Below, piece after piece: positions 1 to 64,000 of a stretch of 64,000 nucleotides of DNA. This stretch comes from an uncultured Alphaproteobacteria bacterium (GTDB taxonomy: Bacteria; Pseudomonadota; Alphaproteobacteria; Micropepsales; Micropepsaceae). Under the pieces are notes generated by a model. It was not told the origin of the DNA. It did not search any database and saw nothing but the letters and a program-made list of their open reading frames with translations. The position numbers were made by a program, and so were the translations under genes. Position 1 is the first letter of the stretch, and every line of letters starts with the position of its first letter. The stretch covers positions 1-64,000 of the forward strand of contig CADECX010000012.1 in NCBI GenBank assembly GCA_902825865.1. The letters run 5' to 3'.

Positions 1-851
1 CCGAGGGCGGGGATGCGGAACGGGATCTGGATCAGCTTCTCCAGATAGTTCCGCGCATAGTCCCTCGGGCCCGTCGTGTCGGGCAATTCCGGAAAGTGTT
101 TGCGAACGGAATATTCGATCATGGCCTCGTCGGCGGCCACGATGAAGGCGGTCCGTTCGGTGAAGACGAACAGGCGGATCGCCTCGAGAGTCTCGATCGC
201 GGTGTCGGGGAGACAGCGGTCGAGGTCGTCGATGAGGACGATGAGCTGGTCGATTCCGGCCTGCTTGAGAAGTTCGGTGAAGGCCTTCCTGAACGCTTCG
301 ATTTCCTCGGGAACATTCTTGGATTCCGCGGGCTTAAGGAGTCCTTGGACGCCGTCGACGGCCTTGTCGAAATTATCCTGTGTGGCCAACTTGGCGGGGT
401 CGGCGAAGATTCCCTTCAGTGTTCCGACGACAGCTCCTACTTGGTCCGCAGTCGGCATACCGGTGAGCGCTGTGAACGCGAGCCCGCCGCCATGACGTGC
501 GACCTTCAGCCAGTCGATACGCCTGAAGATATCCTTCACCGCTTCGCCGGTCTTGGCCAGGAGCGGCCGTTTCTCGATCAGCCCCGTGACGATGCCCTCG
601 ATGAGGGCGATCTTGGCGTCCTCGAAACCTTGGAAGCGCCAGCCATTGAATTTGAGGCACAGGACGTCCTTGTCGGAATTCAGGGCGTGTTCGATCATCT
701 CGAGAATGCTGGATTTCCCAGCGCCCCAGTCGCCGTGCACGCCGATCGTGACTGGATGTTCCGGTCGCTCGCGGAGCAAGGCGATAATAGTCTTGGCGAT
801 CGCTTCGTTGTTGAGCAGATCGACCTTGGTTTCATTGTCGGTCAACAGCAT
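1..851 (-). CDS. KAP-family P-loop NTPase, 3' end cut by window edge
   Basis: This is an open frame of 283 codons running off the left edge, so only the N-terminal part is visible. It shows a Walker A motif GDWGAGKS at residues 40-47, the segment FNGWRFQGFEDAK at about 69-80, and a Walker B strand LIVLIDDLDRC at 203-213 followed by a sensor-like strand IVAADEAMIEYSV. This order is that of KAP NTPases, which are often membrane-linked and frequent in defence islands. The ATG at 851 is preceded by GGGAG about nine bases upstream. It lies 178 bp downstream of the type III restriction genes in the same orientation, so a role in the same island is inferred. Partner and substrate are unknown. KAP proteins usually carry transmembrane segments inserted in the P-loop domain; none is evident in the visible part. 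Confidence 0.8.
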   Translation of the reverse strand, partial: MLLTDNETKVDLLNNEAIAKTIIALLRERPEHPVTIGVHGDWGAGKSSILEMIEHALNSDKDVLCLKFNGWRFQGFEDAKIALIEGIVTGLIEKRPLLAKTGEAVKDIFRRIDWLKVARHGGGLAFTALTGMPTADQVGAVVGTLKGIFADPAKLATQDNFDKAVDGVQGLLKPAESKNVPEEIEAFRKAFTELLKQAGIDQLIVLIDDLDRCLPDTAIETLEAIRLFVFTERTAFIVAADEAMIEYSVRKHFPELPDTTGPRDYARNYLEKLIQIPFRIPAL

Positions 852-1029
852 TGCGTCGCACTCCCTAGGGATGCGGCGCACGATTCGTTGCTGTGATCGG
901 CTCGCCTCCGTGCTGACACTGCCGCACTTACACTAATTTCGCCATACGTCCTGTGAGCCAACACAGCTTCGGAACTAAGTTGAAATCGAGGGAAGGCCCC
1001 AGCCGCAAGGTTCTAAGAACAATTTTGGA

Positions 1030-3366
1030 CTAGGTGACATCAAGGGCCAGCTTCACAGCGGCCTTTTCGTCAGGTGCATGAATTCCAAGGAGGCGTCCGT
1101 TCTTCCAACTCCACACCGTGAAACCCAACTTGCCGACCTTATTGATCTGCCCCGAAGGCAACGCCTCAGATTCCCCTTCTGAAATAAGCCGAAGAACCAC
1201 TTTTGCTGGTTCCCCGAGGGTATCGATATCGAAAAGCTTGCCAACACTCGCCTCTGTCAGGAGATGATCTCCTTTGGTATCAACCGCGATGACTGCTTTA
1301 TCGACCCAAACGAGAAAATCAGGCCAGTAGGTCGAGGACGACGACATATCGAGCAGTGGGATATAAAACCCACTGTTGCGAGGGTTTCTGGCCCAGACAC
1401 GCTGCGTTCGGTCTAGGGCTCGCGCAAATCGTAGCTCTAATGGGTTCAGACCGGAGTAAGTTCGGTGAAGCGCTTTGGTGAACTCGACGGCATCGGACGG
1501 ATCGACTGCGACTGGGCCCACGGAATAAGGCGCATCAAAGTCGTTCTGGAAAATCTTCGAGTGATCGATGTAGGCTTCAACGACCGATCGCGCGATTGAT
1601 CTGACGTGATCGGCTGCCGGACTGGTCAGCTCGATGAGGGCATCAAACTTGGGGAGCTCGATATCAACTAAATTAACTGGCCCGCCTGCGCGACGGAGAG
1701 CGCCGGAATATAGTCGCTGCAGTTCGCGTCTAAAGACAGACCTGGCAGTAACGCGGTTGCTGTGCTCAACCTCCGCCCATTCATAAGTCGCTTCAGATCC
1801 AATTCCTATCTCTTGGAGGACAAGCATTCGGCTTCCTTGGCCGATGGTGTTCGTTCCCCCGGAGGAAAAATCCATCATCTTCCCGACGATGTCAGCGATC
1901 GGCCGCTTCGCTTTGACGGAATGGATGCCGATTGTTGGGACGGTACGAGGAGGCTCCGGATTGACCTTCTCGAGAACGCGGCTACCGCCTTCTTTCTTGA
2001 TCAGAAGTGCGACAGCAGGATGCTCTGAGACGAGCTGCTTGCGAATGTCCTCGAGGATCTCGTCAAAAACGCCCCGCTCGTCAGTCCTGATATAAAAATG
2101 AGCCGTGTTGAGAGCGGGATCGCTGTAGTGCTCTGCTCCAGGTTGACGCAGCACGCGACCGACGACCTGCGTGATCTGGCGAGACGACGCCATCTCCTTA
2201 TCGATATATGCAAATCCACAGGTGGGATCGTCCCAACCTTCCTGGAGGCCTAAGTTGAAGATGATATGCTCGAAGTCGCCGTTGATGAAATCGGTGTAAT
2301 CGCGGTCTCCTCCGGAAAGCACGCGCATTGATTTCGGAGGGGGAGCATCTTTGGGAAATTTAAGCTGGCTATAAATTACGATCTTCTCGGGATCGATGCC
2401 GGCGTTTTCAACCAGGTGCCGCCAGATCAGGACAGGGCGTGCTTGCCGCTCATCAAACGGCCGCTTCATGTCCTCGGCGATCGGAACTCCGTCCACGGCG
2501 TTTGTGCTGCATACGTAGATTGCCTTTGGTCGGAATGGGACCGGCAGAGTTGCTGCCGCCTCACGAGCGTCGGCCATGTCAGCCAGCATGGCATCGACGG
2601 CGGTTTCCATTGGCGTCACGTAGCCGCCAATCGCTATCCGCTCCTTCACTAACCCGGACGCGACCACATCCTTACTCGCCACCGCCGTCGTGAAATGCTC
2701 ATCGCGCCACCCTCTATCGGTGCGAAGACGCGCGATCGTATTTTCCAGTCGGGCGGGCAGCGACATAGTCGCGCTGGCGGCGATCAACCCGTCGGGCGAG
2801 AGCTCGAGGAGCCTCCTCGTCTGAAGATCCGACAGGTTGTGACCTTCATCATAGATAATGATGAGTGGGCGCCGCGATCCGCCGACCGATCGGCTTTTTG
2901 TCAGCAGATCCCAGAGCGATTCGCTAGCGAGATCAAGTTGAGCCTCAAATACCTTGCGATCCCCGCCGGACTCGTCCTCCACCGCGAACTTACCGACCGT
3001 CGCAACGAGCAATAGCCCTTTCGATGTGTCTTCAATGTCGGAGGGTGCCACTTGGAGGAGGGGCTTAACCACGAAGCCAGCAATGTTGTCGGCGTACCTG
3101 CCGGACGACAAGTTGGCATAAGTCTGCGCAACAACGATTTTCCCTTTGGAAACCCACAGCACGATGGGCTGTACTGGCAGCCGATCACGTATCTGCGAGA
3201 TCGTATCCGCCAAGACAAGCGTCTTGCCACTTCCCGTTATCGACGCGAGCGTCTGTAGGAATGGCACCGTGGTCAAGCGATCCACCATCAGCGGATTCGA
3301 TGCATAGTCGGTAAACCGTGAAGCAATCTGCGAAGCAGCCTGCTCTTGGAATTTGAAGAGGTCCAT
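1030..3366 (-). CDS. res: Type III restriction enzyme Res subunit (helicase-nuclease)
   Basis: This 778-residue protein is the ATP-dependent DNA translocase and cleavage subunit of a type III restriction-modification system. Motif I is ASITGSGKT at residues 41-49. The DExH box is present as DEGH near 175, motif III as SATMS, and motif VI as QVVGRVLRQPG near 400. The C-terminal part has a PD-(D/E)XK endonuclease signature: PDF, then a short strand pair, then AVDTKGD near residue 700. The start ATG shares one base with the mod stop codon (TAATG), indicating translational coupling to the methyltransferase as is usual for type III pairs. The length is somewhat below the 900-1000 residues of EcoP1/EcoP15 Res, but all key motifs are visible, so it looks intact. 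Confidence 0.92.
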   Translation of the reverse strand: MDLFKFQEQAASQIASRFTDYASNPLMVDRLTTVPFLQTLASITGSGKTLVLADTISQIRDRLPVQPIVLWVSKGKIVVAQTYANLSSGRYADNIAGFVVKPLLQVAPSDIEDTSKGLLLVATVGKFAVEDESGGDRKVFEAQLDLASESLWDLLTKSRSVGGSRRPLIIIYDEGHNLSDLQTRRLLELSPDGLIAASATMSLPARLENTIARLRTDRGWRDEHFTTAVASKDVVASGLVKERIAIGGYVTPMETAVDAMLADMADAREAAATLPVPFRPKAIYVCSTNAVDGVPIAEDMKRPFDERQARPVLIWRHLVENAGIDPEKIVIYSQLKFPKDAPPPKSMRVLSGGDRDYTDFINGDFEHIIFNLGLQEGWDDPTCGFAYIDKEMASSRQITQVVGRVLRQPGAEHYSDPALNTAHFYIRTDERGVFDEILEDIRKQLVSEHPAVALLIKKEGGSRVLEKVNPEPPRTVPTIGIHSVKAKRPIADIVGKMMDFSSGGTNTIGQGSRMLVLQEIGIGSEATYEWAEVEHSNRVTARSVFRRELQRLYSGALRRAGGPVNLVDIELPKFDALIELTSPAADHVRSIARSVVEAYIDHSKIFQNDFDAPYSVGPVAVDPSDAVEFTKALHRTYSGLNPLELRFARALDRTQRVWARNPRNSGFYIPLLDMSSSSTYWPDFLVWVDKAVIAVDTKGDHLLTEASVGKLFDIDTLGEPAKVVLRLISEGESEALPSGQINKVGKLGFTVWSWKNGRLLGIHAPDEKAAVKLALDVT

Positions 3367-5333
3367 TAAGCCACCTCCTCCGGATTATTGAATTCATCGT
3401 TTTCATTGAGACCAAGATGGGCGAGAATTCGGTCAGGAATCTTCCAGAACCTGACATTGGGGGACTGATAAGTCTCGTAGCGTGCGTACACATGATACGG
3501 AGTCTTGATCCCTGCGCGCTTGGCTTCGTTGACGACTGTCCTATAGGTTTCAATATCAAGAGAGCCAACAGGCCCCCCATTGTCCCAGATCAGGAAGTAA
3601 CCTTCGCCCGCATCGTCTGTACCGATTAAATACTGATAGTCAGTGTCGTCGAATACGCTTAAATTCGGTGCGCTTCTCCGCTGAGACTCCCAATGCGACG
3701 TAAGGACGATGTCGATCAATTCGTCGCGCTGCATCGACAACACGGTTTTGGCGTCAATGGTTTTGGTCAGGAGGCGATACTCGAAGCCCCCACCAAGGGG
3801 CTCGGCGGTGCTCCCATCGGGGCGCTCGCCTGTTGCTGCATTATGCAGGCGTTTCCAAGTCAGCGTCCGAGCATATTTGTCTCCGTTCTCCGGTGCTCCC
3901 TGTTCAATCAGAATGAAGCGACGATCACTGTCCGCCTCCTGATTAAGTGCGAGAACCGAGTGGCCCGTCGTTCCCGAACCGGCATACGGGTCCATGACCA
4001 ACCCGCCCGGCGGGCACCAAAGCATGATGATCTTTTTGAACAGGGACATGGGCTTCACGGTCTCGAAACCGTGGCCCTTGCCGACGATGGCATCGAGCTC
4101 TTCGATGCCTTCGCGATTACGCCCCGATTCCGTTGCTGCCCAGGATACTGCGCCGATCGAGGTCAGCCGGTCTGGATCGGCCTCATCAACCCAGAACGTC
4201 GTTGGTACGGAGCCCATCTTCACGTGAGCGGCGTGCACTTTCAGCATCGGCTGCGCGTCGCCCTTCACACCAAAGTACAATTTAGGCCAGTTCCCGGCTT
4301 CGAGCCTCGCCAGTGCTTTCCCGCGTGCTTCGATCAGTTTCGGATGGGCGGGATCGAACGACGAGGACGACCGCGTCGGCGCACCCTTGATAACGAGCGC
4401 CTTCGGCTTGCCGTCTCCTAGCTCTCGCTCCTCGTATTGAGAGCCCCACTCGGAAAGCCATTTTCGAATTGTCGCCTTCTCGAATGCCCAGTGTCGCGTT
4501 TCAAGCGGCCAATGTAGCTCACCAGTAAATGGGGACTGGATGGCATAGGTGCTCGATTTGTGCGAGGTAGGGCTACGCTTGCCGGTCACGTCCCCCTGTT
4601 TCCAGTCCCCAGTTTCATCTCCATCCCTGTTGCCGAATCTAGAATCGGCTTTTTCAGATCGAGCAAGGAGTTTAGTCGAACTCAGAGACTTATCCTTCGC
4701 GTACACCAAGACGTAGTCCGTGGCGGTCGAAACGTGACGAGCATTCTTCGGTGTGGTCTTCTGCCAATTGATAATCGCGATACGATTCTCTTCTCCAAAG
4801 ACCTCGTCCATCATCATGCCAAGGTGGAAAAGTTCGTTGTCGTCGATACAGATAGCGACCACGCCCGACGGCTTTAGCATCGCCTTCATCATCTGAAGGC
4901 GAGGCATGATGGTTTTGATCCACTTGGTGTGGCGTGAACCGTCCTCTTTTGCGACGATGGTGCCAAGATCAGGATCGTTGGGATCGTTATCCCACTTATC
5001 ATTATACCTGAATGATTGCCCCGTGTTGTACGGTGGGTCAGTGAGTATCAGGTCAACTTCACCACGGTATTTGTATAGCGTCACCATAGCCTGAAGGTTT
5101 TCACCTTCGATAAGCAGGTTGCAGGCTTGGTCCGCTGGGCTTCCGACGTGAAGTTTCGGCTCCCGCCTCGTCACGCGGGGACGAACGCGGCGATAGATCT
5201 CGAGGGCAGTTCGCTTGCCATAAAAGCTGAGGGCAACCCCGTTGGTCAGCAGGCCCCTGACCATCCGCTCAAGGTCGTCTCTATCAAGCTTTGCAAGCTC
5301 GTTACTCAGTTCATCGCCCTGAAAATCGCGCAT
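3366..5333 (-). CDS. mod: Type III DNA adenine methyltransferase (Mod subunit)
   Basis: This 655-residue beta-class N6-adenine methyltransferase should provide both modification and sequence recognition for the neighbouring Res. The catalytic motif IV DPPYNTG is at residues 99-105, and the SAM-binding motif I, seen as MDPYAGSGTTG, lies near 440. DPPY preceding the FxGxG-type motif defines the beta class. The region between them is the expected target-recognition domain. I chose the ATG at 5333 because AAGGTG sits eight bases upstream; a TTG directly before it is possible. A 32-codon open frame starting at 5431 ends exactly over this start as TGATG and could be a translated leader. The gene is probably co-transcribed with res, and 214 bp separate it from the upstream ATPase gene. 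Confidence 0.93.
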   Translation of the reverse strand: MRDFQGDELSNELAKLDRDDLERMVRGLLTNGVALSFYGKRTALEIYRRVRPRVTRREPKLHVGSPADQACNLLIEGENLQAMVTLYKYRGEVDLILTDPPYNTGQSFRYNDKWDNDPNDPDLGTIVAKEDGSRHTKWIKTIMPRLQMMKAMLKPSGVVAICIDDNELFHLGMMMDEVFGEENRIAIINWQKTTPKNARHVSTATDYVLVYAKDKSLSSTKLLARSEKADSRFGNRDGDETGDWKQGDVTGKRSPTSHKSSTYAIQSPFTGELHWPLETRHWAFEKATIRKWLSEWGSQYEERELGDGKPKALVIKGAPTRSSSSFDPAHPKLIEARGKALARLEAGNWPKLYFGVKGDAQPMLKVHAAHVKMGSVPTTFWVDEADPDRLTSIGAVSWAATESGRNREGIEELDAIVGKGHGFETVKPMSLFKKIIMLWCPPGGLVMDPYAGSGTTGHSVLALNQEADSDRRFILIEQGAPENGDKYARTLTWKRLHNAATGERPDGSTAEPLGGGFEYRLLTKTIDAKTVLSMQRDELIDIVLTSHWESQRRSAPNLSVFDDTDYQYLIGTDDAGEGYFLIWDNGGPVGSLDIETYRTVVNEAKRAGIKTPYHVYARYETYQSPNVRFWKIPDRILAHLGLNENDEFNNPEEVA

Positions 5334-5547
5334 CAATTCGTCACCTTGGATATCTGGGATTTTCGCGGGCTATTCGCCAGAATGTTCCTATTATGTTCTT
5401 GTGTCTCAAGCAATCCCCGTGCCTGAGTCATGGCCCCTTGAAAGAGGCTATAACGGGGGTTTTGCCGGTCAGCCAAGCCCGATGCCGGCCGGCGCGTATC
5501 TCGAGGATCCGTTAGCCGAGGACGAGCGGGGTGGTGGTGGTGAGCCG

Positions 5548-8172
5548 TCATGCCGCCTTCTCCTGCCTGGTGCGAATATCGGCAATCCACATGGCCAGCG
5601 CGTCGATCTCGATCTCGATCACTGACGGTGCGGGCAAGCGGGGATTAATCTCCCCAGGTTGGCTGTGAAGCAGCGCCGAACAACGGCCGAAAGCTTCGCG
5701 CATTACCGTGCAGTCCACGTCAGTGAGGATGGTGAGCTTGATCAGACCGGTCGTATCGACCTTGCGGGACAGTCGACGGATCACCGGCCCTACCACTTCT
5801 TCCACCGCGCGCTCCCAGGTGGTGCGAAGCTGGTCTTGGAAGGATGTTACCTCCCACTGCCATTTCGCCTGATCGCCGCGTTCGTAATGGATCTTCACAT
5901 TTGCTAGGTGCGCTTTCATGCCGTCGATCACCTTGTCGAGGGGCATGACGTTGGCGGGCGGATCTTGATGGCAGAAGCCGGCATGGTCAGTGCCGCGGCT
6001 AATCAGCCGGTAGGACACGGGTGTTGCCGCCCGGTCCTTCGTCACCCGGCAGGCTTCGTCGAGTAGCAGCAGGAAGGCCATGTCATGGGTGAACACGATG
6101 ACCTGGCGGCTCTCGCCGGCTTCGGCCAGACGCGCGGCAACCCGATCGCGATGCAGGTGGTCGAGCGAGGACACCGGGTCGTCGAAGACGATCGCCGACT
6201 GCGCGTCGATCGTCGACAGCTCGGCGAGGAATGCAGCGAGCGCGACGCAGCGATGTTCGCCTTCGCTTAGAACCTTGCCGACTGGTTCGGCCGGCTTGTT
6301 GATCAGGCGCACCTGAAAGAAGGGGACGCCGGCCGTGGTCTTCGCTTGCTGAAGCTCGATCGCGAGGCCTGCAACGCCGAGCTTGTTGACCTCGATTGCG
6401 AAGCGACCGCGCAAGCGGTTGGTGACGAGGGCTTGGGCGATCCGCGCGCTCTGCGTCGTGATCTTGTTCGTGGCAGTGTCCTTGCTGGCCTTTTCAAGCG
6501 CCTCGACGGCTTTCGCGCGCTCTATCTGGGCAAGCACGTCGGCCTTCACGCCGCCGAGCCATTTGCGGTCGGCCAAGCCGTCGCGTTCGGCGACAAGGGC
6601 GGCGCGTTGCGGGGAGTTTGCCTCCGACTGCAGGCCCTTGATCCGGGTGGCGATCCCGCCCAATAGGCCGCGCAACTCGTCCAGCGAGGCGACGGCCTCC
6701 GGTGGCAACGTCGGCAGGACGTCACGGGCATGGGTTCGCAGCACCGCCCGCAGGCGCCAGCACAACTGAACGATCTGCCGGCGAAGGGCCTTCGCCAGCT
6801 CGGCCTCGCCGATATCGTCGCGGATCAGGGCGACGAACACCGGGATATTCTTCGTCAGGACGACCTGAGACGATAGCTGCTCGATCAGTTCGTCATAGGC
6901 GTCAGCGGCATCCTCTTCGCGACGCTTGCTCTCGTCCTGGACGAATGCTTCGAAGCTGGTGAGCCTCCTTGCGGCTTCTTCGCCCAGCGGCTGCTGGCAC
7001 AGTACGCAATGGGCGTCAGAGGCCGTTACTGGGAATGGCTGTCCGGGATAGGCGGCTTCGCGCGAATAGGCGCGGGCCGCTTCCCACAAAGCCTTCCAGA
7101 TATCCGAGCCGATGTCCGGCAGCGGTTCTTCGGCAAAGAGACTTCCCGAGGAGGCCGCAGCCCCGTAGACCGCCGTCGTGACACGCAAGTGGGCTTCGCG
7201 CAGGGTGGTCCGATTCCCGTCGCTAGCGCCGGCAATCAATCGCTCGATCTGGTCTATCACCGCCGTGATGCGGGTTTCCTGAGTCTGAAGCTGACGGACG
7301 GTCCGGGCGGGATCACCGGAGAGATCGGTAATGAGGGTCTGGAGCCGCGCCTCTTCCTGCGCGGTGAGACCGGCGAGTTTCTCGATGGTGTCGGGCTTGG
7401 TCTTGCCGGACAAGCTAGCGATTACCTTGCCCACCGCCGTGTCCGGCTTGCACTCAGGTTTTGATAAGACAACTGGCGTCTGCTGTTCCAGCGTCTTTAT
7501 CTCGGCCGAAAGTTTGGCCTTCACATCCTGGCACGCCTGCGCGAGGCCGGCGAGAATGCGCAAAGGAAGCGGCGTATAGGCGAGATCGTTGGTGTTCTCG
7601 ACATGGACGTTGGCCGTTCGCGAGTCGAAGACGCTGACGGCTGACAGCATCGGATCGGCTGAGCCGCCTTGGTTCCACGTCGCGCTTCGCTTCTGCCCAC
7701 CGATGAAGAAATCGATGCTGGCGGTCGGTACGCCACCAGAGCCGGCATAGATATTCGGCAGAATGGCGTCGCCCTTCGGAGAGCGTGCGCGGCAGAGCTG
7801 CTTGAGGACGCGGGCGTATCCCGATTTGCCGGCGCCGTTGTCGCCATAGATCACGGTGAGGCCGGTCTTGCCGAAGGACAGCCGCTCGCCCGGCGCGAGG
7901 GCGTTGACGTTCACCAGGCCATGCAAGGCGCCCAGGCTGACGACGGCGTGGCTCGCGGCGGGATCGCGAATGTGGCTGGTGTCCAGCGGAACAGCAGGGC
8001 TGTCACCTTTGCAGACGGCAACGAGGGCGGTGATGTCAGCGGGCTCAAGCTTCGTCTGGCCGCAGAGCAGGCGCAAGGCGTCACGCTGCCAGCCGGGCAG
8101 GTCGGCTGACCATGTCAGGATATCAGCAAGCGCCTCGGCCTCATTCGAGAGGTCATTACTCTCTTCATTCAT
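5548..8172 (-). CDS. RloC/COG4694-like SMC-type ATPase, possible anticodon nuclease
   Basis: This 874-residue protein has the split ABC/SMC layout of the AAA_13 family. Walker A is GDNGAGKS at residues 110-117. A long helical middle carries a Cys pair HCVLCQQPLG near 380, resembling the zinc-hook position of RloC. The ABC signature LSEGEHR lies near 635 and Walker B AIVFDDPVSSLDH near 655. The C-terminal tail contains GRCSALLHS, an R-x5-H arrangement like the HEPN ribonuclease motif. Known RloC and PrrC proteins are tRNA anticodon nucleases tied to restriction systems, and here the gene sits directly upstream of type III mod-res. The family assignment is good; nuclease activity is inference from one short motif. 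The start at 8172 has GGGGGAG and AGGA just upstream. The alternative is an ATPase-only AAA_13 defence protein. Confidence 0.75.
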   Translation of the reverse strand: MNEESNDLSNEAEALADILTWSADLPGWQRDALRLLCGQTKLEPADITALVAVCKGDSPAVPLDTSHIRDPAASHAVVSLGALHGLVNVNALAPGERLSFGKTGLTVIYGDNGAGKSGYARVLKQLCRARSPKGDAILPNIYAGSGGVPTASIDFFIGGQKRSATWNQGGSADPMLSAVSVFDSRTANVHVENTNDLAYTPLPLRILAGLAQACQDVKAKLSAEIKTLEQQTPVVLSKPECKPDTAVGKVIASLSGKTKPDTIEKLAGLTAQEEARLQTLITDLSGDPARTVRQLQTQETRITAVIDQIERLIAGASDGNRTTLREAHLRVTTAVYGAAASSGSLFAEEPLPDIGSDIWKALWEAARAYSREAAYPGQPFPVTASDAHCVLCQQPLGEEAARRLTSFEAFVQDESKRREEDAADAYDELIEQLSSQVVLTKNIPVFVALIRDDIGEAELAKALRRQIVQLCWRLRAVLRTHARDVLPTLPPEAVASLDELRGLLGGIATRIKGLQSEANSPQRAALVAERDGLADRKWLGGVKADVLAQIERAKAVEALEKASKDTATNKITTQSARIAQALVTNRLRGRFAIEVNKLGVAGLAIELQQAKTTAGVPFFQVRLINKPAEPVGKVLSEGEHRCVALAAFLAELSTIDAQSAIVFDDPVSSLDHLHRDRVAARLAEAGESRQVIVFTHDMAFLLLLDEACRVTKDRAATPVSYRLISRGTDHAGFCHQDPPANVMPLDKVIDGMKAHLANVKIHYERGDQAKWQWEVTSFQDQLRTTWERAVEEVVGPVIRRLSRKVDTTGLIKLTILTDVDCTVMREAFGRCSALLHSQPGEINPRLPAPSVIEIEIDALAMWIADIRTRQEKAA

Positions 8173-8247
8173 CGTCCTGGACTCCCCCCATTTGGCCCTA
8201 CTTTGATTGACCAGCTCTTTTTGATATTTCCAATTGGCTGTGTCTCA

Positions 8248-9372
8248 TCAGGCCCCTCCAAGTATGCGTCGTTCCGTGCCGAGCGGGATGATCCAGCCGC
8301 CAGCGCGATCCGGTCGCGCGAACTCATCGGGGCTCACCTTTTCAGCCAGACGACCGCGAATGGTCTCCGCTTCGCCATCGATTGCCGCACGGATCAGATC
8401 CCGGTCTACTCCGACGAAAACCGGACGAAGGTTGAGCCGGGCCAGGGCCTCCTGATCGACGGTACTAGAGACCGCGTCGGTAATCGGGCCGGCCCGCGTG
8501 ACGATCCCGCCCACCAGGCCGCCGATATCGTGGGTCTTTTCCACTTGTCCTATCGGCGCACTGTCGAGTGCGCCGCGCGCGCGAGCGGCGGCATCCCGGA
8601 GTGGTCGCGGAAAGGTTTGGCGTGTCAGAGCGCGCAGCGCGTGGGCGAGTTCTGTATGCCCGAGAGGTTCGATCATGCTGGCGACATGCAGACGAAGCAG
8701 GCCGATGAAGGGGGCGTCCTTGTCTTGCGGATCGATGGGATCGCCCTTGTCGATGGGATCGCAAACCGACAGGTGGGCGTCAGCGGGATTGGAATTGGCC
8801 ACGCCCCACCGGCTGGCGACCGCGATCCGCTTTACGGTGACCTTTCGGCCTTTGACCGTCACGTCGATGCGCCCGGCTTGCGTCCAGGCGCGCGCGAGTG
8901 CTTTCGCCGGTCCGCCCGGGTCGTGACAGCCCTTGGCCTCCGCGATCGTGAGTGAGGTCAGATCGGATTTGCATGCGATCCAGTCGGGGAGGTCGCCTCG
9001 GGCGAGGCGCTTGATCCTGACCTGCTTGCGACGGTCGAGATCGATCATGTGGTTGCCGAGATGGGCGAAGATGGAGAGATCGAAATATCGCTCGAGATAT
9101 GCGCGGGCAACGAACCGTCCGAACAGGCCTGACAACGCGACCTTCACTTCGCGCGCTTGGCCAAGCGGCTGTCTGAAAATGAAGGACGTGCCCGCGCCGG
9201 TCGGCGCCAGCAGCGCATCCAGGATCGACCATGCGCCATAGGCTGCGCCCGGCGTCTGAAGCACTTCGCGAATGCCGGCGTCTTCGATCTCGGAGACGTC
9301 CAGCGCGATGGTCGCGCCTGGGGACGGGTCAAGTGATGGCGGCGTGAAGCTGTAGATGAAGGTTCGGGTCAT
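8248..9372 (-). CDS. PD-(D/E)XK nuclease-like protein coupled to hipA
   Basis: I do not recognise the family of this 374-residue protein. Around residues 150-175 it has a clear PD-(D/E)XK pattern: LPDW, a strand, then LTIAEAKG, followed by a helix with AWTQAGRI. This would be the fold of a restriction-like endonuclease. The first 140 residues and the last 170 show no other motif I can name, and no membrane segment or signal peptide is seen. Its ATG overlaps the hipA stop codon by four bases (ATGA), so it is very likely translated with hipA as the third gene of the hipBA operon. The nuclease assignment rests on motif spacing alone. Seventy-five bases separate it from the downstream RloC-like gene. 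Confidence 0.6.
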   Translation of the reverse strand: MTRTFIYSFTPPSLDPSPGATIALDVSEIEDAGIREVLQTPGAAYGAWSILDALLAPTGAGTSFIFRQPLGQAREVKVALSGLFGRFVARAYLERYFDLSIFAHLGNHMIDLDRRKQVRIKRLARGDLPDWIACKSDLTSLTIAEAKGCHDPGGPAKALARAWTQAGRIDVTVKGRKVTVKRIAVASRWGVANSNPADAHLSVCDPIDKGDPIDPQDKDAPFIGLLRLHVASMIEPLGHTELAHALRALTRQTFPRPLRDAAARARGALDSAPIGQVEKTHDIGGLVGGIVTRAGPITDAVSSTVDQEALARLNLRPVFVGVDRDLIRAAIDGEAETIRGRLAEKVSPDEFARPDRAGGWIIPLGTERRILGGA

Positions 9373-10616
9373 AGCGCCAGCGCCCGCTTGAGATCATTGT
9401 GCTCGAAGGCGCTGGCCATCCGGGTAATCTCAGTAGAGCGGGCGCCGGCCGCTTTGGCGGTCTCACGCCACGTCGCGGTCACGGTCGCGACCTCTTTGAT
9501 GATTGCGCGGGCTTGCAGCAGTGTGAGGCCGAAGAACTCCGAAGCTGCCTCAAGCAGGTCAAGCGAGCAGGTGCCCTCGTCGAGGTCGATGTTCGTCGTC
9601 AGCACACGCGCCTTGAGATCGGTGGGCACAGGATTGAGGTCATAGGCGGGAGAAAGAGACCATCCGGCCTTGCCGAGCCAAAGGAAACCATGGTTACGCA
9701 GGTGATCGTCGACATTGGAAATCAGCACGTTGAAGACGACGCGCCGATAGAGGGCATGAGCGTCGGTCTTCCCCTGCGCACCATGTTGCGTAAGAGCGTC
9801 GACGATCTCCGGGTAGCTGCCGCGCTCACCGTCCTTGGCGCCCATCATCGCCATGGCAGATAGGAAAGGAGTGCGGATCGGGCCGGCGCGATCGAAGCGC
9901 CGCGACAGCATCACCGCCTTGCCGGCGACCTCAATCAGCTCATGGTGAGGGGTGGTGATGCCGGCCTGGTCAGCCAGCCTTAGCGCAATCTCCTCCCACG
10001 TCTCCATGCTGTAATCGTCGGTCTCCTTCGGGAATTTGGCGATGGAGAGGTGTCCGTGCTGGTCGATGACCGACGCTTTCGGCCGCGCGCCGCCGAGGGA
10101 GGAGCCAGGGGCGAAGATGAGTTGAAGGTCCTCGTCCGTTTCCTCGTCCCGGAGGATCCGTTCGGTGATCTGGAGCAGCCGCCCGAGTTCGATCAGGGCG
10201 GGGACGCCGGCGCGGATCGGCGCCTGGAACGCCTCTTCGCCTGCCCAACGGAATCTGAGGGCACCCAGGCGGGTCTCGTCGGCGACGCCGAGCAGGTAAT
10301 CGCTTTCCGCAAGGGTGCGGACGGCGCGCCCTTCGCGTTCGGCAAGACGGCGCTCGGCCCGTTGCATAAGACGGCGCCCCCATGTGTCGGGCGCTGAGTC
10401 TCCGATGGAGCCAAAAGTCACCAGTCCGACAGGAGGGGCGAAGGCACCGCGGGTTAGCGCAAGGGCAGGCTCAAGCGAGAACCGGTCGGGATCGACGAGC
10501 CACGCGCCATCATATTCGAAAAGGATAGTCTCCGTGCCTCGAACGCGATTGCTCCTCGCCAGGCCGATAGAGCGCGTGCGTCCCTCCAGGTCGATATGTA
10601 CCTCGAAGTCAGCCAT
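9369..10616 (-). CDS. hipA: HipA-family serine/threonine kinase toxin
   Basis: This 415-residue HipA-like kinase is the toxin of a HipBA-type module; known members phosphorylate aminoacyl-tRNA synthetases and arrest growth. The N-terminal couple_hipA-like region is followed by a glycine-rich loop with GSSLGGARPKA near 195-205, where HipA autophosphorylates. The catalytic loop is SNVDDHLRNHGF near 315 and the metal-binding element LSPAYDLNP near 338. I placed the start at ATG 10616 (MADFEV) rather than at longer in-frame codons, because upstream sequence overlaps hipB in another frame and looks non-coding. The start overlaps the hipB stop by eight bases. Its stop overlaps the start of the nuclease-like gene, so three genes are coupled. 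Confidence 0.92.
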   Translation of the reverse strand: MADFEVHIDLEGRTRSIGLARSNRVRGTETILFEYDGAWLVDPDRFSLEPALALTRGAFAPPVGLVTFGSIGDSAPDTWGRRLMQRAERRLAEREGRAVRTLAESDYLLGVADETRLGALRFRWAGEEAFQAPIRAGVPALIELGRLLQITERILRDEETDEDLQLIFAPGSSLGGARPKASVIDQHGHLSIAKFPKETDDYSMETWEEIALRLADQAGITTPHHELIEVAGKAVMLSRRFDRAGPIRTPFLSAMAMMGAKDGERGSYPEIVDALTQHGAQGKTDAHALYRRVVFNVLISNVDDHLRNHGFLWLGKAGWSLSPAYDLNPVPTDLKARVLTTNIDLDEGTCSLDLLEAASEFFGLTLLQARAIIKEVATVTATWRETAKAAGARSTEITRMASAFEHNDLKRALAL

Positions 10617-10944
10617 CGCGAGATGATCCGACTGTTCGCTTGAGATGGACGTGCTTGGGCAGTTCCGCGCTGGCCAGCGCTTGTCCAACTGGGTCGTTGC
10701 CGATGTCGGCGATCTGGCCCAGACCGTCGAGCAAGCCGAGCGCCTGAAGGACGCCTGCATAAATGCCGATGCTGACATTGGTGTCCCCGGCCTCGACCTT
10801 TTGCAGGGTCGAGCGGGATGTGAAGGCGCGTTCCGCGACGACAGCCATTGGCAGCCGCCGACGCCTACGGGCATCGTGGATGTCTGCACCGAGCTTGCGC
10901 AGAACGCGCCGCACAGTGGCGGGAGGGTTATGTGGTGTAGGCAT
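10609..10944 (-). CDS. hipB: HipB-family antitoxin, XRE-type DNA-binding regulator
   Basis: This 111-residue protein has a Cro/C1-type helix-turn-helix: ADIHDARRRRRLPMAVVAER, then SRSTLQKVEAGDTNVSIG, over residues 20-60. It ends in a basic tail. The position directly ahead of hipA and the HTH type identify it as the antitoxin that should bind HipA and repress the operon. The start at ATG 10944 is favoured over an in-frame GTG 15 bases upstream, because AAGG lies six bases before it. A candidate operator is present just upstream at 10954-10986. Confidence 0.9.
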   Translation of the reverse strand: MPTPHNPPATVRRVLRKLGADIHDARRRRRLPMAVVAERAFTSRSTLQKVEAGDTNVSIGIYAGVLQALGLLDGLGQIADIGNDPVGQALASAELPKHVHLKRTVGSSRDG

Positions 10945-10953
10945 TTGAAACCT

Positions 10954-10986
10954 TCGCACTACAGATTGGCGAGATATGTAGCACGA
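10954..10986. promoter_or_regulatory. Imperfect inverted repeat upstream of hipB, candidate operator
   Basis: Arms TCGCACTACA (10954-10963) and TGTAGCACGA (10977-10986) match at eight of ten positions when one is reverse-complemented, with a 13-base spacer. They lie 10 bases upstream of the hipB start, where HipB operators are normally found. Assignment is by position and symmetry only. Confidence 0.4.
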
Positions 10987-11452
10987 AGATTACAATTTTC
11001 CTAGCCCTCGCGCGATGGTCATCCCGTTGAGGGAGGGGGTAGCGGACCGCGGCCGTGACGGTATAACTCCGGGACGCTGAATCGTAGCCAGCGTATTCTG
11101 GCGTAGAGGCGGCGGTGCGGGCTGAGGGGACTTTCGGGGCGATGTCGCCGCCGCGCCTGTCGATAGATGGCGGAACCACAACTTTCGCGATCTGCCAGAA
11201 AAAGCCAATAATTTCAGAGGCCGGTACTTTTGACGGTCTACATGACGGTATACGGAAATCGAGAACATATTTTGTAAAATGATTTCCGATGCTTAATATG
11301 TCAGTTGATAATCGAATGGGAGTGAGAGGCACGACCCGCGATAGCGGGGCAAATCGGTCCAGTGGACCGATTTGAGTGCCGAGCGCGCCGAGCACAAGCG
11401 AGGCGCAATCGAGAAAGCCCCTGTAACGCATCTTCAATCTGCACAGAACTTC
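10987..11452. other. Gene-free boundary between defence island and core genes
   Basis: I see no supported gene, tRNA or integrase in this stretch between divergent hipB and the ABC-F gene. It holds three copies of a TGACGGT(A/C)TA word (11056-11065, 11231-11240, 11243-11252) and one long perfect palindrome at 11351-11373. The promoter of the ABC-F gene and that of hipBA must lie here, but no convincing -35/-10 pair stands out. Confidence 0.4.
11351..11373. repeat. Perfect 23-bp palindrome
   Basis: Arms AAATCGGTCCA and TGGACCGATTT flank a single G and match perfectly over 11 bases. No U-tract follows, so it does not look like a terminator. It lies 80 bases upstream of the ABC-F start. It could be an operator or a dispersed palindromic repeat. 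Confidence 0.7.
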
Positions 11453-13081
11453 ATGATCCGTCTCGACAATATCAGCAAGCAAAACGGCCATCAGCTCCTG
11501 TTCATCGACGCGTCGATGGGCGTCCTGAAAGGCGAGAAGGTGGGCCTTGTCGGTCCCAATGGCGCCGGCAAGTCGACGCTTTTCCGCATGATCGCGGGCC
11601 AGGACCGGCCTGATGATGGGCAGGTGTCGATCGAAACCGGCATGACCATCGGCTATTTCAGCCAGGATGTCGGCGAAATGTCGGGCCAGAGCGCCGTCGC
11701 GGCGGTGATGGATGGCGTGGGACCGGCTAGCGCGCTGGCCGCCGAAATGGCCCAGCTGGAGGCCGCGATGGTCGATCCGGACCGCATGGGCGAAATGGAT
11801 GCGCTGGTCGAACGCTATGGCGAGGTGCAGCACCGTTTCGAGGAACTGGACGGCTATGCGCTGGACGCCCGGGCGCGCGAGGTGCTCGCAGGCCTGAGCT
11901 TCAGCCAGGAGCGGATGGACGGCGATGTCGGTCTGCTTTCCGGCGGCTGGAAGATGCGCGTGGCGCTTGCCCGCATCCTGGTGATGCGGCCCGATGGCAT
12001 GTTGCTGGACGAGCCCAGCAACCATCTGGACCTGGAAAGCCTGATCTGGCTGGAGGCATTCCTTAAGAGCTACGAAGGCGCATTGCTGATGACATCGCAT
12101 GACCGCGCCTTCATGAACCGCATCATCGGCAAGGTGGTGGAGATTGATGGCGGTTCGCTCACCACCTATTCGGGTGACTATGATTTCTACGAGCAGCAGC
12201 GCGCGCTGAGCGAGCGGCAGCGCCAGGCCCAATTCGAGCGGCAGCAGGCGATGCTTGCCAAGGAAATCAAGTTCATCGAACGTTTCAAGGCACGCGCCTC
12301 CCACGCCGCCCAGGTTCAGAGCCGCGTCAAGAAGCTGGATAAGATCGAGAAGATTGAACTGCCGCGGCGGCGCCAGGCCGTGCAGTTCGAATTCCGCAGT
12401 CCCCCGCGCTCCGGCGACGACGTGGCGAGTTTTAGGGGCGTGCACAAGGCCTATGGCAACCAGTCCATCTATGCAGGGCTCGATTTTGCGGTCCGCCGCA
12501 AGGAACGCTGGTGCATTCTGGGCGCGAACGGCGCAGGCAAGTCGACTCTGCTGAAGCTGGTGGCGGGCGCGACTGAGCCGGACCAAGGCAAGGTGATTGT
12601 CGGCAGCAATGTGAAGATGGGCTATTTCGCCCAGCATTCGATGGACTTGCTGGAAGGCGACGAGACGATTTTCGAGTCCCTGGATAAGACCTTCCCGCAG
12701 GCTGGGCAGGGTACGTTGCGCACCTTGGCCGGCTGTTTTGGCTTTTCCGGCGACGATATCGAAAAGAATTGCCGCGTTCTGTCGGGTGGCGAAAAGGCGC
12801 GCCTGGTCATGGCCAAGATGCTGTTCGATCCGCCGAACTTCCTGGTTCTCGATGAACCTACCAACCATCTGGACATGGCGACAAAGGAAATGCTGGTGGC
12901 GGCGCTGGCGGAATTCGAGGGCACTATGCTGTTCGTCAGCCACGACCGTCACTTCCTGGCGGCGCTTTCCAATCGCGTGCTCGAACTGGCGTCAGACGGC
13001 GTTCATCAGTATGGCGGCGGCTACACGGAATATGTCGCGCGCACCGGCCAGGAAGCGCCGGGACTTCACCCCGCCGGTTAG
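11453..13081 (+). CDS. ABC-F family ATPase (translation factor type)
   Basis: This soluble 542-residue protein has two ABC domains in tandem and no membrane segments, the architecture of ABC-F ribosome-associated ATPases. Domain 1 has Walker A GPNGAGKST near residue 38, signature LSGGWKMR and Walker B MLLDEPSNHLD. Domain 2 has GANGAGKST near 365, signature LSGGEKAR and VLDEPTNHLD. The linker between them is charged and helical, as in the P-site tRNA interaction motif region. I chose ATG 11453 because the ABC domain begins right there (MIRLDNISK); an in-frame ATG 81 bases upstream would add residues atypical of the family. Without alignment I cannot say whether it is EttA-, Uup- or YheS-like. 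Confidence 0.9.
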   Translation: MIRLDNISKQNGHQLLFIDASMGVLKGEKVGLVGPNGAGKSTLFRMIAGQDRPDDGQVSIETGMTIGYFSQDVGEMSGQSAVAAVMDGVGPASALAAEMAQLEAAMVDPDRMGEMDALVERYGEVQHRFEELDGYALDARAREVLAGLSFSQERMDGDVGLLSGGWKMRVALARILVMRPDGMLLDEPSNHLDLESLIWLEAFLKSYEGALLMTSHDRAFMNRIIGKVVEIDGGSLTTYSGDYDFYEQQRALSERQRQAQFERQQAMLAKEIKFIERFKARASHAAQVQSRVKKLDKIEKIELPRRRQAVQFEFRSPPRSGDDVASFRGVHKAYGNQSIYAGLDFAVRRKERWCILGANGAGKSTLLKLVAGATEPDQGKVIVGSNVKMGYFAQHSMDLLEGDETIFESLDKTFPQAGQGTLRTLAGCFGFSGDDIEKNCRVLSGGEKARLVMAKMLFDPPNFLVLDEPTNHLDMATKEMLVAALAEFEGTMLFVSHDRHFLAALSNRVLELASDGVHQYGGGYTEYVARTGQEAPGLHPAG

Positions 13082-13159
13082 ACGGGAAATTGAGGCTTTA
13101 TTTGGCGCTTCGATTGATAGCATGCAAGGATAAGCGCGTGGGAGTAGGAGCGAAAGGGT

Positions 13160-13606
13160 ATGCGCAAGGTCCCGCCGGCCGCCAATCCTGGTGCCTATGT
13201 TGCGAGCCTCAGCGGCTGGCAACGCTCCTGCGTCGAAAAACTGCGCGCGGCGATACTTCGTGCCGGGGCGCTGGACGAAGTCATCAAATGGGGAAATATC
13301 GTCTACTTCGCCAATGGCCCCGTTGCGCTCATTCGCGCCGAAGAGACGCGGGTGCTGTTCGGATTTTGGCGCGGCAAGCGCCTGACCGGGATCGAACCGG
13401 TGTTGAAGCCCAGCGGAAAGTATGAAATGGCCACCATCCAACTCGGGGAAGGGGCGGCAATCCATGCGGCGAAGCTCACGCGGCTGGTGCGGGCAGCCCG
13501 TGCCCTCAACGAAAAGCTGGGCGACCCCACCAAATCGGCTCCCAAACGCAAAGCACCCGTGAAACGCGCCAAGTCCGCCCGCCGTCCGGTCGGACGCGGC
13601 AAGTAA
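13160..13606 (+). CDS. DUF1801 domain protein
   Basis: This 148-residue protein carries the DUF1801 (YdhG-like) fold: a helical start followed by IKWGNIVYFANGPVALI and later GFWRGKRLTG near residues 40-75. The last 30 residues are a Lys/Arg/Pro-rich basic tail (KRKAPVKRAKSARRPVGRGK), as seen in some members and suggestive of nucleic-acid contact. Biochemical function of the family is unknown. AAAGGG immediately precedes the ATG. The gene stands alone and converges with the serine hydrolase gene nine bases further on. Confidence 0.8.
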   Translation: MRKVPPAANPGAYVASLSGWQRSCVEKLRAAILRAGALDEVIKWGNIVYFANGPVALIRAEETRVLFGFWRGKRLTGIEPVLKPSGKYEMATIQLGEGAAIHAAKLTRLVRAARALNEKLGDPTKSAPKRKAPVKRAKSARRPVGRGK

Positions 13607-13614
13607 GGCGCGCC

Positions 13615-14595
13615 TTAAGCCAGCGCCAGCACCGGCCCGTCCAACAGCGCCATCAAATCCCCGAAATATCCTGCCGACCGCGCCGGCTGGCCCGGGTCTG
13701 ACGTAATCGCCACCGCCAGCTTGCGCGCGGGATGGGCGGCGATAATCTGGCCGCCATAGCCGCGGGCGATGGCAAAACCGGATTCGCTGAGGAACCAGCC
13801 ATAGCCATAGCCCAGCCCGGAAAAGGGCGACACGGTACGCGGGGTCAGGGATGCCGCAACCCAATCGGGCGCGATCACCTGCGTGGCTCCGAACCGCCCC
13901 TTGTCGCGCAGCATCACCGCCAGGCGCAGCATGGCGCGGGGAGTGAGGGTCATTTCATTGCCGCCGAAATAGAAACCTTGCGGGTCCCGCCGCCAGGCGG
14001 GCACTTCGATGCCCAGCGGCCCGCCCAACCGCTCGCGCGCCAGCGCCAGCAGGCTTTTGCCGGTGGCGGTGGCGATGGCGGCTCCCAGCACATGGCTGCT
14101 GCCGGTGGAATAGATCATGCGGCCGCCCGGCACATCCATCATCGGGCGGCGCAGCGCATAAGCCACCCAATTGCCCGACTGCACCCAGCTCCCGTAGTTC
14201 GCGCCCGAGGTGCTCCCCAGACCGGCGCGCAGAGTCGCCAGATCTTCCATGGTGATCGAAGGCACGCCGGTGCTGGCCTTGGCCGGGATCAGGCGCGGCG
14301 CCACTTCGCTGAGCGGTGCGCCGATGCGCTTGATTTCGCCGCGCGCGATGGCGGTGCCCAGCAGCAGCGCCACGATGCTCTTGGAACAGGATTTGATGTT
14401 GGCGGCGCGATCCAGCCCCGCGCCGCGCGGTGCCTCGGCCACGATCACAGAATCGTCCAATTGAATCTGCAAGGAATGCAACTGCCCCAGCCCGCGCACG
14501 GCGCGGCGGATCCCGTCCACCGTCTGGCCGAAGGCGGATGGGGGCATGGCCAAACCGGCCAGGAGCGTGGTGGAAAAGCGCCGACGGGATATCAT
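13615..14595 (-). CDS. Exported serine hydrolase, class C beta-lactamase fold
   Basis: This 326-residue protein starts with a twin-arginine-like leader (SRRRF followed by a hydrophobic stretch ending AFGQ), so export is expected. The S-x-x-K catalytic motif is SCSKS near residue 89 and a tyrosine motif YSTGSS lies near 165; the C-terminal part has GYGYGWF and GGQ segments. This is the layout of the beta-lactamase/DD-peptidase-like esterase family (PF00144). The substrate cannot be told from sequence; true beta-lactamase activity is less likely than esterase or amidase activity. It is divergent from the SRAP gene with a 46-bp gap. Confidence 0.85.
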   Translation of the reverse strand: MISRRRFSTTLLAGLAMPPSAFGQTVDGIRRAVRGLGQLHSLQIQLDDSVIVAEAPRGAGLDRAANIKSCSKSIVALLLGTAIARGEIKRIGAPLSEVAPRLIPAKASTGVPSITMEDLATLRAGLGSTSGANYGSWVQSGNWVAYALRRPMMDVPGGRMIYSTGSSHVLGAAIATATGKSLLALARERLGGPLGIEVPAWRRDPQGFYFGGNEMTLTPRAMLRLAVMLRDKGRFGATQVIAPDWVAASLTPRTVSPFSGLGYGYGWFLSESGFAIARGYGGQIIAAHPARKLAVAITSDPGQPARSAGYFGDLMALLDGPVLALA

Positions 14596-14641
14596 GATCG
14601 TATCTCTCTTATGATAGCGTCAGGCAAAGCGGGTTTAAACC

Positions 14642-15304
14642 ATGTGCGGCAAGTTCACGGCAAAATCGTCCTGGACCGAGATCGTGGACTATATTTGGTC
14701 CCCACCTCTGGACGAGGGGGAGGATCGCACGCTCACCTACCGGGTGATGAATGACCTTCCGGTGATCGTATGGAAGGGCGAGGAGCGGCGCACCGTGCCG
14801 ATGCGCTGGGGCTTCCCGCATCCCGACAACTGGCAGGTTCCCCAGCCCATTCATGCCCGCGCCGAAACCATCGATACGGTCAAGGCCTTTGCCCGGCCGT
14901 TCCGCGATGGCCAGCGCGGCATCGTCTTGATGAAGAACTTTAACGAGGCGCCGGACGTCAAAGGCCCCACCATCCAGCATGTCGTCACACCAGGCGATGA
15001 ACCGGTTCTGGCGGCCGCCTTTGTCTGGCGCCGCTATGAAATTGCCGGCCGCGAGACGCCGTTGTTCGCCTGTGTGCTGGTGACCGTGCCCGCCAATCCG
15101 CTGCTGACCAGCCTTGCCACCGACCGGATGCCGGCCTTTCTGGCGCAGGAAGACTGGCAGGTCTGGCTGGGCGAAAAGCCCGCCGGCCTGGAAGCCGTGA
15201 AAGCCTGCCTCCGGACGGTGGAGGGCGCGCGCTGGAGCATGACAAAAGAAGCGCGTGCGCCCAGGCGCAAGCCGACCGTATCCGATCCGGCCGGTCTATT
15301 TTGA
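14642..15304 (+). CDS. SRAP-domain protein (YedK/HMCES family), divergent active site
   Basis: This 220-residue protein begins MCGKF, giving the Cys2 that in SRAP proteins crosslinks to abasic sites in single-stranded DNA. The family core is recognisable: [11 protein letters not shown], then PIHARAET near 80, FNEAPD near 110 and ATDRMPAFL near 165. Compared with E. coli YedK, the position of Asn75 (NAR) is His here, and the position of His160 (HDR) is Thr, while Cys2 and the glutamate appear retained. DNA shielding at abasic sites is the expected role, but two altered active-site positions make the chemistry uncertain. A good start context and conserved N-terminus fix the ATG. Confidence 0.85.
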
Positions 15305-15317
15305 GCAGGGAGAGGAT

Positions 15318-16193
15318 ATGAAAATCAATCCCGACGATTTTCGCGTGCCGGAAGGCAAAAAGCTCTGTCTCGACAAGTGCCCTACCAAAACCAAACGCGT
15401 CTACAAATCCAAGGACGACTATCGCAGGATGCTGGAGGCGCAGGTCCAGCGATTGGATGAGCTGCAGCAGCTGCTCTATGCCTCCAACCAGTATGCCGTG
15501 CTGCTTATTTTTCAGGCGATGGACGCGGCGGGCAAGGACGGTGTCATTCGCCATGTGATGTCGGGCGTCAATCCCCAGGGCTGCCAGGTTTTCAGCTTCA
15601 AGCATCCCAGCCCCGCCGAACTGGCGCATGATTTTTTGTGGCGCACCACCCGCGATCTGCCGGAACGCGGCAAGATCGGCATCTTCAACCGCTCCTATTA
15701 TGAGGAAGTGCTGATCGTCCGGGTTCATCCCGAAATCCTGCGGGGGGAGAATTTGCCCGGCGCGGCCAAGAATATCTGGAAGCGGCGTTTCCGTTCCATC
15801 ACTGATCTGGAGCGGCATTTGCACGCCAACGGCACGCGGATCATCAAATTTTTCCTGCATCTGTCGAAGGAGGAACAGCGCAAACGATTCCTGGCCCGCA
15901 TCGATGAAGCGGACAAGAACTGGAAATTCAGCGCAGGGGACGTGGAGGAGCGCAAATTCTGGGAAGACTATATGCACGCCTATCAGGAGGCGCTGGCCGC
16001 CACCAGCACCAAACAGTCGCCCTGGTATGTCGTTCCCGCCGACGACAAGGAAAATGCGCGCCTGATTGTTTCGCAGATCGTGGTCGAGACGCTGGAACAG
16101 CTGGATATGCGTTATCCCCCTACCAGCCCGGAACGGCGGCGGGAGCTCCAAGCGATCCGCCGCCGCCTTACCCGAGCCCAATCAGGCGATTGA
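15318..16193 (+). CDS. ppk2: Polyphosphate kinase 2 family protein
   Basis: This 291-residue PPK2 catalyses phosphoryl transfer between polyphosphate and nucleotides. The Walker A-like loop [12 protein letters not shown] is near residue 77 and the lid/Walker B region [16 protein letters not shown] near 130. [14 protein letters not shown] and the terminal region [13 protein letters not shown] complete the family signature. Whether it prefers AMP, ADP or GMP cannot be read reliably. The start ATG 15318 follows GGGAGAGG and lies 14 bases after the SRAP stop codon, so the two genes may be co-transcribed. Confidence 0.93.
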
Positions 16194-16247
16194 GCGGGTC
16201 GGCAAATCACTCTAGGGTCCGCGCCCATAATGGAGGGGCCGGCAAGC

Positions 16248-16841
16248 ATGTACCGTATGATCGCGATCGGGCTTGCGATCCTTGGCACCGCCACGGCCAC
16301 CAGTTGGCTGGCGTGGAATTTTCTGGTCACACCCGCGATGGAAACGACACCGGTCATTCCGGTTGCCCAGGATCATGCCTATCAGTTCGTTGCCGCGCAC
16401 GATGCCAGCTGGGAGAGTGCGCGAGACGCGGCGGCAAAACTGTCCTGGAATGGGCATCCGGGCTATCTCGCCACCATCGAGAATGCCGCCGAGTATCAGC
16501 TAGTCCTGGACCGCGTTTTTTCGGGAGGCTATCCGGATGTCACCTATCTGGGCGGGCGGCAGACCGCGCCCGGAGAGTGGCGCTGGGTCACCGGCCCGTC
16601 GGGCGCGGCGGATGGCGGCAAGGGCAAGCTGTTCTGGAGCGGCTGGGACCAGGGCACTGCGCAAGGCGAACATTACGCCGTCTGGATGGCGACCGCGTTC
16701 CAGCATGGCGGCGATTGGGATGTGAGGAAGGTCTGCTGCGTCACGCTTTTTTCCTACAGCATACCGCAGTTCAGCACGAGTTTGGGCACCGGTACCGCGG
16801 ATGAGAATATCGCCGGCTATTTGGTTGAGTTCGGCGGTTAG
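16248..16841 (+). CDS. Exported C-type-lectin-like domain protein
   Basis: This protein of about 197 residues has an N-terminal hydrophobic segment (RMIAIGLAILGTATATSWLA) that is either a signal peptide or a membrane anchor. Residues 40-197 match the C-type lectin-like fold: a SWESARDAAAKL helix, HPGYLATIENAAEYQLV, YLGG, EWRWVTG, and a closing AGYLVEFGG strand. The family binds sugars or other ligands, often in the periplasm or at the surface, but ligand residues cannot be assigned here. The ATG at 16248 is preferred; GGAGG is 11 bases upstream, and a second in-frame ATG lies at 16230. Confidence 0.7.
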   Translation: MYRMIAIGLAILGTATATSWLAWNFLVTPAMETTPVIPVAQDHAYQFVAAHDASWESARDAAAKLSWNGHPGYLATIENAAEYQLVLDRVFSGGYPDVTYLGGRQTAPGEWRWVTGPSGAADGGKGKLFWSGWDQGTAQGEHYAVWMATAFQHGGDWDVRKVCCVTLFSYSIPQFSTSLGTGTADENIAGYLVEFGG

Positions 16842-16861
16842 CGCGCAGTCCAGCCCAGGGA

Positions 16862-16897
16862 AAAAAGCCGCCGCCGGATGAGCCCGGCGGCGGTTTT
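16862..16897. terminator. Bidirectional Rho-independent terminator
   Basis: Perfect 10-bp arms CCGCCGCCGG (16868-16877) and CCGGCGGCGG (16884-16893) have a six-base loop. TTTTG follows on the plus strand, and the minus-strand reading ends in six T residues. It sits exactly between the stops of the convergent lectin-like and PRC-barrel genes. Confidence 0.85.
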
Positions 16898-16898
16898 G

Positions 16899-17270
16899 TC
16901 AGTGCCAGTCGGGCGTGACTTCATAGTAGCTGTATGACGTCTCGCGGATCGATCCCAGGCTGCCGTCATGCTTGGTCAGGTCCTTGAGATCATAGGCGGG
17001 AGCGGATTTCAGCCGGTCCTCGGAAAGCGGCACGACATAGCCGCCCTTGTCCTCGTCATAGTCGAGAAGCGACCAGGGAACCGGATAGTATTTTTCGCCG
17101 ATGCCAAAAACGCCGCCAAAGCCGAGGGCAGCGAACAAAATCTGATTGGTCTGTTTGTCCAGCACGATGTCTTCAACCGTACCGATTTTGTCGCCGTTGC
17201 CGTTATAGACCGCGGTGCCTTTGACCTTGGATGCGAGAATGGCGGTGGTGTGACCGCTGCTGGTCGTCAT
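16899..17270 (-). CDS. PRC-barrel domain protein
   Basis: This 123-residue cytoplasmic protein has a PRC-barrel core: ASKVKGTAVYNGNGDKIG, VEDIVLDKQTNQILFAAL, then a YPVPWSLLDYD strand near residue 65. The C-terminal third is rich in Tyr and Asp and is typical of alphaproteobacterial stand-alone PRC proteins, often seen under stress regulons; its partner is unknown. It is divergent from the long Asn-rich gene across a 247-bp spacer in which I found no clear regulatory site. Confidence 0.85.
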   Translation of the reverse strand: MTTSSGHTTAILASKVKGTAVYNGNGDKIGTVEDIVLDKQTNQILFAALGFGGVFGIGEKYYPVPWSLLDYDEDKGGYVVPLSEDRLKSAPAYDLKDLTKHDGSLGSIRETSYSYYEVTPDWH

Positions 17271-17517
17271 GCGTTCCTCCTTCAGTTGTGTTCAACGTTA
17301 ACGCCAGGCACGGGACGAGGTTGCGAAAGCGGGGAATTTCCTTTTCTCCGGTTCGCACTTGATGCGCGCAATCGCACCAATCGCGGGTTCCGATGGACGA
17401 GTTCCGCAGGGAAAGTTCCCACATTCGGGCGCGCGTGCCATTTGGGGACAAAGCCGGACCTGCTGGCATGGATCATGAAGCATCTTTTGCAGCCATCCGG
17501 GCCCCGGAGGGCGAAGG

Positions 17518-20500
17518 ATGCATGCTATGTCTGTAAAATCCTTGATGTTTCTCACCTCGGCGCTGGTCTCAGCCGGGTTGGTGATCGAACCGCTGGCGGC
17601 AAACGCCGCCGGTTTGCGCCAAACTGGCACATGGGGACGGCCCGCGGGTGTGAGCCGTCCTGTGTCAAACCTGCGCTGTGACGGTGTGCCTGGTGTCGGC
17701 AGTATCGCCATGCGGCCCATGACTATGCCCGGTGTGGGCAATGTGAGCGCCTTCCGGCCCGCCCCAGGGGTGAATACCGGCAATCGTGATTTTTCGATGC
17801 GGCGCGGCTTTGACGGCGGACGCATGAGCGAAGGTGCCCGCGCCGCTTTTGGCAGCCGCCCTTTGAATGTGATGGGCGGGAATGTGATGGGCGGGAATGT
17901 GATGGGCGGCGCCGACGCTTCACTGCCGGCTGCCGAAAGTGCCGGCCGTTCCAGTGGATTTTCGGCTGGCGGATCGTCGCCGCGCCCGTTCATGCACTCC
18001 AGCCGTCCCTTGAATGTTCAGGGCGGGAATGGCGGCGGCTACGACGGCGGCGCGAGGGTCACCAACAATTTCATCAAGAATATCGACGCTTCCAAGCGGA
18101 TCGATGTCTACAAGCCGGTGACGGTCAACAACAATATCGACAACTCCAAGACCATCAACGTCTACAAGCCCATCACCATCAACAAGCCGATCACCATCAC
18201 CAAGAATATCGACGCCTCCAAGACCATCAATATCACCAAGAATATCGACAATTCCAAATATATCGACGCGTCCAAAACCATCGATATCGACCGGTCGGTT
18301 CGTATCGAAAAGAACACTATTTTCAATTTTGCCGGCCACGGTCATGGCGGTGGCCATGGCGGCGGTGGCGGTAACGGTGGCGGCAGCAACAACAATAACA
18401 ACAATAACAACAATACGAACGGCAACAATAACAACAACACCAACAGCAATAACAACAGCAACAACACAAATAGCAACAACACCAATACCAACAGCAACAA
18501 CACCACGACGACGAACAACAACAATTCGATGTCGGACGCGGCGGCGCTGGCGCTCGCCGTGGCGATCGCGCAATTGAATTCGACGATTCACAATACCAAC
18601 AACAACAGCTCGCAGGGCGGCAGCAGCACCGGCAATGTCACCAACGTCACCGTGATCGGCGGCAACGCGACAGCGACCGGTGGTGAGGCCGGGGCGGGTG
18701 GCGCCGGCGGCGTCGGCAATGGCGGCGCGGGTGGTGTCGGCAATGGCGGTTCGGCCGATGTGGACGTCAACGTCTCGTCCAGTTCGAATAACAGCAGCAC
18801 CAATTCGCCGAGCAATACGTTCAATCCCAACCTGACTTACACGCCCAGCAACAGCTACGATCCGAGCAATACATACAACCCCAGCAACACCTACAATCCG
18901 ACCATCACCATCAACAATTCCGGCACCGGCTCGGGCGGGTCTGGTTCAACGCCGATCACGCTGACCATCGATAATTCCGCCAACAACTCGGCCAACAATT
19001 CCTCGCAGTCGAGTGTGGGCAATGTTTCCGCGACCGGCGGCAGCAACACCAACACACAAACAAATAGTCAGGCTGCGACCAACAACGCGACGGGCGGTTC
19101 TTCCAGCGTGGGCAACACCAGCGCGGCCAGCAATCAGACCCAAACCCAAACGGGCACCAACACCAATACCAACACCGCCAATCCCACCAACACCTTCAAC
19201 CCGGACAACAGCAATACGGCTAACCCAAGCAATATTTTCAATCCGGCCAATACCAACACCGCCCAGGGCGGCGCGGGCGGTCAAGGCGGAGCAGGTGGCC
19301 AGGGTGGGGCAGGCGGCACCGCCACCGTCTTTGTGCTGGGCACCAGCAGCGGCGGAGGATCGAGCACACCGCCGATCACCATCACCATCGATGCATCCAG
19401 CGGCGTGGGCGATGTCTCGTCCAACAGCGGCGGCAATAGCCAGACACAGTACAACAACCAGACCATCGATGTCAGCAACAGCGCCCAGGGCGGCGCGGGC
19501 GGTTCGGCCAACAACAGCGCCACCATCGCGCCCGTGGTCACCATAAACCCGGTCATAACCGCCAACGGCCAGGGCGGTGCGGGCGGCTCGGCTTCCGCCG
19601 ATAACAATTCCACCATCAACCCGGTTATCACCGCCAATGCGCAAGGCGGGACCGGCGGCACCGCGACCAACACCAACAGCGCGCAAGGTGGAAACGCGAC
19701 TGGCGGAAACGCCACCGGCGGAAACGCCACCGCCAACCCCAACAACACCAACAGCGCGAGCGGTACAGGCAACGGTGGAAACGCCACCAACTCCAACACC
19801 AACAGTGCGACGGCCAACAGCAACGCGAATGCAACCGGCTCCGGCCAGGGCGCGAGTGGTGGCAATATGGTGGTCAACCAGACTCAGAACAATACGAACA
19901 CCAACAACAGTGCGAACAACCAGAGTCAGTTCCAGAACAGCAACAACAACCAGAATTTCAACAACACTTCGAACAATCAGAACGGCCCCAATTACAACAA
20001 CAACTATGTCGCGCCGCCGCCGGTGCAAGGCCCGGGCGGTGTGTTTGGCTATTATCAGCCGGGCGGTCCCGACGGCGCTTATGGCTATGCGCGGCCGGTT
20101 CTGCCGGCCGTGGCGGCGCAAAGAAGTGGCGCGGGTGCGCAATGCCGCTTCGTCGACACAACCGTGGTCAAGGCGATACATGCGGTCTGCCTGGCGGGTG
20201 ATGGCCGGCAATTTCCCGCCTCGCACATGATCGGCGACACCTGGATCAACAGCGGTTATGAGGGCGAAATTGCCCGTTGCCTGCCGGGCTCGGTCCTGAA
20301 GGTGATGATCGGCTCCGTGATGATGAGCAATCAGGGCATGGCGGTATCGCTGAACGACGCCCATGTCATGTCCTGCCGCCCCGGCGAGGCGGTGCGCCAT
20401 TTCAAGGACGGCATGCTCAAATGCGCTCCCGCCCGCAAGGTGCCGGACTGCACCGAACGCACCAATTTGCGCAAGTGGGGAACCGGCGACATGTTCTTCA

Positions 20501-20685
20501 CCTATGTCACGCGTGTCTGTCTGGAGCAAAGGCGTGAGATGGTGGGAGGCATGAGCCAAGTCAGCCCCTCCTACAGCTATCAAATGTCCCAGGAACAAAG
20601 AAACATGGCCGCGGCGGCTGCGGCGGCGAAGGCGCGCGAGCTGCGCCTGTCGGGCATCACCCCATATGGCGGCGCTGGGGGCTAA
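17518..20685 (+). CDS. Giant Asn/Gly-rich secreted repeat protein
   Basis: This 1055-residue protein has a signal peptide ending near ANAAG. Residues 180-270 form a short-period repeat alternating KNIDASK/NNIDNSK with TINVYKP/TINITK units, suggestive of a beta-solenoid. A GHGGGHGG stretch follows, then about 560 residues of Asn/Ser/Thr/Gly low-complexity sequence with motifs such as NPSNTYNP, QGGAGG and GGNATGGNAT. The C-terminal 180 residues are a globular domain with seven cysteines (for example AQCRF, ARCLPG, MSCRPG, PDCTER), probably disulfide-bonded. I do not recognise the family. The architecture suggests a surface or biofilm protein, which is inference. The start at 17518 has GGAGG seven bases upstream; ATG 17527 is an alternative. 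It shows no PEP-CTERM tail. Confidence 0.8.
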   Translation: MHAMSVKSLMFLTSALVSAGLVIEPLAANAAGLRQTGTWGRPAGVSRPVSNLRCDGVPGVGSIAMRPMTMPGVGNVSAFRPAPGVNTGNRDFSMRRGFDGGRMSEGARAAFGSRPLNVMGGNVMGGNVMGGADASLPAAESAGRSSGFSAGGSSPRPFMHSSRPLNVQGGNGGGYDGGARVTNNFIKNIDASKRIDVYKPVTVNNNIDNSKTINVYKPITINKPITITKNIDASKTINITKNIDNSKYIDASKTIDIDRSVRIEKNTIFNFAGHGHGGGHGGGGGNGGGSNNNNNNNNNTNGNNNNNTNSNNNSNNTNSNNTNTNSNNTTTTNNNNSMSDAAALALAVAIAQLNSTIHNTNNNSSQGGSSTGNVTNVTVIGGNATATGGEAGAGGAGGVGNGGAGGVGNGGSADVDVNVSSSSNNSSTNSPSNTFNPNLTYTPSNSYDPSNTYNPSNTYNPTITINNSGTGSGGSGSTPITLTIDNSANNSANNSSQSSVGNVSATGGSNTNTQTNSQAATNNATGGSSSVGNTSAASNQTQTQTGTNTNTNTANPTNTFNPDNSNTANPSNIFNPANTNTAQGGAGGQGGAGGQGGAGGTATVFVLGTSSGGGSSTPPITITIDASSGVGDVSSNSGGNSQTQYNNQTIDVSNSAQGGAGGSANNSATIAPVVTINPVITANGQGGAGGSASADNNSTINPVITANAQGGTGGTATNTNSAQGGNATGGNATGGNATANPNNTNSASGTGNGGNATNSNTNSATANSNANATGSGQGASGGNMVVNQTQNNTNTNNSANNQSQFQNSNNNQNFNNTSNNQNGPNYNNNYVAPPPVQGPGGVFGYYQPGGPDGAYGYARPVLPAVAAQRSGAGAQCRFVDTTVVKAIHAVCLAGDGRQFPASHMIGDTWINSGYEGEIARCLPGSVLKVMIGSVMMSNQGMAVSLNDAHVMSCRPGEAVRHFKDGMLKCAPARKVPDCTERTNLRKWGTGDMFFTYVTRVCLEQRREMVGGMSQVSPSYSYQMSQEQRNMAAAAAAAKARELRLSGITPYGGAGG

Positions 20686-20725
20686 GGCTTGGGGTGCGCA
20701 AATACGCCCTGCCTGCTGCTTAACC

Positions 20726-20734
20726 TGCTATAAT
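20726..20734 (+). promoter_or_regulatory. Extended -10 promoter for the prsK operon
   Basis: TGCTATAAT gives a perfect extended -10 element (TGnTATAAT) 57 bases upstream of the first gene of the FemAB-like-prsK-prsR-prsT operon. No good -35 hexamer is seen 17 bases upstream, which is tolerable for an extended -10. It implies housekeeping-sigma expression of the regulators. Confidence 0.5.
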
Positions 20735-20790
20735 AATGCATATTTCTTGGATAGTTTGATCCGGTATCGTTGATCAATTTAGGGGACGGC

Positions 20791-21849
20791 GTGAGGCTCG
20801 AGAGCTACGGAATTGCGGATGCTCCCGCAAGCCTGCGTTCCCTGTTCGACCGGCAGGCTTGCCCGGAAGGATGCTGGAACTGGTTTGAGATTCTCGCCGA
20901 TACCACCCTGTCGGATAAGGAAAGCGCTTTGATCCTTGCGCTGCTCGGCCAAGACGGCCAGCCGGTCTCGGCCGTGCCCGTCGTGGCGGTGGAGGGACGG
21001 ATCGTCCGGGGACTGACTTCGCCGTTTACGACCCTGTTCCGCGCGCCCTTCGGCCATGACGGAGATGCCAGGGCCTTGGGAAAATTTCTCGCCGCCAAGG
21101 TGGGCGCCACCTTCCGGCTGGACGCTTTGGATCCGGCAGACAGTGCCGCCCGTTCCTTCCAGGAGGGTTTGGCGGGCGGCGGTTTGGTGGTGGCGCGGTT
21201 CCGCCATTTCGCCAACTGGTTTGAAACCATTGATCGTTTCTCCGACTACTGGAACGGCCGGGAGTCGCGGCTGAAATCGACGGTCAAGCGCAAGGCCGCG
21301 CCGTTGGAGCGCGACGGCAAGCTGAATTTCGAGATGATCGATCTGGCGGGTGATTGGCGCCGCGGCGTGGAGATTTACGAAGCGATCTATGCCAGCAGCT
21401 GGAAGCCCCCCGAACCCCACCCCCGCTTCATCGGCGCCCTGCTGGAAAAAATGGGGCGCTCGGCGCGGCTGGGTGTCGCCTGGATCGAGGGCAAGCCGGC
21501 GGCGGCGCAGATCTGGCTGGTGCAGCAGGAGCGCGCCACCATTTTCAAGCTGGCGCACGATCCCGCCTTCGACCGTCAATCGCCGGGCACTTTGCTCACC
21601 CATTGGATATTCCGCCTGATTCATGAGCAGGACGGCGTGCGGAACGTGGATTTCGGCCGGGGGGATGACAGCTATAAAAGGCTGTGGCTGCGTTCTTGCC
21701 AGGACCGCGAGGGGGTCTTGGCGGCCAACCCCCGAACGCTTAAGGGATTGTTGGCGGTTGCCGTCGATATTCTGCCTTCCAGGATTGCGAAGCTTCTGCG
21801 TCGAAAATCCGGCGGTCCCGCCGGACAAACCGAGATGAAGACATCATGA
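20791..21849 (+). CDS. FemAB/GNAT-fold acyltransferase, first gene of the prs operon
   Basis: This protein of about 352 residues has a double GNAT (FemAB-like, Acetyltransf_6) fold; the recognisable half contains RLGVAWIEGKPAAAQIWLVQ, then HDPAFDRQSPGTLLTHW and VRNVDFGRGDDSYKRLW near residues 230-310. Proteins of this type recur in PEP-CTERM/exosortase clusters and are thought to modify surface polysaccharide or its precursors, but no substrate is established. GTG 20791 is chosen because AGGGGA lies just upstream; TTG 20770 is an alternative. Its stop overlaps the prsK start by four bases (ATGA), so it is the leading gene of that operon. Confidence 0.75.
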   Translation: MRLESYGIADAPASLRSLFDRQACPEGCWNWFEILADTTLSDKESALILALLGQDGQPVSAVPVVAVEGRIVRGLTSPFTTLFRAPFGHDGDARALGKFLAAKVGATFRLDALDPADSAARSFQEGLAGGGLVVARFRHFANWFETIDRFSDYWNGRESRLKSTVKRKAAPLERDGKLNFEMIDLAGDWRRGVEIYEAIYASSWKPPEPHPRFIGALLEKMGRSARLGVAWIEGKPAAAQIWLVQQERATIFKLAHDPAFDRQSPGTLLTHWIFRLIHEQDGVRNVDFGRGDDSYKRLWLRSCQDREGVLAANPRTLKGLLAVAVDILPSRIAKLLRRKSGGPAGQTEMKTS

Positions 21850-23888
21850 CGACGCCGTTTCTCGTCTGGGGGCATGAAGCCGCGTTCCTGGCGTATCTGG
21901 TCTTCGCCGCGCTCGTCGCCGTGCGCAGCTCGCGCACCTTGCATGCCGCTCTGTTCCTGGTCGTGATGCTGTTCACCGCGGCTTGGGCGCAATCCTTCGT
22001 GGCGGTGTATCTGGGATTTGCGCCGATCTGGCTGGAGGGCGTCATGGCCGCCGGCCGCGATGTCTCCTGGCTCGCCCTTGCCCTGGCGCTGATGCAGCGC
22101 AATGCCAGCAATACCGGCTATTTCCGGGTGTTGACGGCGGTGGCCGCTTTTCTGGCCGCGGTTCAAATCGGGCTCGGGCTGCATGACCCGATGGCCGGTG
22201 TGGTTGTCGCCGGGGTCAGGATAGACGCCACGCTGATCCGCCTGTCGATGACCATCCTGGGATTTGTCGTGGTGGAAAATGTGATGCGCAACGCCTCCAA
22301 GGGTGAGCTTTGGGCGCTGAAGCATTGGGCGATCGGCTTTTCCGGCGTGCTGGTATTCCAGCTTCTTGCCCGCATCCCGGAATTTCTGATGCACGAACCG
22401 GACCTCAGCCTGGCGGTGGCGACGCCGCTGGTCTACATCATCGCCCTGCCGTTTTTTGTGGTCAGTTCCACGCGCCTTCCCCAGTTGAAGGTCCGCGTTC
22501 ATTCTTCCCGCCGCTTCGCCTTCTATTCCACCACCTTGATCGCGGTGGGGATCATGCTGCAGGGCATCGCGCTGGCGGCCTGGTATGTGCGCACCTATGG
22601 CGGCTCAAACGGTACCGCCCTGGCGGCGGTGGTGGCCTTCAGCGGCGTCGCGGCGGTTCTAGCCGCGCTGGTTTCCTCGGGCGTGCGTTCCCGTTTCCGC
22701 CGCTTCATCAATGAGAATTTTTTCAGCCTCAAATACGACTATCGGCTTGAATGGGAGAAATCCATTCGCGAGCTGACCGTCAATCCGGGACAGGACACGC
22801 CCGAGCGGGTGCTGCGCATTCTCTGCGACCTGATGGACACTTCGGGCGGCGCGATCTGGCTCTATCGGGAAAGCTGGCGGCAGTTCACGCCCGCCGCCAA
22901 GCGGGGCGACACGCTGATCGTTTCTCCGGTGCCGGAGAACGACCCCCGGATCGAAGCGCTGCGCTCGGGAGATGAATCCTTCATCAGCCTCGATGACGAC
23001 GAGCGCGAGGGTCTGTTCGCCCCCTGGCGCAGGTTTGTCGACCATGCCTGGATCGTGGTGCCGATGCGCTACCGTTCGGCGGTCGCGGGCTTCGCCATTC
23101 TCAATCGGCCTCGCGCCCCGCGCACCCTGGATTGGGAGGATCAGAGCCTGCTCAGGCTGGTGGCGATGCAGCTCGCCGCCTATCTGGTGCAGGAGGAAAC
23201 CGCCCAATCCCTGGCCGATGCCCGCCAGCTGGAAGACTTCAACAAGCGTTTTGCCTTTGTCGTGCACGACATCAAGAACACCATCGGCCAGCTTCGCCTG
23301 ATGGTCTCGAACATCACCAAGTTCGGCGATGAAAAGGAGTTCCGCGACGACATGGTGATCACCCTGGGAAATTCGGTGGAACGGCTGGAGGGAATGCTTA
23401 AAAGCCTGACGGTGGTGGGGGGGCAGCGCCCCAAGGCCGGAACCGATCATCAAGTCGTTGAATTAATTGATTTTCTTGAAAAATTTACGAAAGAGAAATG
23501 CTCTTTGGGGCACAATGTCCTTCTGAGTACAAATCTTTCAAACTCATCGCTTGTGCGGACGGATTTCGATATTTTGCACCGCGTGCTTGAACATGTTGTT
23601 TCCAATGCGCTGGAAGCCAGCGCGGAAGGGGCAGCCGTCAAGATCGACGCGTCGGCTGGCAAAAACACACTACAGATCGCAGTCCTGGATCAAGGGTCGG
23701 GCATGACGCAGCAGTTCGTGAACGAGGAACTCTTCCGGCCGCTCAAATCCACCAAGCGTGGAGGCTTCGGCATCGGCGGCTATCAGGTTCGCGAGCTGAT
23801 GCGCGATCTGGGCGGCGATGTTGTCGTCGAAAGCACCGTGGGCGAAGGCACCTGTGTCACCCTTTCCTTACCGCTTGTATTGCATTAG
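21846..23888 (+). CDS. prsK: PEP-CTERM system sensor histidine kinase PrsK
   Basis: This 680-residue membrane histidine kinase has roughly the first 290 residues as hydrophobic segments (eight or more helices), then a GAF-like domain of about 160 residues. The phosphoacceptor box VVHDIKNTIGQLRLM lies near 470, and the ATPase domain carries VSNALEAS, DQGSGM and GGFGIGGYQV. This domain order matches PrsK, the kinase partnered with PrsR in exosortase-A genomes. In Zoogloea-type bacteria PrsK/PrsR with sigma-54 is reported to control PEP-CTERM genes. It is translationally coupled to the upstream FemAB-like gene and six bases from prsR. The signal sensed is unknown. Confidence 0.92.
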   Translation: MTTPFLVWGHEAAFLAYLVFAALVAVRSSRTLHAALFLVVMLFTAAWAQSFVAVYLGFAPIWLEGVMAAGRDVSWLALALALMQRNASNTGYFRVLTAVAAFLAAVQIGLGLHDPMAGVVVAGVRIDATLIRLSMTILGFVVVENVMRNASKGELWALKHWAIGFSGVLVFQLLARIPEFLMHEPDLSLAVATPLVYIIALPFFVVSSTRLPQLKVRVHSSRRFAFYSTTLIAVGIMLQGIALAAWYVRTYGGSNGTALAAVVAFSGVAAVLAALVSSGVRSRFRRFINENFFSLKYDYRLEWEKSIRELTVNPGQDTPERVLRILCDLMDTSGGAIWLYRESWRQFTPAAKRGDTLIVSPVPENDPRIEALRSGDESFISLDDDEREGLFAPWRRFVDHAWIVVPMRYRSAVAGFAILNRPRAPRTLDWEDQSLLRLVAMQLAAYLVQEETAQSLADARQLEDFNKRFAFVVHDIKNTIGQLRLMVSNITKFGDEKEFRDDMVITLGNSVERLEGMLKSLTVVGGQRPKAGTDHQVVELIDFLEKFTKEKCSLGHNVLLSTNLSNSSLVRTDFDILHRVLEHVVSNALEASAEGAAVKIDASAGKNTLQIAVLDQGSGMTQQFVNEELFRPLKSTKRGGFGIGGYQVRELMRDLGGDVVVESTVGEGTCVTLSLPLVLH

Positions 23889-23894
23889 TCCGCC

Positions 23895-25274
23895 ATGAAA
23901 AAAGCAGTCTCAGAAACGCCCGCTCCAGCCGCCCAAGACGAACGCCGCGTCCTCTTGGTGGAAGACGATGTCGGCCTGCAGAAGCAGATGCGCTGGGCGC
24001 TTTCTCCCTATGTCGTCGACATTGCCGGAAACCGGACCGAGGCGCTGGAAAAAATATCCAACGCCAAGCCTTACAACGCGGTTGTGCTCGATCTTGGTCT
24101 GCCGCCGGATGAAAACGGCGCCAGCGAAGGCCTTAAGACGCTGGACGAGATATTGAATGTGGCGCCACGCACCAAGGTGATCGTCGCCAGCGGCAATGTC
24201 GAACGTGCCAATGCGGTGCGGGCTGTCAGCAAGGGAGCGTTCGATTTTGTCGCCAAGCCGCTCGACAGCGAAGTCCTGAAAATTATTCTCGATCGCGCGG
24301 TGCGCATGAACGAGCTGGAGGAAGAAAACAAACAGTTGCGTGAGCAGTCCGCCCGCGCCACCGATGGGTTGGTTTTCGGCTCGGAGAAAATGAGCCAGAT
24401 CGCGCAAATTCTCAATCGCGTGGGACCGATGGACGTCAGCGTGTTGCTGATCGGGGAAACCGGCACCGGCAAGGAAGTGATGGCCAAGGCGCTGCACCGT
24501 CTGTCTCCGCGCAGCGCGCAGCCCTTCGTTGCGATCAATTGCGCCTCCATTCCTGAGAACCTTCTGGAAAGCGAGCTTTTCGGGCACGAAAAAGGCGCCT
24601 TCACCGGCGCGGTCAAGCGAACCCACGGAAAGTTCGAGCTGGCCGATAACGGCACGCTGTTCCTGGACGAAATCGGCGACATGCCGCTTCCCCTGCAAGC
24701 CAAGCTGCTGCGGTTCCTGCAGGAACGCCGCTTGGAGCGCGTTGGCGGGCGCGAGTCCATTACCGTGAATGTCCGGCTGATCACCGCGACCAACCAGAAG
24801 CTGGAAAAATTGATCGCCGAGGGCCGGTTCCGCGAAGATCTATACTACCGCATCAACGATGTGCGCATCGATTTGCCCAACCTGCGGGAACGGGACGGCG
24901 ACGCGGTATTGCTGGCGCAATATTTCCTGAACGGGTTCAACAAGGCCTATTCCAAGCATCTTTCCGGATTCACCGAGGATGCGCTGGCGGCCTTGTCGGT
25001 CCATCCCTGGCCCGGCAATGTCCGCGAGCTCGAAAACCGGGTGAAGCGCGCCGTGATCATGGCGGAAAACAAGCGCATCACCGCCCAGGACCTGGATTTG
25101 GGCGATATAAAAGCCGGCGACCGCGATCTCAATCTGCGCAAGGAAGTGGCGAAGGTGGAAAAGCGGCTCGCCGCCGAGGCCTTGGCGCTTTCCGACGGGA
25201 ATATTTCCAAGGCCGCCAAGCTTTTGGGCGTCAGCCGGCCACATTTCTACAGCCTAATCGGCCATAACGAATAA
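23895..25274 (+). CDS. prsR: PEP-CTERM system sigma-54 response regulator PrsR
   Basis: This 459-residue NtrC-type activator has a receiver domain at residues 15-135 with phosphoacceptor Asp in AVVLDLGLP. The AAA+ domain has Walker A GETGTGKE near 195 and the sigma-54 contact loop GAFTGA near 234. A Fis-type HTH ends the protein (ISKAAKLLGVSRPHFYSL). It should activate sigma-54 promoters after phosphorylation by PrsK. A matching -24/-12 promoter is present in this window before the PEP-CTERM gene (40201-40217). It is the third gene of the operon and is followed after 16 bases by prsT. Confidence 0.95.
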   Translation: MKKAVSETPAPAAQDERRVLLVEDDVGLQKQMRWALSPYVVDIAGNRTEALEKISNAKPYNAVVLDLGLPPDENGASEGLKTLDEILNVAPRTKVIVASGNVERANAVRAVSKGAFDFVAKPLDSEVLKIILDRAVRMNELEEENKQLREQSARATDGLVFGSEKMSQIAQILNRVGPMDVSVLLIGETGTGKEVMAKALHRLSPRSAQPFVAINCASIPENLLESELFGHEKGAFTGAVKRTHGKFELADNGTLFLDEIGDMPLPLQAKLLRFLQERRLERVGGRESITVNVRLITATNQKLEKLIAEGRFREDLYYRINDVRIDLPNLRERDGDAVLLAQYFLNGFNKAYSKHLSGFTEDALAALSVHPWPGNVRELENRVKRAVIMAENKRITAQDLDLGDIKAGDRDLNLRKEVAKVEKRLAAEALALSDGNISKAAKLLGVSRPHFYSLIGHNE

Positions 25275-25290
25275 GACAGCGAGGGACTTC

Positions 25291-28113
25291 GTGACCCAGT
25301 ATTCCTTATCGAACCCCGGCAAGGCGCGGCGGATCGCGCTTCTGGCCGCCGCGATGCTGACCGGCTCGGCCATGGCCGGCCCGGTTTTGGCCGACATTCC
25401 CTCCGCCGCGGCCATTCAGAAGAGCGCCGCCGTCGAGAAATTGATGGCCGAAGCGGACAAGGCCGTGAAGTCCGGAAATTTGCGGGCGGCCCTGATTTCG
25501 CTCAAGAATGCCGTCAGCGCCGCGCCCCGCGACGGCAATGTGCGCACCCAGCTCGGCGTGGTTTTGATGCGGATAGGGGACCCCGCCGGCGCCGAGCGCG
25601 AGCTTCGCCAGGCCCGCAAGGATGGTGCGCCCGAACCGCTCGTTTTGCCCCCCTTGTTCGACGTCATGCTGTCGCGCAATGAAGATCAGCTCTTGCTGGA
25701 CCAGTTTCCCGACCCCGGCTTGGATAGAAGCAGGCCAGCGGCCGCGGACATTCTCAAGGCCCGTGCGCTGGCGCTTCAGAATTTGAAAAAGGGGCCGGAT
25801 GCCGTGGCGGCGATGGACCGTTCGCTGGAGCTGCGGCGGGATTGGCGGGGTCTGCTGACCCGGGCGCGCTTGTCGTTCCAGCAAGGCGATGTTCCCGCGG
25901 CGATGAAGTTCGCCGATGAGTCGATTGCAAAATCGGACAGTCCCGATCCGATGCTTTCCAAGACCGGCATGCTGTTGTCGTTCAACAGAAGCGCCGAGGC
26001 CGTGGAGCTGGCCAACCAACTGCTGGCGAAGTATCCGGGCAACGTTCAGGGGCGCTTCGCGCGTATCGAAGCCTATATAAATCTCAAGCGGGACGCCGAG
26101 GCCAAGGCGGAAGTCGATTCCGTGCTGGTCAAATATCCCAACGCCAATCTGGGCCTTTACTACAAGGCTCTGCTTTTGGCGCGGGCGGGCGATTACAAAG
26201 GCGCCTGGAGCATTGCGCAGAATTTGTCGGGCGACTTCCGCGATACCTCGCCGCGTATCGCCATCATGGTGTCGGAAATCGCCGTCAAAGCCGGCAATGC
26301 GGAAACCGGTGCCTCGATTTTGAACCGTATTCTGCTGAAGTCTCCCGATCTGGTCGCGCCGCGCCTGCGGCTGGGCGCCATCCGAATGCAGCAGAACAAT
26401 CCCCAGGCCGCCTTGACGGCGATTCAGCCGATCATGGATTCGCCCAACCCTCTGGTTGTCGAATTGCTGGCCAACATCTATCTCAAGCTGCAGCGGGGGC
26501 AGGATGCGCTGAATGCCTTCAAAAAGTTGGACGCCGCCACCAAGGACCGGGCCGACGTCAAGCGTAACATCGGCATCTTGGAAATCCGTACCGGCAATGT
26601 CGAGCAAGGGATCAAGGACCTGACGCAGGCCGCCGCCAAAAACCCCAGCGACCTGGCGATAACCGATCCACTGATCAACGGCCTGGTCCAGCGCAAGCGC
26701 TTCGCCGAAGCGCTGGCGGTTGCCGACCGGGTCGGCAAGGACCCGGCCAAGAAGACCGCCTCGCTGATTTACCGCGGCGGCATCCTTTTCTCGCAGCATG
26801 ACAATGCCGGGGCCGAGGCGGCGTTCAACAATGCGGTCGCCGGCGATGCCAAAAGCACGGCCGCGCTTTTCGCGCGCGCCGAAATGCTGGCGTCCATGCA
26901 ACGGCAGGACGAAGCGCTGCGCGATTTTCGTTCCGTTGTTGCGATCGACAGCAAGAATGTGCCGGCGCTTCTGCAGGTTGCCCAGATCGCGCAACGCCAG
27001 GGAGACGACCGCGCCGTCAGAGCTTCGTTGAACCAGGCGATAACGGCGCAGCCCGGCAATATGACGCCGCGTTTTGCCTTGATAACGTACTTGAATACCC
27101 AGGGGAAATTTCCCGAGGCGCTGACGTCGGTAAATGAAATGCTTCGTCAGCAACCCAACAATACCGACGCTTTGGCGCTTCAAGGCCGTATTCAGCTGGC
27201 CCAGAAGCAGAACAAGGAAGCCGTGACGACCTATCGGCGGCTGGTGTCGCTGATGCCCACCGCGCCCGGTCCGCAGGTTCTGCTCGGCAATGCCTTGTCG
27301 ATTTCGGGAGACCGCGCCGGCGCCAGCCGTGCCTTGGACACGGCGGGAAAACTGGCTCCCAATTCCGTCGAAATAAAGGGCGCCCAGATCAATTTCCAGT
27401 TCAATCAGAAGAATAACGACGCGGCATTGGCATTGGCCCGGTCCTACCAGTCCGCCAATCCGGGCTCCGCGGCCGACATGCTGCTGGCGACCACGCTTGA
27501 CAGGGTGAGCCGTCCCGACGAAGCAATCGCGGTGCTGGACAAGAGCTTGTCCCAGCGGCCCAATGTCGGAACCCTCATGCAATTGAGCCGCCGGCTGCAG
27601 CTCAGCAATCCCGCGCGCGCGGAGAGTCTGTTGTCGGAGTGGCTTGCCAAAAATCCGGCGGACATAGGGGTTCGGCTGGACTATGCGAACCTGCTGATGG
27701 CGCGGCCAAACAATCCGCAGGCGATCGCGCAGTTCCAGGCAATTCTCAAGCAGGATCCGAACAACGTCGTGGCCTTGAACAATCTGGGATGGCTGTTGCA
27801 GACCAGCGACCCCAAACGGGCCCTTTCCCTGCTGACGCTCGCTCAGAAGATCGCGCCCAACTCGCCCGACGTGATCGACACTTTGGGCTGGGTGAAACTG
27901 CAGCAAAAGGATAGCGCGGGCGCCTTGGCGCTGCTCAACAAGGCGCATGCCTCCGATCCGGGCGACGGAGAAATCACCTATCATCTGGTGGCCGCCCTGG
28001 ATGCCAATGGTCAACGCGCCGCCGCGCGTCAAATGCTCCAGACGCTCCTGGCGAGCAAGGTGAAATTCCCGAGTCTGCCGGCCGCCAACAAGCTGGCGGC
28101 GGAGTGGCGCTAG
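25291..28113 (+). CDS. prsT: PEP-CTERM system TPR-repeat protein PrsT
   Basis: This 940-residue secreted protein is made almost entirely of tetratricopeptide repeats and lies in the usual place behind prsK-prsR. A signal peptide ends near AMAGPVLAD. Unlike the family name (PrsT lipoprotein) there is no lipobox cysteine, so it is probably a soluble periplasmic form. Repeat segments such as LGWVKLQQKDSAGALALLNKAH are evident to the C-terminus. GTG 25291 has GAGGGA five bases upstream. Its stop overlaps the stop of the facing GNAT gene within a shared CTAG. Two paralogues occur at 41672-42868 and 43077-45884. Confidence 0.9.
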   Translation: MTQYSLSNPGKARRIALLAAAMLTGSAMAGPVLADIPSAAAIQKSAAVEKLMAEADKAVKSGNLRAALISLKNAVSAAPRDGNVRTQLGVVLMRIGDPAGAERELRQARKDGAPEPLVLPPLFDVMLSRNEDQLLLDQFPDPGLDRSRPAAADILKARALALQNLKKGPDAVAAMDRSLELRRDWRGLLTRARLSFQQGDVPAAMKFADESIAKSDSPDPMLSKTGMLLSFNRSAEAVELANQLLAKYPGNVQGRFARIEAYINLKRDAEAKAEVDSVLVKYPNANLGLYYKALLLARAGDYKGAWSIAQNLSGDFRDTSPRIAIMVSEIAVKAGNAETGASILNRILLKSPDLVAPRLRLGAIRMQQNNPQAALTAIQPIMDSPNPLVVELLANIYLKLQRGQDALNAFKKLDAATKDRADVKRNIGILEIRTGNVEQGIKDLTQAAAKNPSDLAITDPLINGLVQRKRFAEALAVADRVGKDPAKKTASLIYRGGILFSQHDNAGAEAAFNNAVAGDAKSTAALFARAEMLASMQRQDEALRDFRSVVAIDSKNVPALLQVAQIAQRQGDDRAVRASLNQAITAQPGNMTPRFALITYLNTQGKFPEALTSVNEMLRQQPNNTDALALQGRIQLAQKQNKEAVTTYRRLVSLMPTAPGPQVLLGNALSISGDRAGASRALDTAGKLAPNSVEIKGAQINFQFNQKNNDAALALARSYQSANPGSAADMLLATTLDRVSRPDEAIAVLDKSLSQRPNVGTLMQLSRRLQLSNPARAESLLSEWLAKNPADIGVRLDYANLLMARPNNPQAIAQFQAILKQDPNNVVALNNLGWLLQTSDPKRALSLLTLAQKIAPNSPDVIDTLGWVKLQQKDSAGALALLNKAHASDPGDGEITYHLVAALDANGQRAAARQMLQTLLASKVKFPSLPAANKLAAEWR

Positions 28114-29192
28114 GGGTTTTGGCCGCCAAGGCCGCGCAGGCCCTGATAGAGCCTGCGTAAGGCGCCCTCGGCCATCAGTCCCGGCCGGTTCCTCTGTGCC
28201 CGGCACCACGTCATGCTTCCCATCGGCGCCCCCAGTCTGGCCTTATAAGGTGCATCGCCGGCCAGGAAATCATACAGCGCAAGGCCGCGATTTTGCGCCT
28301 GTTCGATGGCCATGACATGCGCCACCAGGCCCGGCCGGTGCCGGTTATCCTCGCTATAGGAAAAGCCGCTCTGGTAATTGCACATCCGGCCGCCGTACAG
28401 AAAATTGTACAGATAACCCTGAACCTGGCTTCCGGCGGAAAGCCGCAGCAGCTCGACGCCGGCCAAATCACTTTGCTCCGCGATCAATGCGTGGTGAAAG
28501 CGGCGGGAGAAGTCGGTTGCAAAAGCCCCGGGTTTGCCGCGTCCTTGCCAATAGGCGGTGTGCAACGCCGCCAACTGTTCGAAAAAATCCAAGGCTTCCT
28601 GGATGTCGCGGGCGGGTTCGAGCCTGAGCGGACCGACGCGCTCGGCGGCAGCGCGCGATTGGCGGATTTGTGCGCGCAGGTTTGGCGAGAATCTGTCTCC
28701 TTCCCCGGTGGCGGAAAGATCGACGCCGAATATGGGTGACTGACGGTCTGTCTCGATACGCAATCCGGCGGCCTCAGCCGCGGATAGGATATGGGGCTCC
28801 ACGCCGCTGAGGACGATTTCGTCCCAGCCAGGCCTGTCTTGCAGGGCTCGCAGGATCTCGATCAGAGTCTGCGCCGGTGCGGAACGCGCAATCAAGAAAC
28901 CGTTATACTCGATCGTCAGGCCATCGAATTCCGGGGCGCCGGTTTCGTGCAAATACAGCTGGTCGACGGAAAGAAAATGCCGCTTGCGGCGGCAGGGATT
29001 GATGAGTCCCAAGGCCAGGATGGCACCGTTTTCGCTCGCTCTGACCAACAAGGGGCGAGCGCCCGTGGCGCGCAGCCAAGTTCCGATCCACCGCCAGGAA
29101 AGGAAAAAATTTCCTTCCGCGCGCCGCTCCAACTCCATCCATTCGGCTGCCAGTCCGGCCGGATCATAGGAGGTGGAAATCTCGATTTTCAC
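28110..29192 (-). CDS. GNAT/FemAB-fold acyltransferase (CelD/BcsL-like)
   Basis: This 360-residue double-GNAT protein begins SWRWIGTWL near residue 32 and has the conserved C-terminal half with RQSRAAAERVG, LRLSAGSQVQGYLYNFLYGG, then YDFLAGDAPYKARLG near 310. The pattern is that of the Acetyltransf_6/CelD group found in polysaccharide loci. It is the last gene of the minus-strand exopolysaccharide operon, nine bases after the FemAB gene. Start is GTG 29192, with AGGA upstream. Substrate unknown; modification of the extracellular polysaccharide is inferred from neighbours. Confidence 0.8.
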   Translation of the reverse strand: MKIEISTSYDPAGLAAEWMELERRAEGNFFLSWRWIGTWLRATGARPLLVRASENGAILALGLINPCRRKRHFLSVDQLYLHETGAPEFDGLTIEYNGFLIARSAPAQTLIEILRALQDRPGWDEIVLSGVEPHILSAAEAAGLRIETDRQSPIFGVDLSATGEGDRFSPNLRAQIRQSRAAAERVGPLRLEPARDIQEALDFFEQLAALHTAYWQGRGKPGAFATDFSRRFHHALIAEQSDLAGVELLRLSAGSQVQGYLYNFLYGGRMCNYQSGFSYSEDNRHRPGLVAHVMAIEQAQNRGLALYDFLAGDAPYKARLGAPMGSMTWCRAQRNRPGLMAEGALRRLYQGLRGLGGQNP

Positions 29193-29201
29193 CAGACCGT
29201 C

Positions 29202-30287
29202 CTAGCCGAGGCCACGAATAAGCCAGGGACCGATGAAATTCGCCACCGGCAGCGGAAGCTTCTTCCAGGCCGCGATGAAAAGCGCATATTTCGGATTGAG
29301 GGGGTTTTTGTCCGGCATCGTTTCGCCGGGCGCGAAGTGATACTCATATTCCAGCCATTGCGGCTCAAAGCCCCAATTTTTCTTGAAGGCAAAAGCCCCG
29401 GTTCCCGCCTTGCTGCGGCCGAAATCGAACCGGCGGTAGCCGCGCAAGACTGCGCGGCGCATGACCTCCCAATAGAGAAAATCATTTGCGCCATTGCGGC
29501 GAGCCCCGGCCGTCCCGCCGCCATAGTAAGGCAGAACCGTATCCTTGTGATAGAAATTCAGGACGGCGCTGACCGGCACCCCGTTTTCCCGGACAACGAC
29601 CGCGTCGCAGTCCGGGCCGAAGGTGGTTTTCAGCCTGGAAAAATAGCGTTTGGAGAAGACGGGCGTCCCCAGATTGCGCACGCTTTCGGCATAGACCCGA
29701 AAGACGTCGTCCATGCTGTCGGTGGTTTCGCTGACCAGATTGCCTTCGATGGTCTTGCGCACCACCGCCCTTTGCTTGCGGGGGATTTTCAGCAGATTTT
29801 CCTTGTCGTCGCCGGTCAAGGGCCCGGAAAAACTCGCGTACAGGTCATTGCGCACATTCCATCCGGCCTGTCGCGCCTTGGCGCTGCGAAATTCGATATA
29901 GGGCGCGCCGGTTTCGCTCTGGATCCTTAGCGCCGCCGTCACCAGCGCGCTCATGGCCTGTTCATCGGCGGCGAGCGGCCCGCCTTCCACGCAGAAGGGC
30001 GCCGCGATCAGGGCGTTGCCGAAAAGCCGGCTGCGCTGATAGGCCAGGGGGAGAACGCCCACAATTTCCGAGCCCCGTTCGGCAATCAGGTAGCGGGGCG
30101 TGAGGCGAAAAATGTCCTGGAAAATCCCGTGCCACCCGCTGCGATGGAAAAAGCTTCCCTCGGGATGGGACAGGACAAAATCGTCCCATCGCTGCGTGTC
30201 CCGGTCATCCATGGGCCGGACAGTTATGGAGGTACCGGTATGGCCGCCGGCTTGTTGAGGTGCAGGCTCGTCAGACCGCGATTGCAC
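29202..30287 (-). CDS. FemAB family XrtA/PEP-CTERM-associated protein
   Basis: This 361-residue protein matches the FemAB-like family specific to exosortase-A genomes: WDDFVLSHPEGSFFHRSGW near residue 35, IPRKQRAVVRK near 170, then YYGGGTAGARRNGANDFLYW and FDFGRSKAGTGAFAFKKNWG near 270-310. Members are thought to transfer an amino acid or acyl group to a surface glycan precursor. GTG 30287 starts eight bases after the stop of the outer-membrane protein gene, so it is in one operon with it. The N-terminal 20 residues vary between homologues, leaving the start slightly uncertain. Confidence 0.9.
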   Translation of the reverse strand: MQSRSDEPAPQQAGGHTGTSITVRPMDDRDTQRWDDFVLSHPEGSFFHRSGWHGIFQDIFRLTPRYLIAERGSEIVGVLPLAYQRSRLFGNALIAAPFCVEGGPLAADEQAMSALVTAALRIQSETGAPYIEFRSAKARQAGWNVRNDLYASFSGPLTGDDKENLLKIPRKQRAVVRKTIEGNLVSETTDSMDDVFRVYAESVRNLGTPVFSKRYFSRLKTTFGPDCDAVVVRENGVPVSAVLNFYHKDTVLPYYGGGTAGARRNGANDFLYWEVMRRAVLRGYRRFDFGRSKAGTGAFAFKKNWGFEPQWLEYEYHFAPGETMPDKNPLNPKYALFIAAWKKLPLPVANFIGPWLIRGLG

Positions 30288-30295
30288 GCAAAAAC

Positions 30296-31978
30296 CTACA
30301 GCCTGTGATTAAGGCCGACACTGACCCGTATGTCATCCAGGCTGCCCGTAAAGGCCGAAAGATTCTGGAGGGAAGTGGAAGAGTCGCGTCTCAGATAGTC
30401 GCCGCGCACGTAAATGCCGGTGTCCGGCGACAAGGAATAATTGAGTCCGGCATTGGCGTTGTACACCCCGGCATGGCCGCCCAATTCTTGATACCTGATA
30501 TAGCCGACCCCCAAATTTGCCGACATCAGCCGGGTAAGGTCATGGGACCAATTGGCGTTTCCGCCCCAGCTGTTGTTGTCCCGCTGGCCGACAAAGAAGG
30601 TCGTGTCCAGGATTTCCTGCTTGTTCAGGAAAATCCCGATGGAGGCATGGTCCCGCGCAAAATCCTGAGAATAGGTCAGAGTAATGTTCTGATAGCGCGC
30701 GATATTCTGGTTGTAGGACAGAGCGCCAGGACTCTGGGCGCTGAAAGAGGACAGGGAAGCCGCGGTGCCGTTCCCGTACAAAGAGCTGCTGGAGGTCAGG
30801 GCGCCGTTGGCAGAGGCGGTGAGGCCCGCAAGATTGTCGAGCAACTGTCCTTCCGGCGTGGTGATGGTGTCGGTCGCCGTGCCGACCAAAGACGCCGTGG
30901 GGCCGATATTCCAACGCAGCGATCCCTGATAGCTGAGGTCGTTGTATTTCTGGCCGATCTCAAACCGCAGCGAAAAATCCTCGCCTAGGGTCAAGCCAAT
31001 GCCGCCCATCCCGATCGGTCCCGACAGGTCCCGGCTCAAGGAAACCGTATTGTCGATCTTGTCGTAGCCGCCGGTTCCCAGCAAGGAGATCTCGCGGGTG
31101 ATGGCATACTCGAAATGCCCGACCGCGGCCTTTTCGGAAAACAGGCCTTGCGGACGGTCTGATTCCTGCAGCATTGCGGTCGCAGTCCAGGTCAGGCGGG
31201 TGAAGTCGGTTCCGCTGACCAGTCTCTCGGAGAAGCTGCGCGACGTCATGTTCTGCGGACCGCGCACACCGGGTATCCCCGGGAAATTATATCCCGCGGG
31301 GTCGGTAAAATAAGCCGCGCCGAAATTCGCGCTGGTGATGGAGTTGGCAAAATTGCCGAGGCGGAAGGTGATGTCGGGTCCGCCGGAGAAGCCATAGGAA
31401 TTGCGAAATCCGTTGGTCCCCTGGTTTCCGCCGGCGGTCACGATGCCGACATTGCTGGTCGCGACGGGTTGGGCAAATGCCCTGGCATTGAAATTGACGT
31501 ATTCGGGAATGACGATGACGGTTCCGAGAGCCTGCAGGTCATTGTAGAATTGAACGGACTGCGTATCGTTGGCGTAATAATAAATCGAGCCGTTGTAATT
31601 TGCGTCGAAACTGACCCGCGCCGAATGGTTGTTCATGGTCAGGCCGAGACCGGCGTTCGTGATCCAGTCGTCCTGCCCACCGGTCGAGAAGCCGGAAGCA
31701 TTGGTGGCGTAAGTTTCGGCGAGATTGACCGAGGCGGTGAAATTGAAGCCGGGGATCAGCGAACCGACAAAGCCCGACACGCCGCTCTGGCCGGCGGTCT
31801 GCTCCGCCGCGGTGGCGGACGGTTGCGTGACGCCTGCGCCGGCAACAGGCGGCGGCCCGGCTTGAGCCATTTCCTGGGCCAACTGCTCTTGGGCGTGAAC
31901 AAGCGGCGTCCCCAGCATGCAAAGCGCCAGGGCGGCCGTACCGCATTTCAAAAAACGACGATGCGGTCGAGGCAGCAT
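30296..31978 (-). CDS. PEP-CTERM system-associated outer-membrane beta-barrel protein
   Basis: This 560-residue protein has a signal peptide (ALALCMLGTPLVHAQ), a Gln/Ala/Pro-rich linker, then alternating amphipathic strands with aromatic girdles, such as FTASVNLAETYATNASG and VSFDANYNGSIYYYAND. It ends VSVGLNHRL, a typical outer-membrane strand. This matches the TIGR03016 family of exosortase-linked outer-membrane proteins, proposed to take part in exopolysaccharide secretion. It lies between the export-protein gene and FemAB on the same strand. ATG 31978 is preferred; a TTG 21 bases upstream has AAGGA before it. Confidence 0.88.
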   Translation of the reverse strand: MLPRPHRRFLKCGTAALALCMLGTPLVHAQEQLAQEMAQAGPPPVAGAGVTQPSATAAEQTAGQSGVSGFVGSLIPGFNFTASVNLAETYATNASGFSTGGQDDWITNAGLGLTMNNHSARVSFDANYNGSIYYYANDTQSVQFYNDLQALGTVIVIPEYVNFNARAFAQPVATSNVGIVTAGGNQGTNGFRNSYGFSGGPDITFRLGNFANSITSANFGAAYFTDPAGYNFPGIPGVRGPQNMTSRSFSERLVSGTDFTRLTWTATAMLQESDRPQGLFSEKAAVGHFEYAITREISLLGTGGYDKIDNTVSLSRDLSGPIGMGGIGLTLGEDFSLRFEIGQKYNDLSYQGSLRWNIGPTASLVGTATDTITTPEGQLLDNLAGLTASANGALTSSSSLYGNGTAASLSSFSAQSPGALSYNQNIARYQNITLTYSQDFARDHASIGIFLNKQEILDTTFFVGQRDNNSWGGNANWSHDLTRLMSANLGVGYIRYQELGGHAGVYNANAGLNYSLSPDTGIYVRGDYLRRDSSTSLQNLSAFTGSLDDIRVSVGLNHRL

Positions 31979-32046
31979 CTCGTGAGTTCCAATTCTCAAA
32001 GAACGCTTCCTTAGCTCGTCGTGAAAACAAATCGCCTGCCGGCGAA

Positions 32047-32679
32047 TCAGAAGAAGGACTGGGGAATGATAATGGTATCGCCCGGCTGCAGTTCGGCATT
32101 GGCGCTAAGATCGCCTTCCTTCAGCAGGTCGGAAAGCCGCAGGGTGGTGCTGACATCCTTGCCGTTGACCTTGCGGATCAGCTTGGCGCGGTTGCCCGAG
32201 GCATAGGGCGTCAATCCACCGGAAGCGATCATCGCATCCAGCACGGTCATATGCGCCAGATAGGGCAGGGCCTTGGGCTGGCTGGCTTCGCCCACGATGC
32301 GCACCTGCTGGCTGTAGGGGCCGACAAAGCTGGACACGATCACGGTCACGATGGGGTCGGAGACGAATTTCTTCAGGCGCCCTTCGATGTCATGGCCCAG
32401 CTGTTCCGGAGTCCGGCCGGCCGCCACAACATCCGTCACCAAGGGGGTGGAAATTCTGCCGTCCGGCCTGACGGGCACGGCGGTGGACAACTCAGGGTTC
32501 TTCCAGACCGAAATCTGAAGCTGGTCGCCAGGTCCGATCACATAGGTGGAAACTTCGGTCGCCGACTGCGCAGCCTGAGCCATTGCGGGGCTGGCGCTGT
32601 AGCTGAGGCCGGCAACCAAGAGCGCGGCAGCGGCCAGGGCGGATTTGGCCATTCCGCGCAATGCGAAATTCAGTTTCAT
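32047..32679 (-). CDS. XrtA/PEP-CTERM exopolysaccharide export protein (Wza-like)
   Basis: This 210-residue periplasmic or outer-membrane export protein has a signal peptide ending AMAQA. A Poly_export domain starts at YVIGPGDQLQISVWKNPELS near 45, followed by SLBB-like segments around VRIVGEASQPKALPY and RLSDLLKEGDLSANAELQPGD. It ends with TIIIPQSFF. The lipobox cysteine usual in Wza-type proteins is not visible. ATG 32679 has GGGGG six bases upstream. It heads the minus-strand operon of outer-membrane protein, FemAB and GNAT genes. The chain-length determinant and tyrosine kinase that usually follow in exosortase-A loci are absent here. Confidence 0.9.
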   Translation of the reverse strand: MKLNFALRGMAKSALAAAALLVAGLSYSASPAMAQAAQSATEVSTYVIGPGDQLQISVWKNPELSTAVPVRPDGRISTPLVTDVVAAGRTPEQLGHDIEGRLKKFVSDPIVTVIVSSFVGPYSQQVRIVGEASQPKALPYLAHMTVLDAMIASGGLTPYASGNRAKLIRKVNGKDVSTTLRLSDLLKEGDLSANAELQPGDTIIIPQSFF

Positions 32680-32850
32680 GGTAACCCCCTTAGACGGATT
32701 TAGGCCGGTATTGGCCGATAAGCTATTGAATTCTAAGACACAGTGCAATGCAAACGTGCACGCTGCGCCATCCTAGCCCGGCGATCTGACCAAATAGCAA
32801 AGATCGCAGAAGACCAAAGCACAACTTTAGGTTGCAATCGATTTTCCCGC

Positions 32851-34128
32851 TCAATAGGCCGTCAGGGCTTCGGCGGCCCGCAATGCGGGCTCTGAGGCGG
32901 CGGCGTCGTTGTCCGCATGGGACGAACGTGGCGCCACAGTCCGCAGCAGCGGAATTTGCGCCAGCCTGACACGATTATCCTCCACATAGGATGTGGCTGT
33001 GCGCAGGGCGGGAGCGGGCGAGCGCGGTCCCGTGGCGCGTTGCGGAGCCGGCTGGCCGGCCGGATCGGTCAAATAGACCTTGGCCGTCATCGATATGCCG
33101 ACCCGCAGGGGATGGCGGGCCAACTCCTCCCGGTCCAAGGCGATACGCACCGGCAGGCGCTGCACCACCTTGATCCAGTTTCCGGTCGCGTTCTGGGCGG
33201 GGATCACGGCAAAGGCCGAACCCGTTCCACCGCCCAGGCCTTCGACCCGGCCGTGGAAAACCACCTTGGCGCCATACAGGTCGGAGATCAGCTCGACCGG
33301 CTGGCCCGGCTGAATGTTCTTCAATTGCACTTCCTTGAAATTGGCATCGACATGGGCGTCCATCAGCGGCACCACATTCATCAGATTGGATCCGACCCTG
33401 ATGCGCTGTCCGATCTGGGCGTGCCGTCCCGCCACCACGCCATCCACCGGCGCGCGGATTTCGGTGCGCCCCAGATCCAACAGGGCTTTGTCCAGGGCCG
33501 CCTTGGCTGCCAGGATTTCGGGATTGCGCGCGCTATCCTCGCCCGCGACCAGGCTGCGCTGTGCCGCCAGCTGCTGCTGCGCGATGGAGAGCTCCGATTT
33601 TGCCGCGTCCAATGCGTTACCGGCATTGGAGATTTCCTCGGCCGAAACCGCGCCCCGTTCCGAAACGCTTTTGCGCCGCTGCAAGGCCGTCTCGGCGCGT
33701 TTCATATTGGACTCTTTGCCCGCGACATTGGCCTCGGCGGCGCTGACATTGGCGAGATATTGCTCGACGCGGCGCACGGCTTGTTCATGCGCGGCGGCGG
33801 CTTGCTGGACGGCAAGGTCGGCATCGGCGGGATCGAGCTGGACCAAAAGATCGCCGCGCCGGACCTGCTGGGTATCGGAGACCATAACCCGCTGAATGGT
33901 GCCGTCGATCTGCGGCGTGATCTCTGCCAGCGGCGCGTCCACATAGGCATCGTCGGTCGAGACGCTTTGCCCGCTTTGCAGATACCAACGGGTGCCCGCC
34001 GCGATCATCGCGACCAGGGTGCAAAGCGCCAGGCCGGTCAGCAGGCGCTTGCGCCAAAACGCCCGGTTGGAGCTGGTGGTATCGGAAACCGGTCCGCCGG
34101 GCACATGGACAGCCTCGGTATAGGCCAT
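32851..34128 (-). CDS. HlyD/EmrA-family membrane fusion protein
   Basis: This 425-residue periplasmic adaptor has one N-terminal membrane helix (LLTGLALCTLVAMIAAG), then DDAYVDAPLAEITPQIDGTI. A long coiled-coil hairpin is followed by the lipoyl half RAPVDGVVAGRHAQIGQRI and a barrel with VDANFKEVQLKNIQPGQPV. This is the EmrA pattern. The C-terminal 70 residues are Ala/Pro-rich and unlike EmrA. It is divergent from a DHA2 transporter gene 214 bp away, and the two should form a drug or metabolite efflux pair with an outer-membrane channel encoded elsewhere. Confidence 0.9.
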   Translation of the reverse strand: MAYTEAVHVPGGPVSDTTSSNRAFWRKRLLTGLALCTLVAMIAAGTRWYLQSGQSVSTDDAYVDAPLAEITPQIDGTIQRVMVSDTQQVRRGDLLVQLDPADADLAVQQAAAAHEQAVRRVEQYLANVSAAEANVAGKESNMKRAETALQRRKSVSERGAVSAEEISNAGNALDAAKSELSIAQQQLAAQRSLVAGEDSARNPEILAAKAALDKALLDLGRTEIRAPVDGVVAGRHAQIGQRIRVGSNLMNVVPLMDAHVDANFKEVQLKNIQPGQPVELISDLYGAKVVFHGRVEGLGGGTGSAFAVIPAQNATGNWIKVVQRLPVRIALDREELARHPLRVGISMTAKVYLTDPAGQPAPQRATGPRSPAPALRTATSYVEDNRVRLAQIPLLRTVAPRSSHADNDAAASEPALRAAEALTAY

Positions 34129-34342
34129 GCGGATACCTCAAAACGCGGCGATCGTACCCACGCCGGGCAGCCAAGCCGAATCACCTGATTCGAAATTACT
34201 ACGGTTTATTGGGACTGGCACGGCAAAATCACGACAATCGCAGGCGTGACCCGCCTTCGTGTTAAGGGGCAGAATCGCAGTAGTCCTAGATTGCCCATTT
34301 TCGCAAAGCCGTCCGTTGGAACATGCACCCCGCGCAGCCGCC

Positions 34343-35863
34343 ATGAGCGCGCCGGCCGATCCGGATGGCGGCTCGCTGCAAATGACCGGCGTCTCGCTGG
34401 CGGCCGCGATCTTCATTCTCTCGCTTGCCACCTTTGTGGTGATCCTGGACACCACCATCATCAATGTCGCCATTCCCCATATCGCCGGCGCCTTCGCGGC
34501 ATCCGCCCATGAAGGGACATGGACCATTACCTCCTATGCGGTGGCGGAAGCCTTTACCATTCCGCTTTCCGGCTGGCTGGTGACGCGTTTCGGCGTGGTG
34601 CGCACCTTCCTGGCCGCCATTATCGGCTTTGCGGTGTTTTCCGTGCTGTGCGGCATCGCCACCTCACTGCCCATGCTGGTCGTGTTCCGGGTCTTCCAGG
34701 GTCTGTGCGGCGGGCCTCTGATGCCCGCTTCCCAGACCCTGATCATGCGTGTGACGCCGCCCCATCGTGTCGAGCTGGCGATGGGGCTTTGGATGATGAC
34801 GACCATCCTGGCGCCCATTGCGGGTCCGATCCTGGGCGGCACCCTGGCCGACAGCGTGGGCTGGCGATGGGCTTTTTACATCAACATCCCCGTCGCCATG
34901 CTGTGCGCCTTTGGCGCCTGGTCGCTGTTTCGCACTCGTGAAACCCAGGTTTCAAAACAGCCGATCGACTATGTCGGCCTGGTCCTGCTGGCGCTTTCGG
35001 TGGGGGCGCTGCAGATCATGCTGGACAATGGCCAGAACCAGGACTGGTTTGCCTCGCCCTGGATTCTGGGGCTGCTGATCGTCGCGGTGCTGGGATTTGT
35101 CACCTTCATCATCTGGGAGCTGACGGACGACCATCCCATTGTCGATCTTCGGGTTTTCCGGCATCGCGGATTTGCCGTCTCGGCTGCCGCCATGTCGCTT
35201 ACCTTCGGCGCATTTTTCGCGTCCATAGTTCTGTTGCCGCTCTGGCTGCAGACCAATATGGGTTACACCTCGACTTGGGCGGGTTATGTCCTGGCGTTTC
35301 AGGCGGTGTTCGGCGTGATCATGGCGCCCGTCGCGGCGATCCTGATGACGCGCTTCGATCCGCGCATCTTGATGTCGCTGGGATTGGTGATCCTGGCATT
35401 GGCGATCCTTTACCGCACCGGCTATGCCTCCAATGTCAGCTTCGAAGCCATGATCCTGCCGCAACTGGCGATGGGCTTCGGCATTCCGCTGTTTTTCGTG
35501 CCGCTGATGACCTTGTCGATGACGTCGGTGAGGCCGGAGGAAACAGCCGCGGCCTCGGGCCTGATCAATTTTCTGCGCACCATCGCCGGCGCCATTGCCA
35601 CCGCGGCTGTGGTCTCGGCCTGGAGCTCCTCTGCCACCACATTGCGCAGCGACCTGGTGGGCACCCTGCGCCATTCGCGGGATTTTCTGGAGAAATTGGG
35701 CGACAAGGGATTGCCGCACGGTCAAGCGCTGGGCTCGCTGGACCGGCTGGTGCAGGACCAGAGCGTCATGCTGGCGACCAACCATATGTTCCTGCTGCTG
35801 GGCGCGGTGGTCGGCCTGACGGCGATCGGAATATGGCTGATGCCCAAATCGTCGGTGAATTAA
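34343..35863 (+). CDS. DHA2-family MFS efflux transporter (EmrB-like)
   Basis: This 506-residue inner-membrane transporter has about 14 hydrophobic helices. The DHA2 signature LDTTIINVAIPHIAGAF lies in helix 1 and GWRWAFYINIPVAM near helix 6, both characteristic of EmrB-type drug/proton antiporters. ATG 34343 is preferred over an in-frame upstream codon at 34259, because the membrane domain begins shortly after it. Its divergent neighbour encodes the EmrA-like partner. Its stop overlaps the stop of the facing Acg-like gene. No regulator gene is adjacent. Confidence 0.92.
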   Translation: MSAPADPDGGSLQMTGVSLAAAIFILSLATFVVILDTTIINVAIPHIAGAFAASAHEGTWTITSYAVAEAFTIPLSGWLVTRFGVVRTFLAAIIGFAVFSVLCGIATSLPMLVVFRVFQGLCGGPLMPASQTLIMRVTPPHRVELAMGLWMMTTILAPIAGPILGGTLADSVGWRWAFYINIPVAMLCAFGAWSLFRTRETQVSKQPIDYVGLVLLALSVGALQIMLDNGQNQDWFASPWILGLLIVAVLGFVTFIIWELTDDHPIVDLRVFRHRGFAVSAAAMSLTFGAFFASIVLLPLWLQTNMGYTSTWAGYVLAFQAVFGVIMAPVAAILMTRFDPRILMSLGLVILALAILYRTGYASNVSFEAMILPQLAMGFGIPLFFVPLMTLSMTSVRPEETAAASGLINFLRTIAGAIATAAVVSAWSSSATTLRSDLVGTLRHSRDFLEKLGDKGLPHGQALGSLDRLVQDQSVMLATNHMFLLLGAVVGLTAIGIWLMPKSSVN

Positions 35864-36951
35864 GCTTCACGGACCAGTTCGGCCAAGGGCCGGCGCAGGG
35901 ACCGGCTTTGCAGCTGGGCCTTGGGATGACCGATCCGGCCGATAAACCGCAGGGACGGCACGTCGCCAAGGTCGCTGTCGGCGCGCTCGGCCAGTTTTTC
36001 GGCTTTGCGCCGCTCGGCCGCGCTGACCGTGAATGGCTCTTTGGCACGCCCATAATGGGCGAAGGCCAAGGTCGCCAGGCAGGGCTGCAACGCCAATCCC
36101 TGTTTGGTGGCCGTCAGCCAGAAGCGTTGCACGGCCTGGCCCAGCCGCAGCAATTGGCTTGCCTCGTCCGCCGGGCCGCTGGCGCGCTGCTTGAGCCGGA
36201 AGGCAAAATAGGCGGCGCTGAAGATACCGGGCAAAAAATCCATCTGCAGGCCGGCAAAGACCGGCGAGCCCATGCGGTTCGCCATCTCGGTGCGCGCCCG
36301 CTTTGCCAAGGTCCAGCGCATGATCTTTAAGGTCATGGCATCCAGGCCCAAAGCGCGGGACGGGATCGCGTCGGGACTAAAGGTCCGCTTCCAGTCCACG
36401 ATGTGATTGTGAATATCGAAGGTTTCCGGAATGCGCAGCCTTATGTCCGTCGCCAGCCGGGTGAGGCCCGCGACCTTGCGGCGGGCCGCCAGGCTTTCAT
36501 GCCATTCCACCGAAAATTCCGGGCCCACCGCATCCGACAAAGCGCGCTTGTCGCCTTGCGACAGGGCCCGCAACTGATAGGGGCGCCGGTCGACCGAACG
36601 GCGCTCGATCTGGCCGAGCAGGGGATGCCCGGCGGCCGCCCTGTCATCGGTCAGCTGTACCCGTATGCGGTGAACATTGCCGGCCAGGCCCTGATACTGC
36701 CAGCCGGCGCTTTTGCCCTGGGACGGCGCGGCGATGGCGATATTTTCCAGCAAGGTTCCGGCCGAGATCAGGGTCGGTTCGCCCTGGCGGTATTCATAGA
36801 CATTTCCCGCTTCGATGCGCACCAGGACATCGAACAGATCCTCGCTCTGCACCTCGAAGGTCCAGGGCTGGGCATTGTCGCCGCTGGGCGCCCAATGGGC
36901 CGCCTCCAATATCTGTTCAACGGCCGGCGGTAGACGGGAATAGTTCAGCAC
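35860..36951 (-). CDS. Acg-like FMN-binding nitroreductase-fold protein
   Basis: This 363-residue protein has two nitroreductase-like halves. The N-terminal motif is ILEAAHWAPSGDNAQPW near residue 14, matching the FMN-binding start of nitroreductases. Later it has RRSVDRRPY near 120, RLGQAVQRFWLTATKQGL near 275 and GRIGHPKA near the end. The layout is like the Acg/MoeY-type stand-alone flavoproteins, some of which are thought to sequester FMN. The GTG start has GGAG just upstream and lies 35 bases inside the E1-like gene, so the two are translationally coupled. No substrate is known. Confidence 0.75.
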   Translation of the reverse strand: MLNYSRLPPAVEQILEAAHWAPSGDNAQPWTFEVQSEDLFDVLVRIEAGNVYEYRQGEPTLISAGTLLENIAIAAPSQGKSAGWQYQGLAGNVHRIRVQLTDDRAAAGHPLLGQIERRSVDRRPYQLRALSQGDKRALSDAVGPEFSVEWHESLAARRKVAGLTRLATDIRLRIPETFDIHNHIVDWKRTFSPDAIPSRALGLDAMTLKIMRWTLAKRARTEMANRMGSPVFAGLQMDFLPGIFSAAYFAFRLKQRASGPADEASQLLRLGQAVQRFWLTATKQGLALQPCLATLAFAHYGRAKEPFTVSAAERRKAEKLAERADSDLGDVPSLRFIGRIGHPKAQLQSRSLRRPLAELVREA

Positions 36952-37822
36952 GGCCGCTCCCCAGTTGTTTCTTCAGCGCCCGCTCGACCGCGTCGCCCTT
37001 CCAGCGTTGCAGCAGCCCGTTATTGCCGGGCCGCCTCCCGGCCTTAAAAATATTGAGATAGGAATCGAAGTGATAGTGAAACGGCGCCGGTTTCACCTCG
37101 CCGCGTCCGAGCAGGAATTTCACGGCCTGCGCCGCGGTGAAGGAGGCGCACAATTGCACGCCGATGATGGTCGAGGGCGCCTTGCGCCGGGCGACATCCA
37201 GTCTGGTGGGATCGACAAGATAGGCGCGGTGCATCCCGCTGGGCGCAAGTCCCATCAGGAAATTGATGTATTGGCGCAATTCCGTCTTGCCCTCGAAGCG
37301 GAAATAATCCTCGAACTTCATGCCGTCCTTGGTGAAGAGCAGGAACGCCACACCCATGCCGACCGGCGCCGCGGTCAGGGCCGGAATGCCCAGCTCGCGG
37401 CAACGCGCAAAGGCCTGGCGTCTTATGTCGATCACGAAGAAATCAAATCCGTCGATAAACAGGTCCGCGCCGCGCAAGAACTCGTCGAGATTCTGCGGCG
37501 TCACGCCGGCGGGGAATTCCGCGATCTCGACTTCGGGATTTATGTCCTTGGCCATCCGCGCCAGGACCTCGACCTTGGGTTGATCCAGGGTGGAGATCAG
37601 GGCGCCGACCTGCCGGTTGAAATTGGCGACTTCGAACACGTCCAGATCCGCAATGCGGAATTTGGTGAAGCCAAGCCGTACCAGGGTCAGCAGGTGCACG
37701 CCCCCAACCCCGCCCATCCCCGCAATGGCGATGGTCTTGCTCCTGAGAGCTTGCTGTTCCGTTTCGGTGAACCAGCCGAGATTGCGGTCGAACGCATCGG
37801 CATAGGAGAAGCGCGGAGCCAT
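36917..37822 (-). CDS. ThiF/E1-like adenylyltransferase
   Basis: This 301-residue E1-like enzyme has the nucleotide motif IAGMGGVGGVHLLTLVRLG near 30-48, then IADLDVFEVANFNRQVGA with the arginine used for adenylation. FIDGFDFFVIDIRR and a later hydrophobic core follow. Canonical members adenylate the C-terminus of a ubiquitin-like or sulfur-carrier protein; no such small carrier gene is visible nearby. The catalytic cysteine of classical E1 enzymes is not obvious, so adenylation without thioester transfer is possible. ATG 37822 is chosen; an in-frame TTG at 37846 is possible. It is coupled to the Acg-like flavoprotein gene and co-oriented with the exosortase-linked acyltransferase. Confidence 0.85.
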   Translation of the reverse strand: MAPRFSYADAFDRNLGWFTETEQQALRSKTIAIAGMGGVGGVHLLTLVRLGFTKFRIADLDVFEVANFNRQVGALISTLDQPKVEVLARMAKDINPEVEIAEFPAGVTPQNLDEFLRGADLFIDGFDFFVIDIRRQAFARCRELGIPALTAAPVGMGVAFLLFTKDGMKFEDYFRFEGKTELRQYINFLMGLAPSGMHRAYLVDPTRLDVARRKAPSTIIGVQLCASFTAAQAVKFLLGRGEVKPAPFHYHFDSYLNIFKAGRRPGNNGLLQRWKGDAVERALKKQLGSGRAELFPSTAGR

Positions 37823-37999
37823 CCCGTTTCTTTCAGAGGCAATCAAGGAGATTAGAGGTCATGGGCTTTAATATTGTGCTGCCGCGGCAAGCGGCGGGCC
37901 CAAGGATACACCAGGGCGGGAACAGTATTAACCCTATTTTAGGCAGCGCGGATAAGACGCCGGCTTATGCAACCGGGCGGAGAACCCCACGGAAGCCCT

Positions 38000-38818
38000 C
38001 TAGGCGCGTTTGCGGAAGGGGGCGGATGCCTGCTGGGTCAGGAGCGCCAGTCTCTCGCTCAATTCGCCGCCATTGGTGATGACCTGCCAATAGTCGGGAT
38101 GCTCCAGCTTCAGCTCTTCCAGCATGGTGGGAAGATAGCAGTAGCAGGGCTGGCGGAAGCCGTGGTGGAACACCACCGGTCCGATGGATGTGAAGTGGAT
38201 GCCCATCCGCGCCAGCATGCGCAGGAAGGTGCTTTCCATCACCGCGGTCCAATAGACGACGCCATTGTCGACACACTGGCGCAGCAGGAATTGGATCAGG
38301 CTCAGACAGGGCAGGTTGGCCTGCCGCGCGGTTTCCAGCCGGGTCAGGGGACGCCCCGCGGCGATGACGCGCTCATCGGTCCAGCGGCGGCGAAACTCCT
38401 TGGAAATGGCGAAGCGGGAGATTTCCACCGAATCCGCGAGGCTGACGAATTTGGCAAGCTCGATATTGCTCTCGTGCAAAAGCTGCGCGACCGGCAGGCC
38501 TGCCTCGCCGCACTTGGCGGGCTGGATAATTCTGACGGTGCCGATCGCCTGTTCGCTGGCGCGATGGAACAGAACACCCTGGATCGCGCCCTTGTCGTAC
38601 TGATCGGTTTCCATGCCGTCGCTATGCTGTTCGGCGTCCTCGAACTTGCGCTCCACGACATAGACCTGATAGCGCAATGCGTGTGCGGCTTCGATGAGAG
38701 CGGGACAATCGGCGACACGGGTTTCAAAGAACACATCGTGGCGCGCGAGAAGACTCAATTCGGTCTGCCAGCTTTCAGCGAAATTCGCTTCCGGATGCTC
38801 CCTATCAATCGCGCCCAT
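38000..38818 (-). CDS. PEP-CTERM/exosortase system-associated acyltransferase (LuxI-like)
   Basis: This 272-residue protein resembles N-acyl-homoserine-lactone synthases. It has ALRYQVYVVERKFEDAEQHS near 47, then GTVRIIQPA, VEISRFAISKEFRRRW near 132 and FTSIGPVVFHHG near 210. It matches the exosortase-associated acyltransferase family (TIGR03694) restricted to PEP-CTERM genomes. The product is unknown; a signal or a lipid modification are both possible. GGGGGT precedes the ATG. The gap to the downstream ThiF gene is 177 bp, so co-transcription with the ThiF/Acg pair is plausible but not certain. Confidence 0.88.
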   Translation of the reverse strand: MGAIDREHPEANFAESWQTELSLLARHDVFFETRVADCPALIEAAHALRYQVYVVERKFEDAEQHSDGMETDQYDKGAIQGVLFHRASEQAIGTVRIIQPAKCGEAGLPVAQLLHESNIELAKFVSLADSVEISRFAISKEFRRRWTDERVIAAGRPLTRLETARQANLPCLSLIQFLLRQCVDNGVVYWTAVMESTFLRMLARMGIHFTSIGPVVFHHGFRQPCYCYLPTMLEELKLEHPDYWQVITNGGELSERLALLTQQASAPFRKRA

Positions 38819-39250
38819 ACGCTACCCCCAAAAATCTCCGCGCCCTTTGTTGTTCGGCGTCCCGTTATTCCAGCCCAAAACGATTACTTTGGCGCTAACC
38901 CTCTGCCGCAAATTGTCCGGATATTTACGCCAAGGTTGCCCCCAACCCGCGCGTAAAATTTGATGCTTTCCGTAAACCCCCAACAGCAGTGCAAATCAAA
39001 CTGTTCCGCGTTTTTCCTATGCTGTCAAACACACTTTCAGCGCGACGTGGTTAACCATGTTCGCGCGCCGCGCCGCAATCCGAACACAGAGGGCCGCATT
39101 CCGGCCGCAGCTCTTTCAATGCGGTAAATACGGGTCCAATTGATCGATCGAAAGAGATCAGCTGCAACTGCCGCCCTAGGGAATCTACTTAGGGCCTATC
39201 CACAATTTTTGCCGGCGGCGCGAAGCGGGCTCTGTGGAGAGCACAAACAA
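38819..39250. other. Gene-free spacer between acyltransferase and PEP-CTERM gene
   Basis: No supported gene lies here. It must contain the promoter of the minus-strand acyltransferase gene. I noted a TTAACCAT word near 39051 and a TAGGG repeat pair near 39177-39194. Neither is convincing as a site, and no good -24/-12 pair precedes the acyltransferase. Confidence 0.4.
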
Positions 39251-39276
39251 AAACGGCGCCCGGAGGGGCGCCGTTT
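39251..39276 (-). terminator. Rho-independent terminator of the PEP-CTERM gene
   Basis: Perfect 11-bp arms AAACGGCGCCC (39251-39261) and GGGCGCCGTTT (39266-39276) enclose a four-base loop. Read on the minus strand, the hairpin runs straight into TTTTTGTTTG. It starts 21 bases after the stop codon of the PEP-CTERM gene. Confidence 0.9.
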
Positions 39277-39297
39277 CTGCAATCGAGTGAAGGTTGA

Positions 39298-40164
39298 TTA
39301 GGCCTTCTTGGCCTTGCGGCGGCGCAGAGAGGCCGCGCCAACCAGACCGGCGCCGAACAGCGACAGGGTCAGAGGCTCCGGAACCGCAACCGCGAACAGG
39401 TTGTTGCTTCCGCAAACCTGCCAGGGGGTGTTGGGACCGTAAACCGCGCACTGCCCGGTGTTGGCGTTGCCCTGGTAGGAAGCATCGGCCACCGCGTTGG
39501 TGAAGGAGTTGATGACGCCATCCTGCACGAGGTCGGTGAAGCCCGAACCGCTGATCAGGTCGAGATAGACCTGCGAGGTGCCGGCAAAACCGAAGCTGTT
39601 CAGGGTGCCCTGCAGATCGATGTACAGGCTGATGTTGGCGTCATCGAAGGCTTGGCAGGTCGCGAACGAGGCGCAGTTGGTGTTGTTGCCACCGACGCCG
39701 CTGGCCAAGGTCAGGATGTTCTGAGCGTTGAAATTCAACCACTCGCTGCCAGCCTGGATGGCGGTGATGCCGGCGTTCTGCGTGCCGCTGTTGACAATGG
39801 TGTTATTGAGGTAGGGGTCGTTAGCGGAGGTGTAGTATTTGAGGTTGCCGCCGCTGAAATACAGACGGAAGCTGCCGCCGCCATTGTCCTGAACGGCCTG
39901 GAGCTTGAAGGCGTCGAAAACGCCCGTGACCTTGGTGGTAGCCGAGCCATAGCTGTAGACGGTGCCGCTGGCGCCATCGATCTGGTTGACCTTCAGGATG
40001 CCGTGCAGGGTCTGGCCGACGGCATTGGTCAGGTTTTCCCAGCTGGAGTCGGTGGTGGCGATAAAGCCGCCAGGTCCGAGAGCAATGGGGCCGGCCATAG
40101 CAGCGCTGGTGCCCAGCAGGGCAGTCGCGGCAACCGACAGAGCGAGAAGAGAAGGCATACGCAT
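39298..40164 (-). CDS. PEP-CTERM sorting domain protein
   Basis: This 288-residue secreted protein has a signal peptide (LLALSVAATALLGTSAAMAG) and a classic C-terminal sorting signal: VPEPLTLSLF, a hydrophobic helix, then LRRRKAKKA. Exosortase A cleaves at this tail. The body is rich in Gly, Asn and Ser with few Cys, typical of matrix or surface proteins, and has no enzymatic motif I can see. CGGAGA lies before the ATG. A near-consensus sigma-54 promoter lies upstream and a strong terminator downstream, so it is a single-gene unit, presumably a PrsR target. Confidence 0.93.
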   Translation of the reverse strand: MRMPSLLALSVAATALLGTSAAMAGPIALGPGGFIATTDSSWENLTNAVGQTLHGILKVNQIDGASGTVYSYGSATTKVTGVFDAFKLQAVQDNGGGSFRLYFSGGNLKYYTSANDPYLNNTIVNSGTQNAGITAIQAGSEWLNFNAQNILTLASGVGGNNTNCASFATCQAFDDANISLYIDLQGTLNSFGFAGTSQVYLDLISGSGFTDLVQDGVINSFTNAVADASYQGNANTGQCAVYGPNTPWQVCGSNNLFAVAVPEPLTLSLFGAGLVGAASLRRRKAKKA

Positions 40165-40200
40165 GTGAAAATCTCCGGGTTTAATCGTTGGGCAGAAATA

Positions 40201-40217
40201 TGCAGAAGACGTGCCAA
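40201..40217 (-). promoter_or_regulatory. Sigma-54 (-24/-12) promoter of the PEP-CTERM gene
   Basis: On the minus strand TTGGCACGTCTTCTGCA contains TGGCACG followed by four bases and CTGCA. The invariant GG and GC are exactly 10 bases apart, and only one base of the -12 box deviates from TGGCACG-N4-TTGCW. Transcription would begin near 40190, about 26 bases upstream of the ATG. Confidence 0.85.
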
Positions 40218-40299
40218 TAAAAAATATATAACAAAATCAATGTGATGTAGAAATTGACGTTATCCACACCCCCGAATTTGTAAAGCCGAATTACACTTT

Positions 40300-40315
40300 T
40301 TGGCGCTTCCGCCAA
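40300..40315. promoter_or_regulatory. Dyad upstream of the sigma-54 promoter, candidate enhancer site
   Basis: TTGGCG and CGCCAA form a perfect six-base dyad with a four-base centre, about 85 bases upstream of the -24 box. This is where an NtrC-type activator such as PrsR would bind. Two copies of a CCGAATT word lie nearby (40272-40278 and 40286-40292). The assignment is positional inference. Confidence 0.35.
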
Positions 40316-40354
40316 GTATGAATTGTCAGTTTTAAACCGAGGGATAGCGCCCAA

Positions 40355-40374
40355 AACCGTCCGCTTTGACGGTT
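40355..40374 (-). terminator. Probable weak terminator after tatC
   Basis: Read on the minus strand, AACCGTC and GACGGTT pair perfectly over seven bases with a six-base loop, followed by a short TTGGG. It lies about 30 bases beyond the tatC stop. The U-tract is poor. Confidence 0.4.
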
Positions 40375-40405
40375 CCCCGGCCGAAACCGAAGCCCAAGAC
40401 GTGGA

Positions 40406-41221
40406 TCAAGTGACGGTCTCTGCCGCGCGGATCGCATCTCGCTTGGCGCGATTGCGCTCGATCACCACCACCAGAAAGATCGACAGTTCGTAGAGGGCCG
40501 TCAGGGGCACCGCCAGGGCCAGCATGGAGAAGGCGTCCGGCGGGGTGAAGACCGCCGCCACCGCGAACAGACCGACAATGGCGTAGCGGCGCATCTCGCG
40601 CAGCGCCTTGGCGCTTACGATCCCCACCTTGGCGAGCAGGCCGAGGATCACGGGCAGCTGGAAGGTCAGCCCGAAGGCGGTGACCAGGGTGATCACATTG
40701 CCCAGATATTCGGACACCTTGGCCTGAAGCTGGATGCCCATCGCTTCGGGCGTGCCCACAGTCTGGAAGCTGAGGAAGAATTTGATGAATTGCGGCATCA
40801 CCACGCAATAGACGAAGGCCGCTCCCACGAAGAACATGATGGGGGCGCCCAGCAGGAACGGCCAGAAGGCGTTTTTCTCGTGCTTGTAAAGGCCCGGAGC
40901 GACAAAGAGCCAGACCTGGTACGCGATCGCCGGAAAACCCAGGCAAAAGCCGCCAAACATGCCGATCTTGACCTTGGTGAAGAACACCTCGGTGAGATCC
41001 GTATAGATCAGATAGTCGTTGGGAAGCCCGGCCATTTCCCGGTGCAGCGGCTGGGTCAGGAAGGTGAAGATCGGTGTCGAAAAGGTGAAGCAGACGATAA
41101 AGCAGATTGCGAAAGACAATACCGCCCAGATCAGCCTTTTGCGCAGCTCCAGCAAATGTTCCATCAGCGGCGCCTTGGTGGCGTCGAGGGCGGCTTCGTC
41201 TTCGGGGGTAGGCTTAACCAC
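40406..41221 (-). CDS. tatC: Twin-arginine translocase subunit TatC
   Basis: This 271-residue inner-membrane protein has six hydrophobic helices. The TatC features are LMEHLLELRKRLIWAVLSF near residue 18, FPAIAYQVWLFVAPGLYKHEK near 100, and FGLTFQLPVILGLLAK near 185. It recognises twin-arginine signal peptides; two proteins in this window have such leaders (13615-14595 and 54924-55916). The start is GTG 41221. Unusually for alphaproteobacteria, tatA and tatB are not directly upstream. Only a 41-codon frame beginning MFDI precedes and overlaps its start. Confidence 0.95.
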   Translation of the reverse strand: MVKPTPEDEAALDATKAPLMEHLLELRKRLIWAVLSFAICFIVCFTFSTPIFTFLTQPLHREMAGLPNDYLIYTDLTEVFFTKVKIGMFGGFCLGFPAIAYQVWLFVAPGLYKHEKNAFWPFLLGAPIMFFVGAAFVYCVVMPQFIKFFLSFQTVGTPEAMGIQLQAKVSEYLGNVITLVTAFGLTFQLPVILGLLAKVGIVSAKALREMRRYAIVGLFAVAAVFTPPDAFSMLALAVPLTALYELSIFLVVVIERNRAKRDAIRAAETVT

Positions 41222-41671
41222 GGGTCAGATGCGCATTCGAGGGTCTAGTGGAGCTTTCCGGGTGGGAAAGCGGCTTGTCATTCTTCGGCGCGATCTGGGC
41301 CAACATGATGAAGTCTTGCCTGTACAAAATATCGAACATTCGCCCGGTTCGCGCCAGAAAGAAGCGCTGCTTCCACCTCTGCATACCCGGACGCGAGGGA
41401 CCTTAGTCATTTGCGGCAGAGCGTCAAAGCCGGCCTTTGAGAAGGCCTGATTTTGACCGGCTTGACCCGCCTTCGGCCTGGCAGCAAACGCCAGGCTATG
41501 GCATCAAGCCATTGATTTTCAATTATTTTATTTGAAACGCGCGATTGCAGGCGCTTGCCGCGTCAAAGGCGCCAGGGCTCGAAGATGCCCGGTTGAGAGT
41601 TTTGGCGGTTTTTACCATGGCGCGTTAGTTTTCAGCCGCGCTGAAAATTTTGTGAGAGAAGAGCGTTTCTT
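41222..41671. other. Spacer upstream of tatC and the half-length PrsT gene
   Basis: No full gene is supported here. On the minus strand a 41-codon frame at 41214-41339 starts MFDI like TatB but lacks a membrane helix and overlaps the tatC start. The divergent promoters for tatC and the TPR gene must lie in this stretch. A perfect hairpin lies at 41629-41647. Confidence 0.4.
41629..41647. repeat. Perfect 8-bp inverted repeat before the TPR gene
   Basis: TTTTCAGC and GCTGAAAA flank a three-base CGC loop and are followed by TTTTG. It sits 25 bases upstream of the ATG at 41672. It could be an operator or a leader hairpin. Confidence 0.5.
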
Positions 41672-42868
41672 ATGGCTTCGCCGATGACACGCTATCTGGT
41701 TTTCGTTTTCGCCCTTGTCGCCGGCTTGAGTCAGCCGGCGGCTGCGGTGGATGCCGGCGCATGCGTCCAGGTGAAAAATCTCAGCGCGCGCGGTTTCTGC
41801 CTGGCGGCGCGCGCGGAATATTCCAGGAAACAATACAAGTTGGCGTTGGGCTTGGCGCAGAAAGCCCTTTTGGACTCGCCAAAAGAAGGGGCGATACGGG
41901 TGGAAATCGCCCGCGCCCTGCTTCGGATCGAAGGCCAGGCTCAGGCCGAGCGTGAACTGCGCCAAGCGCGCCTGGACGGCGCGCGCGACCTGGACGCCTT
42001 GCCGCTCTTGTTCGAGGCCATGTTGGACAAGCGCGAGGAAATTACCCTTCTCAATGAATTTCCTGACCCTGCGCCGGACGCCACGGGCGATGTCACGGCC
42101 ATCATCTTGCAGGGCCGTGCGCTGGCCTTGCGCGCCACCGATAATATTGCGGACGCAGCCAGCGCCATGGATCGCGCCTTGGTTCTGAAGAAGACGCCGC
42201 GCGGGCTGTTGGTGCGTGCCGATATTGCTGCCGCCCAGGGCGAGGACGCATTCGCCAGGCAGCTGATCAACCAGGCCTATTGGATGGCTCCGGACAATTC
42301 GGAGATTCTGGCGCGCCAGCTGGAACAGTTTGTGCTTGCCAACGAAATGGAAAAGGTATTGGCGCTGGCCGACCGAATGCAGAAAATTTATCCGGTCAGC
42401 ACCGTGCCTGCGGAAAGCAAGGCCGCGATCTTCTTGAAGCGCAATCTCGACACGCGGGCCAAGGCCGAAGTCGACAGAATTCTGGCCGTTAGGCCGAAAG
42501 CGCCGGTGATGGTCTACTACCGGGCGGTCCTCTTGTCCCGCGCGCAAGACCGCAGAGCGGCGTCGGAGACCGTGATGAGTTTGCCGACCAATTTTGCGAG
42601 CACCAATCCGCAATTCGCCGTTCAGATGGCGCGTATCGTGGAGGATGACGGCCATGACGGAGTTGCCGCGGCGATTCTGGGAAAAGCCTTGAGTGCCGCG
42701 CCGGATTCGCTCGACGTGCGATTGGCGCTCGCGGCCGTGCGGCTGAGAATGGATAGTCCGCAAGCCGCCCTGCTGGTGCTGAGCCCGGTTCAGGAATCGC
42801 AGGACCCGCAAGTTCAGGGCTTGATGGCCAAGGCCCGCGCCAGCATCGCCAAGGGTCGTTCCTTCTAA
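41672..42868 (+). CDS. Half-length PrsT-like TPR protein
   Basis: This 398-residue secreted TPR protein has a signal peptide ending AAAVDAG. It corresponds to the first 400 residues of the two full-length PrsT proteins in this window: QAQAERELRQARLDGA here matches PAGAERELRQARKDGA in PrsT, and LNEFPDPAPD matches LDQFPDPGLD. It ends after MAKARASIAKGRSF, with no trace of the C-terminal repeats in the next 200 bp, so it is a shorter paralogue rather than a recent frameshift product. The function is presumably that of a TPR scaffold in the periplasm. GAGAAGAG lies before the ATG. Confidence 0.85.
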   Translation: MASPMTRYLVFVFALVAGLSQPAAAVDAGACVQVKNLSARGFCLAARAEYSRKQYKLALGLAQKALLDSPKEGAIRVEIARALLRIEGQAQAERELRQARLDGARDLDALPLLFEAMLDKREEITLLNEFPDPAPDATGDVTAIILQGRALALRATDNIADAASAMDRALVLKKTPRGLLVRADIAAAQGEDAFARQLINQAYWMAPDNSEILARQLEQFVLANEMEKVLALADRMQKIYPVSTVPAESKAAIFLKRNLDTRAKAEVDRILAVRPKAPVMVYYRAVLLSRAQDRRAASETVMSLPTNFASTNPQFAVQMARIVEDDGHDGVAAAILGKALSAAPDSLDVRLALAAVRLRMDSPQAALLVLSPVQESQDPQVQGLMAKARASIAKGRSF

Positions 42869-43076
42869 GCCGGTGCGCCGGCGCAACGTGGACGGCTTTC
42901 TGCCGCTGGAATGGCAAAAGACCGGATCGCCGCCCCGCCCGCCGGCTTTTTGACGTTCCCGCGCGGGCCGTCAGGTTTTCTTCTGATTTACCAAGGGCGG
43001 ATGAAGCGCTAGTGCGGACCCCCATTCTCGCCTAACATGTCTGCTCGCTGGCAGAATGCGCGATTTGGGAGACGCT

Positions 43077-45884
43077 GTGAGCTTCGGTGCCAAAAGCCGC
43101 TGCAAAGCCTGGACATGGCTTGTACTGGGAACCGCCTTAAGCGGCTTTCTGTTCGCTGCCGTGCCGCAGGCTGCCGCACAAGGCGATGCCGGCCTGGCCG
43201 ACAAGCCGGTGGCAAAACTCCTCGCCGATGCGCAAACGGCGGTCAGAGCCGGAAATTATCGTCTCGCCCTGATCAATCTGCGAAATGCAGTCCGGGTCGC
43301 GCCGTCCGACAGCACCGCGCATTTCCAGCTTGGTCTTGTGTTGCTGCAGACCAACGACTTGGCGATGGCGGAGCGGGAGATGCGCCTGGCCCTGAAGACC
43401 GGCGGGCCCGAGCGCGAAGTCTTGCCCTATCTGTTCCAGATCATGCTGGCGCGCCTGCAGTTCCAGAATCTTCTGGATCAGTATCCGGATCCCGGCGCCT
43501 CCACCGCCGCAACGGCGCCGGACATCCTGAAGGCGCGGTCCTTTGCGCTGCAACGGCTGGGCCGTACGGCGGAAGCCCGGGATGCCGGGGATCGCGCCCT
43601 CAAATTGCGGCGTGACGCGCAGGGACTTCTGGCGCGGGGCATGCTTGCGTTGCAGCAGGGCGATATCAACGCTACCGCGAAATTCGCCGACGAGGCGCTG
43701 AAGAGTGCGCCCGACAATGCCGGGATCGCCCTCTTCAAGCTGCGCGCGCTCAGGCTGTCCGGGAATGGTGCGGGCGCCAAGGCCTTGAGCGAAAGTCTGC
43801 TCGCCAAATTCCCCGACCGCAACGACGTCAAATTCGCGCACATCGAAATTTTGCTGGACCAGAAACAGCCTGCGGCGGCAAGGGCCGAGGCCGAAGCCAT
43901 TCTCGCCAAGCAATCCGGCTCGGTCATGGCGAAGTATTATAAGGCCTTGGCGATATCGCAGTCCGGCGACGCCAGGGGCGCATGGGATGTGGCGCTGACT
44001 CTGCCCAAGGAGTTTCTGGAACAGTCGACTTCTGCCGGACTTGCGGTTGCGCAACTTGCGGTGAATGCGGGCCGCCACGAAGTGGCCGCCGATATTCTTG
44101 GCAGGGTGTTGGGCAAGGATGCGGGCAATGTGCCGGTGCGGCGGCGCCTTGCCGAGCTGTATCTGGAGCAAAGCAACGCCAACTCCGCCCTCAATGTTCT
44201 GGGCCCGGTCAAGGAATCGTCCGATCCCGAAACCGTCAGATTGCTGGCCCGGGTCTATGACGATCTGGATCGCCCCGCCGACGCGCAACGCGCGCTGAAA
44301 AGAGTGGGCGCGGGAAATCAAAACAGCGTCGCCGTCCCGCACGCGCTTGCCGAATTGCGGGCCGGACGTACCGACCAGGCGATCAAGGAACTGAAAGACG
44401 CGGCGGCCAAAGAGCCCGGCAATCCCGCGATCGTCGGGCCGCTGATCGGCGCGCTGGTCCAGGCGCGCAGGTTTCCGGAAGCCTTGGAGATCGCCGATCG
44501 GCTTGGCCAGGACCCGCGGCAGCGCGTGATCGCGCTGGTCTATCGCGGCGATACCCTTATGCTTCAGCGCAAGATGCCGGAGGCGAAGATCGCCTTCGAT
44601 AGGGCGATCGGGTTGGAGCCGAAAAATCAAGCCGCGCTGATATCCCGCGCGAATTTTTTCTCCGTGTCCCAAGAATACGACGATGCGGCCAAGGATTTGC
44701 GCGCCCTCCTGTCGTCCGATTCCAACAATGTCGTCGCGCGGCTCCGCCTGGCCGATATTGCCGCGCGGCAAGGCAAGGATCAGGAGGTCCGCAAATTGCT
44801 GGCCGAGGCGATCGCCGTGTCGCAGGATCCGACGCCCAGAATTGCCCTGGCTCGCTACCTGATGACGCGCAAGGATAACCAGGCCGCGCTCAAGGTCACA
44901 GACGATCTTCTGCGCCTGCAGCCCGCGAATGTCGAAGGCGTCGCGCTGCGCGGACAGGTTCAGTCGGCGCTGGGCCGAAAGCAGGAGGCGGTGGCCAGCT
45001 TCCGCCGCTTGGTGTCCCTGAACCCCAAGGCCCCCGAGCCGCAGATGCTGCTGGGCGACGCGCTTTTCGCGGCGGGCGACCGCGCGGGCGCGCAGCGTGC
45101 TCTCGAGGACGCCGTCAAGCTCAGTCCCGACTCGCCGCTTGTGAAAGGCGGTCAAGTAAACCTGCAATTTGCGCTGGGAAATGCCGATGCCGCGGTGGCG
45201 TCGGCCCGGGCCTTTCAAGCGTCTCATCCCGGTTCGCAGGGCGATATTCTGCTCGCCGATGCGCTGACCAAGGTGAAGCGTTACGATCAGGCTTCGGACA
45301 TTCTCACCAAAAGCCTCGCCGCCAAGCCCGATCAGCTCGTGCTTTCCAGGTTGATACAGCTCAAAATCCTGATGAACGACAAGAAGGGCGCCGTAACGCT
45401 CATGTCCCAATGGCTTGCCCGCAATCCGGACGACATGTCGGTGCGGCAGGTTTTGGCGATGGTTCTGATGGGAGAAAGGGACAATCAAGGCGCGCGCACG
45501 CAATATGAAGTGATCCTCAAACAGGATGCCGGCAATGTCCTCGCGATGAACAATCTGGGCAGTTTGATTCAGTCCAGCGATCCCAAACGGGCCGGCGCCC
45601 TGTTCACAAAGGCCGTGCAATTGGCGCCGAATTCGCCGGAAATCGCCGACAGTCTGGGATGGTTCAAGGTGCAGCAAAAGGATGCCGCCGGCGGCTTGCC
45701 GTTGCTCCAGCGCGCGCATGATCTGAAGCCGCAGGATGGGACGATCACCTATCACCTGGCGGTTGCGCTCGACGCCAACGCAAAGCGTGATGCCGCGCGC
45801 GCCTTGCTGAAAAACCTGCTGGCGAGCGGGGCGAAGTTTGACGAGCTGGCGGATGCGCGCCGGCTTGCCGCCAACTGGAAATAA
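43077..45884 (+). CDS. Second full-length PrsT-type TPR protein
   Basis: This protein of about 935 residues is built of TPR units with a signal peptide (LVLGTALSGFLFAAVPQAAAQ) and, like its paralogue at 25291-28113, lacks a lipobox cysteine. The C-terminal regions align closely (LIQSSDPKRAGALFTKA against LLQTSDPKRALSLLTLA; ITYHLAVALDANAKRDAARAL against ITYHLVAALDANGQRAAARQM). GTG 43077 is preferred because GGGAGA lies five bases upstream; ATG 43056 is an alternative. It follows the half-length paralogue by 208 bp in the same direction. A role with exported PEP-CTERM proteins or exopolysaccharide is inferred. Confidence 0.87.
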   Translation: MSFGAKSRCKAWTWLVLGTALSGFLFAAVPQAAAQGDAGLADKPVAKLLADAQTAVRAGNYRLALINLRNAVRVAPSDSTAHFQLGLVLLQTNDLAMAEREMRLALKTGGPEREVLPYLFQIMLARLQFQNLLDQYPDPGASTAATAPDILKARSFALQRLGRTAEARDAGDRALKLRRDAQGLLARGMLALQQGDINATAKFADEALKSAPDNAGIALFKLRALRLSGNGAGAKALSESLLAKFPDRNDVKFAHIEILLDQKQPAAARAEAEAILAKQSGSVMAKYYKALAISQSGDARGAWDVALTLPKEFLEQSTSAGLAVAQLAVNAGRHEVAADILGRVLGKDAGNVPVRRRLAELYLEQSNANSALNVLGPVKESSDPETVRLLARVYDDLDRPADAQRALKRVGAGNQNSVAVPHALAELRAGRTDQAIKELKDAAAKEPGNPAIVGPLIGALVQARRFPEALEIADRLGQDPRQRVIALVYRGDTLMLQRKMPEAKIAFDRAIGLEPKNQAALISRANFFSVSQEYDDAAKDLRALLSSDSNNVVARLRLADIAARQGKDQEVRKLLAEAIAVSQDPTPRIALARYLMTRKDNQAALKVTDDLLRLQPANVEGVALRGQVQSALGRKQEAVASFRRLVSLNPKAPEPQMLLGDALFAAGDRAGAQRALEDAVKLSPDSPLVKGGQVNLQFALGNADAAVASARAFQASHPGSQGDILLADALTKVKRYDQASDILTKSLAAKPDQLVLSRLIQLKILMNDKKGAVTLMSQWLARNPDDMSVRQVLAMVLMGERDNQGARTQYEVILKQDAGNVLAMNNLGSLIQSSDPKRAGALFTKAVQLAPNSPEIADSLGWFKVQQKDAAGGLPLLQRAHDLKPQDGTITYHLAVALDANAKRDAARALLKNLLASGAKFDELADARRLAANWK

Positions 45885-45894
45885 AGCAACCCGG

Positions 45895-46479
45895 CTAGAA
45901 TCGGCTGACGATCTTGTCCATCTCGGGCCGGGGCCGTTCCTGCAGCTCTTCCTTGGGCGTGCCCATGTAAATAAAGCCCGCGAAGCGCTCGCCGGGCTTC
46001 AGGCCGATCTTCTGTTTGACGGCGGGGTGATAGGCGTACCATTCCGTCAGCCAATTGCCGACAAAGCCCATGGCGTGGACGGCGATCAGCATGTTCTGGC
46101 ACACAGCCCCTGCCGACAGTTCCTGTTCCCATACCGGAATTTTGATCGACTCACGCGCAGCTGAGATCACCGCCACAATCACGGGCGCCGCCGTCGCCCG
46201 CGCGCGCCACTCCTCGCAGAGGCTGGGACTGGCGTCTTCCTGGGACAGCGTCTCCACCAATATGTCCGCGAAACGCATCCGGGCCTCTCCCTCGAACACG
46301 ACAAAGCGCCAGGGAAACAGTTTTCCGTGATCGGGCACGCGCGCGCCGGCCCGCAGGATATCGGCAAGCTGGGTTTTGGAAGGTCCCGGTCCGGTCATTG
46401 CCCGTGCCGCGCAGGAGCGTCGGCTCAACAGCAGATCGAGCACCGTCGGCCCAATGCGGTTCAGTATTTCTGGTTCCAT
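45895..46479 (-). CDS. Nitroreductase family protein
   Basis: This 194-residue FMN-dependent oxidoreductase has LLLSRRSCAARAM near residue 17, then LADILRAGARVPDHGKLFPWRFVVF, where phosphate and isoalloxazine contacts lie. SAGAVCQNMLIAVHAMGFVGNWLTEW near 125 and GERFAGFIYMGTPKE near the end complete the family. The size and the RVPDHGKLFPWRF pattern are like YdjA-type members. ATG 46479 was chosen because the conserved domain begins at once; longer in-frame starts add unrelated sequence. It converges with the PrsT-like gene. Confidence 0.88.
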   Translation of the reverse strand: MEPEILNRIGPTVLDLLLSRRSCAARAMTGPGPSKTQLADILRAGARVPDHGKLFPWRFVVFEGEARMRFADILVETLSQEDASPSLCEEWRARATAAPVIVAVISAARESIKIPVWEQELSAGAVCQNMLIAVHAMGFVGNWLTEWYAYHPAVKQKIGLKPGERFAGFIYMGTPKEELQERPRPEMDKIVSRF

Positions 46480-46555
46480 GCGAACTCCGATTCCCTTGGG
46501 AATACTGGTTATCAAGCGCTTGTTATCAGCCGCTTGGGCCACGATCCAGGCCAGG

Positions 46556-47500
46556 TCAAGGTTTGGCTTGTTTGTCCTTGGACGGCAGCGGCCCGTCGAC
46601 CGGCGTGACGTCGCCGGAAAACTGATTTCTGAGAAGCGTGATCGGGCGGGCGGTATAGTTTCTGACAAAGGCGGTCTTGATGCCGCTATCGTTGAAAAAG
46701 CGGTTGTCTTCCACCACGATTTCGCCGGCCGGGTTGGTTTCCGATTCCGCGCCGACCGAAATGGCGGTGTGCTTGTTGCGGGAGCCCGCCCCCTTTTCGA
46801 AGAGATTGCCGGATATCAACGCCGAACCGCCATTGGGCAGGTCCAGCAGGTAGCTCGCCGATCCGCCGGAACCGTCCTGGACCGAGTTGCGGACGATTTC
46901 GGTGCGCGCCGCCCGCGACTTGATGTGATGGCCGACATGCTGTTGCTCGAAGGTGCTGGCCTCGACGCGCAGCAGCGCGATATGGCCGGCATAAATTCCA
47001 TGGGCGCAGGCGGCGATGCAGTTTCCATTGCCGCGGAAAGTGCTGGTTTTGATCGTAATCCTGCTGGCTTGATTGCCGCTGGTGAGGATGCCGTTCTCGT
47101 TGCCGATGAAACGGCTGTCTTCGACGGTCAGGTTTGCGCCTTCGGCGCGAATTCCGGCGCCATTGTGATTGGGCGCTTGGGCGCCGGTGAAGGTGATGTT
47201 TCGGATGGTGATGTCGTCGCCCCGGGTGATGAAGATGCCCTTGCTGTCGCAGACCTTGCCCGCAAGGATGACATTCGGCCCGATCCCTTCGATGACCAGA
47301 TCGCTTGTGTTCCAATGCGCGCAATCATTGTAGGTGCCGGGGAATATGCGAATGACATCTCCGCGCTGGGCGGCGCGGGCCGCCTGGCTGGGCCGCGCAT
47401 AGGTTTTTCCGTGTCCCACGCTCAGCTCGGCGGCAAATGCGGGGCAACCTGCCAGCATAAGGACCGCCAGCACGCGCGCACTTTGCAGGGCTTTGTTCAT
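46556..47500 (-). CDS. Secreted right-handed parallel beta-helix protein
   Basis: This 314-residue protein has a signal peptide with LAGC that could be a lipobox (LMLAGCPAFAAE), so it is either a lipoprotein or secreted. It opens with GKTYARPSQAARAAQRGDVIRIFPGTYND, typical of parallel beta-helix proteins. Repeated strands such as DITIRNITFTG, LTVEDSRFIGNENGI, ITIKTSTFRGNGNCI and EIVVEDNRFFND follow. Such folds belong to polysaccharide lyases, epimerases or surface adhesins; no catalytic set is recognisable. It lies downstream of the methyltransferase gene on the same strand, with 38 bp between them. Confidence 0.8.
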   Translation of the reverse strand: MNKALQSARVLAVLMLAGCPAFAAELSVGHGKTYARPSQAARAAQRGDVIRIFPGTYNDCAHWNTSDLVIEGIGPNVILAGKVCDSKGIFITRGDDITIRNITFTGAQAPNHNGAGIRAEGANLTVEDSRFIGNENGILTSGNQASRITIKTSTFRGNGNCIAACAHGIYAGHIALLRVEASTFEQQHVGHHIKSRAARTEIVRNSVQDGSGGSASYLLDLPNGGSALISGNLFEKGAGSRNKHTAISVGAESETNPAGEIVVEDNRFFNDSGIKTAFVRNYTARPITLLRNQFSGDVTPVDGPLPSKDKQAKP

Positions 47501-47538
47501 CGCGGCTGATCCATTTTTCATTTTCCAGCAGCCGCGCG

Positions 47539-48165
47539 CTATTTGACGAAATCCGCGACGATCGAAACCGGTGCGCCACCGGCGCGCCTGTCATGGGGCG
47601 CGGCGCGTTGCACGAACATCTCGTTCTCGGGGACGGGCTCGCAGAGATAGGAATGATCGTCGAGGAAGGCCTGATAGAAGTGGATTGCGGCCTTGCGGAT
47701 TTCCGACTTGAGCACCAGGTGGGTGATGAGCTCGTAGCGGGGAAACCAGAGATGGGCGTCGCCGTCCTCGCTGAAACGCACGCGCGCGTCGCCGGTCGTC
47801 TGGTCCAGATAGCTGGTGGCGCCCATCATCAGGTCTCCGATCACCTTTCCGCGCGCGTCATAGATCGAGCGGCGCTTGAGCACCGGACTGCGATAATCCG
47901 GAACGCTGAGCCGGAAAATGCCGCCGGGGCGCAGCACGCGATAGATTTCGTCCAGGATGGCGGGGACTTTTTCGAAAGCGACATGCTCCAGAACATCCTG
48001 GGCCTGAATCTTGGCGATGCTGCCATCGCCAAAGGGCAGGGGGTCGGCGAAATTATGCTGGATTTCGCGGTCGTGGGCCGGCTGCAGAGCCAGGCCGATG
48101 AAATTGGCGATCTGATACTGGCGTTCGTGCAGCCCCAGGCTGCCGAAGTAGAGATATTGCTCCAT
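47539..48165 (-). CDS. Class I SAM-dependent methyltransferase
   Basis: This 208-residue protein is of the Methyltransf_11 type. The central signature is DPLPFGDGSIAKIQAQDVLEH followed by YRVLRPGGIFRLSVPDYRSP. The glycine-rich motif I normally at the N-terminus is poorly formed (YFGSLGLHERQY), so SAM binding may differ from the norm. Sequences like this (PDYR motif, DLMMGATSYLDQ) are common in sugar and surface-glycan loci. It is between a small secreted protein gene and the beta-helix gene, all on one strand. Confidence 0.78.
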   Translation of the reverse strand: MEQYLYFGSLGLHERQYQIANFIGLALQPAHDREIQHNFADPLPFGDGSIAKIQAQDVLEHVAFEKVPAILDEIYRVLRPGGIFRLSVPDYRSPVLKRRSIYDARGKVIGDLMMGATSYLDQTTGDARVRFSEDGDAHLWFPRYELITHLVLKSEIRKAAIHFYQAFLDDHSYLCEPVPENEMFVQRAAPHDRRAGGAPVSIVADFVK

Positions 48166-48176
48166 TGAGAGAGTGT

Positions 48177-48455
48177 CTAACGCCGCGCCAGCGCCTGCAA
48201 GTCGGTCACGGTTTTTTCGACATCGCGCTTGCTCAAGTCGCCATTGGAGGCTTGCTGGATGGCCTTCAGACTCATGCTCTTGAACACCGGATACATGGCA
48301 TCGGTCAAAAGCCCCGGCAGGTCCTTGTTGAGGACGGCCGCCGCCGCCGGATCGGCCGCCAGGACTTCGATGGGGGTCTGCTCATCAAAGGTCTGGGTCT
48401 GTGCGGCTGCCGGCACTGTCAGCAGCAGCAGTATGGCGATTGCCGGTTTGGAGAA
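48177..48455 (-). CDS. Small secreted protein of unknown function
   Basis: This 92-residue protein has a clear signal peptide (AIAILLLLTVPAAAQTQ) and AAGGACG before the ATG at 48455. The mature part is helical and Ala/Leu/Lys-rich with IEVLAADPAAAAVLNKDLPG and KTVTDLQALARR, with no cysteines. I do not recognise a family. Twelve bases separate its stop from the methyltransferase start, so it probably leads that operon. Confidence 0.7.
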   Translation of the reverse strand, partial: FSKPAIAILLLLTVPAAAQTQTFDEQTPIEVLAADPAAAAVLNKDLPGLLTDAMYPVFKSMSLKAIQQASNGDLSKRDVEKTVTDLQALARR

Positions 48456-48770
48456 CATCGAGCGTCCTTTTTGGCCGCGCCTTGGCAGGATCGTCGCCAG
48501 TCTGTCGCGCGCCCAAAAGCCGGGCAATGCGGGATTTCCTGTGGTTTGTCGCAAATTATCTTCGGCTGGCCACTTCTGGGATGGTTGAGATGGCAATCGC
48601 ACGGTCGCTTCCTTTTTTGAGCACCACCGGCATAGACAACTGCGCAATGTCCTTTTGGTGCCAGGCATGTGATTTTGGTTCCTGCGTTACGGAAAGGCTG
48701 TTTGTCGCGGACCAAGACCAGCCAGCCCCTTGTATTTGTTGCACTGCAACATGATATTGGAAGAGTCGTT
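48456..48770. other. Divergent promoter region before the PHB esterase gene
   Basis: No gene is supported in these 315 bp. It must hold promoters for the small secreted protein gene (minus) and the esterase gene (plus). The only clear element is a 15-bp palindrome at 48737-48751. Confidence 0.4.
48737..48751. promoter_or_regulatory. Perfect 15-bp palindrome, candidate operator of the PHB esterase gene
   Basis: TGTTGCACTGCAACA has perfect seven-base arms around a central C and lies 19 bases upstream of the esterase ATG. Its TGC/GCA content resembles sites described for PhaR-type regulators of PHA genes. That link is inference. Confidence 0.45.
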
Positions 48771-49856
48771 ATGTGGCGGAAATTGGTGACACTTATGCGA
48801 TTTGACGGACGGGGCCCGAAGGCGAGCCCCCTGAAATCCCGGCCGCAGGCAGAGCCGCTGACCGAATCCTCGTTCGCCCCCAATCCCGGCAATCTGCGCA
48901 TGTTCGAATATTTGCCCACTCGCCTGGGCGCGGGCGCGCCTTTGGTGGTGATCCTGCATGGCTGCGGCCAGACCGCCGCCGGTTATGATCTTGGCACCGG
49001 CTGGAGCCAGCTGGCCGATCAATTGGGCTTTGCGCTTCTGGCGCCGGAACAGAAAGCCGCCAACAATCCCAACACCTGTTTCGACTGGTTCAATCCCGAG
49101 GACATCACGCGCGGTGAAGGCGAAGCGGCTTCGATCGCCCGCATGATCCAGACCATGGTGGAGACGCACCGGCTGGATGCGACCCGCATTTACATCACCG
49201 GCCTGTCGGCGGGCGGCGCGATGGCGGCGGTGATGCTGGCCACCTATCCGGAGATGTTTCAAGGCGGCGCGATCATCGGCGGACTTGCCTTCGGCGCGGC
49301 GCAGAATGTCCGCGATGCCCTGGAAAGCATGCGCAGCGCGCCGCTGCGCACACCCGCGCAATGGGGCGAATTGGTGCGCGCCGCCTCGGACCATAAAGGT
49401 CCCTGGCCGAAAATTTCCATCTGGCATGGCGCATTGGATGCGGTGGTGAATATCAACAATGCCCAGGCCAGTGTGGCGCAATGGGCCGATGTGCATGGTC
49501 TTTCTCTGATGGGCGCCGCGCAAGACATGGTGGATGGTGCGGTCCATCTGCGCTGGGACGGCAAACTCGAAGTCTATACGCTTCCTGCGCTGGGCCATGG
49601 CACGCCGATCGCTTCGCGCGATTTGGGCCAGCCCGCGCCTTTCATTCTGGATGCGGGCATTTCCTCCACCAGGCGGATCGCGGAATTTTGGGGCCTGACA
49701 TCGGCGGCTGTTTCTCAGCCCACTGTCTCCCGTCCTGCCGGGGCGATGCTTAAGATCGAGGCAGAATTGTTGCACCATCCTCAGTCCGACGAAACGGCGC
49801 AAAAAGAAAACCTGGTCGTGCGCGCCTTGAAGGCGGCCGGGCTGATGCGGCGCTGA
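48771..49856 (+). CDS. PHB depolymerase family esterase
   Basis: This 361-residue alpha/beta hydrolase has an oxyanion segment VVILHGCGQTAAGYD near 63 and a nucleophile elbow TGLSAGGAMAAV near 145. An aspartate lies in WHGALDAVVNINNA near 225 and the histidine in LPALGHGTPIA near 275. This order matches the PHB_depolymerase esterase family (PF10503). No signal peptide is present, so it is likely intracellular, acting on stored polyhydroxybutyrate or other esters. ATG 48771 has GGAAGAG six bases upstream. The C-terminal 60 residues are variable and Ser/Pro-rich. Confidence 0.88.
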   Translation: MWRKLVTLMRFDGRGPKASPLKSRPQAEPLTESSFAPNPGNLRMFEYLPTRLGAGAPLVVILHGCGQTAAGYDLGTGWSQLADQLGFALLAPEQKAANNPNTCFDWFNPEDITRGEGEAASIARMIQTMVETHRLDATRIYITGLSAGGAMAAVMLATYPEMFQGGAIIGGLAFGAAQNVRDALESMRSAPLRTPAQWGELVRAASDHKGPWPKISIWHGALDAVVNINNAQASVAQWADVHGLSLMGAAQDMVDGAVHLRWDGKLEVYTLPALGHGTPIASRDLGQPAPFILDAGISSTRRIAEFWGLTSAAVSQPTVSRPAGAMLKIEAELLHHPQSDETAQKENLVVRALKAAGLMRR

Positions 49857-49961
49857 ACCTTCCCATGTCCTGTCACAATTGTGCGCGGCAGGCGGGTTCC
49901 ATCCCCGTTCGGGCAAAGATGATGGATGACGCTGCCATGGGGCTTCTGTACGCTTGGCCGC

Positions 49962-51632
49962 ATGGCCGATAATCCTTCCGTTCTTGAGACACGCCGCCAC
50001 CAGATGTTTCCGCATCTGGACGAGCATGATTTTTCCCGCCTGCGCCGCTTCGGCGAAATCCGTCATTTCCCGCCCGGCGCCGCGATCATGAAGGCAGGCG
50101 AGGTGGCCGAGGGTTTGGCGGTTGTCCTCAAGGGCACTATCGATGTGCGCCAGGGCGGCGCGGTTTCCCAGCGACAGGCGATTGTCCAGCATGGCCCCGG
50201 CAGTTTCCTGGGCGAGCTGGCGCAGCTTTCCGACCGCCCCGCTTTGGTGGATGCCACCGCGGAAGGCGACGTCGAGGCGATTGTGGTGCCGTCGCGGCGC
50301 CTTCGCGATGTGCTGGTGCAGGAAGCGGAATTGGGCGAGCGCATCATGCGGGCGCTGATCCTGCGCCGCGTCGGCCTGCTGGAAGCCGGACAGGCCGGTC
50401 CCATCGTGATCGGGGTGTTCGGAAGCGCCGACATGTTGCGGCTGGAAAATTTTCTGCGGCGCAGCGGCCATCCCCATCGCGCCCTGGATGCCGAAAATGA
50501 CGGCTGCGCCCAAACCCTGTTGGCGCGATTTGTCATCCAGCCCGAACATCTGCCGATTGTGCTTTGTCCCGGCGGGCAGATCTTGCGCAACCCCAGCGAA
50601 GGCGAATTGGCGCGCTGCATCGGCCTGCTCAAGCCCATCGATGGCGAGCAGGTCTATGACGCGGCCATTGTCGGTGCGGGTCCCGCCGGACTTGCCGCTG
50701 CCGTTTATGCCGCTTCGGAAGGGCTTTCGACCCTGGTGCTGGATTGCCGCAGTTTCGGCGGCCAGGCGGGCGCTTCGGCGCGCATCGAAAATTATCTGGG
50801 CTTTCCCACCGGCATCGCCGGCCTGCCCTTGATGGCGCGCGCCTATACCCAGGCGCAGAAGTTCGGCGCCGAGATCGCGATCCCCGAGGAAGTCCGCTTG
50901 CTGGAGGATATGGAGGCCGGGCATTTCCGCCTCAGGCTGGGCAGCGGTGAGACGGTGAATGCGCGCAGTATCGTATTGGCCTGCGGCGCGCGCTATCGCC
51001 GCTTGAACATCGCCAACCTGGCGGACTTCGAGGGCAGCTGCGTGCATTATTGGGCCAGCGCCATCGAATCCAAGCTTTGTGCCGGCCAGGAAGTGATCCT
51101 GACGGGCGCGGGCAATTCCGCCGGCCAGGCGACGGTGTTCCTCGCCGGCAAGGTCAAGAAGCTTTGGATGATTGTGCGCGGCAAGGACCTGGAAACCACC
51201 ATGTCGCAATATCTGATCGACCGCATCCGCGCCTTGCCCAATGTCGAAGTTCTGGTCCGCCACGAGATTTGCGGATTGGAAGGCGGCGAGGAATGCCTCA
51301 AGGGCGTGCGTGTGCGCAATCGCGATACCGGCGAAGAGGCCAGCTGCGAAGCCGGGCATGTTTTCTCTTTCATCGGCGCCGACCCCAATACCGATTGGCT
51401 GGGGGACTCCGGCATCGATCTGGACGGCAACGGCTTTGTGATCACCGGCGCGGGTGGCCGGCACTTGCTGGAAACCAATTGCGACGGTGTTTTCGCCGTG
51501 GGCGATGTGCGTTCCGGCTCGGTCAAGCGGGTGGCGGCGGCGGTCGGCGAGGGCTCGACGGTGGTCTCGGCGATCCATGCCTGGCTGGCGCGTCTGCGGA
51601 TGGCGCGGGATCAACAGGCAGCGGCCGAGTAA
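49962..51632 (+). CDS. Cyclic-nucleotide-binding/thioredoxin-reductase-like fusion, no CxxC
   Basis: In this 556-residue protein, residues 15-135 are a CRP-type cyclic-nucleotide-binding domain (FGEIRHFPPGAAIMKAGE, GPGSFLGELAQLSDRPA). Residues 145-215 are a small linker domain. Residues 225-545 are a thioredoxin-reductase-like flavoprotein with FAD motif AIVGAGPAGLAAAVY, NAD motif ILTGAGNSAGQATVF and FAVGDVRSGSVKRVA. The redox CxxC of true reductases (CATCDG) is replaced by SCVHYWAS, so it cannot work as a classical TrxR. It is followed after four bases by the UBP zinc-finger gene, a pairing that suggests joint function. The ligand of the regulatory domain is unknown. Confidence 0.9.
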   Translation: MADNPSVLETRRHQMFPHLDEHDFSRLRRFGEIRHFPPGAAIMKAGEVAEGLAVVLKGTIDVRQGGAVSQRQAIVQHGPGSFLGELAQLSDRPALVDATAEGDVEAIVVPSRRLRDVLVQEAELGERIMRALILRRVGLLEAGQAGPIVIGVFGSADMLRLENFLRRSGHPHRALDAENDGCAQTLLARFVIQPEHLPIVLCPGGQILRNPSEGELARCIGLLKPIDGEQVYDAAIVGAGPAGLAAAVYAASEGLSTLVLDCRSFGGQAGASARIENYLGFPTGIAGLPLMARAYTQAQKFGAEIAIPEEVRLLEDMEAGHFRLRLGSGETVNARSIVLACGARYRRLNIANLADFEGSCVHYWASAIESKLCAGQEVILTGAGNSAGQATVFLAGKVKKLWMIVRGKDLETTMSQYLIDRIRALPNVEVLVRHEICGLEGGEECLKGVRVRNRDTGEEASCEAGHVFSFIGADPNTDWLGDSGIDLDGNGFVITGAGGRHLLETNCDGVFAVGDVRSGSVKRVAAAVGEGSTVVSAIHAWLARLRMARDQQAAAE

Positions 51633-51636
51633 TAAG

Positions 51637-51948
51637 ATGGCCAACGATTTTTGCTCCCATCTCGATACGATTCAAAAGGTGACACCGGGCAGCAAAGGCT
51701 GTGAAGAATGCCTGGCGCTGGGCTGGGAATGGTTCCATTTGCGCGTCTGCCGCAGTTGCGGCCATGTCGGCTGCTGCGACCAGTCGCGCGGCAAGCATGC
51801 CACCAAGCATTTCCACCGCAGCAAGCATCCTGTCATCGAAGGTTATGATCCCCCGGAAGGCTGGGGCTGGTGCTATATTGACGAGGTGATGTTCGATCTG
51901 GGCGGCAATGTCACGCCGCAGGCGGGGCCGATCCCGCGCTATTATTGA
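51637..51948 (+). CDS. UBP-type zinc-finger protein
   Basis: This 103-residue protein is almost entirely a UBP (ubiquitin-hydrolase type) zinc finger: CSHLD at the start, then GCEECLALG, HLRVCRSCGHVGCCDQS, and HATKHFHRSKHPVIEG. All expected Cys/His ligands are visible. Eukaryotic relatives bind the free ubiquitin C-terminus; bacteria of this type lack ubiquitin, so the partner is unknown. It starts four bases after the flavoprotein stop and is surely co-transcribed with it. Confidence 0.92.
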   Translation: MANDFCSHLDTIQKVTPGSKGCEECLALGWEWFHLRVCRSCGHVGCCDQSRGKHATKHFHRSKHPVIEGYDPPEGWGWCYIDEVMFDLGGNVTPQAGPIPRYY

Positions 51949-51965
51949 GCCCTGTTGAGGAAGTC

Positions 51966-52217
51966 ATGCACGAGACCATCCGCGAAGGCTTTGATGTGTT
52001 CCTGCACAATGGGCACAAGACTTTCGGCGCGGTGCGTCAGGTGCGCAAACACGAGCTGGTCGTCTATGTCGAGAATGCGGGCGATTTCGAAATTCCGCTC
52101 AGCGCCGTAACGGATGCTGAGGCCGGCAAGGTGATCTTGGATTCCGCCAAACTCGATGCCAAGCTGCGGGAAGCGATCCGGCGCGCCCATCTGGGCGAAG
52201 ACCCGAATATTCCATAA
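51966..52217 (+). CDS. Small PRC-barrel-like protein (DUF2171-like)
   Basis: This 83-residue protein has FDVFLHNGHKTFGAVRQVRK, then ELVVYVENAGDFEIPLSAV and KVILDSAKLD. The turn and strand pattern is that of a small PRC-barrel-like domain, and the family call is tentative. GAGGAA lies just before the ATG. It follows the zinc-finger gene by 17 bases, so it probably belongs to the same operon. Function unknown. Confidence 0.65.
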   Translation: MHETIREGFDVFLHNGHKTFGAVRQVRKHELVVYVENAGDFEIPLSAVTDAEAGKVILDSAKLDAKLREAIRRAHLGEDPNIP

Positions 52218-52236
52218 CAATAAAGTATCAGGGGGG

Positions 52237-53370
52237 ATGATGAGGACGTTGCTTTTGATAGGCGCCTTGCTGGCGCTGGCGCTGCCGGCTGAAGCGCGCG
52301 AGCGCTGGACGCCGGCCCAGGCCAACAGTTGGTATGCCCAGCAGAAATGGCTGGTCGGAGCCAACTATATTCCCGCCGATGCCATCAATCAGCTGGAGAT
52401 GTGGCAGGAGGCAAGCTTCAACCCCGCCCAGATCGACAAGGAATTGGCTTGGGCGCAAGCCATGGGCATCACCACCATGCGGGTGTTCCTGCATGACGCG
52501 CTGTGGCAGCAGGATGCGCCGGGGCTCAAGAAGCGCATCGACGCCTTTCTGGCGATTTCGGCCAAGCATGGCATCAAGCCGTTGCTGGTTCTGTTCGACA
52601 GTTGCTGGGATCCCAATCCCAAATTGGGGCCGCAACATCCGCCCATTCCCGGCGTCCACAATAGCGGCTGGGTGCAAGGACCGGGGGCCAAGGCGCTTGC
52701 CGATCCGGCGCAGCATCCCCGGCTGGAAGCCTATGTGAAGGATGTGGTGAGCAGTTTTGCCCGCGACAACCGCATCCTGGGCTGGGATGTCTGGAATGAG
52801 CCCGACAACAACAACGGCAATTCCTATCCCGACAACAGCCAGGCGCGCTTCGACCAGGTCGCGTTCCTGCTGCCACGCGTGTTCGAATGGGCGCGCTCAG
52901 CCGATCCCACCCAGCCGCTGACCAGCGGCATCTGGCACAACAATCATTGGGAAAATCGCGATAGCCTGAACGCGGTGGAAAAGACCCAGCTCACCCAATC
53001 GGATGTAATTTCCTTCCACGATTACAGCTTTCCGGAAATTTTCGAGGCGCGGGCCAAGTCGCTGGAAGCCTATGGCCGGCCCATTCTCTGCACCGAGTAT
53101 CTGGCGCGGGGCGCCGGTTCCAACATCGATACGGTGCTGCCCATCGCCAAGCGCCGCAACATCGCCATGTTCAATTGGGGCTTTGTCGTGGGCAAGACCC
53201 AGACGGATCTGCCCTGGGACAGTTGGCAGCGGCCCTATACCTCGCGTCCGCCGGTGGTGTGGCACCATGAGATTTTGCGCGGCGATGGCACGCCTTACCG
53301 GGCGCGCGAGGTCGAGATCATCAAAAAGCTCAGCGCTGCGCCCAAGACGGTCGTACCCGCGCTGGATTGA
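52237..53370 (+). CDS. Secreted GH5-like glycoside hydrolase
   Basis: This 377-residue TIM-barrel protein has a signal peptide (LLLIGALLALALPAEARE). The acid/base motif is LGWDVWNEPDNNNG near residue 185 and the nucleophile glutamate is in RPILCTEYLARG near 285, both diagnostic for clan GH-A. GANYIPADAINQLEMW at the start and ITTMRVFLHDALW near 85 fit GH5-type enzymes. The substrate, probably a beta-glycan, is not readable. GGGGGG abuts the ATG at 52237; the next codon is also ATG and may be the true start. It ends two bases before an inverted-repeat element. Confidence 0.85.
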   Translation: MMRTLLLIGALLALALPAEARERWTPAQANSWYAQQKWLVGANYIPADAINQLEMWQEASFNPAQIDKELAWAQAMGITTMRVFLHDALWQQDAPGLKKRIDAFLAISAKHGIKPLLVLFDSCWDPNPKLGPQHPPIPGVHNSGWVQGPGAKALADPAQHPRLEAYVKDVVSSFARDNRILGWDVWNEPDNNNGNSYPDNSQARFDQVAFLLPRVFEWARSADPTQPLTSGIWHNNHWENRDSLNAVEKTQLTQSDVISFHDYSFPEIFEARAKSLEAYGRPILCTEYLARGAGSNIDTVLPIAKRRNIAMFNWGFVVGKTQTDLPWDSWQRPYTSRPPVVWHHEILRGDGTPYRAREVEIIKKLSAAPKTVVPALD

Positions 53371-53372
53371 TT

Positions 53373-53642
53373 GAGCCTGATTTTCCTGGGCGGAAGCAGC
53401 CGGCGTTGCCGTCCGGCGAGGCGATCCGCCAGGAGCAAGGCGAAGAGCGATGCGGTGTCCATCGGTCGAGCCTTGCGACACCGCGGGCGCCCGCCGGACG
53501 GCAACCCGAAGGGCCGCGGTCTTTTGCGCCGTGGGTTCGTCGAAGGGCTCGTCCGTATTGCCCGATACGGCCGTCGCCCTTCTCCTTACCACGTCACAAA
53601 ATTCCTGCGGCGCAGGCGCTTCCACCCAGGAAAATCAGGCTC
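53373..53642. mobile_element. 270-bp element bounded by 25-bp inverted repeats (MITE-like)
   Basis: The left arm at 53373-53397 and right arm at 53618-53642 are reverse complements at 24 of 25 positions; the right arm begins GCTTCCACCCAGGAAAATCA. The similarity continues inward for about seven more bases with one gap. Inside, TTGCCGTCCGGCG (53406-53418) and CGCCGGACGGCAA (53492-53504) form another perfect inverted pair. No protein is encoded convincingly. The element lies exactly between two convergent genes, and its right arm supplies the last codons and stop of the cupin gene. I see no clear target-site duplication. Confidence 0.65.
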
Positions 53643-54069
53643 TATTCCATGGCGTGACGGGCGGGACTTTGTCGGTGGCGGGAGGCGCTTCGACCGAGCC
53701 GAAATCGGCCGGCGAGACGATCTCGAGATATTCCATGTCGGGAGAATAATCGAACAGGTAATGCACCATGCCGGGGCGCTGATGCACCACATCGCCTGCC
53801 TCGACCAGGGTGACCTTGTCCTCATACATGAACTTGGCCCAGCCCTTCATCATGATCACGATCTGGAAATCGCAAACATGATAGTGCCAGCCGGTGCCGT
53901 CGGTGGGAGCCATATTGGCTTTCACCAGATGGGCGATCACCTTGCCGTTGGTGGCGCCCGCGATGCCCAGGTCGCGATAGAGGAAGAAATCGCGCAAGCC
54001 GCCGCCCTTGTAAGGCGTGTCGCCGGGCTTGATGTGACTGAAGAAGGTGCTCGCCGGTTCCTGGCCCAT
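53635..54069 (-). CDS. Cupin domain protein
   Basis: This 144-residue single-domain cupin has motif 1 GTGWHYHVCDFQIVIMMKGW near residue 58 with two metal-ligand histidines. Motif 2, EAGDVVHQRPGMVHYLFDY near 90, carries a further histidine. A glutamate ligand of motif 1 appears replaced by Asp/Gln, so metal binding may be altered. Substrate unknown. Its last three codons lie in the right arm of the inverted-repeat element, so the C-terminus may have been changed by that insertion. Confidence 0.85.
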   Translation of the reverse strand: MGQEPASTFFSHIKPGDTPYKGGGLRDFFLYRDLGIAGATNGKVIAHLVKANMAPTDGTGWHYHVCDFQIVIMMKGWAKFMYEDKVTLVEAGDVVHQRPGMVHYLFDYSPDMEYLEIVSPADFGSVEAPPATDKVPPVTPWNRA

Positions 54070-54195
54070 GCTGGACTCCGTATGTTGCGACGCACCATTA
54101 AGGCACCGATTCCGGAGATTGGAAAGGGCCTTATGAAATCGAATTCAAATGAAAATTTCGAGAGGAACTGCTGAAAAATTATGCAGCGCAGCAAT

Positions 54196-54918
54196 TCAAT
54201 GGGCAGTTTTCTCCAGACCATTCGCGCGCCACAGGGCCGCCGCTTCGAAACTGGTGAGAAACGCGATCAGGGACTTGGCTTGTTCGGACGGGGTGGCGAG
54301 ACCGGCGGAAAAATCGACTCCCGCGCCATAGGCGGCGGGTACCGGACCCGCCACCGTCACGTCCTTGTTTATCGTCAACTCCGGCAGCATCTGCAAGGCG
54401 ATGTCCGCCTTGCCGCTGGCGAGCCCACCCACCGCCAGGCCCTGGATGGGAACGCGTTTTACGCCGGAAAATTCCGGCGCCGACAGCATGCGGTCGATCA
54501 CCTTGCCCGCGGACGTGCCGGCCGCCGGATCGGCATAGGCCACGCCTTTGGCCGCCAGCAAGGCGGCGCGGAATTTTTCCGGCGTGGAAATATCGGGGGC
54601 TTGGCTTCCCGCCTTGGCCGCCACGCCCACCACAATGCGGCCCAGCGGCGCCACGCCGCTGATCTGGGGCAGGTTGGCGAAATCGGCGCTGGGCAACAGC
54701 ACCACATCGCCTGAGCCGCCGTCCTTCAAAATGGCGAAAATCTTCTCGCGTCCACCGCCGCCAACCGCGACCGCGATACCGGTCTTGGCGGTGAATTGGG
54801 CGGCGACTTGCGCTGCGCCGGGAGCCGCCGATGCCGGTGACAGAAGGGTGAGGCCGGCTGCCGCCGCCGGCGCGCCTGCCGACAGCAGCAACACAAAACA
54901 CCATCCAAAAATCCGCAT
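54196..54918 (-). CDS. Periplasmic binding protein, ModA-like
   Basis: This 240-residue exported protein has signal peptide CFVLLLSAGAPAAAAG. The substrate-binding type II fold shows LTLLSPASAAPGAAQVAAQF, GGGGREKIFAILKDGGSGDVV and LLPSADFANLPQ. The central region has VAYADPAAGTSAGKVIDRML, as in molybdate-binding ModA relatives. No ABC permease or ATPase gene is adjacent, so it may serve sensing or an unlinked transporter. It starts six bases after the stop of the sugar-isomerase-like gene and is likely co-transcribed with it. Confidence 0.75.
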   Translation of the reverse strand: MRIFGWCFVLLLSAGAPAAAAGLTLLSPASAAPGAAQVAAQFTAKTGIAVAVGGGGREKIFAILKDGGSGDVVLLPSADFANLPQISGVAPLGRIVVGVAAKAGSQAPDISTPEKFRAALLAAKGVAYADPAAGTSAGKVIDRMLSAPEFSGVKRVPIQGLAVGGLASGKADIALQMLPELTINKDVTVAGPVPAAYGAGVDFSAGLATPSEQAKSLIAFLTSFEAAALWRANGLEKTAH

Positions 54919-54923
54919 GCCTG

Positions 54924-55916
54924 TCAGGCGCCGCTCATATTCGCTTTGAGGTCCACCTTCAGCACGTCGGCCATGTATTTTTTCTCGGCGGTGAGCAGCG
55001 CTTCCATGGTGCTGCCCTTGTGGATCATCGAGGCGTCGTAATCCAGGGTCACCCAGCCGGTGTAATTCTTGGCGATCAGGAATTTCTGGACGGCCGGGAA
55101 GTCCACGCCGCCGGAATCGGCGTCGCTCATGGCGCGGAACCAGCCATGGCCGCCGGCATCCTCGCCGGTGCGCGGCACCGCCACCACGCGGCTGTTTTTC
55201 AGCCTGGTGGGGGCGCCCTTGTAGTGGATGGCCGCAATGCGCGACCAGTATTTGGCGAACACCTCGTCCAGAACGTTGCCGCCCAGCACCAGATGCGAAA
55301 GGTCGGCGCACATCCAGACATAGTTGGGATCGGTTTCCTTCATCAGAATGTCGATTTCACGCTGGTCCTGCACCAGCGAATTGACATGCGGATGCGGCGC
55401 CAGCTTGAGGCCCATCTTGATGGTTTCCTTGCCGATGCGGTTCATCGCGCCGGCGCAGCGCTTGATCTGCTCGTCATTGGTGTCATAGCCAGCCGGGCGC
55501 GGCCCCATGTTCATCTTGAAGTGTTTGCAGTAGCCGAAAGGCGCAATGAAGGTGCGCGCGAAGTTGATATGGTCGCTGACCGATTTGTCGATCTTGGCGG
55601 GATCGTAGAAATTGCTGCTGAAGTTGCCGCCGCCGCCGTTGGAGCAGGTCGCCATCTGGATGTGATGGCTGTCCATGATTTTCTTCAGTGCCAGCGGCTT
55701 GTCGAGATAGTTGATGATGTTGTGGCGGAAGGGTTCGACGCCGGGAAAGCCCAGCTTGGAGCCGACCCGTATCGCTTCCTCGATATTGGTCTGCCAGGAA
55801 ATCGGGCTGAAGGCATAGCGGAACGGCAGCTTGCCAGCTTGTGCGTGGGCAGGCAGCGAGGCGGTGCCCGCCAGCGCGGCGGATGATTGCAGGAAAAAAC
55901 GGCGTGTGACGGTCAT
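54924..55916 (-). CDS. Exported sugar-phosphate isomerase/epimerase-like TIM barrel
   Basis: This 330-residue protein has a twin-arginine leader (TVTRRFFLQSSAALAG). The AP_endonuc_2/xylose-isomerase-like barrel contains AFSPISWQTNIEEAIRVGSK, PGVEPFRHNI, APHPHVNSL, VWMCADLSHLVLGG and GWVTLDYDASM. Glutamate, histidine and aspartate positions consistent with a metal site are present. Exported members are common in sugar-degrading bacteria, usually without known substrate. It heads a two-gene operon with the ModA-like protein. Confidence 0.85.
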   Translation of the reverse strand: MTVTRRFFLQSSAALAGTASLPAHAQAGKLPFRYAFSPISWQTNIEEAIRVGSKLGFPGVEPFRHNIINYLDKPLALKKIMDSHHIQMATCSNGGGGNFSSNFYDPAKIDKSVSDHINFARTFIAPFGYCKHFKMNMGPRPAGYDTNDEQIKRCAGAMNRIGKETIKMGLKLAPHPHVNSLVQDQREIDILMKETDPNYVWMCADLSHLVLGGNVLDEVFAKYWSRIAAIHYKGAPTRLKNSRVVAVPRTGEDAGGHGWFRAMSDADSGGVDFPAVQKFLIAKNYTGWVTLDYDASMIHKGSTMEALLTAEKKYMADVLKVDLKANMSGA

Positions 55917-56042
55917 GGTATTTGGTCCTCCCCGGGTTCTTTTGACTTCACGATGACACAGGCGCGGTATTCCTGTCTTGTCAAAAGGTGAACCAAACGG
56001 GTCTTTCCGGCGTAGAAGACGGTCTCAATGTCGCTGGAAACA

Positions 56043-56888
56043 ATGACCAAAATCAAAGCCCTGGTGGCTGCGGCCCTGGCTGCGTTGCTCCCGGGCTGTT
56101 CGCCATTCAGCGCCGTCAATCTGCTGGTCCCCCGTTCGGGTTATACGGTGCACCGCAACTTCTCCTTCGGCACCGATCCACGCCAAAGACTGGACATCTA
56201 TGTGCCACAGGGATTGAAGGCGCCCGCGCCGGTCTTGCTGTTCCTCTACGGAGGTTCCTGGCAGGCGGGAAATCGCGGTGACTATCTTGCCTTCGGCCAA
56301 GCCTTTGCCAGCGCGGGAATCGTGACGGTGGTGGCGGATTACCGGCTGTATCCGCACGTGAAATATCCCGCTTTTGTCGAGGATGCTGCCGGTGCGCTGG
56401 CCTGGCTGCACGCCCATGCCGGTGAATATGGCGGCGACAGCGCCCGGATATTTGTCAGCGGCCATTCCGCAGGCGCCTATAATGCGGTGATGCTGGCATC
56501 GGAGCCGAAATTCATCGTGTCCCGAGGCGGCAGCCTGGACTGGATCCGGGGCGTGATCGGCATCGCGGGACCCTATGATTTCCTGCCGATGCAGGATCCC
56601 GAATATGTCGACATGTTCCACGGCCGCAACAACCTGGACTCCATGCCGGTCAATCATGTGAACGGCCTGCGCCCGCCCATGCTGCTGGCCACCGGTGACG
56701 ACGACACAACCGTCTATCCGCGCAATACGACAAGCATGGCGGCCAAACTCCGCGCCTTCTCAAGCCCGGTGCAGGAGGTGCATTATCCCGGCACCGGTCA
56801 TGTCGGGATAATTTTGTCGCTGGTGCCGGGATTTCGCGGCACGACAAATTTGCGGCAGGATATGCTGGATTTCATCCGCACCCATTGA
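56043..56888 (+). CDS. Alpha/beta hydrolase lipoprotein (BD-FAE-like esterase)
   Basis: This 281-residue hydrolase has a lipoprotein signal (ALAALLPGCSPF). The oxyanion segment is LLFLYGGSWQAGNRGDY near residue 65, the elbow IFVSGHSAGAYNAVML near 135, an aspartate lies in LATGDDDTTVYP near 220 and the histidine in YPGTGHVGIIL near 248. This is the carboxylesterase/feruloyl-esterase-like group. It is probably anchored in a membrane and faces the periplasm. Its stop overlaps the next start in TGATG, so translation of the glycosylase gene is coupled to it. Confidence 0.85.
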   Translation: MTKIKALVAAALAALLPGCSPFSAVNLLVPRSGYTVHRNFSFGTDPRQRLDIYVPQGLKAPAPVLLFLYGGSWQAGNRGDYLAFGQAFASAGIVTVVADYRLYPHVKYPAFVEDAAGALAWLHAHAGEYGGDSARIFVSGHSAGAYNAVMLASEPKFIVSRGGSLDWIRGVIGIAGPYDFLPMQDPEYVDMFHGRNNLDSMPVNHVNGLRPPMLLATGDDDTTVYPRNTTSMAAKLRAFSSPVQEVHYPGTGHVGIILSLVPGFRGTTNLRQDMLDFIRTH

Positions 56889-57400
56889 TGGTCAATAAGC
56901 ATATCTTGCCCGATCGGCTGAAGCCGGGATTGAAGCTAGTGTTCTGCGGCACGGCTGCGGGGCGCCAGTCGGCATTGCAGCAAGCTTATTATGCCCATGG
57001 CCAGAACAAGTTCTGGATCACCCTGCACAACATCGGCCTGACGCCGCACCTGTTCGCGCCGCGGGACTATGAAAAACTGTGGGAGCTTGGCATCGGTCTT
57101 ACCGATATCGCCAAGCATGCTTATGGCATGGACCATCAATTGCCCAAGGACGCATTGGGCGGCGAGGCGGTTGCGGCGCTCAAGGCCCGCATTCTCAAAG
57201 CCAGGCCGCACATCCTGGCTTTCACCAGTTTCAATGGCGGGCGCAAAGTGATGGGCGCAAAAGCGGCGGCGGGCGAGCAAGACGAAACTTTGGGCGACAC
57301 GCGCGTGTTTATTTTGCCATCGCCATCGCCGCTCGCCGCCAATCACTGGGACATCAAGCCCTGGCGCGATCTCGCCAAGGCAGTCGATGCATTGCCTTAG
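56888..57400 (+). CDS. mug: Mismatch-specific uracil-DNA glycosylase (MUG family)
   Basis: This 170-residue protein has the MUG/TDG superfamily motif 1 LKLVFCGTAAGRQSA near residue 16 and motif 2 VFILPSPSPLAANHW near 140. FWITLHNIGLTPHLFAPRDY lies between them. The family excises uracil or thymine from G mismatches. In E. coli Mug motif 1 is GINPG with Asn; here it is GTAAG, as in many bacterial members with weaker or altered specificity. ATG 56888 shares its first base with the esterase stop (TGATG), an odd pairing of DNA repair with a lipoprotein esterase. Its stop overlaps the PI-PLC-like stop. Confidence 0.85.
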   Translation: MVNKHILPDRLKPGLKLVFCGTAAGRQSALQQAYYAHGQNKFWITLHNIGLTPHLFAPRDYEKLWELGIGLTDIAKHAYGMDHQLPKDALGGEAVAALKARILKARPHILAFTSFNGGRKVMGAKAAAGEQDETLGDTRVFILPSPSPLAANHWDIKPWRDLAKAVDALP

Positions 57401-58620
57401 AGCGTCGCTGCGGCGGAGGCGGTACGAACCGGGGCATCGGAGCCTTCAAACGACACGCAATGCTCGGATTTGAGCTGGGCGCCGCACAATGCCCCTTGGT
57501 TGCTCTCAAGGCTGACGCGATAATTTCCGATTTTCGGGTCGGCGGCGGCAAAATTGGTCTGGACGATCTGCGCGCCACTGGCAAAGGCGGCATCGCGGCG
57601 CGCGGTCTTGTTTTCACGCGCTTCCCGCGTTTCCGCATCGGCCCGGGTGAGCACCATCAAGCCCGAACGCACCGCCTGCCCAATGCGGGCGCCGCTCTTT
57701 TGCGGATCGTCGACAGAAAGGAAGGCCGTCAGCGGCGCGGTGTCATCGCCGGTCACGAACATGGCGCGGCCTTCCAGCGACTTGCGCACGCCTTGATAGG
57801 CTTTGATCTTGGCGGCATCGTCGTCCAGCACAAAAATCACCTTGCCGCGCGCCGCGCCCAGTTTCGGCCAGGCATGGGCAAGAGCGGCTTCACGCAAACT
57901 GTTGTGGCGGCCCTGCAGTTGGTCCGGTGTGATCATCTGGCCGGGTGCGAACACGGCGCGCACTTCCGTCTCCAGCGCATTCATCGCGGTTTCGTCGCAA
58001 TCCCGCGGCTTGGTCGCGCCCGGCATGGGTGTTTTGGTATCGTTGGTTTTTAGGGCAATGACGATGGGAAGATGACGCGGATGGGCTTTGGACCATGCCG
58101 CGACTTGGCGTAGACAGTCGCTCAATGCCAGGCAGGAAGACGCATAGTCCACGTCCAGGACATGGATCACCTTGAAGCCGGGCTTGGACATCGCCCTGAT
58201 GTAATCGTCCGATAGCAAATCCATCGCCATGCTGGCGCCCGCCGGATTTCTGTACGCGCCTCCCTCGGGGTCGTAGGCGACATCGAATTGCAGGGAGCGC
58301 ACATCGGCATCCAATTGCGCTGTCAGGGTCGGGTGGCCGTAGTCCAGCGCCTCGGCGTCCTTTTTTCCACCCATACGGATCAGCCCCATCAGGGCGCTGT
58401 TGGGCCGTTGCTTGTAGCTTTCAGCGGTTCCCACCAGCCGCAACTGGTCGAAGCGCAGATTTAAGTCCAGCCATTGTGGATTGCAGCGATGATCGCAGAG
58501 ACCCGCACTTTGTGTGGTTTGCGCAACCGCCGGGGCGGCCGGAGAGACGGACGCCAGTTGAGAGATTGCGAGAAGGGTGGCGGGAACCAGGGCGGAGGCG
58601 GCGAGAAAGTGGCGGCGCAT
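57397..58620 (-). CDS. PI-PLC-like (Ca-dependent phosphoinositide phospholipase C family) protein
   Basis: This 407-residue exported protein has signal peptide LVPATLLAISQLASVSPAAPA. It contains DLNLRFDQLRLVGTAESYKQ near 52, LDYGHPTLTAQLDADVRSLQ near 92, FDVAYDPEGGAYRNP, and FKVIHVLDVDYASSCLALSDC near 150. This order matches bacterial PI-PLC1-like proteins of the TIM-barrel phosphodiesterase superfamily. The usual GTHNSYH motif with the first catalytic histidine reads GTAESYK here, so activity may be lost or changed. It converges with the MUG gene. Confidence 0.75.
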   Translation of the reverse strand: MRRHFLAASALVPATLLAISQLASVSPAAPAVAQTTQSAGLCDHRCNPQWLDLNLRFDQLRLVGTAESYKQRPNSALMGLIRMGGKKDAEALDYGHPTLTAQLDADVRSLQFDVAYDPEGGAYRNPAGASMAMDLLSDDYIRAMSKPGFKVIHVLDVDYASSCLALSDCLRQVAAWSKAHPRHLPIVIALKTNDTKTPMPGATKPRDCDETAMNALETEVRAVFAPGQMITPDQLQGRHNSLREAALAHAWPKLGAARGKVIFVLDDDAAKIKAYQGVRKSLEGRAMFVTGDDTAPLTAFLSVDDPQKSGARIGQAVRSGLMVLTRADAETREARENKTARRDAAFASGAQIVQTNFAAADPKIGNYRVSLESNQGALCGAQLKSEHCVSFEGSDAPVRTASAAATL

Positions 58621-58639
58621 TGCCTGGTTCTCCAGCCGA

Positions 58640-58813
58640 TCATCCCACGCGTCTTGCCACGGTCAGGCCCGCGATTAGGAAGACCAGGAAGACGATCAGG
58701 AAAATCACGAAAAGGGTTTTGGCAATAGCGACCGAGGTGCCAGCGAAGCCGGTGAAGCCCAGCAGGCCTGCAACCAGGCCGATTACCAGAAATATCACGG
58801 CCCATCTAAGCAT
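58640..58813 (-). CDS. DUF1328 small membrane protein
   Basis: This 57-residue protein consists of two hydrophobic helices: MLRWAVIFLVIGLVAGLLGF, then TLFVIFLIVFLVFLIAGL, ending RRVG. The sequence and length are typical of DUF1328/YtjA proteins, which are abundant small inner-membrane proteins of unknown role, often stress-induced. GGGAG lies seven bases before the ATG. It ends 19 bp before the PI-PLC-like start on the same strand. Confidence 0.9.
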   Translation of the reverse strand: MLRWAVIFLVIGLVAGLLGFTGFAGTSVAIAKTLFVIFLIVFLVFLIAGLTVARRVG

Positions 58814-58905
58814 CGGGCGCTCCCTAAAACGTTCGGGAATGCAACACCGATCGGAACGCAAAGTTCCGTGGATTTTTTTGCGCCGAAATGGGAACCGTAT
58901 GGGGC

Positions 58906-59613
58906 CTATCTGCCCAATCCACGGTTGGAATCGCGCAACAGCTGCTGGGCGGAATCCAAGGGTGTGAGGTCGGTGGCTGCCGCCGGGGTTTTCGGCATCG
59001 GCGCGGCCAGCGCCCAAGTGACGATATCGCTCACCGCCGCGCCCAAAGCCTGTTGCATGGCCTGGACCACCGCGCCCGTGCTGTTGCTCGACGCAGTCCC
59101 GGTCTTGCTGACCGCCAGGCTGGAGACGATCACGCGCCCGCGTGAGGCGCTCAGCTTGGCGGTGATGCTGACGGTGATAGTGGGGATACCGTCCTGCTGG
59201 CTGTAATGCGCCGAAAAATCCTTCACATCGGTGAGAATGCTGTAATCGGCATGCTGGGTGGCGTGTTCGGGCGCCACGGCATCGATGCGCCCCGACGCCT
59301 CAAAGCCGTCCAGCAAAGCCTGCTGGATCAGGGCGGGCAGCGGCGCGGGATAGGTGGCCTTGGCGTAGAAATCCAAGGTGCCGCCCGCTTGGTGCAAGGC
59401 GATGCGGTCATTGTCCAATCCGCCCGCGACTTCCGGGCGCGCGATCGCCAGCGCCCAGCCGACCTTCGCGCCGCTTCCGGCGGGAAAGCTGGGATTGACC
59501 GGATAGATGGCGCCGGCTTCGGGCGGGCCCAGCAACTCGCTGCTGCAGGCCGGCAAAAGCAGCGACGACGCGCCGATCAGGAATAGTCTGCGGGGGATCA
59601 TGGAGTTTCTCAT
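58906..59613 (-). CDS. ABC transporter auxiliary lipoprotein (PqiC-like)
   Basis: This 235-residue lipoprotein has signal LFLIGASSLLLPACSS. The ABC_trans_aux domain has WALAIARPEVAGGLDNDRIAL, YPAPLPALIQQALLDGFEAS and VSITAKLSASRGRVIVSS. In Mla/Pqi systems such lipoproteins support phospholipid movement between membranes. Its ATG overlaps the mlaD stop by four bases (ATGA), making it the last gene of the operon. Confidence 0.88.
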   Translation of the reverse strand: MRNSMIPRRLFLIGASSLLLPACSSELLGPPEAGAIYPVNPSFPAGSGAKVGWALAIARPEVAGGLDNDRIALHQAGGTLDFYAKATYPAPLPALIQQALLDGFEASGRIDAVAPEHATQHADYSILTDVKDFSAHYSQQDGIPTITVSITAKLSASRGRVIVSSLAVSKTGTASSNSTGAVVQAMQQALGAAVSDIVTWALAAPMPKTPAAATDLTPLDSAQQLLRDSNRGLGR

Positions 59614-60479
59614 TTGGGTTCGTATCCCTTGCGCCGGTCGCCAAACAAAAGCTTGGTCGGGGTGCGATTGATCTGGTCCGAAAGCTGCGTGAGATTGGAC
59701 ACCAGCCGCCGCATCTCCCCCACCAGATCGGTAAACTGCGCCAGGCCTTCGCCGGTGATGAAGGCGTCGGCGCTGTCGGCCACCTTGCCGTATTTCCGGA
59801 CAGTGAGGTCAACCTGCTGCAAGGTGGGCCGCAACCCGTTGGTGGTATCGTTGAGGTTGGCCATCGCCTTGTTGGCATTGGAGATGGTGGCATCGATATC
59901 GGCGCTGCGCCGCGCGATCACCTGGCTGGTCTCGTCCAGATTCGCCAAAATATGGGAAATCGAGCGCCTGTTGTCGTCGCCGAGCAGATCGTTGAGGCGC
60001 GAGACCGCGACATTCAATTTTGCCACCACTTCCGGCGCGGATTGCTGCAACTGGGCGAACGTGGATTGCCGGGTGCGGATCACCGGATAACGCTGGTCGC
60101 CATGCGCCGTCAGCAGGGGCGACTTGGTCGTGCCGCCGGCGATTTCGACAAACGTGCCGCCGGTGAAACCCTGACTCTCGATCGAGGCGACGCTGTCTTC
60201 GCGGATATTCAGATTGGGCTGCACTTGCATGGTGACGATCACCCGCTGCGGATCGTTGGGATCGAATTCCAGGTTGGTGATGCGCCCGACCTCGATGCCG
60301 TTGTAACGGGTGACGGTTCCCTTGCCCAAGCCGGTGACCGAGCCTCTGAAATAGGCTTGGTAATAGGCATATTCCTGGCTGTATTGGACGCCGGCCAGCC
60401 ACATGACCGTGACCACCAGTCCGATGACGCAGGCCATCACGAAGGCGCCCACCGCGACATAATTGGCTTTTGTCTCCAT
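59610..60479 (-). CDS. mlaD: MlaD-family MCE protein
   Basis: This 289-residue protein has an N-terminal membrane helix (VAVGAFVMACVIGLVVTVMWL). The MCE domain has YFRGSVTGLGKGTVTRYNGI, GRITNLEFDPNDPQRVIV and SQGFTGGTFVEIAGG. The C-terminal 140 residues are helical, as in MCE proteins that form hexameric rings with a hydrophobic tunnel. It is the lipid-carrying subunit of the Mla-type ABC transporter. Start and stop overlap both neighbours (TGATG and ATGA). Confidence 0.92.
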   Translation of the reverse strand: METKANYVAVGAFVMACVIGLVVTVMWLAGVQYSQEYAYYQAYFRGSVTGLGKGTVTRYNGIEVGRITNLEFDPNDPQRVIVTMQVQPNLNIREDSVASIESQGFTGGTFVEIAGGTTKSPLLTAHGDQRYPVIRTRQSTFAQLQQSAPEVVAKLNVAVSRLNDLLGDDNRRSISHILANLDETSQVIARRSADIDATISNANKAMANLNDTTNGLRPTLQQVDLTVRKYGKVADSADAFITGEGLAQFTDLVGEMRRLVSNLTQLSDQINRTPTKLLFGDRRKGYEPK

Positions 60480-61336
60480 CAGTGCGCCTCCTGTGACGCC
60501 AAATCCATCGCGGAAAGGGCGGCGCGACCGCGCACGCCCGAGAAATAATCCTTGATCCAGGGATCCTGGTTCTTGCGCAGTTCGTCGATGGTGCCGAGCA
60601 CCAGTTTTTTGTTGACCAGCACGGCGATGCGGTCTGTCACCGCGTGCAAGGTGTCGATGTCATGGGTCACCATCATCACGGTGAGGCCCAGGCTTTCCTG
60701 CAGCTGGTTGATCAGCTCATCGAACTGATTGGCGGAAATCGGGTCCAGGCCCGCGGTGGGTTCGTCCAGGAACAGCAGCTCCGGGTCCAGCGCCAGCGCG
60801 CGGGCCAGCCCGGCGCGTTTTTTCATGCCGCCCGACAATTCGCTGGGATATTTGTTGCCGGCATCGGGCGGCAGGCCGACCATGGCCAGCTTCATCTCGG
60901 CGATCTCGTCCATCAGGCTTTGGCTCATCTTGGTATATTCGCGCAGCGGCACCTGGATATTCTCCGCCACCGTCTGGGAGGAGAACAGCGCGCCTTCCTG
61001 AAACAGCACGCCCCAGCGCATTTCCAGCCGCCGCATGGCGCTGCCCTCGATGTCGCCGCAGGTCGGCTCGCCGAAAACACGCACATCGCCTTCCTTGGGG
61101 CGGATCAGGCCGATGATGGAACGCATCAAGACCGACTTGCCCGAGCCGGAACCGCCCACCACGCCCAGCACTTCGCCGCGGCAAACGTCCAGATCGATAT
61201 GATCGTGAATGATCTTGTCGCCGAAGCCGTTCACCAGCCCCCGTATCCGGATGATGTGGTTTTGCGCCGTCCCGCCCGCGGAAGCGGCGCGGCGCACGCG
61301 GCGCAGCAGGCTGGCATTTTCTCCTTCCCCCGTCAT
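60479..61336 (-). CDS. mlaF: MlaF-type ABC transporter ATP-binding protein
   Basis: This 285-residue ATPase has Walker A VVGGSGSGKSVLMRSI near residue 57, MRWGVLFQEGALFSSQTVAEN for the Q-loop region, signature ELSGGMKKRAGLARAL and Walker B LLFLDEPTAGLDPIS. MKKRAGLARA is the hallmark of Mla/Ttg2A ATPases. ATG 61336 overlaps the mlaE stop (TGATG). A 30-residue N-terminal extension precedes the ABC domain. Confidence 0.94.
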   Translation of the reverse strand: MTGEGENASLLRRVRRAASAGGTAQNHIIRIRGLVNGFGDKIIHDHIDLDVCRGEVLGVVGGSGSGKSVLMRSIIGLIRPKEGDVRVFGEPTCGDIEGSAMRRLEMRWGVLFQEGALFSSQTVAENIQVPLREYTKMSQSLMDEIAEMKLAMVGLPPDAGNKYPSELSGGMKKRAGLARALALDPELLFLDEPTAGLDPISANQFDELINQLQESLGLTVMMVTHDIDTLHAVTDRIAVLVNKKLVLGTIDELRKNQDPWIKDYFSGVRGRAALSAMDLASQEAH

Positions 61337-62484
61337 CAGATCCCCAACACCGAGAACATCACCGAGAAGGCGGCATCTATCACAATCACCAGAAAGATGC
61401 CTTCCACCACCGAGCGGGTGGTCAACATGCCGACGCTGGCGGCGTTGCGCTCGACCTGGAAACCCTCGTAGCAGCCCACCAGGGCGATCACAAAGGCGAA
61501 GACCGGGGCCTTGATCAGACCCACCATCAGGGTGTTGACGGTCACCGCCTCGTGCAGCTGGCGCAGGAAGGCCGGAATGGTGATGCCGAGCTGGAAGTAG
61601 CACATGAAGGCGCCGCCGATCAGGCCCATAATGTCGGAATAGATGGTCAGGAGCGGCAGGGCGATTACCAGCCCGAGGACGCGCGGCAAGACCAGATTGT
61701 CCACGGTGTTGAGCCCCATGGCTTGCATGGCGTCGATCTCTTCATTAACGCGCATGGTGCCGATATGGGCGGTGAAGGCCGAGCCGCTGCGGCCTGCCAC
61801 GATGATGGCGGTCATCAACCCCCCGATCTCGCGCAGCACGCCCACGCCCAGCAGATTGATGGTGAAGATCTCCGCCCCGAAGCGTTTCAATTGATCGGCC
61901 CCCTGATAAGCGAGCACGATGCCGATCAGGAAGGAGAGCAAACCCACGATCGGAAGCGCGTTGATCCCGGTCTCTTCGATCTGGCGGAACAGGGCCGCGA
62001 CGCGCAGATTGCCCCGGGGCCGGACAATCGCTTCGCCGGTCTCCACCGTGACGCGTCCCAGATAGGCCAGCATCTCGACGGTCTGGGTATAGGCGTGAAT
62101 CGTGGCGCGGCCGATTCTGTAGAGCCATCCGCGATAGCCTGTCGGAATGCGCGATTTGCGCGGCTCGCTTTTGCGCGGTTTCTCCAGCGCGCCGAGCAGC
62201 GGCCGGTACATTTCCGGCAAGCGAAAATCGGAAATCTTGGCGCCCTTGGCTTCCAGCGCGCGCCGGGTTCTCAGCAGCAGCCAGGCCCCCGCGCTGTCGA
62301 GGCGGGAAAGCTTGCTGGCGTCGATGGCGATTTCGCCGCCCTTTATCTCCAGCGCATTCAGCTCCCGGTCCAGCCGGGCGCTTTCGGCGATGGTCCAGGC
62401 GCCGCCAACGGCAAGCGTGCGGCCGTCCTGGTTCAGCTCAAACCAGGCATCCGGTCCAGCCGAAGCACTCTCTACCGAGGTCAT
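61336..62484 (-). CDS. mlaE: MlaE-type permease with N-terminal STAS domain
   Basis: In this 382-residue protein, residues 10-95 form a STAS-like domain (GGEIAIDASKLSRLDSAGAW), as in MlaB, fused to the permease. The MlaE permease follows from about 125: VEMLAYLGRVTVETG, PIVGLLSFLIGIVLAYQ, LREIGGLMTAIIVAGRSGSA and MRVNEEIDAMQAMGL. The fusion means a separate mlaB is not needed. ATG 62484 is preferred; a GTG 18 bases upstream is possible. It is the first gene of the mlaE-mlaF-mlaD-pqiC operon. Confidence 0.93.
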   Translation of the reverse strand: MTSVESASAGPDAWFELNQDGRTLAVGGAWTIAESARLDRELNALEIKGGEIAIDASKLSRLDSAGAWLLLRTRRALEAKGAKISDFRLPEMYRPLLGALEKPRKSEPRKSRIPTGYRGWLYRIGRATIHAYTQTVEMLAYLGRVTVETGEAIVRPRGNLRVAALFRQIEETGINALPIVGLLSFLIGIVLAYQGADQLKRFGAEIFTINLLGVGVLREIGGLMTAIIVAGRSGSAFTAHIGTMRVNEEIDAMQAMGLNTVDNLVLPRVLGLVIALPLLTIYSDIMGLIGGAFMCYFQLGITIPAFLRQLHEAVTVNTLMVGLIKAPVFAFVIALVGCYEGFQVERNAASVGMLTTRSVVEGIFLVIVIDAAFSVMFSVLGI

Positions 62485-62586
62485 CTGAAAACACGATCCC
62501 ACGTGCCCAGGAGCCGGGCACCCTCAGCTGCTACAATGCCGGAGAATCAGGGAAAGTTCCATCGCCGCAAAAACGCGCGGAAAAGG

Positions 62587-63357
62587 CTACTCGTCAGGCG
62601 CATACACCGTCTTGGGCTGATGCGGGTGGCGGCGGATGCCCTTGAGCATCAGCCGTACCGCCTCGAAGTGAATGGCAAAAACCACTTTCAAGGTCATCAG
62701 CGGATAGCGCAGCAGCATCTTGGCCAGCATGGCATCGCTCAAGGCGCGCCGGGCGCCCGCGAAGCTGGCGTTGAGGATCGGGGCGCCGGCTTCTTCCTCT
62801 TGGATCACGATAGCGACACCATCGCCCGGGGGGCGGATGCGAAAATTGTAGCGGCAGTCGCGCGACAGGAAGGGCGAAACGTAGAAGTTTTTCGCACAGC
62901 CGTGCCGTACCAGCTCTGAGTCGGCGCCAACGGGCAGGACATAGGCGTGGCGTTCCTCGTAAGTGTTGTGAACTTCGTAGACGATGGCTTTCAACCGGCC
63001 GTTTTCATCATCGCAAAACCAGGTGCTGATCGGATTGAAGACAAAGCCCAGAATGCGCGGATAGCAAAGCACCCGCCGCGCGCCGCCGGCCTCAATCCCG
63101 TTCTGCGCCAGAATATCGTCCAGCCAGGCCTGCAAAGGACGCCCATCGCCATGATCGCGGTCCTGAAAGCTGAACAGGCCCCAGCGATTGTATTTGAAGA
63201 GGGCCAGCTTCCTGTCCAGGGCCGCCAGTTCATCCAGTTCCAGCAGCATGGCGAAGACGCGATATTTGAAACGGTGATGCCTGGGGCTGAGCCGGCGATG
63301 CATCACCCAGCCCTCGTAAAGGGCAGAGGCAAGCGCGGTCTGCCGATCTGGGGCCAT
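62587..63357 (-). CDS. DUF1365 protein
   Basis: This 256-residue protein has SALYEGWVMHRRLSPRHHRF near residue 11, CYPRILGFVFNPISTWFCDD near 97, VYEVHNTYEERHAYVLP near 125, KNFYVSPFLSRDCRYNFRIR and LKVVFAIHFEAVRLMLKG. These are defining segments of DUF1365. The family is usually linked to cyclopropane-fatty-acid synthase genes and to ECF11/RpoE-ChrR singlet-oxygen regulons. It faces an ECF11-like sigma gene, and a TGATCC-N18-TAGATA promoter lies directly upstream, so close that the transcript may be leaderless. Confidence 0.92.
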   Translation of the reverse strand: MAPDRQTALASALYEGWVMHRRLSPRHHRFKYRVFAMLLELDELAALDRKLALFKYNRWGLFSFQDRDHGDGRPLQAWLDDILAQNGIEAGGARRVLCYPRILGFVFNPISTWFCDDENGRLKAIVYEVHNTYEERHAYVLPVGADSELVRHGCAKNFYVSPFLSRDCRYNFRIRPPGDGVAIVIQEEEAGAPILNASFAGARRALSDAMLAKMLLRYPLMTLKVVFAIHFEAVRLMLKGIRRHPHQPKTVYAPDE

Positions 63358-63361
63358 TGCT

Positions 63362-63391
63362 TATCTACGCCCTTTAAGGGGCGGCGGATCA
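63362..63391 (-). promoter_or_regulatory. ECF11-type promoter of the DUF1365 gene
   Basis: On the minus strand TGATCC (63391-63386) is followed by 18 bases and TAGATA (63367-63362). The -35 box and spacing match those known for RpoE/ECF11 promoters. The ATG at 63357 is only five bases beyond the -10 box. Confidence 0.7.
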
Positions 63392-63397
63392 AGCCAT

Positions 63398-63427
63398 TGA
63401 TCCAACTCGCTTCGCCTTGCGTAAATC
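63398..63427 (+). promoter_or_regulatory. ECF11-type promoter of the sigma factor gene
   Basis: TGATCC (63398-63403), an 18-base spacer and TAAATC (63422-63427) form a second copy of the same promoter type in the opposite direction. It implies autoregulation of the sigma gene, and start near 63434. This rules out an upstream ATG at 63432 as start codon. Confidence 0.7.
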
Positions 63428-63497
63428 CGCTATGCTGGCTTATGCCCGAATTCGCCCCTTTCCACGCCGCAAACCGGCCCTCCGCCTGAACCTGCCC

Positions 63498-64000
63498 ATG
63501 ATGCCCCAGGCCCAGGAATTGAACGCCCTGCTGGGCCGGGTCGCCGAGATGCGTGACCAGGCGGCTTTCGCGGCCCTGTTTGCCCATTTCGCGCCCCGGA
63601 TTAAGGCCTATCTGCTGCGCCTGGGCGCGCCGCCCGCCTTGGCCGAAGACCTGGCGCAGGAAGCGCTGCTGAGCCTGTGGCGCAAGGCGCATCTGTTCGA
63701 TCCGGCCAAGGCGTCGGCGGCGACCTGGCTCTTCACCATCGCGCGCAATCTGCGCATCGACACGATAAGACGCGAGCGCCGTCCCGAGCTTGAGCCTGCG
63801 GATTTCATGCCGGAAGCCGAGTTGGCGGCCGATGACGGCTTGGCGCTGGCCGATGACGAGGCCAGGCTGCGCGCGGCGTTGAAGGATCTGCCGGCCGACC
63901 AGATTCAAGTGGTCGAGCTTTCCTTCTTCGCCGACAAGCCGCACAGCGAGATCGCCGCTCAGCTCGATATTCCCTTAGGGACTGTCAAGTCGCGCCTGCG
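63498..64000 (+). CDS. ECF11-like RNA polymerase sigma factor, 3' end cut by window edge
   Basis: About 167 residues are visible before the window ends. Sigma region 2 is FAALFAHFAPRIKAYLLRLG, then ALAEDLAQEALLSLWRKAHL and ATWLFTIARNLRIDTIRRER. Region 4 has LKDLPADQIQVVELSFFADK and HSEIAAQLDIPLGTVKSRLR. These segments resemble the ECF11/RpoE (ChrR-partnered) group that answers singlet oxygen and organic peroxides. The anti-sigma ChrR gene would be expected just beyond the edge. ATG 63498 (or 63501) is chosen because the mapped promoter lies just downstream of other in-frame starts. A 15-codon frame at 63442-63489 lies in the leader. Confidence 0.92.
   Translation, partial: MMPQAQELNALLGRVAEMRDQAAFAALFAHFAPRIKAYLLRLGAPPALAEDLAQEALLSLWRKAHLFDPAKASAATWLFTIARNLRIDTIRRERRPELEPADFMPEAELAADDGLALADDEARLRAALKDLPADQIQVVELSFFADKPHSEIAAQLDIPLGTVKSRL

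Follow-up and report, generated by a model that had tools for sequence, protein, structure and literature searches.

A conserved hipBA locus with a probable PD-(D/E)XK nuclease-type protein and an RloC-like ATPase: a candidate modular anti-phage operon

Is a HipA-family kinase toxin coupled to a nuclease in the genome of an uncultured alphaproteobacterium? A first-pass annotation of a 64,000-nucleotide stretch of a Micropepsaceae contig (CADECX010000012.1, positions 1 to 64,000; hereafter, the window) had described a triad of overlapping genes, hipB, hipA and a gene for a protein with a PD-(D/E)XK pattern, and had suggested an unusual toxin or abortive-infection design. We will refer to the third gene and its product as X. 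Beyond that description, we found a gene for an ATPase, a type III mod-res pair and an inverted repeat in front of hipB (Table 1).

Table 1. Features of the hipBA-X locus and its surroundings in the window.
Feature	Position	Strand	Basis or remark
hipB, HTH antitoxin-like, 111 aa	10609..10944	-	HTH_31 6.9e-07; couple_hipB 3.4e-06 (under cut-off)
hipA, full-length HipA-family kinase, 415 aa	9369..10616 (ATG at 10616)	-	Pfam HipA_C 4.7e-45; PDB HipT/HipA matches
Gene X, probable PD-(D/E)XK nuclease-type protein, 374 aa	8248..9372	-	Conserved residues and predicted fold
RloC-like ABC-ATPase, 874 aa, zinc hook and C-terminal R-x3-E-x48-H / R-x5-H	5548..8172	-	
Type III restriction-modification methylase, mod	3366..5336	-	Neighbour of the hip-X-ATPase unit
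Type III restriction-modification helicase subunit, res	1030..3366	-	ResIII 7.3e-07; neighbour
Imperfect inverted repeat, candidate HipB operator	10945..10995	-	Directly 5' of hipB

Overlapping genes and control region

As in HipBA modules, the HTH protein HipB is encoded directly upstream of the HipA_C kinase gene, and the two genes overlap. The overlap comprises 8 bases in the window (ATGGCTGA), and hipA and X share 4 bases (ATGA), exactly as the first-pass annotation had stated. Both junctions were found to be conserved. Among the 46 hipB-hipA-X loci with script-readable junctions, a count that leaves out 8 further loci that were too incomplete or broken, hipA and X overlapped by exactly 4 bases in every case (ATGA, GTGA or TTGA), and hipB and hipA by 8 bases in 45, the exception (L075) showing an early hipB stop. 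Since the overlaps are still kept between copies of which some have diverged to dS > 1, we conclude that the arrangement is held by selection and not by chance. The ATPase gene starts 75 bases downstream of X in the window, and gaps of 55-81 bases separate the two genes in the loci measured; despite this gap, we assume that the ATPase is co-transcribed with X. An Rfam scan of window positions 1-14000 gave no match.

The HipA_C domain begins at residue 171 of the full-length window HipA, which has the kinase motifs (Gly-rich loop, lysine, N-x-D-D-H-x-R-N-H and SPAYDL); of 48 copies compared, nearly all retain them. HipA of this type occurs in single copy in the source genome. The inverted repeat in front of hipB has arms of about 19 bases, with 15 of 19 positions complementary, and a 13-base spacer. 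An equivalent repeat with identical placement was detected in nearly all related hipBA loci that were read, with or without X, and was absent at L103 and L106, the two loci where HipA is more distant. We regard the repeat as a good candidate for the HipB operator.

The locus resembles HipBA modules in its HTH antitoxin gene that overlaps hipA, in a full-length HipA with intact kinase motifs and in the candidate operator. It differs from them in the genes that follow, namely a PD-(D/E)XK-type gene, again overlapping, and frequently an RloC-like gene. HipBST is likewise a three-gene Hip operon, but its kinase, HipT, is short and has no N-subdomain, and its additional protein is the small HipS. 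The genes of the triad studied here instead encode proteins of 111, 415 and 374 aa, with a full-length HipA, a nuclease-type protein and no HipS. Membership in HipBST, already judged a poor fit in the first-pass annotation, is thereby ruled out.

Protein X and the RloC-like ATPase

X showed no meaningful match when compared with Pfam, NCBIfam, PADLOC and PDB sequences as a single sequence, nor as a family with Pfam and PDB. Its PD-(D/E)XK pattern (P129-D130 ... E145-A-K147) lies in a core of about residues 74-190, with E75, P129-D130, E145-x-K147 and Q165 as key positions. In an alignment of 54 sequences, reaching down to 29% identity, E75, P129, D130, W131 and E145 are invariant, while K147 is kept in 53 sequences and Q165 in 50. 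The AlphaFold2 model (pLDDT 83, pTM 0.88) places E75 in a helix (74-97), followed by a strand just after D130 (131-135), a strand with E145-x-K147 (141-149), a helix with Q165 (154-166) and a further strand (181-188). This order of elements is the canonical one for PD-(D/E)XK proteins, with D130 and E145/K147 on successive strands, and the pattern noticed at first reading is thus borne out both by the conserved residues and by a predicted structure that retains the core.

Structural searches with the model returned weak matches. Foldseek listed HindIII first, with all matches at E above 0.1, and the best VIA-align match was EcoRV (Z 4.6, rmsd 4.3, 114 residues); the VIA-align rows were led by EcoRV, the SPARDA nuclease, lambda exonuclease, HincII and Hjc, with unrelated rows intermixed. 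X shares the catalytic residue pattern and the order of core elements with EcoRV, HincII, lambda exonuclease and the SPARDA nuclease, but differs from PD-(D/E)XK enzymes in matching no known family at the sequence level. Taking the structural matches jointly with the conserved residues, we consider X likely to be a PD-(D/E)XK nuclease-type protein. The approximately 165 C-terminal residues have no identified relative.

Relatives of X were recovered from 78 genome loci, 32 plasmid records and one viral contig. The titles of the genome loci name alphaproteobacteria, except for one unclassified MAG. Phage records gave no match to X, and the viral contig, from IMG/VR, carries the X relative next to an OLD-type ATPase. 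Intact copies of all four genes are under purifying selection (median dN/dS of 0.056 for HipA, 0.071 for HipB, 0.099 for the ATPase and 0.118 for X). Through an in-frame internal deletion, a Methylocella copy of X (L005, 10001-10735) has lost about residues 134-257 and with them the E145-x-K147 site; hipBA and the ATPase are intact there.

The fourth gene product matched the PADLOC candidate PDC-S06 (7e-184) and Pfam AAA_13. Across 24 ATPase relatives, GDNGAGKS, the zinc hook C389-V-L-C392, LSEGE and IVFDDP are invariant, as is the C-terminal R783-x3-E787-x48-H836. The protein additionally contains R830-x5-H836, fitting the R-x4-6-H motif carried by HEPN RNases (PMC3710099). Published features of RloC are a zinc hook and an Arg-x3-Glu-x36-52-His signature (PMC2610378). 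Because the zinc hook and the Arg-Glu-His signature match these features, we call the protein RloC-like by signature, with a putative role as anticodon nuclease. Its structure model is of low confidence (pLDDT 56). Like RloC and PrrC, it is an ABC-ATPase with a zinc hook and the R-x3-E-x36-52-H signature, and RloC-like genes are known to occur near restriction-modification systems and toxin genes such as Doc (PMC2610378, PMC3710099); the difference here lies in the pairing with X and hipBA. On a Bradyrhizobium plasmid (L004, 3330-6017, minus strand), a second protein encoded on the opposite strand is 28% identical to the RloC-like ATPase and has a matching zinc hook and matching Arg/Glu/His positions.

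Gain, loss and exchange around X

X homologues do accompany hipA: hipB, hipA and X, in any state, were found together in 49 of the 78 recovered genome loci. All four genes, including the ATPase, are intact in 17 loci, and one further four-gene locus lacks only the hipB start, at a contig end. X was broken next to an intact hipBA in 13 loci, compared with two genome loci (L026 and L035) and one plasmid (L003) in which X is intact and hipA broken; gene intactness was scored by script from BLAST positions, so that single cases (the ATPase of L015, X of L059) may be misjudged.

The gene next in line varies. A 355-aa gene, for which Pfam and PADLOC gave no match and which is absent from the window, sits after the ATPase or directly after X in some loci. 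It is full length in 14 of them, namely L033 (9813-10880) and 13 others at 79-85% identity (L018, L021-L024, L027, L029, L030, L036, L038 and L051-L053), and partial at L026 and L074. The window instead carries the mod-res pair (1030-5336) downstream of the ATPase, and the Mod methylase and Res helicase genes together identify it as a type III restriction-modification system. The mod gene is 99-100% identical to those of L015, L016 and L032, and the mod-res pair 98-100% identical. At L032, identity to the window drops to 73-78% for X and the ATPase, as opposed to 99% for mod, which argues that mod-res moved separately. Judged by these identities, there was a recent separate transfer of mod-res to the same spot in the window, L015, L016 and L032. 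That mod-res belongs to the unit as a constant component is ruled out by the identity mismatch at L032 and by its absence from most loci.

Members of different genera share nearly identical blocks (L019/L020, 7.3 kb at 99.9%; L029/L030, more than 13 kb at 99.98%; L041/L045, 7.4 kb at 99.97%), and by this measure the unit has recently been transferred between them. Separately, L041, L042 and L044 lie far apart on one Pseudogemmobacter bohemicus contig and are identical over at least 13 kb, representing either a large duplicated element or an assembly artefact.

The front of the operon is exchanged as well. On the X tree, a quick tree with some long branches, the presence of hipBA as neighbour requires 7 changes, of which at least 5 are forced by well supported branches. 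In three loci (L019-L021), hipBA is replaced by a winged-helix protein (MarR_2, under cut-off) and a nucleotidyltransferase-like protein, named so from a motif read by eye (GGAACDLLF...KDIDMVL), which had no match in Pfam or PADLOC. The gene for the latter overlaps X by 4 bases, as hipA does. The pair (4221-6004 in both L019 and L021) may be an unrecognised toxin-antitoxin pair. Other neighbours of X include a PstI-type restriction-modification pair (L033), DUF2130 (L039, L040), Dsr1/SIR2 (L060, L068), OLD/AriA-type ATPases (L065, L093) and AbiJ-type proteins (L007, L008, L071-L073). The ATPase stays with X where hipBA has been replaced (L019-L021, L033, L039, L040).

Conversely, hipBA persists on its own. 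HipA at 80-95% identity was found in 162 plasmid records and X in only 32, many of them without hipBA. X remnants lie right behind hipA in three stand-alone hipBA loci (L013, L104, L105) and in two genome loci (L079, L091); the other stand-alone hipBA loci that were read contain no X remnant. Together, the stand-alone loci and the remnants within some of them suggest that X has been lost repeatedly while the hipBA in front of it was kept, as would be predicted for an addiction module. On the Ti plasmid pTiBo542 (L101, 3673-5248), a hipBA of the same subfamily occurs without X, followed by an annotated ABC-three component system, and hipBA without X is likewise found on many Agrobacterium and Rhizobium plasmids.

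As hipBA is often found without an intact X and X often without hipBA, joint action is not needed for the persistence of either. It is possible, if somewhat unlikely, that hipBA is an ordinary addiction module and that X and the ATPase are independent defence cargo on its promoter, retained through addiction and sharing no mechanism with it. The plasmid counts, the X remnants, the excess of loci with a broken X behind an intact hipBA and the retention of the ATPase by X after replacement of hipBA all agree with such an arrangement. The exact 4-base hipA/X overlap in all 46 readable loci speaks against it, and so does the replacement pair of L019-L021, whose identical overlap with X hints that expression coupled to a toxin-antitoxin-like front is needed.

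A candidate layered defence operon

We consider it somewhat more probable than otherwise that the locus is an anti-phage operon that is mobile, modular and layered and whose toxin-antitoxin front can be exchanged. This proposal draws on the conserved overlaps, the PD-(D/E)XK core of X, the RloC signature and the four-gene set intact in 17 loci. Further, it is based on purifying selection, the changes of hipBA on the X tree and transfer across genera, and on the defence-type neighbours of X (PstI-type restriction-modification, SIR2/Dsr1, OLD/AriA-type ATPase and AbiJ). Additionally, HipA-family kinases are known to protect against phages in HipAD (DS-6; HipA with DUF3037), an anti-phage system backed by experiments (PMC13092281, PMC12548924). 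Our locus shares with HipAD a HipA-family kinase in a defence operon, but has another partner: no DUF3037 match was obtained by Pfam for X, HipB or the ATPase.

The triggers, targets and activities that we infer for this operon would be as follows. HipB would repress the operon through the inverted repeat and keep HipA inactive, until infection removes or outpaces HipB and sets HipA free. By analogy, HipA would then phosphorylate a host target such as an aminoacyl-tRNA synthetase, and translation would stop. X, made from the same message as hipBA, would cut DNA, and the RloC-like protein may provide a second translation block through tRNA cleavage. Besides, hipBA could double as an addiction cassette that holds the operon in place and that can be exchanged, and X would be a defence effector working in several contexts, not a dedicated part of a HipA toxin.

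A more tightly linked version appears improbable to us. It would have the toxin-antitoxin front sense the infection and the DNA breaks made by X switch on the RloC-like tRNase, so that translation arrest by the kinase, DNA cleavage and tRNA cleavage act jointly behind an exchangeable front. A DNA break inducer reportedly activates RloC (PMC3874168).

That X is instead a third regulatory component of the Hip module, a DNA-binding antitoxin or co-repressor with a degenerate, non-catalytic nuclease fold, is very unlikely. In its favor, genes downstream of several Hip kinases have been proposed to encode antitoxins, and DNA-binding or resolvase-like domains are present in some of these (PMC8262856). 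Against it, few positions of X are as well conserved as the putative metal-binding residues and the lysine, for which a protein that only binds would have no need; hipBA is intact where X is broken, so that X is not needed to restrain HipA; and X is also found without any Hip kinase. The same survey of Hip kinases does not contain the word "nuclease" for any partner (PMC8262856), and an operon of hipBA, nuclease and RloC was not found in the open-access literature searched, although it may be described elsewhere.

The proposed coupling of a kinase toxin to a nuclease therefore stands as a recurrent gene order, but it is not exclusive, given X with other neighbours and hipBA alone on plasmids. 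Similarly, the three-gene triad is real, but the unit is often larger, including the RloC-like ATPase and, in some genomes, a fifth gene. With this non-exclusive coupling and the frequent fourth gene, the locus resembles a modular defence operon more than it does a dedicated kinase-nuclease toxin pair.

The layered anti-phage operon that we favor would add to the defence repertoire a family of nuclease-type proteins that has no curated profile, as well as a conserved operon that combines a Hip kinase module, a PD-(D/E)XK protein and an RloC-like protein. Since the front is swapped in nature, the contribution of the toxin-antitoxin genes, be it as promoter, addiction module, sensor or effector, is directly testable. 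Finally, the RloC-like neighbour allows one to ask whether the DNA-break signal comes from a dedicated nuclease.
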